A stretch of DNA of 50,599 bases, from assembly GCA_017938485.1 (NCBI GenBank), contig JAGBBM010000101.1, forward strand, positions 1-50,599, given 5' to 3'. A model generated the notes under the pieces. The model ran no database searches. It saw nothing but the letters and a program-made list of their open reading frames with translations, and was not told the DNA's origin. The position numbers were made by a program, and so were the translations under genes. How positions within the stretch are numbered: the first letter of the stretch is position 1; each line of letters begins with the position of its first letter. This DNA is from Lachnospiraceae bacterium (lineage in GTDB: Bacteria > Bacillota > Clostridia > Lachnospirales > Lachnospiraceae). Shown in pieces: positions 1-50,599 of this stretch.

Positions 1-61
1 ATATTTTTTCTATTTCTTCCACTTTATAATATTTTTTTTGTAAATACACCACAAAAAAATT

Positions 62-96
62 AAAACTCTATTTGTTATATATACAAACAGAGTTTT
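62..96 (-). terminator. Terminator after agrB
   Basis: Inverted repeat with arms 62-75 (AAAACTCTATTTGT) and 83-96 (ACAAACAGAGTTTT), one mismatch, short AT loop. The arms end in A and T runs, so it could work in both directions. It overlaps the agrB stop codon, which suggests that the agrD-agrB transcript ends here and does not continue into a receptor kinase gene. Confidence 0.8.
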
Positions 97-661
97 AATT
101 TACCCTCTCAATTATAAATTTACCCAAAACCATCAATAAGGTTACCATAAATATACCATTAACTAAATAAACATATAATTTGTTTTCAAGAAAAAACATA
201 ATTGAAATAACTAAATCGGATAAAATCAATATTATAATTATTTTTCTTTTGAAATAATCAACCTCTTCTCTACTCAAATTTCTATTTTTATTTTCGACTG
301 GAGCAACCACAAAGATAACTACATTGCACAACAACAAGACTATTATATATATAATCATAGAAAAGAAAACCTTGTTAATAACACATGTCAAAATCACATA
401 CATACACGAGAATAAGTAACACCTTGTTCGTGTATTGGCATGATAACCTCCACCATTCTTTCTAAGTGGAATCATAACACTGGCACTTATCAACAACGAA
501 ACGATTGAATTAGTCATAAAACCTATTACTATATATGATATGTAGTGCAAAACTTTTAAAATAGAACACTCCAACCCAAAATAAAACACATCACAATCAT
601 CTTCACTAATACACTTATGCAAAACTAAATTATGTAATAATAAATTAATTATTTTATCCAT
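95..661 (-). CDS. agrB: AgrB-like accessory gene regulator, peptide-processing membrane protease
   Basis: AgrB proteins are integral membrane cysteine proteases that cut AgrD precursor peptides and help form the cyclic (thio)lactone autoinducer. This 188-residue protein has the family size, several hydrophobic segments (about 38-66, 83-120, 140-160, 163-182) and the conserved stretch RKNGGGYHANTRTRC. His74 and Cys81 in that stretch have the same spacing as the catalytic His77/Cys84 of Staphylococcus aureus AgrB. The upstream gene, 15 bases away, encodes a fitting AgrD precursor, and a terminator follows at once. No AgrC kinase or AgrA regulator lies in the window. No strong ribosome binding site precedes the ATG, so translation may be coupled to agrD. 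The family call is firm; the signal's target is unknown. Confidence 0.93.
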   Translation of the reverse strand: MDKIINLLLHNLVLHKCISEDDCDVFYFGLECSILKVLHYISYIVIGFMTNSIVSLLISASVMIPLRKNGGGYHANTRTRCYLFSCMYVILTCVINKVFFSMIIYIIVLLLCNVVIFVVAPVENKNRNLSREEVDYFKRKIIIILILSDLVISIMFFLENKLYVYLVNGIFMVTLLMVLGKFIIERVN

Positions 662-676
662 AAAATAAATATTACT

Positions 677-829
677 TTATTTACTTCTTATTTTATTATT
701 ATCTAATAGTTTTTCAGGAATTCTTGGTTGATATCCCCATAAGATGCAAGCAGAATCAGCTTCCTTTTTTGCATTACTCTCTGCAATTCTTGCTAAAAAA
801 GTAAACGTTTTTTTTGAAATTGTTTTCAT
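677..829 (-). CDS. agrD: AgrD-like cyclic autoinducer precursor peptide
   Basis: Fifty-residue peptide of the cyclic lactone autoinducer type: an amphipathic basic N-terminal helix (MKTISKKTFTFLARIAES), a core around SACILWGYQPRIPEKL, and a charged tail. Cys28 would supply the thiol for a thiolactone ring; the exact C-terminal cut after CILWG or CILWGY cannot be decided by eye. The frame is open 19 codons further upstream, but the ATG at 829 follows GGAGG at 838-842 with good spacing, so this start is chosen. The gene sits just before agrB, the usual precursor-then-protease order. The mature signal probably acts on a receptor encoded elsewhere or beyond the left edge. Confidence 0.88.
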   Translation of the reverse strand: MKTISKKTFTFLARIAESNAKKEADSACILWGYQPRIPEKLLDNNKIRSK

Positions 830-930
830 AAATAAAACCTCCATATTTTTATACTTCAGTTTTATATTTTTTTTACTCATTTTCAATAGTTATTACACGA
901 ACTACTCATTTTTTGCACCAAATACCAAAA

Positions 931-956
931 TAGCGAAAGACCGAAGTCTTTCGCTA
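931..956 (-). terminator. UUCG-tetraloop terminator of the GlsB/YeaQ-type gene
   Basis: Perfect 11-bp stem (TAGCGAAAGAC / GTCTTTCGCTA) around a CGAA loop, which reads as the very stable UUCG tetraloop on the minus strand. It lies 20 bases after the stop codon at 977 and is followed on that strand by a short T-rich stretch. Confidence 0.8.
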
Positions 957-976
957 TAATGTGGGTGTGATAAATG

Positions 977-1216
977 CTATTTTTTTATAGCTCTTCCAAC
1001 TGCGATAAGTATACAAGCACCGATAACACCACTGATAATACCACCAATAGGACCAGCGAAGTGAATACCGATAAGTCCAAAGAGTGCTCCAGCGATAGCA
1101 CCACCAACGATACCTAAGATAATGTTAATGATAACACCGAAGTTTGAACCCATAAGCTTACCTGCAAGCCAACCTGCAACGCCACCGAAAACCAAGCTAA
1201 AGATAAAATCTAACAT
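977..1216 (-). CDS. GlsB/YeaQ/YmgE family stress-response membrane protein
   Basis: Small 79-residue, very hydrophobic, glycine-rich protein with three predicted membrane segments (about 2-20, 28-50, 55-76). The glycine pattern (GGVAGWLAGKLMG near the N-terminus, GIVGGAIAGALFGLIG in the middle) is typical of the transglycosylase-associated/GlsB family, whose members are induced by stress in many bacteria but have no settled molecular function. The ATG is preceded by GGAGG. A consensus-like promoter (1272-1301) and a strong terminator (931-956) make it a single-gene transcript. The family name does not imply transglycosylase activity. Confidence 0.9.
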   Translation of the reverse strand: MLDFIFSLVFGGVAGWLAGKLMGSNFGVIINIILGIVGGAIAGALFGLIGIHFAGPIGGIISGVIGACILIAVGRAIKK

Positions 1217-1271
1217 AACGACCTCCTAAAAAAGTTTCATATGTATATATTCGACACATATCATATAAATC

Positions 1272-1301
1272 ATTATATCACTCTGAGGAAATTTTTTACA
1301 A
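1272..1301 (-). promoter_or_regulatory. Sigma-A type promoter for the GlsB-like gene
   Basis: On the minus strand TTGTAA (1296-1301), an 18-base spacer and TATAAT (1272-1277) lie about 55 bases before the start codon at 1216. The -10 is a perfect match; the -35 matches four of six positions. Confidence 0.65.
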
Positions 1302-1330
1302 TAGTATTTGAAAATTTATATAACAATTAT

Positions 1331-3850
1331 TTATTCGTTATTCCTTATTCCCTCGGTTATATTTGTTCTACCCATACTCTTAACCATAAGCACAGATAAA
1401 AATACCATAATAGCCAGAAGTACACCACCGATTCCAAGATAAGAAAGGAAAGGGATAACCATTTTCATCTCGAAGAAGTAAAGTCCTGCCTCAATAACCA
1501 TCCTAGTAAAGCCAAGTCCAAGCAAGGTACCTATAATCCAGGAAATCAAACCAATAATAATTTTTTCAAGCACAAGCATACGGTTAAGCTTCTTTTTGCT
1601 CATACCTATGGAGCGAAGTATGGAAACTTCTCTTTTTCTAAGCTGTTGTTCATTTACCATATTGTTTAAGATGCTCACAACACCCATAACCACGATAAAG
1701 ATTACAATAAATATAACTACAACCTTAACTGATCTGGTCTGCTCTTCCATCCATTTTGCTTCATTAAAAAATCCATATTCAGCTTGTTTTGCATCTTGGT
1801 ATATAACCTGCTCCAAGCTTACCAAATCTGTAATTTCAAACTTACCCTCATCTACATCTATGTAGTAACCACCACAAAAATGGCTGTAATTTTCACTAGG
1901 ATAATGCTCAACCACGTAATCGTAAGACATAATAATTACCAAACCATATTCGTTTAAAAGTGAACGACTACATAAGCCTTTGATTTCGATTTCTTCATAA
2001 TAGGCTTCATTTTTGCAATTCTCGTTGAGATTTTCGAAGTATGTGTCAGCCACCTGTTCATCTGCCACAAAGGAAGGATTCATTAGCTTAATCTTATCTC
2101 CCACGCCTTCTTCACACAAATCCACTTCTGCGTAGGCCTCTGTTTCCTCATCTACATAACCATACTTGCTTACAACTATAGCACCTCCATCTTTAACGGA
2201 AGTAGCATCTGCTCCATCAAGCATATATGCATTTAGTTTTTCAAGTTGCTCCTCTGTATAAAGATACACTGTTGCTATATCTACTGTCAAAACGCCATAT
2301 TCATAATCCATAGCCAAAATAAGTTCTGGTGTTGCAGTAACAATATCTCCCCCATTATATCCCTTACAATAATATGCATAGTATGGTTCAACAGAAGTCA
2401 CATAATCCAAGGTTTCTATAGCCTTACCATTATCCCAAACCATTTCATCAGTCACATCCACCGGTGGCATAACTGTAAAATAATCATACTGCTCCTTTAC
2501 AGTAGCTCCTCCGGCAAATAAACTCATCTGCTCTTTAAAGTTTGCAAGTATGGTGACAAGAACTGTCATTATAAGTACGCTTATAGTAAAGGATGCTACT
2601 GAATTCCAGAAGCTTTTACTGTTACGTCTTATGTTTTTATAGGCATACTCACCCTCTATACCAAATACTCTAAAGAATCTACCTCTTCTTTTCTTCTCCT
2701 GAACCTTGCTATATGCATAGTTCGCCTTGATTCCCTCCACAACAGGAACCTTCTTAAGAACTCCAAATGGCTCTATAACAGCAAGCTCTATAGTTAAAAC
2801 CATAAACACTATGGCAAAAAGCAAAGCTATAATAGAAAAATCAAAATTCATTCCATATAATTTGAAACCATGCCGGAGGATAAAATAAAACACATTACTT
2901 AAAACTATTCCAGCTACAAAAGCTATTGCACCCTCAAGATATATCTCTCTTCTAAAGATTCCCTTAATCTTCTTATCTGTTGCACCCATAGCCTTAAGGA
3001 TATTAAACTCTCTAAGGTTATCAATGAGATTGGCAGAGAAAAGACTTCTAACCATAACCATACACATGTATACCACAAGCAGCATAATCATAAGGAACAT
3101 GGCTATCATTGGCACAGATTCCCCCTTAAAATAATAGGTCTCCATCATAGCATTGATAAAATATATTCCATTCTTTGATGTATCAAGACCGATATCTTCT
3201 GCTAAGGTTTCACTATACGCTGTCCAGTCAGCAAAATTGTCATATCTTACAAAGGCTGACATCTCCATATCCGGGGTAGCTATAGTAAAGGCTGTAGTTC
3301 CATAGGCATACTCATCTACCACCTCATTGTTAAAAATACCTGATACAGTAAATGTATTTCCTGGTATCTCGTTTCCTTCTTCATCACGATACACCGTAGA
3401 TATCTTATCCCCTATCTTCACTGTCTCCTCAAAGAAATAGACGGAATTCTCGTGTATAAGTATCTCTGTTGAGTCTTTTGGGAGCTCACCCTCTACAAGA
3501 TTGTAGCCAAAGGTAGTCTGGTCCATATCCTGAACATATCTAAGTTCTAGATACCTTGGACCATAATAATCTGCATACATCTGCTCGTAGTCAACATATA
3601 TGAAATCTACGTTTTTCACTGTAGCATAATTCTTTATTTTTTCCTGTTTCTCACTGTCAAGGTCTACAAACTCCACGTGATAGTTCATATGCTCATCTGC
3701 CATAGCCTTATTGTCAAACCAATAATTCAGTATCAGGGTAAGCACTGTATATATAAGAACTGTGGTAAGCACCATACTTGCTGCAACAAGGAAAGAACGT
3801 TTTTTTCTATGTGTCAGATATCTGTTTCCTAATTCCTTATATCCTTTCAT
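1331..3850 (-). CDS. FtsX-family ABC transporter permease (large, two FtsX modules)
   Basis: Membrane component of an ABC exporter, 839 residues from the chosen start. One N-terminal membrane span (about residues 20-40) is followed by a large outside domain, three spans near 250-370 (first FtsX module), a second N-terminal-type span near 420-445, another outside domain of about 240 residues, and three final spans near 710-830. This duplicated layout is typical of Firmicutes macrolide/lipoprotein-type exporters. The start at 3850 (MKGYKELGNRY) follows GGAGGAAGAGAT; an upstream in-frame ATG lies inside the preceding gene and has no such site. The ATPase gene ends 16 bases upstream, so the two are co-transcribed, and a divergent two-component system probably controls them. 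The substrate cannot be read from sequence; an antimicrobial peptide is a fair guess only. Confidence 0.9.
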   Translation of the reverse strand: MKGYKELGNRYLTHRKKRSFLVAASMVLTTVLIYTVLTLILNYWFDNKAMADEHMNYHVEFVDLDSEKQEKIKNYATVKNVDFIYVDYEQMYADYYGPRYLELRYVQDMDQTTFGYNLVEGELPKDSTEILIHENSVYFFEETVKIGDKISTVYRDEEGNEIPGNTFTVSGIFNNEVVDEYAYGTTAFTIATPDMEMSAFVRYDNFADWTAYSETLAEDIGLDTSKNGIYFINAMMETYYFKGESVPMIAMFLMIMLLVVYMCMVMVRSLFSANLIDNLREFNILKAMGATDKKIKGIFRREIYLEGAIAFVAGIVLSNVFYFILRHGFKLYGMNFDFSIIALLFAIVFMVLTIELAVIEPFGVLKKVPVVEGIKANYAYSKVQEKKRRGRFFRVFGIEGEYAYKNIRRNSKSFWNSVASFTISVLIMTVLVTILANFKEQMSLFAGGATVKEQYDYFTVMPPVDVTDEMVWDNGKAIETLDYVTSVEPYYAYYCKGYNGGDIVTATPELILAMDYEYGVLTVDIATVYLYTEEQLEKLNAYMLDGADATSVKDGGAIVVSKYGYVDEETEAYAEVDLCEEGVGDKIKLMNPSFVADEQVADTYFENLNENCKNEAYYEEIEIKGLCSRSLLNEYGLVIIMSYDYVVEHYPSENYSHFCGGYYIDVDEGKFEITDLVSLEQVIYQDAKQAEYGFFNEAKWMEEQTRSVKVVVIFIVIFIVVMGVVSILNNMVNEQQLRKREVSILRSIGMSKKKLNRMLVLEKIIIGLISWIIGTLLGLGFTRMVIEAGLYFFEMKMVIPFLSYLGIGGVLLAIMVFLSVLMVKSMGRTNITEGIRNNE

Positions 3851-3866
3851 ATCTCTTCCTCCACCA

Positions 3867-4547
3867 CTACATATTCTTAGAATCACTTACTATTTTACCG
3901 TCTGATATCTCTATTACACGGTCTGCTGAATTTGCTATACTCATCTCATGAGTTATAAGTACTAAGGTCTGTTCGTATTTTTTTGAAGATGCTTTAAGAA
4001 TCTCCATAACTTCAAGACCATTTTTTCTATCCAGGTTACCAGTTGGCTCATCCGCAAATATAATAGATGGCTTGTTCGCTAGAGCTCTTGCAATAGAAAC
4101 TCTCTGCTGCTGACCACCGGAAAGCTGGTTAGGAAGATGTTTTTCTCTCTCCTTTAACCCAAGCATCTCAATCAAATCATTTATATATTCCTTATCTGGT
4201 TTCTTGTCGTCGAGAAGCACTGGCATCTCGATATTTTCCCTTACTGTAAGAACTGGAATTAAGTTGTAAGACTGAAATACAAATCCAATCTTTCTTCTTC
4301 GCATCATAGCAAGAGCCTCATCCTTGTACTTTGAGATATTCTCACCCTCGATATATATATCACCGCTAGTTGGCTTATCGAGACATCCAAGCATATGTAA
4401 AAGGGTAGACTTACCTGAACCAGAAGCGCCCACGATAGCTACAAACTCACCCTTTTCAATAGTTAAATCTATTTCATCTGTAGCTTTAACCTGCTTTTCT
4501 CCCTCACCATAATATTTGCAAAGCTTTTCTGTTTTAAGTATCTCCAT
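3867..4547 (-). CDS. ABC transporter ATP-binding protein (LolD/MacB/BceA type)
   Basis: Cytosolic ATPase of the exporter, 226 residues, the usual size for this class. Walker A GASGSGKST begins at residue 40; the signature LSGGQQQRV lies near 142, followed by the Walker B stretch IIFADEPTGNLD and the switch-histidine region LITHE. The ADEPTGNLD form is the hallmark of MacB/LolD/BceA-type ATPases that work with FtsX-like permeases. It is the first gene of a two-gene minus-strand operon. A TATAAT box at 4653-4658 with TTACAAT repeats beside it fits regulated transcription by the divergently encoded response regulator. Confidence 0.93.
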   Translation of the reverse strand: MEILKTEKLCKYYGEGEKQVKATDEIDLTIEKGEFVAIVGASGSGKSTLLHMLGCLDKPTSGDIYIEGENISKYKDEALAMMRRRKIGFVFQSYNLIPVLTVRENIEMPVLLDDKKPDKEYINDLIEMLGLKEREKHLPNQLSGGQQQRVSIARALANKPSIIFADEPTGNLDRKNGLEVMEILKASSKKYEQTLVLITHEMSIANSADRVIEISDGKIVSDSKNM

Positions 4548-4652
4548 ACCAAATACCTTTCCTTTCTAAAATAATCTTTTACAATTTGCAGAATCTATGA
4601 CATATCCAACATATTCATGCAGAGAATACACATTTTCCAACTTGATGATTTT

Positions 4653-4715
4653 ATTATAAAATGTCAATCTTACAATACAGTGAAAGTTTATCTTACAATT
4701 TAGTCACTTTACAAT
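4653..4715. promoter_or_regulatory. Divergent control region with TTACAAT direct repeats
   Basis: The 244-base space between the ABC operon and the response regulator gene holds three copies of T(C/T)TTACAAT-like sequence with TACAAT at 4671-4676, 4694-4699 and 4710-4715, and a fourth related copy (TTTTACAATTT) at 4577-4587. Read on the minus strand they are ATTGTAA repeats just upstream of a TATAAT box at 4653-4658, the probable -10 of the ABC operon, so the nearest copy falls at the -35 position. This is the expected layout for activation by an OmpR-type regulator. Binding by the adjacent regulator is inference. Confidence 0.5.
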
Positions 4716-4791
4716 TTTTTATCCACAAAACATTGCACTTTCTTCTGATTTAACTTAAACTTAGATTATATTTAATCAAAAGGGGATACAT

Positions 4792-5469
4792 ATGAAGAAT
4801 ATACTTTTGGTAGAAGACGATATGCCACTTGCTATGGCTACCGCCTTCGCCTTAGAAACTGAAGATTTTGCAGTAACCCATGCGCCTTCTTTAGCGGAAG
4901 CAACCACTGCACTTGAGCTTACTGATTTCTCCCTTATTTTGTTGGATGTAAATCTTCCTGACGGCAATGGTTATGATTTCTGCAAAGCTATACGAGGAAA
5001 AGGCTACACCCTACCTATAATCTTTCTTACAGCTCTGGACGAGGAGGTCAACGTAATCCAAGGTCTTGAAGTAGGGGCAGACGACTATGTGGCAAAGCCT
5101 TTTAGAGTTAGAGAACTTATTTCCCGAATCAAAGCTAACATAAGAAGATACGACGCCAGCGCCCCATCTAATGATGAAACCATTTTGGGCACCTTTAAGA
5201 TAGACACTAAGGCACACAAGGTTTATCACGGCGGAGAGCTTTTAAGTCTTACTCCTAGCGAGTACAGACTTTTCCTCACTTTAGTAGAAAACAAGAATCA
5301 GGTACTCACCAGAAGCCAGCTGCTTGAGCAGCTATGGGATGTTGATGGAGACTTTGTAGATGACAATACACTCTCTGTATATGTAAAACGACTCAGAGAA
5401 AAGTTAGTCGATGACAAAGATGTTATCTCCACAGTTCGTGGTGTGGGATATATGATTTCAGACAAATAA
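4792..5469 (+). CDS. OmpR/PhoB-family response regulator
   Basis: DNA-binding response regulator of 225 residues. The receiver domain (about 1-115) has the acidic pair Glu8-Asp9-Asp10, phospho-acceptor Asp52 in LILLDVNLPDG, the conserved Thr in FLTA and Lys in AKPF. The winged-helix domain (about 128-222) carries SLTPSEYRLFLTLVENKNQVLTR and ends with the family's STVRGVGYMI. The start has AGGGG at 4781-4785. It is divergent from an ABC exporter operon and followed by its kinase, so it most likely controls that exporter through the TTACAAT repeats. It is not a Bce-type module by permease size, so the inducer is open. Confidence 0.95.
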   Translation: MKNILLVEDDMPLAMATAFALETEDFAVTHAPSLAEATTALELTDFSLILLDVNLPDGNGYDFCKAIRGKGYTLPIIFLTALDEEVNVIQGLEVGADDYVAKPFRVRELISRIKANIRRYDASAPSNDETILGTFKIDTKAHKVYHGGELLSLTPSEYRLFLTLVENKNQVLTRSQLLEQLWDVDGDFVDDNTLSVYVKRLREKLVDDKDVISTVRGVGYMISDK

Positions 5470-5524
5470 AATTAGACTAATGATAGGCAGTTTGTTTCTA
5501 CATACTCATGGATGGTAAAGTTAC

Positions 5525-6682
5525 ATGTTCAAAAATAGAGAAGTAAAAATCTACACAATCAAATATATACTAGGATTTATCTTACTGGGCATTCTTCTAT
5601 TCTTTGTTTTAAAGGAAGCTATCTCTCATATGGAGGAGCTTTATTATCAGGAGCTGATAGAATCCACCACCGATACGGAATCACTTACAGAGAGCGGAAA
5701 AACTCATTATCTTCCCTCACAATACGATGACCATATTAAGGATTCCATCAGAAGCTTGTATGTCATAGTTTACAGCCTTTACCTACTGATTGCCTCATTT
5801 GGATATTGTCTGGGACTTATCCTATACAGGGTTCCACTGAAGGCTATAGCAAGGGTGAGTCAAAACTCAGAAGAGGTTTTAGAAGGTAACTACGATAATC
5901 TGGAAATGATAGATGTGCCTGAAGGAGATATAAGCCAGTTCTACTCCCTTTACACTAAGATGGTCACCGCCATCAAGCACAGCCGTGACAAGGAACAGGC
6001 AGAGAAAATATTCCTGCAGGACTTAATTGCAGATATTTCTCATCAGCTTAAAACACCTCTTGCCACCCTCACTATATATCAGGATTTACTTTGTAACCCT
6101 AACGTGACAGATGAGAAAAAACAAGAAATGCTCAAGCTTATGGGAGAACAGCTCTCCCGAATGGAATGGCTTATACTGTCACTCCTCAAGCTGGCAAGGT
6201 TGGAATCAGGTGCTATACAATTCACCACTAAAAGTCAGCCTCTCCTTCCAACTCTTCAGATGGCTCATCAAAATGTAGGCATGCTACTAAAAGCAAAAAA
6301 TCAATCCTTAGTTATGACTTGCGATGAAAATGTAATCTTAAAGCATGACAGCGACTGGCTGGCAGAGGCACTTACCAACATCTTGAAAAACGCTACAGAA
6401 TATGCCCCAGAAGACAGTACCATCCAGCTTAATGTGGAACACTCTAAGGTTATGACTACCATAAATATCAAGGATTACGGAAAAGGGATAGACAAGGAAT
6501 CCCTACCAAAGATATTCAAGCGTTTTTATAGAGCCAAGTCTGACGTAAACGAAAACAGCATCGGCATTGGACTCTCCCTATCCAAAGGCATCATCGAAGG
6601 TCAGGGTGGCGATATTACAGTTAGTAGTGAGGTGGGAAAATACACCTGCTTTACTATAAACTTTTACCACACCTTTCTCTAA
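5525..6682 (+). CDS. Sensor histidine kinase partner of the upstream response regulator
   Basis: Membrane kinase of 385 residues with two spans (about 13-30 and 76-101) around a short outside loop of roughly 45 residues. A HAMP-like linker leads to the H-box DISHQLKTPLATL with phospho-acceptor His173, and the ATPase domain has the N-box LTNILKNATEYAP, the D/G1 box IKDYGKGI, the F region KIFKRFYRA and the G2 box GIGLSLSKGI. The outside loop is too short for a large ligand domain, so it may sense through the membrane or through the exporter. The gene is 55 bases downstream of the regulator on the same strand. The ribosome binding site is weak (GGTAAAG). The shared terminator at 6693-6736 ends the transcript. 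Confidence 0.93.
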   Translation: MFKNREVKIYTIKYILGFILLGILLFFVLKEAISHMEELYYQELIESTTDTESLTESGKTHYLPSQYDDHIKDSIRSLYVIVYSLYLLIASFGYCLGLILYRVPLKAIARVSQNSEEVLEGNYDNLEMIDVPEGDISQFYSLYTKMVTAIKHSRDKEQAEKIFLQDLIADISHQLKTPLATLTIYQDLLCNPNVTDEKKQEMLKLMGEQLSRMEWLILSLLKLARLESGAIQFTTKSQPLLPTLQMAHQNVGMLLKAKNQSLVMTCDENVILKHDSDWLAEALTNILKNATEYAPEDSTIQLNVEHSKVMTTINIKDYGKGIDKESLPKIFKRFYRAKSDVNENSIGIGLSLSKGIIEGQGGDITVSSEVGKYTCFTINFYHTFL

Positions 6683-6692
6683 ACATTATACA

Positions 6693-6736
6693 AAAAGCAG
6701 AGGCCTGGAATATATTTGTTCCAAGCCTCTGCTTTT
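6693..6736. terminator. Bidirectional terminator between converging genes
   Basis: An 18-bp stem (AAAAGCAGAGGCCTGGAA at 6693-6710 against TTCCAAGCCTCTGCTTTT at 6719-6736, one wobble position) with an 8-base loop. A and T runs on both ends serve the plus-strand kinase gene ending at 6682 and the minus-strand gene ending at 6745. Confidence 0.9.
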
Positions 6737-6744
6737 ATATTTCA

Positions 6745-7005
6745 TTATTTACCCTTGCGGTTCCTTACCGCCTCCGCTAGAAGGAATTCTATCTGGCTGT
6801 TGATGGAACGATAGTCCTCATCTGCCCACTTAGCCAAGTCCTCCCAAAGGGATGGTGCCAGACGAAGAAGAATCTGCTTTTTGGCTTTTTCCTTTTCCTT
6901 CATCTGCTTTTCTTTATTCTTAATGTCTGCTTCCAACTTCTCTAGTCGTTGAAGACGTTCATTAAGCTCTTGTTCTTTAGCATCAATATTTAATTCATTA
7001 CTCAC
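6745..7005 (-). CDS. Small coiled-coil protein with Arc/ribbon-helix-helix-like C-terminus
   Basis: Eighty-six residues starting with GTG; GAGGTGAAGAC precedes it. Residues 5-45 form a very charged predicted coiled coil (repeated Glu/Lys heptads), and residues 48-82 (ILLRLAPSLWEDLAKWADE, then a Ser-Ile-Asn-rich second helix) resemble the helical part of Arc/CopG ribbon-helix-helix proteins, where RL.P.L...L...A... is common. It may bind DNA or simply dimerise. It lies 93 bases downstream of the SPFH gene on the same strand and probably shares its promoter. The link to the SPFH protein is inferred from position only. Confidence 0.65.
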   Translation of the reverse strand: MSNELNIDAKEQELNERLQRLEKLEADIKNKEKQMKEKEKAKKQILLRLAPSLWEDLAKWADEDYRSINSQIEFLLAEAVRNRKGK

Positions 7006-7098
7006 GTCTTCACCTCACAATCATCAAAAAGCACACTATACCTATTACTAAATATAACATATTTTCACTCTACATCAAACTAAATTCTGCTGATTTAA

Positions 7099-8145
7099 TT
7101 AGTATATTGAACTGCTGTTAACAACCGGCTGTGCTTCCTTGCTACCGCAGAGTACTACGAGAAGGTTGCTAACCATAGCTGCCTTTCTCTCCTCATCAAG
7201 AACTACAACCTCGTCCTCCGCAAGCTGGTCAATAGCCATCTTAACCATACCAACTGCGCCCTCAACTATCTCGTGACGAGCCGCTACAATAGCTGTAGCC
7301 TGCTGCTTCTGAAGCATAGCCGCTGCAATTTCATCTGAATACGCAAGGTCAGTAATACGAACCTCCTTGATTTCAATACCTGCCTCAGCAACCTTTTCCT
7401 GAAGTTCCACCTTCATATTCTCAGCTATCTCCTGTGAGCTAGCACGAAGTGTTTTCTCATCAGAATCATTCTCCATAACATCGTAAGGATAAAGTCTTGC
7501 ATTATTTCTGATGATAACATCACACTGTGTTGATAAGTACTTATTGTAATTCTCCACATTAAATACTGCCTTAGTTGGATTAACAATCTTCCAGATAACT
7601 GCTGTTCCTATAATAACAGGGTTTCCTAATGCATCGTTAACCTTCTGTTTTCTATTGTTTAAAGTAATTGTTTTTGTAGAAACCTTCTTATTCATGCTTG
7701 ATGTAGCAGATACACCAGTTTCTGTCTTGTCAGTTGTGCTTGGTTTTGTAAATGCAGTTGCAAGCTCATCGAAAGCAGAAGCTGCAGATGGATTGTAGCA
7801 TACTGCAAATGGGTTTATATAATAAAAACCTGCCTTCTTAATAGTACCATAATACTTACCGAAGAATGTATACACTGCTGCCTCATTTGGATGAACCACC
7901 TTAAGTCCGGCAAACATAATTGAAAATACTACTATAAGTACTATACCACCTGCTATTCCAAGACCTCCAACAACTGATGGAAGCTCTATAGTCTTATCCA
8001 CAATAAGACCTCCGCATATAATCATTGCAAGTGCAAAAATCTCACCGAAGATAAGTCCAAAGAGTGCCCCTGCACCATTTGCCTTTGTTATCTCCTTTTC
8101 TACCACGTCGTTAACAGTTACTTTGCTTTCACTTACCTCACTCAT
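7099..8145 (-). CDS. SPFH/Band 7 (stomatin-prohibitin-flotillin) domain membrane protein
   Basis: 348 residues. Two adjacent hydrophobic segments (about 26-48 and 55-80) anchor the N-terminus, followed by the start of the SPFH fold (VHPNEAAVYTFFGKYYGTIKKAGFYYINPF), a Ser/Thr-rich insertion (about 118-150), and the C-terminal part with the typical pattern VRITDLAYSDEIAAAMLQKQQATAIVAARHEIVEGAVGM. SPFH proteins oligomerise on membranes and are linked to membrane microdomains, protease control or envelope stress. The ATG has AGGGAGGA upstream. Transcription starts from a near-perfect promoter with a palindromic operator overlapping the start site, so a repressor probably controls it. The specific role is unknown. 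Confidence 0.92.
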   Translation of the reverse strand: MSEVSESKVTVNDVVEKEITKANGAGALFGLIFGEIFALAMIICGGLIVDKTIELPSVVGGLGIAGGIVLIVVFSIMFAGLKVVHPNEAAVYTFFGKYYGTIKKAGFYYINPFAVCYNPSAASAFDELATAFTKPSTTDKTETGVSATSSMNKKVSTKTITLNNRKQKVNDALGNPVIIGTAVIWKIVNPTKAVFNVENYNKYLSTQCDVIIRNNARLYPYDVMENDSDEKTLRASSQEIAENMKVELQEKVAEAGIEIKEVRITDLAYSDEIAAAMLQKQQATAIVAARHEIVEGAVGMVKMAIDQLAEDEVVVLDEERKAAMVSNLLVVLCGSKEAQPVVNSSSIY

Positions 8146-8205
8146 ATAAATATCCTCCCTTGATATAAATTAAAAAAGTTTACTTGTTTCTCGCTAGCTA
8201 TATTT

Positions 8206-8224
8206 TGATATCAATTCGATATCA
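8206..8224. promoter_or_regulatory. Palindromic operator before the SPFH gene
   Basis: TGATATC-AATTC-GATATCA, a perfect 7-bp inverted repeat, starts three bases downstream of the -10 box of the SPFH promoter. A site in this position would block transcription when a dimeric repressor binds. No PadR- or GntR-type repressor gene is adjacent, so its binding protein is not identified. Confidence 0.65.
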
Positions 8225-8226
8225 TC

Positions 8227-8255
8227 ATAATACAACTATGAATTTGAGTTGTCAA
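8227..8255 (-). promoter_or_regulatory. Consensus sigma-A promoter for the SPFH gene
   Basis: On the minus strand TTGACA (8250-8255), a 17-base spacer and TATTAT (8227-8232). The -35 is perfect, the -10 matches five of six positions, and the spacing is optimal. The start codon is about 80 bases downstream. Confidence 0.85.
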
Positions 8256-8268
8256 GAGGGAAATTAAA

Positions 8269-8304
8269 AAAAGTACAGTGTTACATTATTAACACTGTAC
8301 TTTT
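8269..8304 (-). terminator. Terminator of the MacB-like operon
   Basis: Arms AAAAGTACAGTGTTA (8269-8283) and TAACACTGTACTTTT (8290-8304) with a 6-base loop, a few bases after the kinase stop codon at 8311 and followed on the minus strand by a T run. It separates this operon from the SPFH promoter. Confidence 0.9.
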
Positions 8305-8310
8305 CTCCAA

Positions 8311-9930
8311 CTACAACTCAATGGATACAATAAATGCACCTTCTTCATAAGAAATCCTCATCTTATACCCATGTTGTTCAAATATATTCTTAGCAATAGT
8401 AAGTCCTATACCACTACCTTTTTTATTACTTCTACTGTTATCTCCCTTGACAAAAGGTTTCCAAAGCTCAGATGCCTTTTCTCCTACATCCTCATTGCTT
8501 GGATTAGATATGGTGATTTTCTTCTTATCGAGTATGACACAAATTGCACTGTCCTCACTGGCATATTTGCAGGCATTGCCTATCAGATTGTCAAAAGCCT
8601 GTGTAAGAAGCTGTCTATCTCCCATAAGAGATAGTTCTCCCTCTATACCAAGCTTCAACTCCTTATCAGAAATCCACTCCTCATACTTCTTGCTTACCTT
8701 ATCCAGTAATTCCCCTATGTCAATTCGTTCCTTCTTAAGCCTAAGTTTACCTGTCTCTAATCTGGATAGTTCCAATATGTTAGAAATTATACTATTCATA
8801 TAATCCACATTATCTATAATGGACTCTGCATAATATTCCTTCTTGTCTGTATTAAGATTACCCTTAAGATTTTCTGCATACCCGGATATTGCCATAAGTG
8901 GGCTTTTTAAATCATGAGCCATAGAATTAGTCATAGTCTTTCTGTAGTCCTCCATATCGTAGGAGGCTTTAAGCTTGGTATATTTTATCTTTGATGTAAG
9001 TACAGCAAAGAAAATTGCTAAGACTATAATTAGACCATATCCAATAAATATCCATCCTCCAAAAAACAAAGCCACATTAAAATCCACACACATAAAAAGC
9101 TTGAAATTAATATCTTCTCCCAGTACCACAGTAGTCGTACCATAAGAAGTCATAGAAAGAAAACCACTTTGAAAGCAGAACTCATTCACATTGTTATCCA
9201 GTCCATCACTTACACTATTCTCGATATAGTTCTCTAAGAAGTCAAAGATATAGCTCTCCTTACTGTTACCCACCAGAAGAGGCCCTATAACATCATATCC
9301 TGTTTCTTCACTAACCTCAATTCTCTCATAGGAAGATACATCCTTAGGTGTCAAATCATAAGATGCATACACATCACCCTTCTTCTCGCCGTCCACATAC
9401 ACAACATCGAGCTTACCGGGAACAAAATTATATCCACTAATATATATATCCTTTACATTAGTACCTAAGTCATAATACTCTATACTATCTAAGCCATTTT
9501 GTTCTCTTATGTATTCCCCATAGGCACCCAATTCTTCTACAGTACACTCATAGTAATCCGTCTTATTTTCTTTCTTGTTTATTAAAATAGCAAGTCCTTT
9601 TTCTCTGGAATCAAAGAGACGTTCTCCTGTATTCCCGTCATACACTACCGCAGCGGTACTAGGGAAATACTCCATACCGAGAATCAAACTAATTCTTTGT
9701 TCAAGAATTTTGATAGTTTCCTCTCTATCTAGCTCTTTGCTCTGTATGTCGTAATATTCTGAATACAATCTGTTTACAACTGTACCCTCATAGTTATAAT
9801 AGGCGCCCTCCCCCAAGGTGTATATGTATATATTAAGTGCCCCAGTTCCAACAGCCAGAAAAATGATTGCACCGATAATCCACAGTATTAACCTTTTTAT
9901 AAAAATCTGTTTAAATGTCTTTCTCTTCAT
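8311..9930 (-). CDS. Sensor histidine kinase with large extracytoplasmic domain
   Basis: 539 residues. One span (about 12-37), an outside domain of about 245 residues (40-283) with no family I can name, a second span (about 286-311), then HisKA with the H-box MTNSMAHDLKSPLMAI (His339) and HATPase with LIGNACKYAS, SNPSNEDVGE and GSGIGLTIAKNIFE. The HDLKSPL form is the common Clostridia variant. It is the last gene of the operon, three bases after the response regulator stop, so the pair surely works together. The large outside domain suggests direct sensing of an external ligand, possibly the substrate of the co-encoded exporter. Confidence 0.92.
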   Translation of the reverse strand: MKRKTFKQIFIKRLILWIIGAIIFLAVGTGALNIYIYTLGEGAYYNYEGTVVNRLYSEYYDIQSKELDREETIKILEQRISLILGMEYFPSTAAVVYDGNTGERLFDSREKGLAILINKKENKTDYYECTVEELGAYGEYIREQNGLDSIEYYDLGTNVKDIYISGYNFVPGKLDVVYVDGEKKGDVYASYDLTPKDVSSYERIEVSEETGYDVIGPLLVGNSKESYIFDFLENYIENSVSDGLDNNVNEFCFQSGFLSMTSYGTTTVVLGEDINFKLFMCVDFNVALFFGGWIFIGYGLIIVLAIFFAVLTSKIKYTKLKASYDMEDYRKTMTNSMAHDLKSPLMAISGYAENLKGNLNTDKKEYYAESIIDNVDYMNSIISNILELSRLETGKLRLKKERIDIGELLDKVSKKYEEWISDKELKLGIEGELSLMGDRQLLTQAFDNLIGNACKYASEDSAICVILDKKKITISNPSNEDVGEKASELWKPFVKGDNSRSNKKGSGIGLTIAKNIFEQHGYKMRISYEEGAFIVSIEL

Positions 9931-9933
9931 AAA

Positions 9934-10611
9934 CTACTCCACTATCTTGTATCCCTTAGTCACTACTGTCTTTATCTGATTTCCCGCTGTTCCGAGGGCA
10001 TTTCTAAGTTTCTTTACATGGTTGTCTACAACTCGGTCTGTTCCCTCAAAATCATAGCCCCACACTCTGACCAAAAGCTGTTCTCTGTCTATTACCATAC
10101 CTTTATGTTCTATCAAGTATTTAAGAAGAGCGTACTGCTTAGGCGGTAAATCCACCTCTCTTCCTCCTACTGTCACTATAAAGCGGACAGGGTTGATGGT
10201 GATATCTCCGCAAACCATCTCGGAACCAGCCACCATTCCCTTAGAACGTTTTAATAATGCCTTTGTCTTTGCGTATAGCTCTGCCAAGGAAAAAGGCTTA
10301 ACTATGTAATCATCACAGCCCATATCATAACCGTACAGGATATCCTCTTCCCTTCCTCTGGCAGTTATAAATATAACAGGCACGATACTATTTTTACGAA
10401 GTTCTCTGCAAACGGTAAAACCATCTGCCCCAGGCATCATGACATCCAGCATAACTAAGTCATATTGATTCTCGTAAATAAGCTCCAACCCTTCATCTCC
10501 ATCACAGGCAGTATGAACAGCTATTTCTCCCTCACTCTTTCCGTGAAAAAAATCTGTTATAACTTCTCTTATCTGTGCATCATCTTCCACAACCAATATA
10601 CTGTATGCCAT
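9934..10611 (-). CDS. OmpR-family response regulator
   Basis: 225 residues. Receiver domain with Glu9-Asp10-Asp11, phospho-acceptor Asp56 in DLVMLDVMMPGADG, FITARG and the VKPF lysine; winged-helix domain (about 130-222) with LPPKQYALLKYLIEHKGMV and the ending TVVTKGYKI. It sits between the permease gene (82 bases upstream) and its kinase (three bases downstream), all minus strand, so it probably regulates the operon it belongs to. The ATG is preceded by GGAGG. Confidence 0.95.
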   Translation of the reverse strand: MAYSILVVEDDAQIREVITDFFHGKSEGEIAVHTACDGDEGLELIYENQYDLVMLDVMMPGADGFTVCRELRKNSIVPVIFITARGREEDILYGYDMGCDDYIVKPFSLAELYAKTKALLKRSKGMVAGSEMVCGDITINPVRFIVTVGGREVDLPPKQYALLKYLIEHKGMVIDREQLLVRVWGYDFEGTDRVVDNHVKKLRNALGTAGNQIKTVVTKGYKIVE

Positions 10612-10693
10612 AATTCACCTCCTGATTTATAAGAATTTAATTTACTTCTATACCTACATTTATATCCTACCCAATAAACACTTAAGGTGTCAA

Positions 10694-12025
10694 CTACTCA
10701 TTTCTAATTGCAAGAAGAGGACTCATCTTAGTTGCCTTTCTCGCTGGGAAGTATCCCGCCATTACACCGATAAGTGTAGAAAATGCAATAGCCACAAAAG
10801 GAAGCCACATTGGTATTACCGAAAGTTTTAGATTACTTATCTCTATAGCCTGAGCAGCCATAGGTCCCGCCAAGATATTTACTACAACGGATATTCCATA
10901 ACTTAAAATAACTCCCACTACTCCACCTAAGAATCCGATAAAAGCAGCCTCTCCAATAAACATCCCACCGATGTCTGATATATCGCAACCAAGAACCTTC
11001 ATAATACCTATTTCCTTTCTACGCTCATAGGTAGACATGGTTATGGTATTGGTTATACCGATAGCTGCAACAAGAAGGGCTATAGCACCAATTCCACCCA
11101 ACACACACTGGGCTATAAAAAGTATGCTATTGGTCTGTTCCAACCATTCCTGATTATTATCCACCTGGTAACCCAGTTCTCTAAAATATGCTACGGCCTC
11201 CTCCACATCTTCTTTATCGTTCACAGTTATAGTAACCATCTGATACACCCAATAATTAAGAGGATTTCCATTTCTATCTGTAGGCTGTCCCGGTATAGCA
11301 CCACCTTTATACACTTTCTTAAGATAAGCCTTCAAGCTTTCAACCTCTGCGTATACACCATAGGAATACTTATTGTATGTATTTATATCACCCTCAACCA
11401 TACCCACAATAGGAACAATCTTCTTTCTGGCAGTATTTATAACATTACCATCCTCATCAATACGAAAACTATCCTTTGAGGGGAATTTAAAATACACAAT
11501 ATCTCCCATAAAATCCATATCTGCCAATTCTCTATTTTCCCAATACGGATAATAATATGTCCTGCTGTCATAGGCATCAGTTATAATCTGATTACCAATA
11601 ACAACCTCAAGCTCTCCTCCATCCAAAGAAGGCGCACAGCCCTCTCCTATAGGGATCTTTGCCATTTCATCGGAGCTAACACCAATAATAGTTGCTGAAA
11701 TACTCCATTTACCCTGTTCTAACTCTACAGCAGCCGCAAGCAATGGGTCGCATTTTTTTACAAAGCCAAGCTCCTTAAATTCCGAAAGCTTTGTATCTGT
11801 AATCTGCATACTGCTGTCAGAGCCATTATACTGTATAGTTATCTCGTTCATTCCCACATAGGAAGACATTTCTTCTGTCATAGATGTCTTAAGACCAAAG
11901 CCTAAAGAAAGCATAATTACCACAGATATAGTTCCGATAAATACTCCGGTAACTGTAAGCACGGTTCTCCATTTACGACGTCTCAGGTTTCCCAGACTTA
12001 AACCCAATATATCTTTAAATTTCAT
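10694..12025 (-). CDS. MacB-like ABC transporter permease
   Basis: 443 residues in classic MacB topology: one span near 20-45, a periplasmic-type MacB_PCD domain of about 250 residues, and three spans near 307-332, 355-385 and 405-430 forming the FtsX domain. The sequence STYERRKEIGIMKVLGCDISDI before the second span and PARKATKMSPLLAIRNE at the end are family hallmarks. Two in-frame ATGs lie at 12031 and 12025; the second is better placed after AAGAGG. The gene overlaps the end of the upstream CARDB-like gene, a sign of translational coupling. With the ATPase it forms an ABC machine that works outside the membrane by mechanical coupling; the substrate is unknown. Confidence 0.92.
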   Translation of the reverse strand: MKFKDILGLSLGNLRRRKWRTVLTVTGVFIGTISVVIMLSLGFGLKTSMTEEMSSYVGMNEITIQYNGSDSSMQITDTKLSEFKELGFVKKCDPLLAAAVELEQGKWSISATIIGVSSDEMAKIPIGEGCAPSLDGGELEVVIGNQIITDAYDSRTYYYPYWENRELADMDFMGDIVYFKFPSKDSFRIDEDGNVINTARKKIVPIVGMVEGDINTYNKYSYGVYAEVESLKAYLKKVYKGGAIPGQPTDRNGNPLNYWVYQMVTITVNDKEDVEEAVAYFRELGYQVDNNQEWLEQTNSILFIAQCVLGGIGAIALLVAAIGITNTITMSTYERRKEIGIMKVLGCDISDIGGMFIGEAAFIGFLGGVVGVILSYGISVVVNILAGPMAAQAIEISNLKLSVIPMWLPFVAIAFSTLIGVMAGYFPARKATKMSPLLAIRNE

Positions 12026-12953
12026 CCTCATCCTCTTCTTTCTTTTTCTTCATCTTCTTTGCCACAACCACAATTACAATAAGTAAAACAACTCCCGCTA
12101 CAACAGCTATAGGAAGAATCATTCCTGATGCGTTATCAATTTCTGGTGGAACTGCTATACCATCATCCACTAATTCGGCATCATCAACCTCAATTACAGT
12201 AAACTCAAATTCCTCTACTATCTCTTCTACATTTCCCTCTGAATCCTCAAAGCTTATAACTGCCTTTATAATTCCATCCTCGGTATTTGTCTCAATGCCC
12301 TTAACTAAAAGGTCTGCATAGCCTGTTGCACCAGCCTGGATATTTCCCATAAAATATGTACTCTCATCAATTCCCTTTCCTGACACAGAAACATTTACAT
12401 TGTATAATACTGATTTACCCTTGTTATTTACAGAAAACATTACGTTAGCCTTCTGCCCTACCACAATACTGTCTGAAGAAATGGACTGCTCTGTTATAGA
12501 AACATTAGCCACCTGCTTAACAGGAATTGAAAGATTAGTCACATCCTGATATACCATATTGTATTTGTCCTCATAATCAGTTGTCACTGTAAGTGTATAA
12601 TTGTTTGTATCAAGACTTCCTTTAGCCTTCATCTCAATAGAGATATCTGCAGTCTCTCCCGCTGTAATCTTATCAATATAAAGTGTTCCCGAACCAGAAG
12701 TAGGTACAAACTCACCATCAGCACTAGCCAAAGTAATCTTCATGTTAGACACCGCTGTTTTTGTTGACTTATTTTCAATATGTAAGGTAAGTGTAAATGT
12801 ATCTCCCGCCTTAATATCCTCAGGCACAGAAGTGTATCCTGATATTATTATTCGTGGAATTGCTTCCGCCTTGCTGCTAAGTCCTCCCACAACAAACACC
12901 ATAAGGCACATCATGGCTACCAATATATTTTTCATTTTTTTAAGCTTCTTCAT
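12015..12953 (-). CDS. Secreted, membrane-anchored CARDB/COG1361-like protein, probable ABC accessory subunit
   Basis: 312 residues: signal peptide (about 8-31, ending KAEA), two immunoglobulin-like repeats of CARDB/NEW3 type (about 33-150 and 150-255; LTLHIENKSTKTAVSNMKITL and VMFSVNNKGKSVLYNVNVSV are the matching strands), then one span near 277-299 and a lysine/acid tail. It is thus an outside domain tethered by its C-terminus. Its frame overlaps the ATPase stop by 14 bases and the permease start by a few, so it is made with the exporter. It takes the place of the HlyD/MacA adaptor seen in Gram-negative systems, and I infer that it binds substrate or cell wall for the MacB-like permease. 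Confidence 0.8.
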   Translation of the reverse strand: MKKLKKMKNILVAMMCLMVFVVGGLSSKAEAIPRIIISGYTSVPEDIKAGDTFTLTLHIENKSTKTAVSNMKITLASADGEFVPTSGSGTLYIDKITAGETADISIEMKAKGSLDTNNYTLTVTTDYEDKYNMVYQDVTNLSIPVKQVANVSITEQSISSDSIVVGQKANVMFSVNNKGKSVLYNVNVSVSGKGIDESTYFMGNIQAGATGYADLLVKGIETNTEDGIIKAVISFEDSEGNVEEIVEEFEFTVIEVDDAELVDDGIAVPPEIDNASGMILPIAVVAGVVLLIVIVVVAKKMKKKKEEDEDEI

Positions 12954-13671
12954 TTTCTACATTCTCCTTTTTATTTATATCTATCTTTATAATCTTTCCA
13001 TCCTTTATATGAATTACTCTATCTGCCACCTGGGCAAGTTCTCTGTCGTGAGTAACCATAACCAAGGTTTTATTCTGTTCATTAACAAGTCTTCGCATAA
13101 GTCCCAGTATATCCTCTGTGGTTGCAGAGTCTAAGTTTCCAGTAGGTTCATCCGCAAATACAATGCTAGGATTCACCACCAAGGCTCTGGCTATACCCAC
13201 TCTTTGTTGCTGACCTCCCGACATCTGGGTTGGAATATGCTTTCTATGTTTGGTAAGCCCTACCATATCAAGCATCTCCCTAGCTTTCTTTACCCTCACC
13301 TGCTTATCCACACCTCTAAACATAAGCGGTAAAGCAACGTTTTCTTCAGCGTTCATAGTTCCTATAAGATTAAATGACTGAAATATAAAACCTACCTTAT
13401 TACGTCTCAAACGTACCAGCTGATTCTCTTTCATCTTTTCAATTCTTTTTCCGGCTACCTGTATTTGCCCCTTAGTTGGTGGCTCAAGCCCCGCCATCAT
13501 ATTAAGGAGGGTGGATTTTCCTGAACCAGAAGTACCTACAATAGCCACGAATTCACCTTCGTTAACCTGAAATGTGACACCATCTAGGGCTCTGACTTTT
13601 TCATCTCCCACCATGTATGTTTTGTAAAGGTCCTTAACATCTATAACAACCTTTTTTTCAAGTTGCTCCAC
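12940..13671 (-). CDS. ABC transporter ATP-binding protein (MacB type)
   Basis: First gene of the five-gene operon; 243 residues from the chosen GTG at 13671, which follows AGAGGAG with seven bases between. The frame continues upstream to 13716 without a better site. Walker A GTSGSGKSTLL, signature MSGGQQQRVGIARAL, Walker B IVFADEPTGNLDS and VMVTHD are all intact, with the MacB/LolD-type EPTGNLD form. It powers the permease two genes downstream. The C-terminal end overlaps the next reading frame. Confidence 0.94.
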   Translation of the reverse strand: MEQLEKKVVIDVKDLYKTYMVGDEKVRALDGVTFQVNEGEFVAIVGTSGSGKSTLLNMMAGLEPPTKGQIQVAGKRIEKMKENQLVRLRRNKVGFIFQSFNLIGTMNAEENVALPLMFRGVDKQVRVKKAREMLDMVGLTKHRKHIPTQMSGGQQQRVGIARALVVNPSIVFADEPTGNLDSATTEDILGLMRRLVNEQNKTLVMVTHDRELAQVADRVIHIKDGKIIKIDINKKENVENEEA

Positions 13672-13745
13672 ATTTTCACTCCTCTCATTTTTTCTACTAT
13701 AAGCATAATTTAACACTCCCCTGTATCCTTTTTATATCCTCAAAC

Positions 13746-13779
13746 AAAAAAATAAGAGAGTTTAACTCTCTTATTTTTT
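13746..13779. terminator. Terminator after the 13788-14240 gene
   Basis: Arms AAAAAAATAAGAGAG and CTCTCTTATTTTTT with a TTTAA loop. It directly follows the stop codon at 13788 on the minus strand and has A/T runs on both sides. Confidence 0.88.
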
Positions 13780-13787
13780 AGAAATAT

Positions 13788-14240
13788 CTAGCAGACCACT
13801 TTATCTTTTTGGTCCATCTTAACCTTATAATATGTCCCTCTATAGTCAACGTTCACATCTTTTTCGATGTAACCCATCCTACTCATAGCTCCTACCGCAG
13901 CACAGGCAATTTCTCTTATATCTATAGATTCCATACTCGCCTCAAAGCCCTGCTGATATTCAACAATCATATTATGACGGTCCACAATCTGAGCTATTAT
14001 AGTATTAACTGACCTGGTAAAATATTGTGCGTTCTCTACTTTATTAGCCATACTTATAGCAAGTTCACCCGTCACACGTCTAAAAGGCATTACACAGTAT
14101 ACCTTCCCTAAGAATTCTACACAGGTGCATCTATAGGAAATCCCTGCAAAGGACAAAGGAACATCAATCATATAAATCTTTTTTATTTCACTTTTGTAGC
14201 CTAAGGTTTCAGGAGTAAAATCCAAATATCCTACAATCAT
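13788..14240 (-). CDS. Hypothetical protein downstream of the TIR gene
   Basis: 150 residues from the ATG at 14240, chosen because GGGGAGGA lies nine bases before it; the longer frame from 14258 starts inside that site. I do not recognise a family. No signal peptide or membrane span is evident. The N-terminal half looks beta-rich, with three cysteines close together (YRCTCVEFLGKVYCV, about 37-50); the middle is helical. It lies 65 bases after the TIR gene stop and ends at a strong terminator, so it may be the third gene of the DHH-TIR transcript, but an AT-rich stretch in the gap could be its own promoter. Confidence 0.7.
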   Translation of the reverse strand: MIVGYLDFTPETLGYKSEIKKIYMIDVPLSFAGISYRCTCVEFLGKVYCVMPFRRVTGELAISMANKVENAQYFTRSVNTIIAQIVDRHNMIVEYQQGFEASMESIDIREIACAAVGAMSRMGYIEKDVNVDYRGTYYKVKMDQKDKVVC

Positions 14241-14305
14241 GGATGAATTCCTCCCCACAGGCAGTTATATATTATATTATTCAAATAGATATAATATAGT
14301 GAAAA

Positions 14306-16828
14306 TTACTGAGCTAACATATCCTTTGCCATTTGAATTAATTGTTCTGTGGTGTAGATTGGGATTTGATACTTATCTCCATCAGCATCACCTATTATAA
14401 AATAATTATTCTCTGCATCAACCTTTATCAGATCATCAACTCGTGAAACAAGATGATAGTTTTCGTCAAATCCGTATCCATGGATTCCACTTGATATGTA
14501 GGTATATCCTTGATTATCCTTACCAAGATACATAGATATATTATCCTTTACACCATCAACTGTTTCAATTACCTCCAATGTGCTTTTATTGATAACCTCT
14601 AACGTATCATTGTTATATTTTACAAATATTATCTCTTCATTAGGCACAGAAATAACAACATCCACTAATCTATATTTTTCTATACCTAACTCCTTTGCCT
14701 GTTCTACATAATCAGCCTGCGTGTCTATAGTATCAAGAACTAAATTCTGTCCTGTATATTCACTCATATAAGGATTTAAACTTGTGTCATATAGTATCAC
14801 TCTGTTTTCTCTCTGTGGCAATACTGCAAAACCTGCTTCAGTAACTAACACCTTATCTATTTTACTATCCACATTGTAAAGGAAATAATCCTCCAATACA
14901 ATCATAGTATCATATTCACAATTTATGTTACAATACTCTGCTGTGGATGTGATTACAAGGAACATATCTTTATTCTTATATGCGGCTACACCATTTATCT
15001 CGTTTGCAGTTACATATTCACCGGTAGCCTCTCCAGTTTCCATATTTACAGTGTATGCTGACATAGCAGAAACAAGAAGACACTCTGTCGCACCCTCTGC
15101 AAACGGAAACTGTACCACATCTCCGTATACAGCCTCAGAACATTCCCATATAACATTTCCATCTACTGGATTTACCTTGTAAAACATTCCGTAGGAATCG
15201 AATAAATCTTCCAAATTGCAAACAGCAATATAAACCTCACCATTAAAACTACTTATCAAACTTATGCTTCCATATGGAAGTTTGGTTTGAGCATAAGCTT
15301 CACCTGTTTCTAAATTCACAAAATGGAATATACTTTCCTGCGACTCAGAATCAGTAAATGAAGATGTATTTTCTGCATAAACAAATGTATTCTCCCCTAC
15401 AAAACACATATCTCTGGAGCGTAAATATCCATCACTTATTTCATAGCTATATTTCATAGTAAACCCATCTGTTTCATAGATATACACCATATCATTTGTT
15501 ACCAGCGCGAGATATTTACCCGACTCATCTGTTGCAATAGCCGTTGCATATACTATATCTAAATTTTCCCACTTACTCTCACCTGTTGAAATCTGATATG
15601 TGCAGATTTCTCCTTTATATGTTACATATACAAATTTATCATCGTTTAAAAATGCAACATTCTTAAAATCTGTGAGACCACTAACATAATCAGCTACATC
15701 CTCAATAATTCCCTTCTCCTCACCTGTAGTTACATCAGAAATTATAAGTCTACCCTCACCATCAAGTGCAACAATATGCTTTCTGTCCGGTGACAAAACT
15801 ATATCCTCCACTATACCTTCTGTATCAATCTGTGCCATAGCCTTAACGGAGCCACCTGCATTATACACATGAAGAGCTTCAGTCAGAGCATATTTGGCAT
15901 CTGCAGTATAAGGCATAGTAATACCCTCATACTCAGTAAGGGCCATAAGAGCTGTCTCAATAGCTCCATTTCTGTTATCATCATTAAGCAAATCCATAGC
16001 GTCTGCAGCGAGGCTTACCGCTTGATTCTCCGAAAGAACTTCATTTTGTTCCCTTATCTCGTCTGACTGAGCATGTATTTCTTCTGCCTGTGCTAAAATC
16101 TCATCTGCTTGAGCTTCTATCTCTGCGGACTGAGCCTCAATCTTTTCTTTTTGCTTATTTATATGTAAAGCCGCCAATGTGCTGGCAATACCAATTGCCA
16201 AACACACAATTGCAGAAGTAACAGACGCAGTTATGATACGCTTCATCTTACGTTCTCGCTGACGCTGACGAAGGTCATCATATGTAACCTCAAACATAGG
16301 TGCCAAAAGACGAAGCAACTCTGACTTTAAGTTGCGTAAAACTTCCTTTTTGTTCTTTCCTCTTACATCCGCTGCAAGAGGCTCTATCATCTTTTTTGTT
16401 ATCTTTACTGAACCATCTTCATAATACACTGGTTCTTCTACATAAAGAAGCTCCTCTGGAAATGAATCGTGGGGTTCTCCCTCAGCTAGTACAACTAAAA
16501 CCTTTTCTCTTCCATGGTACTGAATAAATGTCTCTATCTCCTTCTTACACCATGCAGATTCTCTAAGTCTAGGCGAACAAACCACTATAAGATATTCTGA
16601 ATGAATAAGCGCTTGCATAATAGGGTCTTCAAGATTGTTGGTAAGTGGCAACTCTTCCTTATCTCTAAACACTCTCTCTATCTTTGTTCTTGACGCTATA
16701 TTTTTCTTTATCAGACTCTTTGGTAGCTTAAATGTTTCCATCTGCTTGTGAAGATTTTCTGCTACAAATTGATCCAAGTCACAATGTCTGTAACTTATAA
16801 AAGCATCATACATATAATTATTATTCAT
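14306..16828 (-). CDS. TIR-domain transmembrane protein with coiled coil and beta-propeller
   Basis: 840 residues. An N-terminal TIR domain (about 5-135) starts with YDAFISYRH and contains SAWCKKEIETF, where Glu97 sits at the place of the catalytic glutamate of NAD-cleaving TIR domains such as SARM1. A basic stretch (RQRQRERKMKR) and one span (about 197-222) follow, then a heptad coiled coil with the repeated pattern EI.AQ..EI.AQ (about 226-268), an alpha-helical linker, and about 540 residues of WD40/PQQ-like beta-propeller strands. By the positive-inside rule the TIR is cytosolic and the propeller outside. ATG at 16828 is preferred to GTG at 16831 because it is seven bases from GGAGG. It begins just after the DHH gene stop, so the two are coupled. 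Confidence 0.9.
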   Translation of the reverse strand: MNNNYMYDAFISYRHCDLDQFVAENLHKQMETFKLPKSLIKKNIASRTKIERVFRDKEELPLTNNLEDPIMQALIHSEYLIVVCSPRLRESAWCKKEIETFIQYHGREKVLVVLAEGEPHDSFPEELLYVEEPVYYEDGSVKITKKMIEPLAADVRGKNKKEVLRNLKSELLRLLAPMFEVTYDDLRQRQRERKMKRIITASVTSAIVCLAIGIASTLAALHINKQKEKIEAQSAEIEAQADEILAQAEEIHAQSDEIREQNEVLSENQAVSLAADAMDLLNDDNRNGAIETALMALTEYEGITMPYTADAKYALTEALHVYNAGGSVKAMAQIDTEGIVEDIVLSPDRKHIVALDGEGRLIISDVTTGEEKGIIEDVADYVSGLTDFKNVAFLNDDKFVYVTYKGEICTYQISTGESKWENLDIVYATAIATDESGKYLALVTNDMVYIYETDGFTMKYSYEISDGYLRSRDMCFVGENTFVYAENTSSFTDSESQESIFHFVNLETGEAYAQTKLPYGSISLISSFNGEVYIAVCNLEDLFDSYGMFYKVNPVDGNVIWECSEAVYGDVVQFPFAEGATECLLVSAMSAYTVNMETGEATGEYVTANEINGVAAYKNKDMFLVITSTAEYCNINCEYDTMIVLEDYFLYNVDSKIDKVLVTEAGFAVLPQRENRVILYDTSLNPYMSEYTGQNLVLDTIDTQADYVEQAKELGIEKYRLVDVVISVPNEEIIFVKYNNDTLEVINKSTLEVIETVDGVKDNISMYLGKDNQGYTYISSGIHGYGFDENYHLVSRVDDLIKVDAENNYFIIGDADGDKYQIPIYTTEQLIQMAKDMLAQ

Positions 16829-16830
16829 CA

Positions 16831-18348
16831 CTATACCTCCATATATGTTTTGCCAAAAATGGCCTTTTCAACTATATATACATCATGATAGTCATCAGTT
16901 CTTACCGCAAGATAATCCCCAGGTTTACCTACCATATATTTGTCTTTATCCCACGCTGTAAATACTTTAACATAACTGTCTATAGGTTTTGCATATATAT
17001 TTACACTACCACTGGATATGCAAGTCTTTGCATAATCTGTAAGCAAAAGATGAGCTCCTGTATCTCTTACCTTAATGGCTGGGATATATGCTGTATCAGT
17101 ATTTGCCTCATAAGAATATGGCTCCTCAGACTTAGTATATGACCTATTAAACTTTTCTAGCCTATTTGGATATACCTCACCCTTTATACCTATGATAACC
17201 ACCAAATCTTCCTCTACAACAATCTCAATATCACCCTCGAGAGTTCTTATGGTAATTGGTGTTCCAACAGGTAATACCTCCCACAAATTAACATAACCGA
17301 CTGGGAGTTTCTTCTTCTGATACATCTTCATATCAGTTATATCCGCCTCATAATCTTTTGCATATATTAACTTATAAGAATCAAAGTACTCATGCATACG
17401 ATTGTTAAAATATGCCTCTGCATGAAGACAATGTTCCATAGAAGAAAAAAGCTTTTTACTTACAAAGCCTCCAGCTTTTTCGTAATGTCCACCACCTGAA
17501 CCTATACCTTCTGTAACATAAGATGCAAGTTCGCTGGCATTAACTTCCTTTACACAGCTTCTTATAGATATCTTATATCCATCCAAAGTTTCATTAAACA
17601 CAAGACAAACGTCTATCTTGTCTACCTGCAACAAAAAATCACTTATAATACCAAGGATATTAGGGTCACATGGATGTGAACGAATTACTGCAAACCTATG
17701 CTCCTCGTTATAAGAATACCTTAGCATGGCCACTCCAGCTATCTCTAATTCCTCCAAAGATATATTGGAGTTACGGAAAAGGGTAATCAGATTATTCTCA
17801 TACTCTACCCCCTCCATCAAATCCTTATCAAGAGGATTGTGTATCTCTGCGAATTGACTTGTATCTGTGTATAAACCATAATAAAGGGCTGTTCCTAAAC
17901 CATTTTCATCTGTCACCTTATATCCAGACTCAAGTAATAGTTTCCAAACTATTGTAGAACAACTACCTACTCCTGGAATAATATGGCTCAACTTTACATC
18001 ATCTATCTCTATCTGATGATGGTCAATAATAGCTACCTCATCTGCCTCAATTCTAGTAACATTACCAGCACCATACTGACAATCTGTTGTGATAAGAAGT
18101 CCTTTGACTCTATTAAAACCTTTCTCCAATGGTTTTACATATTCTACTGGAATATTTAATTTCTCAACCATAAGACGCAAGTTTGACTTTTGAATTATAT
18201 TTCTTCCACTGTATATAAGTCGTACATCCTTGCCTTTATCCTTAAAAAAGCAATATAAACCATAGCCTGATGCAATTGCATCTGCATCAGGATTGTCATG
18301 ACATTGTATGGTTATTGGATTAAATTTCTCTAATTTCTCTAAAATCAT
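16831..18348 (-). CDS. DHH/DHHA1-family phosphoesterase with C-terminal extension
   Basis: 505 residues from the ATG at 18348, which follows GGAGG; an upstream TTG overlaps that site. The DHH domain shows HDNPDADAI (17-25), TTDCQYG (88-94) and the DHH triad Asp109-His110-His111, all metal ligands, and the DHHA1 domain shows GSGGGHYEKAGGF. This is the arrangement of NrnA-type nanoRNases, pAp phosphatases and cyclic-dinucleotide phosphodiesterases. The family is usually about 320 residues; here about 170 extra beta-rich residues ending in a KPGDYLAVRTDD motif form a domain I cannot name. It is co-transcribed with the TIR-propeller gene, which suggests that both handle a nucleotide-derived molecule. 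The exact substrate is not readable. Confidence 0.9.
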   Translation of the reverse strand: MILEKLEKFNPITIQCHDNPDADAIASGYGLYCFFKDKGKDVRLIYSGRNIIQKSNLRLMVEKLNIPVEYVKPLEKGFNRVKGLLITTDCQYGAGNVTRIEADEVAIIDHHQIEIDDVKLSHIIPGVGSCSTIVWKLLLESGYKVTDENGLGTALYYGLYTDTSQFAEIHNPLDKDLMEGVEYENNLITLFRNSNISLEELEIAGVAMLRYSYNEEHRFAVIRSHPCDPNILGIISDFLLQVDKIDVCLVFNETLDGYKISIRSCVKEVNASELASYVTEGIGSGGGHYEKAGGFVSKKLFSSMEHCLHAEAYFNNRMHEYFDSYKLIYAKDYEADITDMKMYQKKKLPVGYVNLWEVLPVGTPITIRTLEGDIEIVVEEDLVVIIGIKGEVYPNRLEKFNRSYTKSEEPYSYEANTDTAYIPAIKVRDTGAHLLLTDYAKTCISSGSVNIYAKPIDSYVKVFTAWDKDKYMVGKPGDYLAVRTDDYHDVYIVEKAIFGKTYMEV

Positions 18349-18448
18349 TAGTTCCTCCAAAATCAAACTCTTCCTAATGGTATATTCTACACCTTTTCTA
18401 GAATTAAAAAAAGTACCTTTTTCCTATTTTACATATTTATAACAAAAT

Positions 18449-18479
18449 AAAGGATAAGGTTTATCTCAACCCTATCCTT
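18449..18479 (-). terminator. Terminator of the pgaCD genes
   Basis: Stem AAAGGATAGGG / CCTTATCCTTT with one mismatch, followed on the minus strand by ATTTTG. It overlaps the pgaD-like stop codon. Confidence 0.75.
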
Positions 18480-18999
18480 TATCTTGAGAATCCTCATCAT
18501 CTTCATCATCTCTACCCATACCAAGATTTTCAGGAACAATATTAGTTTCAAGGACAATAACCCTGTCATTTTGCATTTTTTCTACCATGTCCATATCCAC
18601 CTCAAACATTTTGGCAAGCTCTTCATTGGTAACTGGTGGACGAAACTTTCTTCTATGGAGATTACCAAATCTTTTTTTGTTGTAATTCTTCCAAAAGATA
18701 AGCAACACACACAGGATAAGCAGTGCAATAAAAAGGATATAAAAATATTTCTGTATCTCCAAAACCATTTCTCTATTGTATATAGTAAACTCCGGCAGAT
18801 ACCACCCGTGTTTTATGGCAAGAGAGCCATATATAAGATAACCTACATAGGATATGATTATGAGCCATGCTCCTATGGTAAGAATCCACTCAATAACCTT
18901 TTTCCAACCCTTTTGATTACCATATATAAAATGTTCCCTCAAATCATAATCTACCTTTTGCGGCAGAGGATTTGTAAAGCTATCCAACTGTTCATTCAT
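18472..18999 (-). CDS. pgaD: PgaD-like membrane subunit of an exopolysaccharide synthase
   Basis: 175 residues with two membrane spans (about 36-61 and 87-105), a cytosolic basic segment (KNYNKKRFGNLHRRKFRP) and an acidic C-terminus ending in an Asp/Glu-rich run. In poly-N-acetylglucosamine systems PgaD is a small two-span partner of the PgaC glycosyltransferase and takes part in c-di-GMP control. The gene starts three bases after the pgaC-like stop with GGGGG upstream. PgaD is poorly conserved, so the call leans on size, topology and gene order. It is longer at the C-terminus than I would expect. Confidence 0.75.
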   Translation of the reverse strand: MNEQLDSFTNPLPQKVDYDLREHFIYGNQKGWKKVIEWILTIGAWLIIISYVGYLIYGSLAIKHGWYLPEFTIYNREMVLEIQKYFYILFIALLILCVLLIFWKNYNKKRFGNLHRRKFRPPVTNEELAKMFEVDMDMVEKMQNDRVIVLETNIVPENLGMGRDDEDDEDSQDKG

Positions 19000-19001
19000 T
19001 A

Positions 19002-20216
19002 CTATAACCCCCTATCCGGACTATCCCAGGTAGCCATCTTTTTTCTTCTCTTAAATAAAGATGGTATGGATGCAATAACAATAAGCGCATTTACATACCA
19101 GTACAAAAATGGATACCATATGGCAGTAACAGCATTTCTAAGAAGATGCTTATCATATCGACTATCAAGAATCATAGCTACAGCAAACTGTATTAGACAT
19201 ACTACAGAAAGGAAAAGGCTCTTCCATATGTATGGTAAGGCAATCCACTCTCCAAGTATAATGTAGTTAAGTATAAGTATAATAAGCATCAGCAGCCAGC
19301 AAAGTGCCCACACTATAGACACTATCTGTTCCAGATATACCACAAACATTCTTCTAGTCTTCCAGTCGCCAAATATATCATAATGGCGTCTAAGAATTTC
19401 CATACCGCCCTGAGTCCATCTTCTTCTCTGCTTGAATAACCCTTTTATAGTTTCCGGCACAAGCATCATACATAGAGCATTTGGCTCGTATCTAACATCC
19501 CAGAATTTCTTTTCAAGCTTCCATGTTACACCGATATCCTCTGTAATCATATCTCTATCCCATAGCTTACAATCCATAAGAGCACGCTTTCTAAAAGCAA
19601 CTACAACTCCTGATACAGTCATAACCTTTCCCCAGATTCTCTGAGTTCTTTTAATAAGACTTACTATGCTGGCATACTCACAAAGCTGTAATTTAGCAAG
19701 GAGGGAGCTTCTATTTCTAACTCGTGGATTACCTGTTACAGCTCCAACTCTTTCTCCATTATATGGATTAGTAAAGTGAGGAATTATATAATTCAAGGCA
19801 TCAGGCATTATGTAAGCATCAGAATCAACTCCCATAAGAATTTCTCCCTTAGATGCCAAAAGACCTAAATATAATGCATTGGCTTTACCATTGTTCTCCT
19901 TTAAGTCAATAAATCTAAGCTTATCGTATTTGTCCAAGAGCCCCATAATAACCTCCGAAGTGTTGTCGGAGCTTCCATCATTTATAGCTATTATCTCGTA
20001 ATTGGGATACTGAATATTAGATAATTGTTTAACCGTATTTTCTATGGTTTCTGCCTCATTAAAACAAGGCACTAAAATTGATACCATTGGTGTTTCATAA
20101 AGTGGCAACGGTTTTCTTCTTTCATTACATATGTAGAACATAATACCGCCTACAACCCATGCCATAGACATAATTGCCGGATACCAGAATACAAATAATT
20201 CAATTGTCCTTAGCAT
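19002..20216 (-). CDS. pgaC: PgaC/IcaA-like family 2 glycosyltransferase (poly-N-acetylglucosamine synthase type)
   Basis: 404 residues: an N-terminal span (about 8-29), a GT-A catalytic domain with INDGSSDNT, the DSD metal motif (Asp131-Asp133), the acceptor-base motif TED (225-227) and the processive-synthase signature QRRRW (263-267), then three or four C-terminal spans (about 285-315, 325-345, 365-390). These are the markers of membrane processive synthases such as PgaC, IcaA and NodC, which use UDP-GlcNAc and export the growing polymer. A deacetylase (PgaB/IcaB) or outer components are not present nearby. The adjacent c-di-GMP genes suggest control by that messenger, as in other Pga systems. 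Hyaluronan- or other hexosamine-polymer synthesis remains possible. Confidence 0.9.
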   Translation of the reverse strand: MLRTIELFVFWYPAIMSMAWVVGGIMFYICNERRKPLPLYETPMVSILVPCFNEAETIENTVKQLSNIQYPNYEIIAINDGSSDNTSEVIMGLLDKYDKLRFIDLKENNGKANALYLGLLASKGEILMGVDSDAYIMPDALNYIIPHFTNPYNGERVGAVTGNPRVRNRSSLLAKLQLCEYASIVSLIKRTQRIWGKVMTVSGVVVAFRKRALMDCKLWDRDMITEDIGVTWKLEKKFWDVRYEPNALCMMLVPETIKGLFKQRRRWTQGGMEILRRHYDIFGDWKTRRMFVVYLEQIVSIVWALCWLLMLIILILNYIILGEWIALPYIWKSLFLSVVCLIQFAVAMILDSRYDKHLLRNAVTAIWYPFLYWYVNALIVIASIPSLFKRRKKMATWDSPDRGL

Positions 20217-20292
20217 TTTGTCACCTTCTTTTTTTGGTTTTCTCCAAATAATAATCTATGCCCTTATTCTTTCGACACAACCCCCCAAAAAA

Positions 20293-20301
20293 ATTATAGC
20301 A
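20293..20301 (-). promoter_or_regulatory. Extended -10 promoter before pgaC
   Basis: TGCTATAAT on the minus strand, a perfect -10 with the TG extension, about 80 bases before the pgaC start. No good -35 is visible. The leader following it is G-rich (GGGGGG) but lacks the conserved core of known c-di-GMP riboswitches. Confidence 0.55.
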
Positions 20302-20340
20302 TTTCTATTTTTACTATTTTTTACATATCTCCCATATGCA

Positions 20341-20380
20341 AAAAGAGTCAAGATACCTCACATATCTCGACTCTTTTTTT
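20341..20380 (-). terminator. Terminator of the HD-GYP/GGDEF operon
   Basis: Stem AAAAGAGTC-A-AGATA / TATCT-C-GACTCTTTTTTT with one mismatch, directly after the cyclase stop codon at 20384, followed on the minus strand by a T run. Confidence 0.85.
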
Positions 20381-20383
20381 ATA

Positions 20384-21718
20384 TTATATCAATCTTTTTT
20401 CTATACCAGTTTTTTCGTAATAACAAAGCTTATCCTCATACATTAGTTTTTCAGCAATGGATATAAGCTTGTCTATATCTTTGTTTCCTTCTTCACACCA
20501 GACAGTGCCTATAGCCAATACTACTTCATTTTCTTCCATATTCTTACGAAGGTAGTCTGTTTTTTCTGCCAGCAAATCTTCACTTATGCCAAGACAAAGT
20601 CCAAGGAACTCATCTCCACCTATTCGGAACAGATTATACTCTCCAAATGCATTTTTTAAGCTATCACATGCCTTAAGAATATATCTGTCTCCTGCCTCAT
20701 GACCCTCAGTATCATTTACCTTTTTGAGACCAGTCACATCACAGTATACGACACCTAACGTTTTATTCTTTGGTAGATTATCTATGAATTCATTCATGGC
20801 ATGTCTATTGCCAATCTTAGTAAGTTGGTCTTTGTAACTTAAATCCTTCAGTTGCTTAAGAAGGTTACGTCTTCTCAGAGATGATATGATAAAATGACCC
20901 ATAATCTCAAGCAAATCGGAGCAGTAATTCAAAAATCCGCCCGGTGGATTATCAACGCCGTAAAAACCGATTACTTTTTTTGTATCATACAACGGAACCA
21001 CAACTATAGAATGAATATTTTGCTGCTTCAATATCTCATACTGAAGATAATTTTCATCCTTAATATCTTCTATGTCTCCTATGATTATATTTTCCTGCTT
21101 TTTAAAACTCTCATACCAATTTTCGCAAGCCTCTGGTGGTACATTTTGGAGATTATCTTTCTCCGGAGTTACACCATGAGCAACCCACTCATAGGTGTTA
21201 TCGTCACATCCATTTTCTCTTTTTTCAAATATGTATGTTCTTTCACCATTTAAAGCTTTTCCCAAATACTCCAATATGACATCTATAGTTTTATCAGGAT
21301 TTGGTGCTTGAAGTGCAAGCTTTATACCCTCATTTACCAAAGACTCCATATCCCGATAATTATGTATCATGTCACGTTGTTTTTCTTGGGCAGTCACATC
21401 TAAGGCAATCTCCATTCTGTATCTTCGACCATCTTCTTTAATCATGGTATCTTTTAACATGTAATGTTTCTTAAGTACAGGATTGAAGTACTTCCATTCA
21501 ATAAATTCCCCTTCCTTAAGGCGGCTATTATTACATATTGAACAAGGGGTTTGACAGTTTTGAATCAACTCATAACACATCTTACCCTTTACTTCTTCAA
21601 CAAAGCTATACCCATAATTTTCTAAGGCTTTTTTGTTCATATAGACCACTTCATGGGTATCTATATCAGAAACATAAACCAATTCATTTAGATTATCAAA
21701 GAATTCCCAGATTTTCAT
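20384..21718 (-). CDS. PAS-GAF-GGDEF diguanylate cyclase
   Basis: 444 residues, soluble. A PAS domain (about 5-115) contains a cysteine cluster (Cys48, 55, 59, 62: CYELIQNCQTPCSIC), a GAF domain follows (about 135-285), and the GGDEF domain (about 292-438) has the metal Asp327 in YCDVTGLKKVND and an intact GGDEF at 367-371. It should therefore make cyclic di-GMP from GTP. The usual RxxD inhibition site upstream of GGDEF is absent (FGEY instead), so product feedback at that site is unlikely. The gene starts 19 bases after an HD-GYP phosphodiesterase in the same operon. The cysteine cluster could bind metal or respond to redox; this is inference. Confidence 0.93.
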   Translation of the reverse strand: MKIWEFFDNLNELVYVSDIDTHEVVYMNKKALENYGYSFVEEVKGKMCYELIQNCQTPCSICNNSRLKEGEFIEWKYFNPVLKKHYMLKDTMIKEDGRRYRMEIALDVTAQEKQRDMIHNYRDMESLVNEGIKLALQAPNPDKTIDVILEYLGKALNGERTYIFEKRENGCDDNTYEWVAHGVTPEKDNLQNVPPEACENWYESFKKQENIIIGDIEDIKDENYLQYEILKQQNIHSIVVVPLYDTKKVIGFYGVDNPPGGFLNYCSDLLEIMGHFIISSLRRRNLLKQLKDLSYKDQLTKIGNRHAMNEFIDNLPKNKTLGVVYCDVTGLKKVNDTEGHEAGDRYILKACDSLKNAFGEYNLFRIGGDEFLGLCLGISEDLLAEKTDYLRKNMEENEVVLAIGTVWCEEGNKDIDKLISIAEKLMYEDKLCYYEKTGIEKRLI

Positions 21719-21737
21719 GTTGCCACCTCATTATGCC

Positions 21738-22928
21738 TTATTCTAACACCCAGTTTTCAATGTCTCCGTTATCAATTAATTCCTTCAATGCAACAACAAC
21801 TTCAGGATCGAACTGCTTTCCTGCATTTTCATCAAGTTCCTTAAGGATTTTTTCCTGAGGAAGTCGTTTTCTATAACATCTGTCACTATTCATAGCATCA
21901 AATGCATCTGCCACACAAAGAATTCTAGCCACTAAAGATATCTCTTCCCCTTTTAACTTATCTGGATAACCATTTCCATCATATCTTTCGTGATGATGTA
22001 ATGCTCCATCCTGTATACCAGGTATAGCAGTAAACTCTTTCAAGATATTCGCACCAATCTTTGTGTGTGATTCTATAACGGTTCTTTCCTCTTTTGTAAG
22101 CTTGTCCGGTTTCTTTAATATGCTATCTGGCACACTAATCTTGCCACAGTCGTGCATCAAAGCTATATAATAGTAATTTCTTACAATTTCTTTATCCAGT
22201 CCCATATGAGTAGCAATCTTTCTTGTATACTCTGCCACTCTTTCTGAATGTCCGTGAGTATATGGATCCTTAGCATCAATAAAAGATATAAATGTATCCA
22301 TAGTTTGAAGAATTATCTTCTCATCACGTTTTTGTCTTCTCTTGTAACTAATCAAACATATCTGAACCACAATGTAGCTTATCAAAGACACAGCCCAGAT
22401 AACTCTTATTACCTGTAACACCCAGTATGCCGCAACATCCTGAACATTCTTCTCAAAATAACCATATACAGTATATGTATCAAAAATAAGTTTATTGTTA
22501 GCTGTACACACAAATCCAAAAGGTTGGTCCTTACCTGCCTCCACTATGGTATTGTAATCCATAGGTGTGAGAGTTATGGTCTCTCCATCAAACACATACT
22601 CACCATTCCAAAGACTGTCTATACGACCTTCTGCCGGCATGTGCACAATAATCTTCCAATTTTTAAACACGTGCTTTCCAGTATTCAAAATAACTGCATC
22701 ATACTGCGCACCTGTGAGTGCATTCTTTTTTGCATCATAATCTGTCCAGCTCTTGGATACTTCCATAGTTATGTTGATATCTTCATGAGATGACTTTCCA
22801 TCTTCTATATCAATCTTAACTTGAGTATTATTGCTTTTTTCCACAGCTCTCTCTACTTGCCAAAATCCAAACTGTATTAAAATAAAAAGTACAACAAAAA
22901 GAATTGTCACTTTAATGTTCTTTTTCAT
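21738..22928 (-). CDS. HD-GYP c-di-GMP phosphodiesterase with outside CBM2-like domain
   Basis: 396 residues from the ATG at 22928 (GGAG seven bases upstream; the longer frame to 22994 has no good site). One N-terminal span (about 6-24), an extracytoplasmic domain (about 48-155), a second span (about 172-194) and a full HD-GYP domain (about 205-385) with GHSERVAEY, His259-Asp260 in MHDCGK, HHHERYDGNGYP and VADAFDAMNSDR. The outside domain follows the strand pattern of family 2 carbohydrate-binding modules: KSW (Trp61), LNTG...NW (Trp91), SLWNGEYVFDGETITLTP (Trp107) and AGKDQPFGF. Such modules bind cellulose or related glycans. It is first in an operon with a diguanylate cyclase and close to pgaCD, which suggests polysaccharide sensing linked to c-di-GMP breakdown. 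Confidence 0.9.
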   Translation of the reverse strand: MKKNIKVTILFVVLFILIQFGFWQVERAVEKSNNTQVKIDIEDGKSSHEDINITMEVSKSWTDYDAKKNALTGAQYDAVILNTGKHVFKNWKIIVHMPAEGRIDSLWNGEYVFDGETITLTPMDYNTIVEAGKDQPFGFVCTANNKLIFDTYTVYGYFEKNVQDVAAYWVLQVIRVIWAVSLISYIVVQICLISYKRRQKRDEKIILQTMDTFISFIDAKDPYTHGHSERVAEYTRKIATHMGLDKEIVRNYYYIALMHDCGKISVPDSILKKPDKLTKEERTVIESHTKIGANILKEFTAIPGIQDGALHHHERYDGNGYPDKLKGEEISLVARILCVADAFDAMNSDRCYRKRLPQEKILKELDENAGKQFDPEVVVALKELIDNGDIENWVLE

Positions 22929-22953
22929 AATTTCACTCCACTTTACTCTGATA

Positions 22954-22995
22954 AATATATAAAGTATTTTACCATTGTCAAAAAAGTTAGACAAT
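22954..22995 (-). promoter_or_regulatory. Promoter with inverted repeat for the HD-GYP/GGDEF operon
   Basis: TTGACA (22976-22981), 16-base spacer, TATATT (22954-22959) on the minus strand. An ATTGTC / GACAAT inverted repeat (22974-22979 and 22990-22995) overlaps the -35 box and could be a regulator site. Confidence 0.65.
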
Positions 22996-23016
22996 AGTTT
23001 TTTGTGATTTTGTGGA

Positions 23017-23172
23017 ATTATCTGCGGAACCTATAGCTGTCTCCCCTTCGCTCGTTTCACTCACTTCGGGTCGACCATCTATAGATTCCTATGGAATCGC
23101 AGACACAAAAAAAGAACCAGTTGCAAGTAAACTTGCCTGGTTCTTTTTTTGCATCCGCATTCCGCAGATAAT
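23017..23172. repeat. 156-bp element bounded by 13-bp perfect inverted repeats
   Basis: ATTATCTGCGGAA (23017-23029) and TTCCGCAGATAAT (23160-23172) are exact inverted copies. The interior holds the rpsI terminator, a GATTCC-ATA-GGAATC hairpin, two CTATAG copies and a G/C-richer block (CTTCGCTCGTTTCACTCACT) unlike its AT-rich surroundings. There is no reading frame of note. It may be a small non-autonomous repeat that inserted just after the rpsI stop codon, or a long RNA stem of the transcript end. Confidence 0.55.
23107..23150 (-). terminator. Terminator of rplM-rpsI
   Basis: AAAAAAAGAACCAG pairs with CTGGTTCTTTTTTT, with an inner GCAAGT/ACTTGC stem, giving a long hairpin with A and T runs on the two sides, 24 bases after the rpsI stop codon. 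Confidence 0.9.
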
Positions 23173-23173
23173 C

Positions 23174-23569
23174 CTATCTCTTGCTGAACTGTGGAGCTCT
23201 TCTTGCTGCCTTGAGACCGTATTTCTTTCTCTCCTTCATACGAGGATCTCTTGTTAAGTATCCTGCCTTCTTAAGAGCTGGTCTGTTCTCAGCGTCTGCC
23301 TGAAGTAATGCTCTTGAGATACCGTGTCTGATTGCACCAGCCTGACCAGTGAATCCGCCACCCTGTACATTTACAAGTACATCGTACTTACCAGTTGTGC
23401 CTGTAGCTACAAATGGCTGTCTAACGATAACCTTAAGTGTCTCAAGACCGAAGTACTCTTCCATATCCTTCTTGTTTATAGTTATCTTACCAGTACCTGG
23501 TACGAGATATACTCTTGCGATACTGCTTTTTCTTCTACCTGTTCCGTAAAATCTTGTACTCTTAGCCAC
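23174..23569 (-). CDS. rpsI: 30S ribosomal protein S9
   Basis: 131 residues. Starts [19 protein letters not shown] and ends with the conserved basic tail [17 protein letters not shown], where the final Lys-Arg reaches the P-site tRNA in known ribosomes. A GTG at 23569 lies eight bases after GGAGG and gives the usual length; the ATG at 23575 is only two bases from that site and is less likely. It follows rplM by 17 bases, the conserved L13-S9 pair, and ends at a strong terminator. Confidence 0.98.
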
Positions 23570-23586
23570 GAACATTTCCTCCCTTA

Positions 23587-24021
23587 CTAATACTTAATCT
23601 CTAATGCTTCTGGCTTCTGTGCCTGCTGCTTGTGCTCAGGTCCAGCATAGATGTGAAGCTTCTTGATCATCTGTCTTCCAAGTGGTCCCTTTGGAAGCAT
23701 TCCCTTAACTGCAAGGTAGATAACGTCTTCTGGCTTCTTAGCGAGCTTCTCCTTAAGAGTCTGCTCCTTCATACCTCCAACGTAGTCTGAGTGATGGTAG
23801 TAAATCTTCTGATCCATCTTCTTACCAGTTACCTTAATCTTCTCTGCATTAACTACTACTACATAATCGCCAGTGTCGATATGTGGAGTAAATGTTGGCT
23901 TGTTCTTACCTCTTAAGATGCTTGCGATCTCTGATGTTAAACGGCCTAATGTATGTCCTGTAGCATCAACTACATACCACTTTCTTTCAATGTTTGATGG
24001 GCTTGCCATAAAGCTCTTCAT
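23587..24021 (-). CDS. rplM: 50S ribosomal protein L13
   Basis: 144 residues with the family sequence [37 protein letters not shown], the [12 protein letters not shown] motif and the [17 protein letters not shown] ending. L13 is an early-assembling large-subunit protein; in several bacteria it can also control its own mRNA. The start has GGAGG seven bases upstream. It has its own consensus promoter and a leader of about 130 bases, so it is expressed independently of the upstream ecf-truA genes. Confidence 0.98.
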
Positions 24022-24157
24022 TGTGGTTCCTCCTTAATTAAATCTAAAATGTACATTGTATCTTAATATACTTCCTCCGGGGCATTGGCGAAAGCATATT
24101 GCTTACATATAATGTCTAAAAAAGCGCGCACTTCGGCTAAAAAAGACACGTCAACAA
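24022..24157 (-). ncRNA. Probable L13 leader (ribosomal protein autoregulatory 5' UTR)
   Basis: About 130 bases between the promoter and rplM. On the minus strand they contain GTGTCT...AGACAT arms enclosing TTTTTTAGCCGAAG and GTGCGCGCTTTTTT, then AATATGCTTTCGCC and CCCCGGAGGAAG. Firmicutes carry a known L13-leader element in this position; the length, position and small stems agree, but I matched no covariance model, so the class assignment is tentative. Confidence 0.5.
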
Positions 24158-24163
24158 TTTCAT

Positions 24164-24192
24164 ATTATATTACACGGGTCCGACTGTGTCAA
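24164..24192 (-). promoter_or_regulatory. Consensus sigma-A promoter of rplM-rpsI
   Basis: TTGACA (24187-24192), 17-base spacer, TATAAT (24164-24169) on the minus strand, perfect in both boxes. It lies immediately after the truA stop codon. Confidence 0.93.
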
Positions 24193-24211
24193 CGAGTTTT
24201 TTAAACTTTTT

Positions 24212-24946
24212 TCAAAAATACTCTATCCCAGCAAGGGTAAGTCCGCAAGCCTCAGCAGTATTTCCAGCTCTACTTCTATCTAAGGCAAGTAAAATATCCT
24301 TAACTGACTCCGGTTTTCTTTGCCCTGTACCGCACTCAAGCAAGGTTCCCATGATTATTCTAACCATATTATAGAGGAAACCATATCCCTTAATTCTCAT
24401 GGTAATCATATTGCCTTCTCTACTAAATGATATATCTATAATCTCTCTTACTGTGCTTTCCACCTGAGCCTTTGCAGAACAAAAGGACTTAAAATCATGC
24501 TTGCCTATAAGATAGGAAGCTGCCTCCCTCATCTTTTCCACATCTATGTTATAGTACACAAACTTGGAATACAACCTCACCATAGGATTCGGAAATTTAT
24601 CGTTCCATATTTTATACTCATAGGTTTTAATGCTATCACAAAATCTAGGATGAAAGTCATCAGCCACCTTAATTGATTCACGTATTCTTATATCCTCTGG
24701 CAATCTCTGATTCAATGCAAAAGATATCTTTTCCGCAGGAATTCTGGTTTCCGTGTCAAACACAGCTACATTACCCATAGCGTGAACTCCCGCATCAGTG
24801 CGGCTTGCACCAATTACCTTTATATCTTCCTTAAGCAAATCAGATAACTCTTTATTCAAAACCTCTTCAATTGTAATTCCATTATCTTGCACCTGCCAGC
24901 CATGATAATTTGTACCATCGTAGGCAACGATAAGCTTCACTCTCAT
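24212..24946 (-). CDS. truA: tRNA pseudouridine(38-40) synthase TruA
   Basis: 244 residues. Modifies uridines 38-40 in the anticodon arm of tRNAs. The catalytic Asp51 lies in ASRTDAGVHAMGNVA; other family stretches are YDGTNYHGWQVQ, ALNQRLPEDIRI, FHPRF and GYGFLYNMVRIIMGTL. The start is one base after the stop of the upstream coiled-coil gene, so translation is coupled. Its place after ecfT and before rplM is the standard Firmicutes order, here interrupted by one extra gene. Confidence 0.97.
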   Translation of the reverse strand: MRVKLIVAYDGTNYHGWQVQDNGITIEEVLNKELSDLLKEDIKVIGASRTDAGVHAMGNVAVFDTETRIPAEKISFALNQRLPEDIRIRESIKVADDFHPRFCDSIKTYEYKIWNDKFPNPMVRLYSKFVYYNIDVEKMREAASYLIGKHDFKSFCSAKAQVESTVREIIDISFSREGNMITMRIKGYGFLYNMVRIIMGTLLECGTGQRKPESVKDILLALDRSRAGNTAEACGLTLAGIEYF

Positions 24947-24947
24947 T

Positions 24948-26051
24948 TTAATTTCTCCACTCGTTTAAATCATCCAGTTCCTTCTGAATTGCTTTTTTCT
25001 TTTCCTCACAATCCTTAAGCCATTCCTTGCAGCTAGATATCTCTAGCAAATTGCGTCTTTCCCGCTTTGATATAGGCTCCAAACCTTTTACAAATGCATA
25101 ATCCTGTATAATCTTGTTATTGTTTTCCAACAGATATCGAACAATAGGCTTTTCACTGGAAGAAACAATATATATAAACCCTGCCACCAATGATACACCT
25201 ATTACTACACCAACCGCAGCATAGGCTTTGCCCTCAAAACACTCATGTATAAAAGATAAAACTACCAACATTATAAGGTACATAAAAGCCTTTTTCTTTG
25301 TCAATTCAAACTCCTCATTTACCTCTTTTTTCTCACGTCTAAGCATATCCTTCTCAACCTCAAGTCTGTTTAAATCTTCCTTACATCTACGAATTTCACT
25401 ATCATATAAATCTACAATTTCAACATACTGAAGTTCTCCAGCCTTATCCTTGTTAATCTTAAATTTTGCATTGGCATCAGCCTGAGTTTTTTTCTCCTGC
25501 TCTGCCAGTATCCTCACTTTAAGAAGAACTTCCTCCTCTTTTTGCTTTCGCTCCAGGTTTTCTATCTCCTTATTCAGTTCCTCCAGTTGGTTTTTCATTA
25601 TGGATATTTTTTCATTTGATTTTTCTGCTTCCGTATCAAAGGATATTACACCCTTTTCATTATTTTTGTTCTTTGTGTTAAGCTTTTTCATCATCCTTAT
25701 TTCCGGAATCCAAAGCCTTACACAAGGATATATGCCGAACAGCATTACCAGCATACAGGTAAGCATACCCACGGCCGCTGCCCAAGAATACTCATCTAAA
25801 ACAATAGACCTATAACACCCTATAAATACCACCAAGCATACAATCATCACCAAGCTTGCTATACCCACATACACCATACGGGTTCTAGCTTTTTCCTTGG
25901 TTAATGTCTTCCTTTTAGATATATACTTATTATTAAACTCCTCATTTGATAGCTCTAGTTCAAGTAAGAGTTTACTTTCTCTACACTTATTTAATCTCTC
26001 CGTAACTACTATCAGTTGAGAACTTTCATAATGTGCCTCGTTCCAATTCAT
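24948..26051 (-). CDS. Coiled-coil membrane protein of unknown function, inserted between ecfT and truA
   Basis: 367 residues from the ATG at 26051, which has GGGGG nine bases upstream; an ATG three codons earlier touches that site. Two pairs of membrane spans (about 58-79 and 88-112, then 256-272 and 275-297) bracket a long charged coiled coil (about 140-250, Glu/Lys rich), and a further helical tail ends at KKKAIQKELDDLNEWRN. The layout of hairpin, coiled coil, hairpin, coiled tail suggests a self-assembling or scaffold-like membrane protein. I recognise no family. It begins about 30 bases after the ecfT stop and ends one base before truA, so it is part of the operon. Confidence 0.8.
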   Translation of the reverse strand: MNWNEAHYESSQLIVVTERLNKCRESKLLLELELSNEEFNNKYISKRKTLTKEKARTRMVYVGIASLVMIVCLVVFIGCYRSIVLDEYSWAAAVGMLTCMLVMLFGIYPCVRLWIPEIRMMKKLNTKNKNNEKGVISFDTEAEKSNEKISIMKNQLEELNKEIENLERKQKEEEVLLKVRILAEQEKKTQADANAKFKINKDKAGELQYVEIVDLYDSEIRRCKEDLNRLEVEKDMLRREKKEVNEEFELTKKKAFMYLIMLVVLSFIHECFEGKAYAAVGVVIGVSLVAGFIYIVSSSEKPIVRYLLENNNKIIQDYAFVKGLEPISKRERRNLLEISSCKEWLKDCEEKKKAIQKELDDLNEWRN

Positions 26052-26081
26052 AATTTTCATCCCCCATACAAGTCCTGCATT

Positions 26082-26861
26082 CTACCACTTAACAGCAAGC
26101 CATATCCCCAATATCAGTATGCCTAGCATTATAATATATGTTACCACATCCCTTATATCGTAGGATAATGGTTTTAGCTTAGTTCTTCCTTTTCCACCTG
26201 TGTAACATCTTGCATCCATAGCTTCCCCAAGATTTCCCGCCCTGTCTATAGCGTTCTGGAATAGAGGTATAACAACTGTACTCATGCTCTTAAGCCTTCT
26301 CAATGGTCCCCCCTTATCAAACTGAGCTCCTCTTGCTTCTTGAGCCTTCATAATTCTATCTAGTTCTTCAAATAAAACCGCAACAAATCTTAGAGCAATG
26401 GTAATACTCATGGCAACACTTCCACTTAAATGGAAACACTTTTCTAAGCCATCCGTGAGTTCTGTAGGCGTTGTAGTGTACATTATAATGGATGAAGCAA
26501 GTATCATCAACACCATTCTCCACACCAAAAAAACAAACTTCACTATACCTTCTTTTGTTATATCAAGAAAAAAGAACTCTGCCACCACATCTCCCGGTGT
26601 AGAAAATATACTGATAGCCGAGCAGATTATAACAAATATAAATATACTTTTTGTTCCCTTTACCATATGTGCTAATGGCACTTTACTAAGTAGCATTGTT
26701 CCCAAAAAGAATGCTGTAAGCATAGCAAACAAAACCAGATTTCTATCCAGCAGCAAAAGAATAATATATATAATTGTAAATCTTATCTTAACCCTAGGGT
26801 CCAGCCTGTGTATCACAGAATCATCATTGTAATACTGACCGATAGTAACATCCTTTAACAT
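26082..26861 (-). CDS. ecfT: Energy-coupling factor transporter transmembrane protein EcfT
   Basis: 259 residues with five or six membrane spans. The start HRLDPRVKIRF is typical of EcfT, and the two cytosolic coupling-helix motifs are present as QEARGAQF (near 180) and MDARCYTGG (near 217), the second an Ala-Arg-Cys variant of the Ala-Arg-Gly signature. EcfT couples the ATPases to interchangeable S components for vitamins and trace metals. No S-component gene is next to it, as expected for group II ECF modules with a shared energising unit. It starts 24 bases after the fused ATPase gene. Confidence 0.95.
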   Translation of the reverse strand: MLKDVTIGQYYNDDSVIHRLDPRVKIRFTIIYIILLLLDRNLVLFAMLTAFFLGTMLLSKVPLAHMVKGTKSIFIFVIICSAISIFSTPGDVVAEFFFLDITKEGIVKFVFLVWRMVLMILASSIIMYTTTPTELTDGLEKCFHLSGSVAMSITIALRFVAVLFEELDRIMKAQEARGAQFDKGGPLRRLKSMSTVVIPLFQNAIDRAGNLGEAMDARCYTGGKGRTKLKPLSYDIRDVVTYIIMLGILILGIWLAVKW

Positions 26862-26885
26862 ATATTTTCCCTTTCTTTATCATAC

Positions 26886-28667
26886 TTAAGGGGTATAATG
26901 CCATCCTAACGCTCGTTTAATATTATTAATTCCCTGTTCCATATCTACCGCAAAACAATCTACAGGAAGTCCCGACATACGCAGTTTTATAAGTAATTGC
27001 ATAATAGCAGGAAGATTATACATTGCCTGACTGTCATTTTGCCATATCTCATATAAACCGCTTGCTACATCTCCTGTATATGTGATTTGTCCCTGTTCTA
27101 AAACCACAATTCTATCAGCATATCTAGAGACACTTTCGATATCGTGGCTTATCATTATAATAGTCATACCTACTTCTTTATGAAGCGCTTCTATAATCCC
27201 AAGCATTTCTTTTTTTCCTTCGGGGTCTAATCCTGCCACAGGCTCATCCAAAATGAGATACTCTGGTTTCATAGCAAGTACCCCTGCTAATGCCACCCTT
27301 CTTTTTTGTCCCCCAGAAAGCTTATTTATAGGCATATCATATATCTCATCAGAAAGACCAACTAAGGATATTGCCTCATAGGCACGTTTTTGTGCTTCAA
27401 CTTCGCTTATACCCACATTTCTAGGGCCAAACACAACATCCTCATACACGTTTTTAGCAAAAAGCTGATGCTCTGGATATTGAAATACATATCCTATCTT
27501 ACACCTAAGTTTTCTTATATCTGTACTTCTATCATTAACATCTAAACCATCTACATATACTGCACCCTTTTTACATTTGAGCAAAGCTGGTATAAGCTGT
27601 AGCATGGTTGACTTTCCCGAACCCGTAGGTCCTACTATAGCTACGTACTCACCTTTACCCACGCTAAAGGATATATTGTCCAATACCTTTTTCTTACCAT
27701 AAGAAAAACTTACATTATTGAAAAGAATAGCATTTGTAGGATCAATCTTATTATGGGTTTTTATATGTTCCGGTAAGCTTACTTCTTTTTCAAAAGCTAG
27801 TGGATACTCACTCTTAAGTCTTGCCACAAGCCCCTGTAATGTGATTATATTGTTGTCTCTTATCAATCCTTCTTCAAACATTCGATTCTTGATACTAACA
27901 ATCTCAGGACATTCCAAGCCGTATTCACGTAACTTTTCAGGGTCTGCAAATATCTTTTCCTGCCTTCCCTTCATCACCATCTTTCCCTGGTGCATCACAT
28001 AGATATTATCGCAAAAGATAAGCTCATCCATCATATGTGTTATCATAATCACTGTTATACCAAGCTTGTCTTTCAGCTCTTTCATAAGCTCAATGATATC
28101 CCATCTGGATTTAGGGTCTAACATACTTGTAGCCTCATCAAGAACGATACATTCCGGTTCCATAGCAAGTACTCCGGCAAGAGCAACCTTTTGCTTTTCT
28201 CCACCACTTAATTCGTTTATGCGCTTGTCTGCCACGTCTTTTACCTTTGCACCATTTGCTACCAAGCCTGCCTTTTGAATAGCATTAAAAACCCTCTCCC
28301 AAAGTTTATACTGAGTAACTCCTATGTTCTCTGCTCCAAAGGCCACATCCTCTGACACCACACTTCCAATAATTTGGTCATCAGGATTTTGGAAAACCAT
28401 TCCTACTTTTTTTCTAATATCCTGCTCATTTGCCTCGTCCATAGCATCCATATTTCCTATGACAACTGTTCCCTCGATTGGAACAAGAAGTCTGTTTAAT
28501 ATCTTGGCAAAGGTGCTTTTTCCAGAACCATTCTTTCCCACAACACCTATAAACTGACCTTTTTTTGCATCAAAATTAATCCCACGGATAGCGTTTATCA
28601 TATCCGTGAGATAACCTTCCTCATCTCTTTCAAAATATTCAAATGTCAGGTCTTTTATTTTAATCAT
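26886..28667 (-). CDS. Fused EcfA-EcfA' double ATPase of the ECF transporter
   Basis: 593 residues carrying two complete ABC ATPase domains: the first with Walker A GKNGSGKS (44-51), signature LSGGE (152-156) and LDEATSMLD; the second with GPTGSGKS (345-352), LSGGQ (449-453) and LDEPVAGLD. The first ends in the ECF-specific C-terminal region, and a linker of about 40 residues (270-310) joins the halves. Most Firmicutes encode EcfA1 and EcfA2 as two separate proteins of about 280 residues, so this gene looks like a true fusion with no frame interruption. The order ecfA-ecfT-truA is preserved. It should energise uptake of vitamins through unlinked S components. Confidence 0.93.
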   Translation of the reverse strand: MIKIKDLTFEYFERDEEGYLTDMINAIRGINFDAKKGQFIGVVGKNGSGKSTFAKILNRLLVPIEGTVVIGNMDAMDEANEQDIRKKVGMVFQNPDDQIIGSVVSEDVAFGAENIGVTQYKLWERVFNAIQKAGLVANGAKVKDVADKRINELSGGEKQKVALAGVLAMEPECIVLDEATSMLDPKSRWDIIELMKELKDKLGITVIMITHMMDELIFCDNIYVMHQGKMVMKGRQEKIFADPEKLREYGLECPEIVSIKNRMFEEGLIRDNNIITLQGLVARLKSEYPLAFEKEVSLPEHIKTHNKIDPTNAILFNNVSFSYGKKKVLDNISFSVGKGEYVAIVGPTGSGKSTMLQLIPALLKCKKGAVYVDGLDVNDRSTDIRKLRCKIGYVFQYPEHQLFAKNVYEDVVFGPRNVGISEVEAQKRAYEAISLVGLSDEIYDMPINKLSGGQKRRVALAGVLAMKPEYLILDEPVAGLDPEGKKEMLGIIEALHKEVGMTIIMISHDIESVSRYADRIVVLEQGQITYTGDVASGLYEIWQNDSQAMYNLPAIMQLLIKLRMSGLPVDCFAVDMEQGINNIKRALGWHYTP

Positions 28668-28675
28668 AATTCCAC

Positions 28676-29506
28676 CTACATTATCCGTTCTCCACTATGG
28701 ACATAATGAAGCTTATCTCCCATTATCTCCTTCATTATACAAAAAGGTTCAACCCCTGTACAATGTCCTGTATAAAATACAGTGTCCATATTGGCAAGCT
28801 CTGTGGCAATCTCCTTAATATTATCTATATCTTCTTCTGAATATCCGTTTTTCTTCATAAGATGGAAACCACTTATAACTATATCCGGTTCCTCTCCATA
28901 TAATTTTTTATAGTGGTCTAATATATTTAATATTCCGTTGTGAGCACATCCAGATATTAGAATTTTTCTTCCTTCATCACAAATTACCACATATTGTTCA
29001 TGGCTAAAATCATCCTGAACAAATGTCTCCTTGTGGCATAGATTTACTCGCTCCATAAGCTCAAGATTACCTGATGGGAAACTCCTTCTTCCTGTTACAC
29101 CTGTAAAACAAGATATACCGTCATCAATCTTCGTATCTTTATCAAGTAATTTTATCTGAGGTAGCTGCAATAGATTCTTATCTATTCCTATATACTTTTC
29201 CAGCGTTTCATTTTTATGAAAATAATCATTTCCTGCATTTTTTTGCATATATATAGGTGCTGATGAATTAAGACTTGAAAATGTCATCAAGCCACCTGAA
29301 TGGTCATAGTGACCATGACTAAGAAACACCATATCTACCTTACTTAAATCCACATCAAGACTATTGGCATTATCCGCAAATGCACCTGTTTGTCCAGCAT
29401 CTATAAGTATTCTATGCTTGGCGGTTTCTACATAAAGGCTAAATCCATGTTCTGCCGAAACACTCTCAGATTCTTTTGTATTCTCCATCAAACAAACTAT
29501 TTTCAT
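28676..29506 (-). CDS. Metallo-beta-lactamase-fold hydrolase (COG1237 type)
   Basis: 276 residues. The metal motif HxHxDH appears as LSHGHYDHSGG (about 63-73); further metal ligands are likely the His in ISGCAHNGI and in YTGHCTGVEP near the end. The N-terminus VCLMENTKESES.SAEHGFSLYVE is typical of the family once linked to dihydropterin-type synthases, which is a soluble hydrolase/oxidoreductase group with mostly unknown substrates. The stop is eight bases before the fused ecfA start, so it probably heads this operon. Its function in the vitamin-transport context is unknown. Confidence 0.88.
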   Translation of the reverse strand: MKIVCLMENTKESESVSAEHGFSLYVETAKHRILIDAGQTGAFADNANSLDVDLSKVDMVFLSHGHYDHSGGLMTFSSLNSSAPIYMQKNAGNDYFHKNETLEKYIGIDKNLLQLPQIKLLDKDTKIDDGISCFTGVTGRRSFPSGNLELMERVNLCHKETFVQDDFSHEQYVVICDEGRKILISGCAHNGILNILDHYKKLYGEEPDIVISGFHLMKKNGYSEEDIDNIKEIATELANMDTVFYTGHCTGVEPFCIMKEIMGDKLHYVHSGERIM

Positions 29507-29604
29507 AAAAACTCCTCAATGTCATTTTCTCAAATAAATAATACTGCATATAATTCTACCATTCTTTGCCCAAAATGTGAAGTAGGCACAACAATCCCTA
29601 AAAA

Positions 29605-29645
29605 ATAATGATGCAAGGATTAAGCAGCTATACTTAACCCTTGCA
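29605..29645 (-). terminator. Terminator of trxA
   Basis: Arms TGCAAGGATTAAG (29612-29624) and CTTAACCCTTGCA (29633-29645) with one mismatch, followed on the minus strand by TCATTATTTTTT; about 25 bases after the trxA stop. Confidence 0.82.
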
Positions 29646-29670
29646 CCACATTAATTATGTTAAAAGAAAA

Positions 29671-29979
29671 CTAATTAAGCATCTCCAAAATCATGCTCTT
29701 AGGTATAACCCCTACCTCACGTTTTGAAGGTTCTCCATCTTTGAAAAGTATCAATGTTGGAATACTCATAACATTGTACTTTACAGCAAGTTCTCCCTGT
29801 TCATCAATATTGACTTTTCCAACCTTAATGTCCGCTCTTTCCTCTGCAACAGCGTCCACTATAGGCCCAAGCATCTTACATGGTCCACACCAATCTGCCC
29901 AGAAGTCTACCAATACTGGTATATCAGAACCAAGAACTTCACTTTCAAAATTCTCTACTGTTATCTCTACTACTGCCAT
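29671..29979 (-). CDS. trxA: Thioredoxin
   Basis: 102 residues, the standard thioredoxin length. Active site WCGPCK with Cys31 and Cys34, buried Asp in VDFWADW, cis-proline stretch SIPTLILFK. It reduces protein disulfides with electrons from thioredoxin reductase, which is not encoded nearby. AGGAGG precedes the ATG; it has its own promoter and terminator. Confidence 0.97.
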   Translation of the reverse strand: MAVVEITVENFESEVLGSDIPVLVDFWADWCGPCKMLGPIVDAVAEERADIKVGKVNIDEQGELAVKYNVMSIPTLILFKDGEPSKREVGVIPKSMILEMLN

Positions 29980-30031
29980 AATCTTTCCTCCTATATATTG
30001 TTGTGTATTAGGATTACTCCTTTACAGGATG

Positions 30032-30040
30032 ATTATACCA
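30032..30040 (-). promoter_or_regulatory. Extended -10 promoter of trxA
   Basis: TGGTATAAT on the minus strand, a perfect -10 with a TG extension, about 50 bases before the trxA start. The -35 is weak. Confidence 0.65.
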
Positions 30041-30064
30041 CATATATACGTAAATGCATCAAAA

Positions 30065-30952
30065 TTATGCTCTGTCTTCCTTGCCCCAGAAGAATGTTAC
30101 AACTGTACCAGGACCTGTATGACTACCGATAACTGTACCGATGCTGTTGATTATAATCTCACCACTAATCTTAGGGAAAGTCTCCTTAATAAGCTTCTTA
30201 AGATACTCTGCATCCTCCATACTAGCTGACATAGAAAGCCAACAGCTACCTGAATAGTCAACGCCTCCATCAGCAAGCTCAACCATCTTTTCAACCAATC
30301 TCTTCGCAGCCTTCTTCTTACCTCTAATCTTTTCTTGAGGAGCAAGCTTACCTTCTTTATCTACGCAAATGATAGGACATATATTAAGCATGTTTCCGAT
30401 AAAGCCTGATGTCTTAGAAACACGACCACCCTTTACAAGATACTTAAGGTCTGATACGTAAAGCCAATGTGCTACCTTATTCTTATGCTCTTCTATCCAC
30501 TCTGCTAACTCATCTATAGATGCACCAGCAGCTTTTTTCTTTGCTGCTTCAACCATAAGCATACCATAACCTGTAGCCGCACAAAGAGAATCAATAACAA
30601 TTATCTTTCTGTCCGGATATCTCTCCTGAAGCTCGTCTCTTGCAATAAGGGCTGAATTATGAACTCCTGAAATACCAGAAGATAATGTACAATGTATAAC
30701 ATCCTTACCTTCCTCGAGATAAGGTGTAAAGAATTCGATAAACTCATCTGGATTAATCTGAGATGTAGCTGTATCTGCCCCCTCTTCCATCTTCTTGTAG
30801 AACTCATCAAAGCTTATGGTCTGCCCTAAATCATCTGGGTACATAACACCATCAAGACTATAATGAAAATAAATGTATTTTATGTCGTACTTCTCAAACT
30901 GTTCCTTTGTCAAGTCTGCTGTTGAACAGGCACTAATAATATAATCAGCCAT
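30065..30952 (-). CDS. DegV family fatty-acid-binding protein
   Basis: 295 residues in the DegV fold: N-terminal DYIISACSTADLT, KYIYFHYSLDG, TSQINPDEFIEFFTPYLEEGKDVIHCTLSSGISG with the lipid-head contact Thr/Ser residues, VIDSLCAATGYG and the C-terminal GTVIGSHTGPGTVVTFFWG. DegV/FakB-type proteins present fatty acids to a FakA kinase for phospholipid synthesis; a FakA gene is not in the window, so this copy's exact partner is open. It has a consensus promoter at 31002-31030 and GAGGTAAG before the ATG. Confidence 0.95.
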   Translation of the reverse strand: MADYIISACSTADLTKEQFEKYDIKYIYFHYSLDGVMYPDDLGQTISFDEFYKKMEEGADTATSQINPDEFIEFFTPYLEEGKDVIHCTLSSGISGVHNSALIARDELQERYPDRKIIVIDSLCAATGYGMLMVEAAKKKAAGASIDELAEWIEEHKNKVAHWLYVSDLKYLVKGGRVSKTSGFIGNMLNICPIICVDKEGKLAPQEKIRGKKKAAKRLVEKMVELADGGVDYSGSCWLSMSASMEDAEYLKKLIKETFPKISGEIIINSIGTVIGSHTGPGTVVTFFWGKEDRA

Positions 30953-31001
30953 ATCTTACCTCACATAATTTTCGTCACCATCGGACGTAGTTTTCAATAC
31001 T

Positions 31002-31030
31002 ATGTTATACATTTTCCTTTATTATGTCAA
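31002..31030 (-). promoter_or_regulatory. Sigma-A promoter of the degV gene
   Basis: TTGACA (31025-31030), 17-base spacer, TAACAT (31002-31007) on the minus strand, about 50 bases before the start. Confidence 0.8.
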
Positions 31031-31053
31031 GGGGTTTTGGCAATATTTTCACA

Positions 31054-31746
31054 TTATCTTTTCATACCTCTTAGCATAATTTTATCATCATCAGCTATTC
31101 TGTAAGACTCCATCATCTTCTGTATAGCTTTGTTATATGTAAAATCATCAAGGGTATTATGCCCATCTCTCATATAATCAAGGGTTTTTTCACGCTGTTT
31201 TGCAAAAGCTGTAGCAATGGCCCATGCAACTCCCATTTTTCTGTAATAGCCATGGTTTTTCATACTGTCAAGTATTCTCAAAGACGAATCAATATATTCA
31301 TCTGTCAAATAGTAATTCATCAACATAATTGCCGCAAATCGCTGATTGAATTCGTCGTCTTTTTCAGCATATTCTTTAATAACAGGCAAAAAACTATCCT
31401 GATGTTTTTTTATAATTTTTAGAGTTGCACAAAATCCATCACATAAAGACCAGTCATTTATTTTGGCAACATATTTTCTAATGTATGGTAGCAAAGTCTC
31501 ATAGCAAGCTTTGGCATAACCTATTACAAATCCTTGAAGATTAACCTCCTCAAAAGTATCGTCTACTGCACTTTCAAGATATGCCTCCCAATCCCCTTTG
31601 GCAATCTCCTTAGCTAAGTTTCTAAGAGCAGGAATTCTCACTCCCAGTATAGGTCTGCTGCCCGGTATAAGTGCCTGACTAAATTCCTTATATTTTGTTT
31701 CTGCCATTGACTCTAGGTGAGCTCTGATTACCTTGTTATCCACCAT
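31054..31746 (-). CDS. DNA alkylation repair protein (AlkD-like HEAT-repeat glycosylase)
   Basis: 230 residues, nearly all helical, with paired-helix HEAT-like repeats. The N-terminal SRPILGVRIPALRNLAKEI and the middle INDWSLCDGFCATLK correspond to conserved stretches of the AlkC/AlkD family, where a Trp and an Asp in this region act on alkylated bases; MNYYLTDEYID and YYRKMGVAWAIA follow. Proteins of this subgroup are often of untested activity, so base excision is inferred from family. It is 24 bases downstream of the LURP-one-like gene, probably in one transcript. Confidence 0.88.
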   Translation of the reverse strand: MVDNKVIRAHLESMAETKYKEFSQALIPGSRPILGVRIPALRNLAKEIAKGDWEAYLESAVDDTFEEVNLQGFVIGYAKACYETLLPYIRKYVAKINDWSLCDGFCATLKIIKKHQDSFLPVIKEYAEKDDEFNQRFAAIMLMNYYLTDEYIDSSLRILDSMKNHGYYRKMGVAWAIATAFAKQREKTLDYMRDGHNTLDDFTYNKAIQKMMESYRIADDDKIMLRGMKR

Positions 31747-31770
31747 CTGTCTCCTTTAATTTTAGGTATA

Positions 31771-32235
31771 TTAAGAATTCTTCTCCGCATCTATTGCAAC
31801 AATAAGCATCAATGCATATAAATCATCCTGTGGATTTGTACTTTTGATTCTATATGCATCAGTCCAATTAAGCACCTCTTTAGATATATCTGCAATCTGG
31901 TAACCCACAGCATTGTATATTTGATACTCCCACTCTGGAACATCCCCCTCTATGTGCCAGCCATTAAAATCTATATTATAGGTGGTCTTAAAATCACTAA
32001 ATTCCTTGCTAATACTTCCAATGTAGTTCCCATCCACATACATTTCAAACTTAGGTAACAAAGTATCTCTTTTTTCTTTTATCATACCAACTTCATTGTT
32101 TTGTGTATCGTAGATTCGCAAACAATGCCCCCAGGAAAGTTCCCCCTTTATGGTATAGATAACATTACCATCCTCATCAAATACATTGTAACTGTCGAAC
32201 CAAGTAAAGGCTCTTTGTTTAATAAATAGTTTCAT
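31771..32235 (-). CDS. LURP-one-related (tubby/scramblase-like fold) protein
   Basis: 154 residues. The pattern LFIKQRAFTWFDSYNVFDEDGNVIYTIKG, RIYDTQNNEVGMIKEK and a late DAYRI...D...ALMLIVAID follows the beta-barrel of LURP-one-related/YxjI proteins. The biochemical role in bacteria is unknown. AGGAGGGG lies before the start. A candidate promoter on the minus strand (TTGTAA, 17 bases, TAGGAT) is weak. It leads a likely two-gene unit with the AlkD-like gene. Confidence 0.85.
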   Translation of the reverse strand: MKLFIKQRAFTWFDSYNVFDEDGNVIYTIKGELSWGHCLRIYDTQNNEVGMIKEKRDTLLPKFEMYVDGNYIGSISKEFSDFKTTYNIDFNGWHIEGDVPEWEYQIYNAVGYQIADISKEVLNWTDAYRIKSTNPQDDLYALMLIVAIDAEKNS

Positions 32236-32324
32236 AGTATACCCCTCCTTTATAGGCTTATCCTATCACACAACCTTAGTTGTTACAATAAAAAACCTGT
32301 ATTATGGGAAATTTACAACAAAAA

Positions 32325-32348
32325 ATCACGGAGCGAAAACTCCGTGAT
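32325..32348 (-). terminator. Terminator of asnA
   Basis: Perfect 9-bp stem ATCACGGAG / CTCCGTGAT around a 6-base loop, 20 bases after the asnA stop codon and followed on the minus strand by a T run. Confidence 0.9.
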
Positions 32349-32368
32349 AAAAAACCTTTATGAATAAA

Positions 32369-33379
32369 TTATAATATATGTACTCCATGTGCCTTTGCTG
32401 TCTCAAGTACATCCTCTGGCCAGATTGAAGACTGAACCTCACCGATATGGGCTCTCTGAAGGAAGAACATACATATACGTGACTGTCCAATACCACCACC
32501 GATAGTGTATGGTAACTCCTTATCAAGAACTGCCTTCTGGAATGGAAGTGCGGCTCTATCCTCACAACCAGATTTTTTTAGCTGTGCGTCCAAAGCATCC
32601 TCATCAACACGAATACCCATAGAAGAAAGTTCAAGAGATATATCAAGTACTGGATAGTATACTAAGATGTCTCCATTCAAACTCCAGTCATCATAGTCTG
32701 GAGCTCTACCATCATGACGCTCACCGGAAGCAAGCTTATCACCGATACCCATAAGGAATACCGCGCCCTTTTCCTTGGCAATAAGGTGTTCTCTCTCCTT
32801 TGGAGTCTTGTCTGGGTACATATCCTCAAGCTCCTGAGTAGTGATAAATACAATCTCATTTGGGAGAAATGGATCCATAAAATGATATCTTCCACATATG
32901 TAATATTCAGTTTGTTTAATAGCCATATATATACGGAAAACTGTTTCCTTTAAGGTTCCAATATTTCTATCTTCCTTATCTATAATCTTCTCCCAATCCC
33001 ACTGATCAACATAGATTGAGTGGATATTGTCAGTATCCTCATCACGACGAATAGCACTCATATCTGTGTAAAGGCCTTCACCTACAGAAAATCCGTAGTT
33101 GGCAAGGGCAAGTCTCTTCCACTTTGCAAGAGAATGTACTATCTCTACAGGTGCATCATTTTGTTCCTTCACACCGAAGGATACTGGACGCTCTACACCA
33201 TTTAAGTTGTCGTTAAGACCTGACTCAGGCTTAACAAAAAGTGGAGCGGAAACTCTGGTAAGATTAAGAGCAGATGCCAAGGCACGCTCAAAGTAATCCT
33301 TAACCTCTTTTATTGCAATTTCTGTTTCTTTAATTGACTGTGGGCTCTTGTAGCCCTCCGGAATATATATAGTTCCCAT
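32369..33379 (-). CDS. asnA: Aspartate-ammonia ligase (asparagine synthetase A)
   Basis: 336 residues from the ATG at 33379, eight bases after AGGAGG; an upstream in-frame ATG lacks a site. AsnA makes asparagine from aspartate, ammonia and ATP in the cytosol and has a class II aminoacyl-tRNA synthetase fold. Recognisable stretches: [46 protein letters not shown], and the C-terminal [25 protein letters not shown]. It follows asnS on the same strand, with a 400-base gap filled by tandem repeats. The neighbouring glutamine synthetase points to a local nitrogen-assimilation theme. Confidence 0.97.
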
Positions 33380-33400
33380 ATATATTGCCTCCTTTATTTT

Positions 33401-33700
33401 ATACATTCGCCATGCGCCCTTACCAGCTTCGCTGTTAAGGGGCTACGGCATTCGCCGCTTCATATGACACACATACTTTTTATACATTCGCCACGCGCTC
33501 TTACCAGCTTCGCTGTTAAGGGGCTACGGCATTCGCCGCTTCATATGACACACATACTTTTTATACATTCGCCATGCGCCCTTACCAGCTTCGCTGTTAA
33601 GTGGCTACGGCATTCGCCGCTTCATATGACACACATACTTTTTATACATTCGCCATGCGCCCTTACCAGCTTCGCTGTTAAGGGGCTACGGCATTCGCCG
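33401..33700. repeat. Tandem array of four 81-bp units between asnS and asnA
   Basis: Units begin with ATACATTCGC at 33401, 33482, 33563 and 33644; the period is exactly 81 bases and the fourth unit is cut short at about 57 bases. Copies differ at only a few places (CCACGCGCTC in unit 2, TTAAGTGGC in unit 3). Each unit holds an imperfect hairpin, CCCTTACCAGC-TTC-GCTGTTAAGGG, and a small one, CGGC-ATTC-GCCG. The array starts about 20 bases upstream of the asnA start codon, so it lies in the leader if asnA is read from asnS. A frame stays open through it because 81 is divisible by three, but nothing else suggests coding. Confidence 0.92.
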
Positions 33701-33703
33701 TAT

Positions 33704-33765
33704 ACATAATGACCGTAATATGTCTGGATGTGAGCAAGCTCCCACCATCCAATTCCGCTCATTAT
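33704..33765 (-). repeat. Nested inverted repeat between asnS and the 81-bp array
   Basis: CATAATGA (33704-33711) and TCATTATG (33758-33765) enclose a second stem, GGATG...CATCC, with an inner GAGC-AA-GCTC. On the minus strand it lies just after the asnS stop codon but lacks a T run, so it is a structural element or processing site rather than a classical terminator. Confidence 0.55.
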
Positions 33766-33777
33766 GTGCATGGCTCA

Positions 33778-35169
33778 TTAGAGTTCGCAGTTATTTACAG
33801 TTCTTGGGAATGGGAGTACGTCTCTGATGTTACCCATACCTGTAACGTACATAATCATTCTCTCAAATCCAAGTCCAAATCCTGCATGTCTTGCAGAACC
33901 ATACTTTCTAAGGTCAAGATAGAAATCATAATCCTCTGCATTAAGACCGAGCTCTTCCATACGAGTAGAAAGCTTATCGAAGTCATCCTCTCTCTGACTA
34001 CCACCGATAATCTCACCGATGCCAGGCACAAGACAGTCCATAGCTGCAACAGTCTTTCCATCCTCGTTAAGCTTCATATAGAATGCCTTAATCTCCTTTG
34101 GATAGTCAGTTACGAATACTGGACGCTTAAATACTTCTTCAGTAAGATATCTCTCATGCTCAGTCTGAAGGTCACATCCCCAGTATGCCTTAAATTCAAA
34201 CTTGTCGTTATTCTTCTCTAATATCTCAATAGCCTCAGTGTAAGTTACGTGTCCAAACTCTGAGTTCATTACTCCCTCAAGTCTCTCGATAAGTCCCTTG
34301 TCGATAAAGTTGTTGAAGAACTTCATCTCCTCTGGTGCATTTTCAAGAACGTAACGAATAATATACTTAATCATGCTCTCAGCAAGCATCATATCGTCCT
34401 TAAGGTCTGCAAAAGCAATTTCCGGCTCAATCATCCAGAACTCTGCTGCATGACGAGTTGTGTTAGAATTTTCTGCTCTAAATGTAGGTCCAAATGTATA
34501 GATGTTTCTAAATGCCATTGCATAAGTCTCACCATTTAACTGACCACTTACTGTAAGGTTAGTTGGCTTGTTGAAGAAATCCTGCTTGAAATCCACCTTG
34601 CCATCATCAGTAAGAGGAAGATTATTCATATCCATAGTTGTTACAGTGAACATCTCACCTGCACCCTCACAGTCACTACCAGTAATTATTGGAGTGTGAA
34701 CATATACGAAATCTCTCTCCTGGAAGAACTTGTGAATTGCGTAAGCTACAAGTGAACGCACTCTAAATACTGCCTGGAAAGTATTTGTTCTCGCACGAAG
34801 ATGTGGAATTGTACGAAGATACTCTAATGTATGTCTCTTCTTCTGAAGTGGATAGTCAGGAGTTGACTCACCTTCTATCTCTACCTCTGTTGCCTGAATC
34901 TCAAATGGCTGCTTTGCATCAGGTGTAGCAATAAGTGTACCCTTAACGATAAGAGCTGTACCTACATTTACCTTGCAAATCTTATCAAAATTAGCCATTG
35001 AATCATTATATACAACCTGAATTGGCTCGAAGAATGTACCATCGTTAAGTACAATAAATCCAAAAGTCTTTGAATCTCTGTTGCTTCTTACCCATCCACC
35101 GATAGTTATCTCTTTATCAAAATATGCTTCCTTGTTTCTAAATATCTCTCTTACTTCTATGAGTTCCAT
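33778..35169 (-). CDS. asnS: Asparaginyl-tRNA synthetase
   Basis: 463 residues. N-terminal OB-fold anticodon-binding domain (about 1-110; [24 protein letters not shown]), then the class II catalytic core with motif 2 [21 protein letters not shown] and motif 3 [16 protein letters not shown]. The bridging stretch [15 protein letters not shown] fits AsnRS rather than AspRS. It charges tRNA-Asn with asparagine, the product of AsnA encoded next. It begins 24 bases after the trpA stop, with AGGAGC before the ATG, so it is probably read with trpBA. No T-box leader exists in that short gap. Confidence 0.97.
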
Positions 35170-35193
35170 TTTCTTGCTCCTTATCTATAATAA

Positions 35194-35964
35194 TTATATA
35201 CTGTCTACCATTTTTTTAACGTAATCATATATATGACTTCCTGCATCAGCTCCATATTTCTCTATAAGCTTAACAATTCTAGTTTCTATGATGATACCAT
35301 CTGCAATCTCACTATATCCTGCAATCTGCTCTGGTGTATTGGCACCAAACTCTATAACAACTGGTGTGTCAGTAATCTTTCTGATACGAGCCACAGTCTC
35401 CACCAATTCACCGCTAAGCTTATTAGCTGAAGGATTATTTGCTGTAGGAAGTATGTATATATATCCTGTAGCATCTGCTGCTATCATCTTAATTCTCTCA
35501 CCACTATTAGTTGAAAGAAGAGATATAATATCTACATCGTACTTATTGGCAAAATCTATAAGTTCTCCCTTTTCCTCATAAGAAAGGTCTGGAATAATAA
35601 CTCCCTCAACTCCTGCCTCCTTACATCTTGCAAAGAATCTCTCATATCCGTACTTGTAGACTGGATTTAAGTATGTAAGTAGTACAAGGGGCACATCTAT
35701 CTTCTTAGATGCCTTCTCCACTACATCAAATACCATATCGGTAGTACATCCACCTGGTGCAGATAAGGCTCTAACATTGGCCTCCTGAACCACAGGACCT
35801 TCTGCGATAGGGTCTGAAAATGGGATACCCACCTCAACTATTGCCGCTCCTGCACGAGCAATCTCAACTATAAATTCTTCTGTTTTATCTATGCAAGGGT
35901 CCCCTGCTGTTAAAAATCCTATAAATGATTTCTTACCCAATAATGCTTCTTTTACTCTACTCAT
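35194..35964 (-). CDS. trpA: Tryptophan synthase alpha subunit
   Basis: 256 residues from the ATG at 35964, nine bases after GAGGAG; the TTG three codons earlier is too close to that site. TrpA splits indole-3-glycerol phosphate into indole and glyceraldehyde 3-phosphate and passes indole to TrpB. Conserved: [26 protein letters not shown] with catalytic Glu44, and [13 protein letters not shown]. At the place of the catalytic Asp60 of the Salmonella enzyme there is Glu55 (AEGP), a change I believe is common in Clostridia. It overlaps the end of trpB by eight bases. Confidence 0.95.
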
Positions 35965-37141
35965 GTAAATCAACTCCTCTATACCTTGCTATAGCCGCAA
36001 CATCCTTATCACCACGACCAGAAAGACAACAGATAATAATCTGATCCTTATCCATAGTTGGTGCAATCTTCATAAGATGTGCTACCGCATGGGAGCTCTC
36101 AATAGCTGCTATAATTCCCTCTGTTCTTGCAATATATTCAAATGCATCTACTGCTTCATCATCTGTAACCGGTACATAGCTTGCTCTTCCTGTATCGTGA
36201 AGATTAGCATGCTCAGGACCAACACCTGGATAATCAAGTCCTGCTGATATGGAGTAAACAGGAGCAATCTGTCCGTACTCATCCTGACAGAAGTAGGACT
36301 TCATACCGTGGAAAATACCAAGGGAACCTGTATTAACTGTTGCTGCAGTCTCATTGGTATCTATACCCTTACCAGCCGCCTCGCAGCCAATAAGCTTAAC
36401 ACTCTCGTCCTTAATAAACTCATAGAACATACCCATAGCATTGCTTCCGCCACCTACACAGGCCATAACTACATCAGGAAGCTTGCCTTCCTTCTCAAGT
36501 ATCTGAGCTCTGGCCTCACTGCTTATAACGCTCTGGAAATCTCTTACTATCATAGGGAATGGATGAGGTCCCATAACTGAGCCTAGAACATAAAGGGTAT
36601 CCTCTGTTCTTCTTGCCCACTCGCCCATACATTCATTTACTGCATCCTTAAGAGTCATAGTGCCTGACTCAACAGCGTGAACCTTTGCACCAAGGAGTTC
36701 CATACGATATACATTAAGAGCCTGTCTTATGGTATCCTCCTTACCCATAAATATCTCACACTCAAGTCCAAGGAGCGCTGCTGCTGTTGCTGTTGCAACT
36801 CCGTGCTGTCCTGCGCCTGTCTCAGCGATAATTCTAGTCTTACCCATCTTCTTAGCAAGAAGTGCTTGACCAAGTACATTGTTAATCTTGTGAGAGCCTG
36901 TGTGATTTAAATCCTCACGCTTAAAATATATCTTAGCTCCACCTAAATCCTTAGTCATCTTCTCCGCATAATAGAGAAGTGATGGTCTTCCTGCATACTC
37001 CCTTAAAAGGGTATCTAATTCATTTAAAAACTCTGTATCATTTTTGTAATGCTCGTAAGCTTCCTCTAACTTATTAACCTCATTCATCAAAGACTCAGGT
37101 ATATACTGGCCTCCATGAACACCATATCTTCCCTTAGACAT
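35957..37141 (-). CDS. trpB: Tryptophan synthase beta subunit
   Basis: 394 residues from the ATG at 37141 with AGAGGA upstream. TrpB joins indole and serine with pyridoxal phosphate. The PLP lysine is Lys85 in [15 protein letters not shown]; other landmarks are [31 protein letters not shown] and CLSGRGDKD. This is a TrpB1-type enzyme that pairs with TrpA. The other trp biosynthesis genes are not in the window, so the two synthase genes are split off from the pathway or the strain uses salvaged indole. A promoter lies at 37226-37255; no T-box or trp attenuator is visible in the leader. Confidence 0.96.
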
Positions 37142-37225
37142 AAGTTCCTCTCTTTCCGTAAAACACATATATAAAAATATCTTATTAGATTATAGACATA
37201 ATTATCCCAATTCTAAAACTATATT

Positions 37226-37255
37226 ATTATACACTCATAACCCTAGGAATAACAA
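37226..37255 (-). promoter_or_regulatory. Promoter of trpB-trpA-asnS
   Basis: TTGTTA (37250-37255), 18-base spacer, TATAAT (37226-37231) on the minus strand, about 85 bases before the trpB start. Confidence 0.7.
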
Positions 37256-37369
37256 GTGTTTTTTGCTTATATTTGGCTAGATTTTATAATTTAGGTACTA
37301 TGTATTGCAATATCATTCACTTTAAATTAATATAATTTTAGGATAATGTGCTCTTATGGAGGGTTAAAC

Positions 37370-38929
37370 ATGAGAACAAAACAAACCAGTTGGTATTTAG
37401 ATATTCAAAAAATCATACGAGGCATTACCATATTTATATGTTTTATTGCCGCCTTAACATTAAAGAACAAGGAACCTTTTTTGCTGTTTGATTCCAGACA
37501 ACCTAATATGAATGATTTTTTACACGATTATGTGTTCCACTTTTTCCTGGACAAGGTAAGCTTATACGTACCAAAGGCTACTTTTGTTCTTGTAATCGCC
37601 ACTATATTGGTTCTAATTCTTTCCTACATATTTGACCACTACGGTAGCGATATGGGCTATAAGCTTCACATATGTGGTATGGCTATGGCAACCCTTTCAG
37701 GTGTGTTATACATACTTGTTCACGTCTGCATCGGCTACGGTAAATTGGTTATGAATGTTTGTGCCTGGATAGTTCTAGTATTATTACTTGGGGCTGCATT
37801 TATTACTGTTCACAGCTTCATTTTCTTCATAGGAAGAAAAGATGAATTTGAAAAAGAAAGTACTGCTCTCACTGTTACAATCTTTTTAATTATAGCTGGA
37901 TGTTTCATAGGGTATAGTGCTTATCTTGTGAAGAATCTGGGAAAAGATTACAAAGCTTGCTATGAGACAAATCAATATCTAAAGGAACATCCAACGGATA
38001 TAAATGAAGATGCTGCATACCAAATCGGCAATATAGTAAAACTGGATGCCCTCTATCTGGATGGATATATATACTTTGCTACAGGAAAGAATCTGTCCCG
38101 CATTGATTCAAAGGGCAATGTAGAAATTATCTATACTCTTCCGAACCAATCCATCTTTTATACCGCAGCTATTCAACACTACGATGGTTATCTATATATG
38201 ACATGTAGGGATTTTAATGAAAGTCGTAGCAATTCCATCATCCAATTTTCTTTAGAGGATGGAACTGTAAAAGAAATCTACACAAATAATGTAAACTATT
38301 TGTATTTTAGTATAATAGACGGTAAGCTTTTATATGAGTATCTTTATGATGTATATTGCATTGACCTAGACAAATCTTTCGACTCCGCAGATGCAACCTT
38401 GTATGATAAAGATTTGGATAGTCTTAGCTTAGACAGAGAAATATGGATTCAAAAATATGTTTACAATTATTTAGATGATGTTTACTGGTTATATAAGGAT
38501 ATTCAATTCATAGACGGAAGTGGATACTATATATTCGACCGTGTAGCCAAGGAACAGGGTTATGAATATAAAGCTCCGGATAAGTACTCCTACAATGCTA
38601 ACTGTACACTAATTATGGTTAAAGGTAAGTCTGGTACAGATTACATAGCAGAGGGTGTTGTGGACTTTAATATCTTTGACGAAACCATCTACTATGTCAG
38701 TGAAACAGAAACCGGCTACAATATATTATCCTGTGATAAAAATGGTGGAAATGTATCCCTTATAACTTCCATACCAGTAGATTTTGTCTACGAAGAATAT
38801 GGTGGCTATTACACAGATATTGTTATAGGAGATGGTTTTATGATATGCACAGTAACTGCAGCCCATGATAATTTCCACAGATACTTTATAGATATTGAAA
38901 CTGGGGATATAAAAGAAATTGAATTATAA
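37370..38929 (+). CDS. Membrane protein with outside beta-propeller-like domain (DUF5050-like)
   Basis: 519 residues from the ATG at 37370, seven bases after GGAGG; the frame runs eight codons further upstream without a site. Five membrane spans (about 16-33, 65-86, 97-117, 124-149, 163-187) precede a region of about 330 residues of repeated beta-strand motifs such as LYLDGYIYFAT.KNLSRID, IQHYDGYLYM and DETIYYVSETETGYNIL, the pattern of DUF5050/WD-like propellers. No enzyme motif was found. It is a lone plus-strand gene between divergent trpB and converging glnN. The propeller probably faces outside, as in the TIR protein at 14306-16828. A TATAAT lies about 45 bases upstream without a clear -35. 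Confidence 0.8.
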   Translation: MRTKQTSWYLDIQKIIRGITIFICFIAALTLKNKEPFLLFDSRQPNMNDFLHDYVFHFFLDKVSLYVPKATFVLVIATILVLILSYIFDHYGSDMGYKLHICGMAMATLSGVLYILVHVCIGYGKLVMNVCAWIVLVLLLGAAFITVHSFIFFIGRKDEFEKESTALTVTIFLIIAGCFIGYSAYLVKNLGKDYKACYETNQYLKEHPTDINEDAAYQIGNIVKLDALYLDGYIYFATGKNLSRIDSKGNVEIIYTLPNQSIFYTAAIQHYDGYLYMTCRDFNESRSNSIIQFSLEDGTVKEIYTNNVNYLYFSIIDGKLLYEYLYDVYCIDLDKSFDSADATLYDKDLDSLSLDREIWIQKYVYNYLDDVYWLYKDIQFIDGSGYYIFDRVAKEQGYEYKAPDKYSYNANCTLIMVKGKSGTDYIAEGVVDFNIFDETIYYVSETETGYNILSCDKNGGNVSLITSIPVDFVYEEYGGYYTDIVIGDGFMICTVTAAHDNFHRYFIDIETGDIKEIEL

Positions 38930-38931
38930 TA

Positions 38932-38971
38932 AAAAAGTATGGTGGCAATGAAAATTGCCACCATACTTTTT
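38932..38971. terminator. Bidirectional GAAA-loop terminator
   Basis: Perfect 18-bp stem (AAAAAGTATGGTGGCAAT / ATTGCCACCATACTTTTT) with a GAAA loop, lying between the converging stop codons at 38929 and 38974. A and T runs allow use in both directions. Confidence 0.95.
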
Positions 38972-38973
38972 AT

Positions 38974-41070
38974 TTAAATTGAGAACAATAACTCACCATA
39001 AGTTGGGTAAGGAAGCTTTGCCTCTGGCATAAGTGCCTCTGCTTCATCAGCAAATATTCTTATATCTTCCATATCCTTAAGCACCACGCTCTGATAATAC
39101 TTAGCTGCCTCAAGATGATTAGCTATCTGCTTTGCAGCAAGATTATCTGCTTTGAGTTTCTCGATACCATTGTAGAGATTAGTCTGTGCCTCTGAAAGCT
39201 TCTTGATAAGGGATTCTTCACTTACAAGAGTTACATCTGGTACTACAGACTTCTTAAGGCTGGCTGTCTCCGCAAGCTCCTTAGTGTATGCAACAACAGC
39301 CGGAAGGAAATCCTTCTGAATCATCTCTATCATAGTGTTTGCTTCGAGATTTATAGTCTTCATATAATTCTCAAGCATAATCTCATATCTTGAATAAAGC
39401 TCCTGCTCAGTAAATATCTTATGCTCAAGAAGAAGCTTCTTATTCTTCTCACTTATAAACTGCTCTAAAGCATCTGGAGTTGAAACTAAGTTAAACAAAC
39501 CTCTTTTAGCTGCTTCTTCAACCCACTCATCAGTATAACCGTTACCATTAAAGATAACTCTTCTGTGGTTTGCCATAGTTTCCTGAATAAGCTTGCGAAT
39601 CTCAGTTTCCATCTCCTCCTCAGGAACATTTTCAAGTCTTTCTCTAAACTGGTTTAAGGTCTCGGCCATAGCAGTATTTAAGTATACGTTAGGGTCTGCT
39701 ACGGAAGCAGATGAACCGAGCATTCTGAACTCAAACTTGTTACCTGTAAAAGCAAATGGTGAAGTTCTGTTTCTATCAGTTGTATCCTGAAGGAAATGTG
39801 GAAGTACCTTAGCAATATCCATCTCCACCTCATCCTGCTGGTTAATCTCTCTGTCCTTCTGGATTGAACGAAGGATTCTGTAAAGGTCATCACCTAAGTA
39901 GATAGATACTATGGCAGGTGGTGCCTCATGTCCTCCAAGTCTATGGTCATTGCCTGCACTGGCAACAGATATTCTAAGTAAGTCTGCATAATCATCTACA
40001 GCCTTAATAACTGCAACTAAGAACACTAAAAACTGTGTATTTTCAGCAGGGGTCTTACCTGGGTCAAAAAGGTTCTCTCCTGTATCTGTTGTAAGTGACC
40101 AGTTATCATGCTTACCACTACCATTTATACCCTCAAATGGTTTCTCATGGAGAAGGCAAACCATATTGTGTTTGTCAGCAAGCTTTTTCATAATCTCCAT
40201 AGTGAGCTGGTTGTGGTCTACTGCTACATTGGCGGTCTCAAACACTGGTGCAAGTTCGTGCTGTGCAGGAGCTGCCTCATTGTGCTTTGTCTTAGATGGT
40301 ATACCAAGCTTCCAAAGCTCCATATCAAGGTCATGCATATATGCAGCGATACGTGGCTTAAGGTTACCAAAGTAATGGTCCTCCATCTCCTGTCCCTTTG
40401 GTGCTGGAGCACCAAAAAGTGTACGTCCTGTATATTTTAAATCTTTTCTATTCTGATAAACATCCTTATCTACAAGGAAATATTCCTGTTCTGCTCCTAT
40501 AGTTATAGAGATATGCTTCACATCCTTATTGCCAAGAACATGAAGGAGCTTAACTGCTGCACGGTTCAAGGTCTCCATAGAACGAAGAAGAGGAGTCTTC
40601 TTATCAAGTGCCTCACCACTGTATGAACAGAATGCTGTTGGTATGTAAAGTGTTTTGTCCTTGATAAACGCTGGTGATGTTGGGTCCCAAGCAGTATATC
40701 CTCTTGCCTCAAAGGTTGCACGAAGTCCACCTGAAGGGAAACTTGATGCATCAGGCTCTCCCTTTACAAGCTCTTTACCGGAAAAGTCCATAATGACCTG
40801 ACCGTCCCCAGTAGGGCATACAAAACTATCGTGCTTTTCCGCAGTAACATTTGTCATAGGTTGGAACCAGTGAGTATAATGTGTAGCACCATTCTCGATA
40901 GCCCACTCCTTCATGGCAACTGCCACAGAGTTCGCAATATCAAGTTGGAGGTGTGTCTCATTTTGAATTGTCTTTCTCAGTGCCTTATATACATCTTTAG
41001 GCAACTTGTTGCGCATTATCTTGTCGTTGAACACATAACAACCATAAATCTCTGGTATGTTTGATTCCAT
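38974..41070 (-). CDS. glnN: Type III glutamine synthetase
   Basis: 698 residues, the size of GSIII (about 700) as opposed to about 450 for GSI. Makes glutamine from glutamate, ammonia and ATP. Landmarks: THYTHWFQPMT and SFPSGGLRATFEARGYTAWDP near the start, IGAEQEYFLVD, HNEAAPAQHELAPVFE, NGSGKHDNWSLTTDTG and RTSPFAFTGNKFEFRMLGSSAS for the active site, then a C-terminal helical domain. It has GGAGGAA before the ATG and its own promoter. A P-II protein or ammonium transporter gene is not adjacent. Confidence 0.97.
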   Translation of the reverse strand: MESNIPEIYGCYVFNDKIMRNKLPKDVYKALRKTIQNETHLQLDIANSVAVAMKEWAIENGATHYTHWFQPMTNVTAEKHDSFVCPTGDGQVIMDFSGKELVKGEPDASSFPSGGLRATFEARGYTAWDPTSPAFIKDKTLYIPTAFCSYSGEALDKKTPLLRSMETLNRAAVKLLHVLGNKDVKHISITIGAEQEYFLVDKDVYQNRKDLKYTGRTLFGAPAPKGQEMEDHYFGNLKPRIAAYMHDLDMELWKLGIPSKTKHNEAAPAQHELAPVFETANVAVDHNQLTMEIMKKLADKHNMVCLLHEKPFEGINGSGKHDNWSLTTDTGENLFDPGKTPAENTQFLVFLVAVIKAVDDYADLLRISVASAGNDHRLGGHEAPPAIVSIYLGDDLYRILRSIQKDREINQQDEVEMDIAKVLPHFLQDTTDRNRTSPFAFTGNKFEFRMLGSSASVADPNVYLNTAMAETLNQFRERLENVPEEEMETEIRKLIQETMANHRRVIFNGNGYTDEWVEEAAKRGLFNLVSTPDALEQFISEKNKKLLLEHKIFTEQELYSRYEIMLENYMKTINLEANTMIEMIQKDFLPAVVAYTKELAETASLKKSVVPDVTLVSEESLIKKLSEAQTNLYNGIEKLKADNLAAKQIANHLEAAKYYQSVVLKDMEDIRIFADEAEALMPEAKLPYPTYGELLFSI

Positions 41071-41107
41071 TGTTGGTTCCTCCTGTTTTCATAAAAATAC
41101 ATAAGTA

Positions 41108-41135
41108 AGTATACTCGGTTTTATTTTTTTTTCAA
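41108..41135 (-). promoter_or_regulatory. Promoter of glnN
   Basis: TTGAAA (41130-41135), 16-base A-rich spacer, TATACT (41108-41113) on the minus strand, about 40 bases before the glnN start. Confidence 0.72.
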
Positions 41136-41152
41136 TAATTTTTTGTTGCAAA

Positions 41153-43054
41153 TTAGTTCAAGGTACTATGAATAATCTCTTTAAGAGCTAGTGGAAGGAA
41201 TGGTTTAGTAAGGTAATCATCCACACCATATACTGATGCTTTCTCAATTGTTTCAATATTTCTATCTCCTGTCATCAAAACAATTGGCATATCGTATTTT
41301 TCTCGAATACGGGATATAGTTTCAAATCCATCCATCTCCGGCATCATAACGTCCAAAAGAATCATATCCACTTCTTCCTGTGCCAACTTTTCTATGGCTT
41401 CCTTGCCGCTTGTAGCTCCTATAATTTCATACACAGGTAAGTCCTTCAAAATAATAGTTACCATCTTGATATTCATAGGTTCATCATCTACAACTAATAT
41501 CTTCCTTTGAGGGGACTTATTCTCCTTCATAGTATATTCCCTGTCTTCCTCAATCATCTTAAGCATAATATCTGCTATCTCCGGGTCAAACTGAGCTCCC
41601 TTGCCCTTCTCAATCTCATCCTTAATTACATCCTGAGGAAGAGCCTTTCTATAGCTTCTATTACTTGCCATAGCATCATAGGCGTCAGCCACACCAATTA
41701 TCCTTGCGGTTTCTGGGATATTTTCTCCCTTTAGGCCATTAGGATAACCTGTTCCATCATATCTTTCGTGATGGAACTTAGCACCATTTTTAACCTGCAC
41801 ATCATCGAAAATGTCTTTTAAAATGTGATAGCTGGTAACTGGGTGTATCTTAATCTGCTCAAATTCCTCATCCGTAAGTTTTCCAGCCTTGTTAATTACT
41901 TCAAAAGGAATACGAATTTTTCCCACATCATGGAGAAGACCGGCATAGTATATAGTCTCCTGCTCTTTTTCTGACTTGTTCATTCTGCGGGCAATCTCCT
42001 TTGAGTATTCAGCTACTCTAAGGGAATGACCATTTGTATATCTGTCCTTTGCATCTATAGTTCTAACTAGGGCACGAATAATCTTTTTATTCATGTCCTC
42101 AACTCTTTCAATACTTTCTTTTTCTAATTTAATAGACTCATTTGTTTTAACAATAGCTATAGAAAAGAAGATAATAATCAATAAAGATATTATGGCCGAT
42201 ACCATTATATCTCTTCGTAAAATATGTGTAGCATCAGCAAAAAGCTCGCTATCCTTAACAAATAGAATCACTGTCCATGAATCCATAACTGTATCTTTAT
42301 AAACAGTGTAGTTTTCATTATTCACTTCAACTTTATAATTGCTTTCCTGATTTTCACACGCATCATAAAGCAGCAAATACATTTCGTCACTATCTATGTC
42401 ATATTCATTTTCATCGGATAAGCCACTAGTTATAGTATGTTTATTTTCGTCCATTAAGAATCCATATCCCATACCATTAACTGATATATCATCTACTATA
42501 TCCTCTATAACATGCATTTCAATATCCATAGATATAATGCTTTTTCCATCTGAAAGCATCTTGCTTAAAGACATCATAACATTACCGGTCTGAGCATCCA
42601 CATAAGGTGAAACCAAAACAGGTTGCCCATGTGCTTCCACAGCCTCTATATACCAGCTTCTGGTTGCAGGATCATAATCCTCATCAGGAACCCAGCCTGA
42701 ACCATCGATATATACACCATCAAATACGCCATACATACCTGTAAAATTGTCATCAATTTCTTTTACATATTTGTCTGATTCGTATGTCAAAAATGTTTCT
42801 ATATCCTCTGATGATGAATTATTATCCATCATATATTCCACTGTAGACGCGGTTGTTCTAAGAACCTCGACTCTCCTTATAAGATACCCATCAAGCTGTT
42901 CTTTACTCTGTGCCAAACTGCTGGTTCCGAGATGTTCTACATCTTTTTCAAGGGTAGACTTAAACACCATATAATTGTATCCAACCATAACAAATAATGC
43001 CAATATTGTGCACAAAATAAGTATGGTATACCATTTTCTGTTTATTTTTTTCAT
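41153..43054 (-). CDS. dCache - HD-GYP - receiver protein (c-di-GMP phosphodiesterase)
   Basis: 633 residues. First span about 11-30; outside dCache domain (about 40-275) with the family signature RSWYIEAVEAHGQPVLVSPYVDAQTG; second span about 284-302; HD-GYP domain (about 325-500) with NGHSLRVAEY, His375-Asp376 in LLHDVGK, HHERYDGTGYP and GVADAYDAMASNRSYRK; C-terminal receiver domain (about 518-630) with Asp568 in LLDVMMPEMDG. All catalytic and phosphorylation residues are present. It should hydrolyse c-di-GMP, with activity set by an outside ligand and by phosphorylation. It is the last gene of the BMP-kinase operon, 34 bases after the hybrid kinase, whose HPt domain is the obvious phosphate donor. 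Confidence 0.93.
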   Translation of the reverse strand: MKKINRKWYTILILCTILALFVMVGYNYMVFKSTLEKDVEHLGTSSLAQSKEQLDGYLIRRVEVLRTTASTVEYMMDNNSSSEDIETFLTYESDKYVKEIDDNFTGMYGVFDGVYIDGSGWVPDEDYDPATRSWYIEAVEAHGQPVLVSPYVDAQTGNVMMSLSKMLSDGKSIISMDIEMHVIEDIVDDISVNGMGYGFLMDENKHTITSGLSDENEYDIDSDEMYLLLYDACENQESNYKVEVNNENYTVYKDTVMDSWTVILFVKDSELFADATHILRRDIMVSAIISLLIIIFFSIAIVKTNESIKLEKESIERVEDMNKKIIRALVRTIDAKDRYTNGHSLRVAEYSKEIARRMNKSEKEQETIYYAGLLHDVGKIRIPFEVINKAGKLTDEEFEQIKIHPVTSYHILKDIFDDVQVKNGAKFHHERYDGTGYPNGLKGENIPETARIIGVADAYDAMASNRSYRKALPQDVIKDEIEKGKGAQFDPEIADIMLKMIEEDREYTMKENKSPQRKILVVDDEPMNIKMVTIILKDLPVYEIIGATSGKEAIEKLAQEEVDMILLDVMMPEMDGFETISRIREKYDMPIVLMTGDRNIETIEKASVYGVDDYLTKPFLPLALKEIIHSTLN

Positions 43055-43088
43055 ATAAACTCACCTCATTTTACGCTAACACATCTTA

Positions 43089-45590
43089 CTATATAGATTC
43101 CATAATTGTCACAGCCTCCGTCAAAGTCAAATCATATACTCTCATAAGTTCCTCATGATTTTCCTCAATAAAGGACAATGCCCCTTCATCTCCAGCCAAA
43201 AACTCTTTTCCTCTTTTTTCTATATCCGCTGCCAATTTGCTTAAAATGACACCTCCGATATTAAGAGATGTGGACTTTATAGAATGAACATAGGTTACAT
43301 AGTCCTTCCAATTCTTTGCGTTATAGCACTCTTCCACTTGACATTTCTTCTCGGCACCATACTCATAGTATACTTCAAGAAATGACTTATACATTTCCAT
43401 GCTCTGAGCACTATATTTTAATCCAACTTTCTGGTCAATATACTCTTGCTTTAAATCTTTTTTACCCAAAATTTCTTCGCTATTATCCTCTGTATTTGTA
43501 TGTTTAACCTTAGTAAGTTTATGCTCAGGGATATAATGCTGAAGCATTTTTTCCATCTTGCGCGTATCAATTGGCTTGCTTAGGTAATCATCAAAGCCCT
43601 TTGAAAGATACATCTCCTTAACCCCTACTATAGCATTAGCTGTAAGGGCAATGAAAACTGTATCCCTCTTTAGCTCTTTTTCTATAATAGTTTCCAAAGT
43701 TTCAATACCACTCATCCCCGGCATCATATGATCTAGAAGAACTATATCAAAGGTATCGTTAATTATGTGTTCTATACATTCCTCACCGCTAGAGCAAGTG
43801 GTTATCTGCATTTGGGTTGTCTTTAAAAGATTCTTTATAACCACAAGATTCATCTCATGGTCGTCAACAACCAATACCTTTGCATCAGGGGCAACAAATC
43901 TTTCAGTGTACTTAGTATCACCCTCAGCCTCATATTTAACTTGGAAATCTCCTATAGGTGTTACATCTGCCACACCCTGAGGTAAGTTAACAACAAACTC
44001 TGTTCCCTCACCATACTTACTTGATACTTTAATTTCTCCTCCCATATGTTGAAGAAGTCTGTATACTATGGCAAGGCCAAGACCAGTACCCTCAATATTT
44101 CTATTTTCTTCCAAGTCCACTCTCTCAAAGTCCATAAATAACTTATCCAGATTGTCCTCCTTTATGCCTATTCCTGTATCCTTCACCTGAACAGTTAAAT
44201 CTACTTTTTCTCCAGATACGTCTCCACCTACAACAAGAGAAATCTCTCCCTCCTTTGTGTACTTAACTGCATTGTTCAAAAGATTAATAATAATCTGTCG
44301 GACTTTTCCAACATCCCCAAGCAATACTCTTGGTAATTTTTCATCAACCTTAATATTAAAATCAAGGTCTTTCTCCTTGGTCATAGGAGTAATTATATTG
44401 TTCAAATCATTCAACAGACCCCCAAGGGAATATTCGCTATTTTCTATCTCTATTTTTCCAGCCTCTACCTTAGAGAAATCCAAGATTCCATTTATTATGT
44501 CTAAAAGGTTTTCGCTGGCACTCTTTATGTTGCTGGCATAAACACGGATATCCTCATCTTTAGACTCTCTTAAGACCATCTCATTCATACCCATAATGGC
44601 GTGAATAGGGGTTCTGATTTCATGGGACATATTGGCCAAGAATTGGCTCTTGGCTCTGTTGGCATTTTCTGCTTCTTCTTTTGCCTCTCTAAGTTCATCT
44701 CTTTCTTTAGCCTTTTCCGCAGTGATAAACAAATAAGTTCCGCCGATTATAAAAAGGATGAGCAGGAGTCCAAATACCCACAAAACCAAAGTTGTAATAT
44801 ATGTTATACCCTCTGACAAAGCCTTTTCAGGCACAACACCTACAGCATATATGCCATAGGTAGAAACCTCTGAAACAAAAAGGAAATATCTTCCGTTAGA
44901 TGTCTTTACATATGTACTGGCAGCAGTTGATACATTCATCTCCTCTTTGATAGTAGCAAATCCTGCCTTCATCTCATCTGATTCAAGGAACTCCAAGTCA
45001 TACTCATCATCCATAAATGGGATAACAATCTCAAAGTCTTCATCTGCCCAAAGAACCTGACCTTTTCCATTATAACAATCTATTCCGAAGGTATCCACTA
45101 ACACAGACTTATCATACACCTTGTAAAGCACATATTTTACATTTTCTCCTCGATATACCGGTACAGAAAACATCACCCCGCTATCAGAAGAATATGACAC
45201 TGCTTCATTACCACGAAAGGATTCTCTTATTCCTTCATACTTGGTGGAATCAACCTCTGTCCCCAGTATAACCTCTCCGTCCAGAGTAATAACACCCACA
45301 GAAATACCTTCCTGCTCGTAATTTACAGTCTGTAACACTCTTTCTGGGTTGTCAGCATTATTTTCTAATGCACTGGCTATATTGTTAAGCTGAACAAATT
45401 GTATGAGAATAACTTGTTCCACCTGCTCTGATATAAGTCCAGCATGCTCTGTAACCTGATTTTCCATATGGTCTATCAAAAGCTTATTCATTTTCATGCC
45501 AAGAAGACTACCAACAATCAGCATTATGCCAACGAGAGTAGCCACACCAAGCACCGTTCTTAAGTTAATCTTTCTTTCACTAGTCTTCAT
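43089..45590 (-). CDS. Hybrid sensor kinase with receiver and HPt domains
   Basis: 833 residues: span (about 13-34), outside sensory region of about 230 residues (36-262, Cache-like by strand pattern), span (about 265-288), HisKA with His323 in MSHEIRTPIHAI, HATPase with IIINLLNNAVKYT, DTGIGI and GTGLGLAIVYRLL, receiver with Asp620 in IVLLDHMMPGMSG, and HPt with His769 in YVHSIKSTSLNIGG. This forms an internal His-Asp-His phosphorelay and leaves the last step to a separate receiver. The next gene, with a receiver on an HD-GYP enzyme, supplies it. The start overlaps the end of the upstream BMP-type gene by 11 bases. Two co-encoded BMP-type proteins are likely ligand-presenting partners. Confidence 0.93.
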   Translation of the reverse strand: MKTSERKINLRTVLGVATLVGIMLIVGSLLGMKMNKLLIDHMENQVTEHAGLISEQVEQVILIQFVQLNNIASALENNADNPERVLQTVNYEQEGISVGVITLDGEVILGTEVDSTKYEGIRESFRGNEAVSYSSDSGVMFSVPVYRGENVKYVLYKVYDKSVLVDTFGIDCYNGKGQVLWADEDFEIVIPFMDDEYDLEFLESDEMKAGFATIKEEMNVSTAASTYVKTSNGRYFLFVSEVSTYGIYAVGVVPEKALSEGITYITTLVLWVFGLLLILFIIGGTYLFITAEKAKERDELREAKEEAENANRAKSQFLANMSHEIRTPIHAIMGMNEMVLRESKDEDIRVYASNIKSASENLLDIINGILDFSKVEAGKIEIENSEYSLGGLLNDLNNIITPMTKEKDLDFNIKVDEKLPRVLLGDVGKVRQIIINLLNNAVKYTKEGEISLVVGGDVSGEKVDLTVQVKDTGIGIKEDNLDKLFMDFERVDLEENRNIEGTGLGLAIVYRLLQHMGGEIKVSSKYGEGTEFVVNLPQGVADVTPIGDFQVKYEAEGDTKYTERFVAPDAKVLVVDDHEMNLVVIKNLLKTTQMQITTCSSGEECIEHIINDTFDIVLLDHMMPGMSGIETLETIIEKELKRDTVFIALTANAIVGVKEMYLSKGFDDYLSKPIDTRKMEKMLQHYIPEHKLTKVKHTNTEDNSEEILGKKDLKQEYIDQKVGLKYSAQSMEMYKSFLEVYYEYGAEKKCQVEECYNAKNWKDYVTYVHSIKSTSLNIGGVILSKLAADIEKRGKEFLAGDEGALSFIEENHEELMRVYDLTLTEAVTIMESI

Positions 45591-46680
45591 AGAATTCTAC
45601 ACCTTCTACATACCAATCCATATTTCTCATCAGTATATCATCGCTGATACTTTCACCTTCATCACATCTAAGTGTACCCTCTGTATCATATATCACGCCT
45701 GAAAATATACCCTTACCATTAATTATCTCTTCTTTTTTGTTATCAAGTACTGCTATGGTCTCCTGAGAAACAACAGGGGATATATCTGTCAGTCCTATAG
45801 TTTCCTTTTCCAAGCCAAACCAATATGAATTAACTACATCTGACTTACCCTTCTTATAATCAAGTAGCAACTCTTTATAAGTCACATCCCAATAAAACTC
45901 TACTGTAGTCAGATATTTTTCAGAAACGCCCTTAGGAGCCTCATGATAACCTATAGAATATATATTATTGGCCTCTGCTACCTCCACCACATTAGGTTGA
46001 TTCTGGTGGTAGGCAAGCACATCTACATTATACTCGTCTATCAAGGCCTGCGCCAATCTTTTTTCCTCTTCTACATCATCCCAAGAATTACTCCAAGCTA
46101 CCACAACAGTGGCATTAGGATTAACACTCTTTACACCTAAGGTGAAAGCATTTATTCCTCTATTTACTTCGCTATTTGGCATAGCTGCCACATAACCAAT
46201 ATAATCACTTTCTGTTTGCATACCTGCTATAATTCCAGACAGGTATCTTGCCTGATATATTCTTGCAAAATAACAATTTAAGTTATCTCCATAATAGTCA
46301 AAGCACTCTGAATAAAATGTAATGTCTGGATATTCTTTTACCACATCCAAAACTTCCTCAGCATAGCCATAGCTAGACAATATAATTATCTCCACATCTT
46401 CCTTTGCGAGGTCCCGAATAGCCCCCTCACACTGTCCAGAGTATTCTTTTATATCCTCTTTTACTATAAGCTCTACATCAAGCTCCCTGCAGGCATCTTT
46501 TATGCCCTGATAGTGCAAGCCATTCCAACCAGATTCTGCTGTGTTTCCAGACATAACAAAGCCTATTTTAAGTTTCTCTTCTTTCTTTTCCCCTGTAAAT
46601 ACAAACATCCCAATCATAGTAAGTACTATGATAAGCATTACAACCGATAAGGATATTACAAAAAACTTCTTACTCTTCAT
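45580..46680 (-). CDS. Membrane-anchored BMP/PnrA-type ligand-binding protein (second copy)
   Basis: 366 residues: one N-terminal span (about 8-29) without a lipobox cysteine, then a BMP-family periplasmic-binding fold (KIGFVMSGNTAESGWNGLHYQG, DVEIIILSSYGY, YLSGIIAGMQTESDYIGYVAA, AYHQNQPN). BMP/PnrA proteins bind purine nucleosides and related molecules. Here the binding protein is tethered by an uncleaved helix and no ABC ATPase or permease is encoded with it. It shares the run SEVNRGINAFTLGVKSVNP exactly with the preceding paralog. Its stop overlaps the kinase start by 11 bases and its start overlaps the first copy by 11 bases. Role inferred: ligand sensor for the hybrid kinase. Confidence 0.9.
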   Translation of the reverse strand: MKSKKFFVISLSVVMLIIVLTMIGMFVFTGEKKEEKLKIGFVMSGNTAESGWNGLHYQGIKDACRELDVELIVKEDIKEYSGQCEGAIRDLAKEDVEIIILSSYGYAEEVLDVVKEYPDITFYSECFDYYGDNLNCYFARIYQARYLSGIIAGMQTESDYIGYVAAMPNSEVNRGINAFTLGVKSVNPNATVVVAWSNSWDDVEEEKRLAQALIDEYNVDVLAYHQNQPNVVEVAEANNIYSIGYHEAPKGVSEKYLTTVEFYWDVTYKELLLDYKKGKSDVVNSYWFGLEKETIGLTDISPVVSQETIAVLDNKKEEIINGKGIFSGVIYDTEGTLRCDEGESISDDILMRNMDWYVEGVEFYED

Positions 46681-47767
46681 ATATGCTTACACCCTCCACA
46701 TACCAATCAAATGCATTTAACATCGCATTATCAGGCATATTTTCACCTTCACCAATTCTCAAATTTCCATCTGTATCTACAACCGGACCATAAAAAACAT
46801 CAAAGGTGCCCTCGTCCAGCATATCTCTTTTTTCCTCTACAACCTCAGCAATACCATCTTTAACGTTATCTGTAAGAGGAGACAAATTAACTAAACCTGT
46901 TTCTGAACCCTCCCAGTAATTTCCTGAGTGATACTTTCCCTGTAAGTATGTAGTTATCTCTGGTGTGTAAAAAGCCTCCCAGTCCCATACAGCAGCAGTC
47001 AAAAAGCTATTAGGATACAAACTACTGTTATCCATATTGTAACCTATAGACCAAATCCCACTTTCCTCAGCCACATCAAGAGGAGCTACACTGTCACAAT
47101 GCATAGTCAAAATATCAACATTGCACTCCTCAATTAAAATACGAGCGGCCTCTTCATTTGCCTCATAGTCAGTCCAGGAATTACTCCATACCACGTGGAC
47201 AGTTGCGTCAGGATTAACACTCTTTACCCCTAATGTAAATGCATTTATTCCTCTATTTACCTCAGATATAGGAAATGCAGCCACATAACCTATATCATTT
47301 GTTTCAGTCTGCATTCCTGCCACAATGCCACTTAGATATCGCATTTGATACATTCTTCCAAAGTATGTAGTGATATTATCTCCCTCTTCTGTACCTGTTG
47401 CATGCAAGAAAACCACCTCTGGATTTTTTTCTGCAACCTGCACCAGCCATTCACCATAGTTGAAGGAATTACATATAATTATCTCACAGCCCTCATCAAT
47501 CATATTCTGCATTGTATCCATACAGCTTTCATCAAATGGAACATTTTCTTTATATATTATCTTTAGATTAAGCTCCTTTGCAGTAATAGAGATACCCTCG
47601 TAATGAGACTGTCCCCAGCCCTTATCATCAATCTCACCATTATAAATAAAACCAACCTTGGTTGTTTCATCCGTAATGTTGGTATCATTCTTTTTTCCTG
47701 TGATAAAAAATATGCCTACAATTATAATAATCAATATGCTGATTGTTATAATAACTAACTTCTTCAT
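46670..47767 (-). CDS. Membrane-anchored BMP/PnrA-type ligand-binding protein (first copy)
   Basis: 365 residues, first gene of the operon, with AAGGAG before the ATG. One N-terminal span (about 4-23, no lipobox), then a BMP-family binding fold: KVGFIYNGEIDDKGWGQSHYEG, CEIIICNSFNYG, RYLSGIVAGMQTETNDIGYVAAFP and a late GYNMDNSS segment. Binding-site regions differ from the second copy (for example TMHCDSVAP against AYHQNQPN), so the two may bind different ligands or form a heterodimer. The central portion is nearly identical between the copies even at DNA level, which points to a tandem duplication. No separate promoter is clear; the pdxK terminator precedes it. Confidence 0.9.
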   Translation of the reverse strand: MKKLVIITISILIIIIVGIFFITGKKNDTNITDETTKVGFIYNGEIDDKGWGQSHYEGISITAKELNLKIIYKENVPFDESCMDTMQNMIDEGCEIIICNSFNYGEWLVQVAEKNPEVVFLHATGTEEGDNITTYFGRMYQMRYLSGIVAGMQTETNDIGYVAAFPISEVNRGINAFTLGVKSVNPDATVHVVWSNSWTDYEANEEAARILIEECNVDILTMHCDSVAPLDVAEESGIWSIGYNMDNSSLYPNSFLTAAVWDWEAFYTPEITTYLQGKYHSGNYWEGSETGLVNLSPLTDNVKDGIAEVVEEKRDMLDEGTFDVFYGPVVDTDGNLRIGEGENMPDNAMLNAFDWYVEGVSIYEE

Positions 47768-47803
47768 ATATGCTCCTTACTACTAATTTGTCTATAAATA
47801 TAA

Positions 47804-47835
47804 AGACACTTTACCATATTAAATGGAAAGTGTCT
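47804..47835 (-). terminator. Terminator of the pdxK-like gene
   Basis: AGACACTTTACCAT and ATGGAAAGTGTCT pair with one mismatch, 22 bases after the stop at 47857 and followed on the minus strand by a T-rich stretch. It lies 37 bases before the BMP operon start codon. Confidence 0.8.
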
Positions 47836-47856
47836 ATTTATTGAATATATTTTTCT

Positions 47857-48687
47857 TTATTTACACATCTCAAGAAGATAAGGTATAGCAGTCTCAAAGT
47901 TTACTCCATACCAGCATCCATTTTCATCATCCATTGTGATACGGATACATTCTGCCGTATAATCTGCTGCAATCTTAAGAGCTTCCTTCCAAGTCTTACC
48001 TCTCATAAGGCCTCCCACAAATGTACTGGCAAATACATCCCCTGTACCATGGTAGCTCTTTTCGTGTTTCTTGTGGGAATAATAGAAGTACTCATCATTT
48101 TCCTTGTCATAGCCCATAACACCAGTTGTTCCTTCCTTGAAGCTTACACCGGTAAGAACTGCTATTTTAGCCCCAAGTCCCGCAAGTTTTTGAAGCATCT
48201 CTTTTACATACGCCTCATCGTATACTTCCTTATACTCCATGCCGGTCATAAATGAGGCCTCTGTTATATTAGGAAGAATAATATCTGCCTTGGCACAAAG
48301 AGTAGCCATCTTTGCTGCAAATGCCTCATCAAAAGCCGGATAAAGCTTGCCGTTATCAGCCATAACCGGGTCAACAACTGTCACATTATCAGAGGTTTTA
48401 AACTCATCAAACATATTTGCAATTATATCTATCTGTTCAAAGGAACCAAGGTATCCTGTGTAGATGGCATCAAATCCTAGATTTTCATCTTTCCAGTGCT
48501 TTGTTATAGGAACTATCTCCTCGGTTAAATCCTTGCAGGTAAAATTAGAAAACATTGTGTGAGTTGATAAAACTGCAGTTGGAATAATTGCAGTCTCCAC
48601 ACCCATAGCTGAGATGATTGGAAGTGCCACCGTAAGAGAGCACTTGCCCACACATGATATATCCTGAACTGTCACTATTCTTTTCAT
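47857..48687 (-). CDS. pdxK: Pyridoxal/pyridoxamine (possibly HMP) kinase, PdxK/PdxY-like
   Basis: 276 residues of the ribokinase-like vitamin kinase family: VQDISCVGKCSLTVALPIISAMGVE at the start, FDAIYTGYLGSFEQID, VVDPVMADNGKLY, LPNITEASFMTG and the anion-hole/catalytic segment YHGTGDVFASTFVGGL with the Asp of GTGD as catalytic base. It phosphorylates a B6 vitamer to the 5'-phosphate with ATP; PdxK and the HMP-kinase ThiD are hard to tell apart by eye. It is divergent from a MocR/PdxR-like PLP-dependent regulator, which favours the B6 function. AGGAGG precedes the start and a terminator follows. Confidence 0.88.
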   Translation of the reverse strand: MKRIVTVQDISCVGKCSLTVALPIISAMGVETAIIPTAVLSTHTMFSNFTCKDLTEEIVPITKHWKDENLGFDAIYTGYLGSFEQIDIIANMFDEFKTSDNVTVVDPVMADNGKLYPAFDEAFAAKMATLCAKADIILPNITEASFMTGMEYKEVYDEAYVKEMLQKLAGLGAKIAVLTGVSFKEGTTGVMGYDKENDEYFYYSHKKHEKSYHGTGDVFASTFVGGLMRGKTWKEALKIAADYTAECIRITMDDENGCWYGVNFETAIPYLLEMCK

Positions 48688-48733
48688 ATATTGTATCCTC
48701 CTAAAAATCTGGTATTAATTTGTCATATAATAG

Positions 48734-48845
48734 ACCTAGCCTCACATATCACAGTAATTTACTAGGTTTACAAATGAATATATTCATATTATAATCATTC
48801 TTGACCATATCAAAATATCCAAAATAAACTTTTTATATATGGTCA
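48734..48845. promoter_or_regulatory. Divergent pdxK / MocR-regulator control region with nested inverted repeats
   Basis: The 170-base space holds three dyads: ACCTAG (48734-48739) with CTAGGT (48762-48767); a perfect 14-bp palindrome, ATGAATATATTCAT (48774-48787); and TGACCATAT (48802-48810) with ATATGGTCA (48837-48845). The last pair reaches to within 12 bases of the regulator start codon. Such paired sites suit a dimeric MocR-type regulator acting on both genes. A TATAAT-like -10 for the minus strand sits near 48788-48793, without a good -35. Confidence 0.55.
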
Positions 48846-48857
48846 GATTGGAGTTTT

Positions 48858-50255
48858 ATGCTTACATATTCTTTTGAAAATAAAGGGTCAGATAGTTTAT
48901 ACGAATATCTGTACAAACAAATAAAAAAAGATATACTTTCCTATACTATTTCTGCCGGGGAAAAGCTACCTTCCAAGCGTACTCTAGCAAAAAACCTAAA
49001 CATAAGTACCATCACCGTAGAAAATGCTTATGCTCAGCTAATGGCTGAAGGATACATATATTCTGTGCCAAAAAGTGGTTTTTATGTCAGCGATATAAGC
49101 TCTAAAAAAACACCTCAAAAAACGGAACCTTCAAAAAATGATATCTTAGATACACATACAACAACTTACTTTGCGGATTTTGTAAATAATTCTACCCAAA
49201 GCAACAACTTTCCATTTTCTACCTGGACAAAAATAATGAGGGAAATAATGTCAGATATGTCTGAAAAACTTATGGTCAGATCCCCTTCTTCAGGTGTTCC
49301 CGAATTAAGGCAAGCCATTTCAAACTACCTATATCAGTTTAGAGGGATAAATGTTGAGCCAGAGCAAATCATCGTAGGAGCGGGAACTGAATATTTATAC
49401 GGATTGATTATTCAGCTCTTAGGTCAGGATAAGACCTACGCCATAGAAGACCCTGGCTACCAAAAGATTTCCAAGATATATGATGCAAACAAGGTTAAGT
49501 CTGTACATATAGGAATGGATGAGTCTGGTATTGATATAAAAACTCTGGAAAGCTCTGGGGCAGATATACTTCACATATCACCTTCTCATCATTTCCCTAC
49601 AGGAATTGTAACACCAATTAGCAGAAGATATGAGATACTTTCCTGGGCATCAAAATCCCCAGACAGATATATTATAGAGGATGATTACGACAGTGAATTC
49701 AGATTGCTGGGTAAGCCTATACCTTCCTTGCAAAGTATTGACGTTTTGGACAAGGTTATATATATGAATACCTTTTCTAAGAGTCTTTCTTCCACTATCC
49801 GTATCAGTTATATGGTTTTACCAAAGCCTCTTATAGCTAAATATAACAGAGAGCTGAGCTTCTATTCCTGTACAGTTTCCAACTTTGAACAATACACCTT
49901 AGCACGATTTATTGAAGCAGGACACTTAGAAAAACATATTAATCGTATGCGAAATTATTATCGAGGCCAAAGGGATGCTATACTAGAGGCCATAAAATCA
50001 CAACCGGATTTTTCCTTAACCACAATAAAGGAAGAAAACTCTGGTTTGCATTTCTTGCTTGAAGTAAACACAAAGTTACCTGACGAAACCTTAATCAGCA
50101 AAGCAAAGGGCAACGGTATAAATATATCCTGCCTAAGCCAGTACTATTACCAAAAAGACCGCACAAAGGAACATACTATTATTATAAATTATTCTGGACT
50201 TGATAAAATCCATATTGAAGAAGCCATAAAACGCCTCTACAAAAGTTTATGGTAA
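48858..50255 (+). CDS. MocR/PdxR-like transcriptional regulator (GntR helix-turn-helix + aminotransferase domain)
   Basis: 465 residues. GntR-type winged helix (about 10-78; SAGEKLPSKRTLAKNLNISTITVENAYAQLMAEGYI) joined to a fold type I aminotransferase domain (about 115-460). The PLP-binding lysine is Lys308 in NTFSKSLSSTIRISY, with Asp275-Asp276 in IIEDDYDSEF. MocR regulators sense pyridoxal phosphate or its adducts; the PdxR branch controls vitamin B6 synthesis or salvage. The divergent B6-kinase gene is the likely target, and the dyads between them the likely operators. GGAG at 48850-48853 marks the start. Confidence 0.94.
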   Translation: MLTYSFENKGSDSLYEYLYKQIKKDILSYTISAGEKLPSKRTLAKNLNISTITVENAYAQLMAEGYIYSVPKSGFYVSDISSKKTPQKTEPSKNDILDTHTTTYFADFVNNSTQSNNFPFSTWTKIMREIMSDMSEKLMVRSPSSGVPELRQAISNYLYQFRGINVEPEQIIVGAGTEYLYGLIIQLLGQDKTYAIEDPGYQKISKIYDANKVKSVHIGMDESGIDIKTLESSGADILHISPSHHFPTGIVTPISRRYEILSWASKSPDRYIIEDDYDSEFRLLGKPIPSLQSIDVLDKVIYMNTFSKSLSSTIRISYMVLPKPLIAKYNRELSFYSCTVSNFEQYTLARFIEAGHLEKHINRMRNYYRGQRDAILEAIKSQPDFSLTTIKEENSGLHFLLEVNTKLPDETLISKAKGNGINISCLSQYYYQKDRTKEHTIIINYSGLDKIHIEEAIKRLYKSLW

Positions 50256-50258
50256 AAA

Positions 50259-50322
50259 ATATCCACCCCACCTACAGATAGGTTAAATATATTCGACTTA
50301 TCTGTGAGTGGGGTGGATATTA
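50259..50322. terminator. Long bidirectional terminator between converging genes
   Basis: Stem AATATCCACCCCAC / GTGGGGTGGATATT extended by ACAGATA / TATCTGT, between the regulator stop at 50255 and the stop codon at 50320. A/T runs are short but present on both sides. Confidence 0.75.
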
Positions 50323-50599
50323 TTCGTCAAAGGTATTGAAACTTTCAAGATACAAGTCATGTTCTTTTCTATATTCGATACATTCATCACCGTTACTGCA
50401 CACAGCTGTGATTCCAGGTGCAAAATACACTTGATGACCACCATAATTATTTATGCTTCTTAATTGCTCCTCAATGGTGGCAACTACAGCCTTCGTATCA
50501 GCGTTATCTCCACCTTCCATATCTACAAATATCTGAAGGTCTATCTTAAGACTTCTGCCCATATCCACAATTTCCTCCACTGTGGAATCTGCATCTATC
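50320..50599 (-). CDS. Hypothetical protein, cut by the window edge
   Basis: At least 92 residues of the C-terminal end of a minus-strand gene; the frame stays open to the last base (reading IDADSTVEEIVDMG at the edge), so the start is outside the window and the internal GTG near 50580 is not claimed as the start. The visible part has a hydrophobic strand LKIDLQIFVDMEGG, a helix with AVVATIEEQLRSI and a cysteine pair in GITAVCSNGDECIEY. I do not recognise a family. It converges on the MocR-like gene. Confidence 0.6.
   Translation of the reverse strand, partial: IDADSTVEEIVDMGRSLKIDLQIFVDMEGGDNADTKAVVATIEEQLRSINNYGGHQVYFAPGITAVCSNGDECIEYRKEHDLYLESFNTFDE

Follow-up and report, generated by a model that had tools for sequence, protein, structure and literature searches.

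Why are two Bmp-family binding proteins encoded directly ahead of a hybrid histidine kinase and an HD-GYP protein, and do they serve transport or signalling? The question is raised by a locus on contig JAGBBM010000101.1 (positions 1–50,599, forward strand) of the Lachnospiraceae bacterium assembly GCA_017938485.1; this whole stretch of 50,599 nt is called the window below. We lean, by a modest margin, towards an operon that senses extracellular purine bases and in which a hybrid-kinase relay would set the c-di-GMP level via the HD-GYP protein.

The locus

According to the ORF listing of the window, four genes lie on the minus strand in the order BMP1-BMP2-hybrid kinase-HD-GYP/receiver, at the coordinates given in an earlier note on this DNA. 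The BMP1/BMP2 (46670–46680) and BMP2/kinase (45580–45590) junctions are 11-base overlaps, and a gap of 34 bases separates the kinase and HD-GYP genes. The features are as follows.

46670–47767, minus strand: BMP1, Bmp/PnrA-family binding protein with N-terminal membrane anchor (365 aa; Pfam Bmp 9.3e-56)
47261–47263, minus strand: BMP1 putative pocket Glu169, equivalent to AtzT Glu165 (Glu in 71/71; the BMP2 equivalent Glu171, 71/71)
47093–47101, minus strand: BMP1 putative base-reading His223 and Asp225, by alignment to AtzT Asn218/Asn220 and 3s99 His/Asp
45580–46680, minus strand: BMP2, second Bmp-family binding protein with N-terminal membrane anchor (366 aa; Pfam Bmp 1.7e-44)
46000–46008, minus strand: BMP2 putative base-reading His225 and Asn227 (His 71/71, Asn 71/71)
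43089–45590, minus strand: hybrid histidine kinase, TM helix-extracellular sensor-TM helix-HisKA-HATPase-receiver-HPt (833 aa; Pfam HisKA, HATPase_c and receiver)
44622–44624, minus strand: kinase phospho-acceptor His323 (H in 65/65 kinases)
43731–43733, minus strand: kinase receiver phospho-acceptor Asp620 (D in 65/65 kinases)
43284–43286, minus strand: HPt phospho-acceptor His769 (H in 65/65 kinases)
41153–43054, minus strand: HD-GYP phosphodiesterase-type output protein, membrane sensor (weak dCache)-HD-GYP-C-terminal receiver (633 aa)
41351–41353, minus strand: HD-GYP protein receiver Asp568, proposed end of the relay (residue read from the sequence)

A scan for terminators and promoters did not reveal where the operon clearly begins or ends. 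When the window and four related loci were searched against Rfam, the window had no match; the only matches, a T-box and a 6S RNA, were in locus L063.

The kinase and the HD-GYP protein

His323, Asp620, His769 and Asp568 are the residues that the earlier note had named for the relay, and the first three are identical in all 65 full-length kinases, the window's included. The HPt domain of the window kinase has no Pfam match, and we assigned it by alignment to four related kinases that do match; on this point the evidence is weaker than the note had put it. Similarly, its dCache-HD-GYP-receiver description stands for HD-GYP (HD_5, 2.3e-37) and the C-terminal receiver (Response_reg, 1.8e-27), and dCache_1 falls short of the Pfam cut-off (41.9 against 45 bits). 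The conserved residues support a kinase that keeps a complete His-Asp-His relay. In the more distant L041 kinase the HPt His is absent, judged by eye, and a separate REC-HPt protein is encoded nearby. The translated HD-GYP protein carries both catalytic motifs (HDVGK at residue 375, and HHERYDGTGYP), which a strict pattern finds together in 27/35 HD-GYP proteins of related loci.

The modelled sensor of the kinase (mean pLDDT 85.5) consists of a long helix, two alpha/beta stretches and a final helix. It has no Pfam match, and its best PDB sequence match is no better than E 0.12. Profile comparison of the two sensors, A4 against A6, gave an uninformative probability of 8%. The kinase core also matches the NCBIfam models TorS and LuxQ, with scores under their cut-offs. 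BMP distances correlate with sensor distances beyond the kinase-core distance (partial r 0.61 and 0.64; receiver 0.04, HPt 0.48–0.54), and since the HPt domain correlates too, this correlation alone is no proof of contact.

The ligand pocket of the BMP proteins

BMP1 and BMP2 match Pfam Bmp (PF02608) with 189.4 and 152.5 bits against a cut-off of 24.1. By sequence we count them as members of the Bmp family, and we do not class them as transporter components. BMP2 is an old paralogue of BMP1 and forms a separate group in a tree of 163 BMPs. In the PDB, the BMP1 orthologue profile matches 3s99 (1.8e-72) and AtzT 6pi5 (1.9e-69), and BMP2 matches 3s99 (1.5e-62). The closest solved relatives of both proteins are the base-binding AtzT and 3s99, and the match to nucleoside-binding PnrA is much weaker. 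Because of this, a purine base is a likelier ligand than the nucleoside suggested earlier.

The characteristic residues of the AtzT/3s99 subgroup, assigned by alignment alone, are present in both proteins (BMP1/BMP2: W51/W52, W198/W200, S101/S103, E169/E171, H223-D225 and H225-N227). The second pocket Trp, like the Glu and the His, occurs in 71/71 BMP1 and 71/71 BMP2 proteins. The remaining base-reading residue is nearly fixed, as Asp in BMP1 (66/71, with Asn in 5/71) and as Asn in BMP2. To judge from these residues, both BMPs retain the base-binding pocket of purine-binding AtzT/3s99. A bolder and rather doubtful reading is that BMP1 and BMP2 recognise two different purines, with Asp as in the adenine-modelled 3s99 and Asn as in guanine-binding AtzT. 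The pair might then report purine balance to one kinase with an exchangeable output sign; with similar caution, this balance could be, for example, that of adenine against guanine/xanthine from lysing cells or digestion.

Transport or signalling

The N-termini of BMP1 and BMP2 have a single hydrophobic stretch and, judged by eye, no lipobox. A lipobox was found in 1/71 BMP1 and 0/71 BMP2 proteins, being absent in 141/142 including those of the window, and it is present in 8/8 transporter-type BMPs of the family. In the DNA available, BMP-type permeases were found at 0/80 related loci (the best 80 of 223). Permease pairing elsewhere, which the earlier note named as a refutation of its reading, does occur in BMPs outside the family at 43–48% identity (10/11 precede an ATPase and two permeases), but not at the 80 closest loci. 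The draft genome that contains the window encodes a single PF02653 permease, next to a Peripla_BP_4 protein and an ABC ATPase; two such permeases accompany the BMP transporters that we checked. We considered a transport function and did not adopt it, matching permeases not being found at the 80 loci or in the window's own draft genome. These results support the view that the BMPs are signalling rather than transport proteins.

Ten neighbours of the transporter relatives were scanned, a non-random sample chosen by eye for sizes hinting at salvage genes. Four are xanthine phosphoribosyltransferases (L046, L184, L185, L190); three, all in L181, are a guanine deaminase, a xanthine permease and a xanthine-dehydrogenase-like protein (below cut-off); two have no family match and one is a chemotaxis-type protein.

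Conserved core and variable output

Of the related loci analysed (the best 80 of 223), 79 were scored; 74 of these have a kinase with a homologous sensor directly behind the BMP gene(s), and the remaining 5 run out at a contig end. Locus L103 was excluded from scoring because the ORF picker took a frame overlapping the BMP gene in its stead; the kinase of this locus is at its usual place. BMP-BMP-kinase junctions overlap in 65/65 loci having all three genes, with overlap lengths that are upper bounds (longest-ORF starts). The four genes had been seen as one unit; what is conserved is BMP1-BMP2-kinase, and the output varies. This core recurs across many related genomes and is more than chance. 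A relative of the same genus (G180) is without the BMP-kinase system.

The output may be an HD-GYP protein, the opposing GGDEF enzyme, both, or a lone or double receiver. Sufficient flanking DNA was available for 54 of the 80 loci and for 39 of 44 control kinases, the remainder being left out. A c-di-GMP enzyme is fused or within two genes at 36/54 loci and missing there at 18/54. Among the BMP-free hybrid kinases, which were hand-picked and non-random (39 from one list plus five of six other kinases) and of which none lies in a stretch carrying a BMP gene, the count is 13/39. Over two genes on each side the association is about twofold that of the controls, with related rows in both samples; as the next gene downstream or fused, a c-di-GMP enzyme is found at 26/54 loci against 4/39. 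Grouping the 54 loci at 80% BMP1 identity gives 37 groups, 27 of which include one or more members with a c-di-GMP gene. Since BMP-free kinases have c-di-GMP neighbours too, the link is enriched and not unique. Our results support c-di-GMP enzymes with receivers as frequent partners of the BMP-kinase core. Given the 18 loci without such an enzyme, the kinase can serve other targets, and together with the varied outputs this means that the description of the phosphorelay as self-contained fits the window and is not general.

The HD-GYP-receiver gene stays linked when its place shifts (in L064 and L068 it lies upstream, in L055 and other loci downstream), and in L092 kinase and HD-GYP share one 1842-aa reading frame. 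Only a lone or double receiver stands beside the kinase in L036, L047, L084 and L101. By eye, receiver proteins of 261–293 aa in L084, L101, L105, L118 and L120 seem to combine a degenerate and an intact receiver. No DNA-binding domain was found among the kinase-adjoining receiver proteins scanned with Pfam; for most neighbours the label came solely from resemblance to a small set of reference domains, so DNA-binding outputs could be missed.

Proposed mechanism

Most likely, the locus encodes a purine-base sensor that arose by co-option of an ABC binding protein and is placed on a relay like RpfC/RpfG or Hk1/Rrp1. BMP1 and BMP2 would be tethered at the external face of the membrane by their N-terminal helix and close around a purine base. 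Open or closed, they would touch the sensor that the hybrid kinase exposes outside the cell, in the way that LuxP touches LuxQ, and this contact would shift the kinase/phosphatase balance. Within the kinase, phosphate would pass from His323 via Asp620 to His769; from there it would reach Asp568 of the HD-GYP protein and switch c-di-GMP hydrolysis up or down. A second input probably comes from the HD-GYP protein's own membrane sensor. Related bacteria retain BMP1-BMP2-kinase and join it to different outputs, often HD-GYP or GGDEF.

Alternative explanations

It is possible, if unlikely, that BMP-kinase sensing is real and the HD-GYP protein a mere neighbour, the kinase signalling to another receiver. 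The c-di-GMP genes would then be near because they are common beside hybrid kinases of the family, as in 13/39 BMP-free kinases; moreover, 18/54 relatives have none within two genes, and at four loci nothing but a lone or double receiver stands beside the kinase. The excess in the next-downstream or fused position, the linkage kept in L064 and L068 and the fused frame of L092 argue against this.

Other explanations concern the binding proteins themselves. That the BMPs are ligand-free accessory subunits, the signal being bound by the kinase sensor or by the dCache in the HD-GYP protein, seems quite unlikely to us. The solved Med relative 2hqb, a Bmp-family protein of the type on which KinD depends, is without the pocket Ser, Glu and His, and the kinase possesses its own extracellular domain; in both BMPs, unlike in 2hqb, the pocket residues are nearly invariant across deep divergence. 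We regard as very improbable that they are orphan transport proteins feeding a distant permease and merely co-transcribed with the kinase. They come from a transport protein family with permease-adjoining relatives at 43–48% identity, and since the completeness of the window's own genome is 87.6%, the assembly might lack a permease pair. However, its single PF02653 permease stands beside a different kind of binding protein, and lipobox and BMP-type permeases are lacking as described. Vitamin B6 as the ligand is hardly credible, and we rejected it. It was hinted at by the genes just upstream, for a phosphomethylpyrimidine/PfkB-type (PdxK-type) kinase and a MocR-type GntR-aminotransferase regulator, and by ABC_BMP_B6 as the sole NCBIfam match at E 0.001. 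However, the ABC_BMP_B6 scores (58 and 71 bits) are far below the cut-off of 400, and the linkage is not conserved, the PfkB-type kinase gene recurring in 1/80 loci (in L055, a near sister, at a distance of about 8 kb).

Relation to known systems

In LuxP-LuxQ and TorT-TorS a binding protein gates a hybrid kinase, with output via transcription. The gene coupling is alike here (74/79 loci, with 5 cut off by contig ends), but LuxP and TorT differ in binding-protein family and ligand. In the literature we did not find this combination of components described, and each part resembles something known. Further functional precedents for each half are RpfC-RpfG, Hk1-Rrp1, NspS-MbaA and Med-KinD. MbaA itself is an enzyme, with no kinase or phosphorelay. 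Med is a Bmp-family protein, which fits PDB 2hqb ('transcriptional activator of comK gene') as the third-best PDB match of the BMP1 orthologue profile.

According to the relevant part of PMC3749722, Xanthomonas RpfC is a hybrid kinase with a receiver and C-terminal HPt, thought to phosphorylate the receiver-HD-GYP protein RpfG and lower c-di-GMP. The window system is alike in its HisKA-HATPase-receiver-HPt kinase with intact phospho-acceptors (65/65) and in a receiver-linked HD-GYP protein with catalytic motif in the same operon. RpfC senses a fatty acid by its own input domain, without a binding protein, whereas BMPs are present here; unlike in RpfG, the receiver of the window HD-GYP protein is C-terminal, and the protein has its own membrane sensor. 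The system would work like RpfC-RpfG, and with the receiver-first order absent we do not class it as a member. Hk1 of Borrelia burgdorferi, as outlined in PMC4013479, is a hybrid kinase with binding-protein-like SBP_3 sensor domains, receiver and HPt that adjoins receiver-GGDEF Rrp1, the transfer being inferred in that review. Its binding domains are of another family and lie within the kinase, whereas the BMPs are separate proteins; it drives synthesis, a feature in common with the GGDEF variants of the BMP-kinase system. In Vibrio cholerae, NspS binds polyamine, in contrast to the purine base proposed here, and MbaA makes or degrades c-di-GMP (extracts of PMC8967002, PMC5646818). In Bacillus subtilis the lipoprotein Med is required by the dCache histidine kinase KinD (Banse 2011, cited in PMC11210211), which acts on Spo0A and for which the kinase table of PMC11210211 gives no receiver. 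Unlike Med, which is a lipoprotein, the window BMPs have no lipobox, and unlike the Med relative 2hqb they do have the pocket residues. AtzT and 3s99, with pocket residues largely common to the window BMPs, are thought to serve transport, and the source sections at hand mention no kinase partner. Extracellular purine sensing feeds c-di-GMP turnover also through dCache_1PU sensors (PMC11245519, relevant section); there the purine is bound by a dCache inside the receptor, as opposed to separate BMP proteins.

Significance

If the proposed reading is true, the Bmp family would be added to such systems and the path from purine transport protein to sensor would become visible: lipobox and permeases lost, a pair of old paralogues, and a kinase coupled to them. 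Bacteria of this group inhabit animal guts, where purines should be plentiful. If the more tentative two-purine reading also holds, the locus would be a purine comparator with an output that is c-di-GMP breakdown in some lineages and synthesis in others.

Conservation of the operon

The four minus-strand genes described in the earlier note are present in the window, which comes from a 2.43-Mb draft genome with a completeness of 87.6%:

46670-47767 (-), BMP1, Bmp/PnrA-family binding protein
45580-46680 (-), BMP2, Bmp/PnrA-family binding protein
43089-45590 (-), hybrid kinase of 833 aa
41153-43054 (-), HD-GYP/receiver protein of 633 aa

Both the BMP1-BMP2 and the BMP2-kinase junctions are 11-base overlaps, and a spacing of 34 bases separates the kinase from the HD-GYP gene. 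In a 200-genome sample of Lachnospiraceae, BMP1 was found at at least 49% identity in nine genomes besides that of the window. Eight of them keep the order BMP1-BMP2-kinase; in the ninth, G135, two BMP-kinase loci each have a single BMP. The system is absent from G180, a relative of the same genus. Genome G168 has a BMP-kinase-receiver locus, preceded at the contig end by a partial SBP_bac_3 protein. A strict cut-off, which distant members would escape, was used to search 295 genomes of the order and gave 13 matches. Two are the window's genome and G094; the other 11 (43-48% identity) are of a different kind.

A scan of named genomes found 223 relatives, and the best 80 of the 223 loci were retained; about 58 carry a Lachnospiraceae title and many were sourced from the gut of goat, sheep, deer, buffalo or rabbit. 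Two BMP genes are present in 71 of 79 scored loci and one in eight, including L115, which stops at a contig edge. A kinase with a homologous sensor follows the BMP gene(s) in 74/79, the remaining five loci running into a contig edge. What is conserved is the BMP-kinase core rather than the set of four genes; the output gene varies between loci.

In a tree of 163 BMP proteins, made by a quick method, all 72 BMP2 lie on one side of a weakly supported branch (57) with two distant single BMPs beside them. The 72 BMP1 and nine of 11 single BMPs share one side of a well-supported branch, and eight transporter-linked BMPs form a third group. Judged by their sequences, BMP1 and BMP2 are two old paralogues. 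Six single-BMP loci have probably lost BMP2, because they nest with BMP1 of the two-BMP locus L120.

A probable path from transporter to sensor

All eight transporter-type BMPs have a lipobox, as against 1/71 BMP1 and 0/71 BMP2. An ATPase and two permeases follow the BMP gene in 10 of 11 relatives from outside Lachnospiraceae; at two loci, L046 and L181, both permeases are PF02653. No similar permease was found within as much as 10 kb on either side of the 80 loci, the stretch covered being shorter at contig ends. One PF02653 permease was found in the window's own genome, adjoining a Peripla_BP_4 protein and an ABC ATPase.

Among solved structures, 3s99 and AtzT are the best relatives of both BMP1 and BMP2, followed by the Med relative 2hqb; PnrA (2fqw) is far weaker. 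AtzT is described as contacting guanine through Ser97, Glu165, Asn218, Asn220 and the Phe98 backbone, with a Tyr45/Trp194 sandwich, and the reported KD is about 110 nM with guanine as ligand and 2.5 uM with adenine; adenine was modelled in 3s99. Mapped by alignment, the pocket Glu, second Trp and His, as well as the first aromatic residue, are present in 71/71 BMP1 and 71/71 BMP2, and the pocket Ser in 69/71 and 71/71. The last base-reading position is Asp (66/71) or Asn (5/71) in BMP1 and Asn in all 71 BMP2; in the window's proteins it is Asp225 and Asn227, respectively. The same pocket, with Tyr as the first aromatic, occurs in the eight transporter-type BMPs of the family, while 2hqb is without the Ser, Glu and His. 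In a hand-picked sample of ten neighbour genes of transporter relatives, four were xanthine phosphoribosyltransferases and three, all at L181, were a guanine deaminase, a xanthine permease and a protein resembling xanthine dehydrogenase. Of the remaining three, two had no match and the last matched a chemotaxis-type protein under its cut-off. By homology, a purine base is the most likely ligand of BMP1 and BMP2, because of the closest solved relatives, the conserved pocket and the purine genes near transporter relatives.

Phosphorelay and contact with the kinase

The relay residues named previously (His323, Asp620 and His769 of the kinase, Asp568 of the HD-GYP protein) are at the right positions. 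His323, Asp620, His769 and also Lys772 are invariant in 65/65 full kinases, including that of the window. At the distant locus L041 the HPt histidine is, by eye, missing; a REC-HPt protein is encoded separately close by.

The window's HD-GYP protein has both HDVGK and HHERYDGTGYP. Under a strict pattern, both motifs are found in 27/35 HD-GYP proteins of the 80 loci. GGDEF or AGDEF occurs in 20/22 GGDEF-domain proteins of these loci. In RpfG, the unphosphorylated receiver is thought to restrain the enzyme (PMC3749722). By analogy, phosphorylation of the HD-GYP receiver would start hydrolysis, and the sign could differ here.

In the HD-GYP protein (41153-43054, minus strand), the membrane sensor retains R-x-W-Y and a later Asp, a pattern known from amino-acid dCache domains; by eye, it has no Arg matching that of the purine dCache motif. 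Several close relatives (loci L056, L058, L060 and L062) lack this sensor and retain the HD-GYP-receiver part.

The model of the kinase sensor (mean pLDDT 85.5) starts with a long helix, continues with two alpha/beta stretches and ends in a further helix; by its look, the sensor may be of the double Cache or PAS type. Over 60 loci, with the kinase core allowed for, sensor distances showed partial correlations of 0.61 and 0.64 with BMP1 and BMP2 distances. The BMP distances gave 0.04 with the receiver and 0.48 and 0.54 with the HPt. Because HPt distances correlate too, this signal is only suggestive of BMP contact with the sensor.

Precedents and other neighbourhoods

Each half of the system has precedent. 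For the relay there are RpfC-RpfG and Hk1-Rrp1, and for the separate binding protein NspS-MbaA, Med-KinD and LuxP-LuxQ. Among the open-access papers searched, none was found that by title and abstract links a histidine kinase with both a BMP protein and c-di-GMP, and the combination appears new.

At L182:5138-9705 (genome G218, from a different family of the same order), a lipobox Bmp gene directly precedes genes for a 4HB-HAMP-SpoIIE phosphatase, DUF6272, SiaC and a GGDEF protein, and no permease was found near it. By its gene content this is a second, different coupling of BMP to a c-di-GMP module, resembling SiaABCD. Close relatives of this phosphatase were found in one genome out of 16 from that family, G218 itself. 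At L153:3734-8935 (G004), an SBP_bac_1 gene (lipobox by eye) is directly followed by a hybrid kinase gene and one for a REC-HD-GYP protein. Since another binding-protein family is paired there with such genes, sets of binding protein, kinase and c-di-GMP gene may serve several ligands. At L044:704-3622 (G094), a BMP lipoprotein gene adjoins a chemotaxis-receptor-type gene (match under the curated cut-off), so BMP proteins may also feed chemotaxis.

In the window's own genome, L179:4564-6495 (contig C103) encodes a 643-aa protein whose second half holds a Bmp domain and which, by eye, has no signal peptide; it adjoins a gene reading like a phosphoesterase. Many genomes of the family contain frames about 640-710 aa long with BMP matches. 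Within the window, an HD-GYP protein (21738-22994, minus strand), whose N-terminal half carries a CBM_2 domain of the cellulose-binding type, adjoins a PAS-GAF-GGDEF protein (20384-21718), possibly a polysaccharide-sensing c-di-GMP pair. An 841-aa protein (14306-16831, minus strand) has a TIR-type domain at its N-terminus, and its beta-propeller match lies far under cut-off.

Output of the BMP-kinase system

Output genes were counted in 54 loci readable on both sides, as fusions or among two same-strand genes each way. An HD-GYP, GGDEF or EAL gene was found in 36/54: HD-GYP only in 19, GGDEF only in 10, both in separate proteins in three, both in one protein in two, EAL with HD-GYP in one, and a fusion to the kinase in one. 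L123 is an example of a GGDEF variant. After grouping at 80% BMP1 identity, 27/37 groups have a c-di-GMP gene. Other kinase neighbours are lone receivers (L036, L047), double receivers (L084, L101), HisKA-receiver and REC-HPt proteins (L041) or, at some loci, unrelated genes. The output of the BMP-kinase system is exchangeable.

The controls were BMP-free hybrid kinases, taken from the window's genome and eight relatives, and 13/39 had such a gene within two genes or fused (Fisher's test against the 36/54, p = 0.0018, a rough guide only, as the rows are related). The c-di-GMP enzyme is the next downstream gene or the kinase itself in 26/54 loci, compared with 4/39 controls. Thus, c-di-GMP output looks like a general habit of the hybrid kinases of these bacteria that is stronger in the BMP-kinase system.
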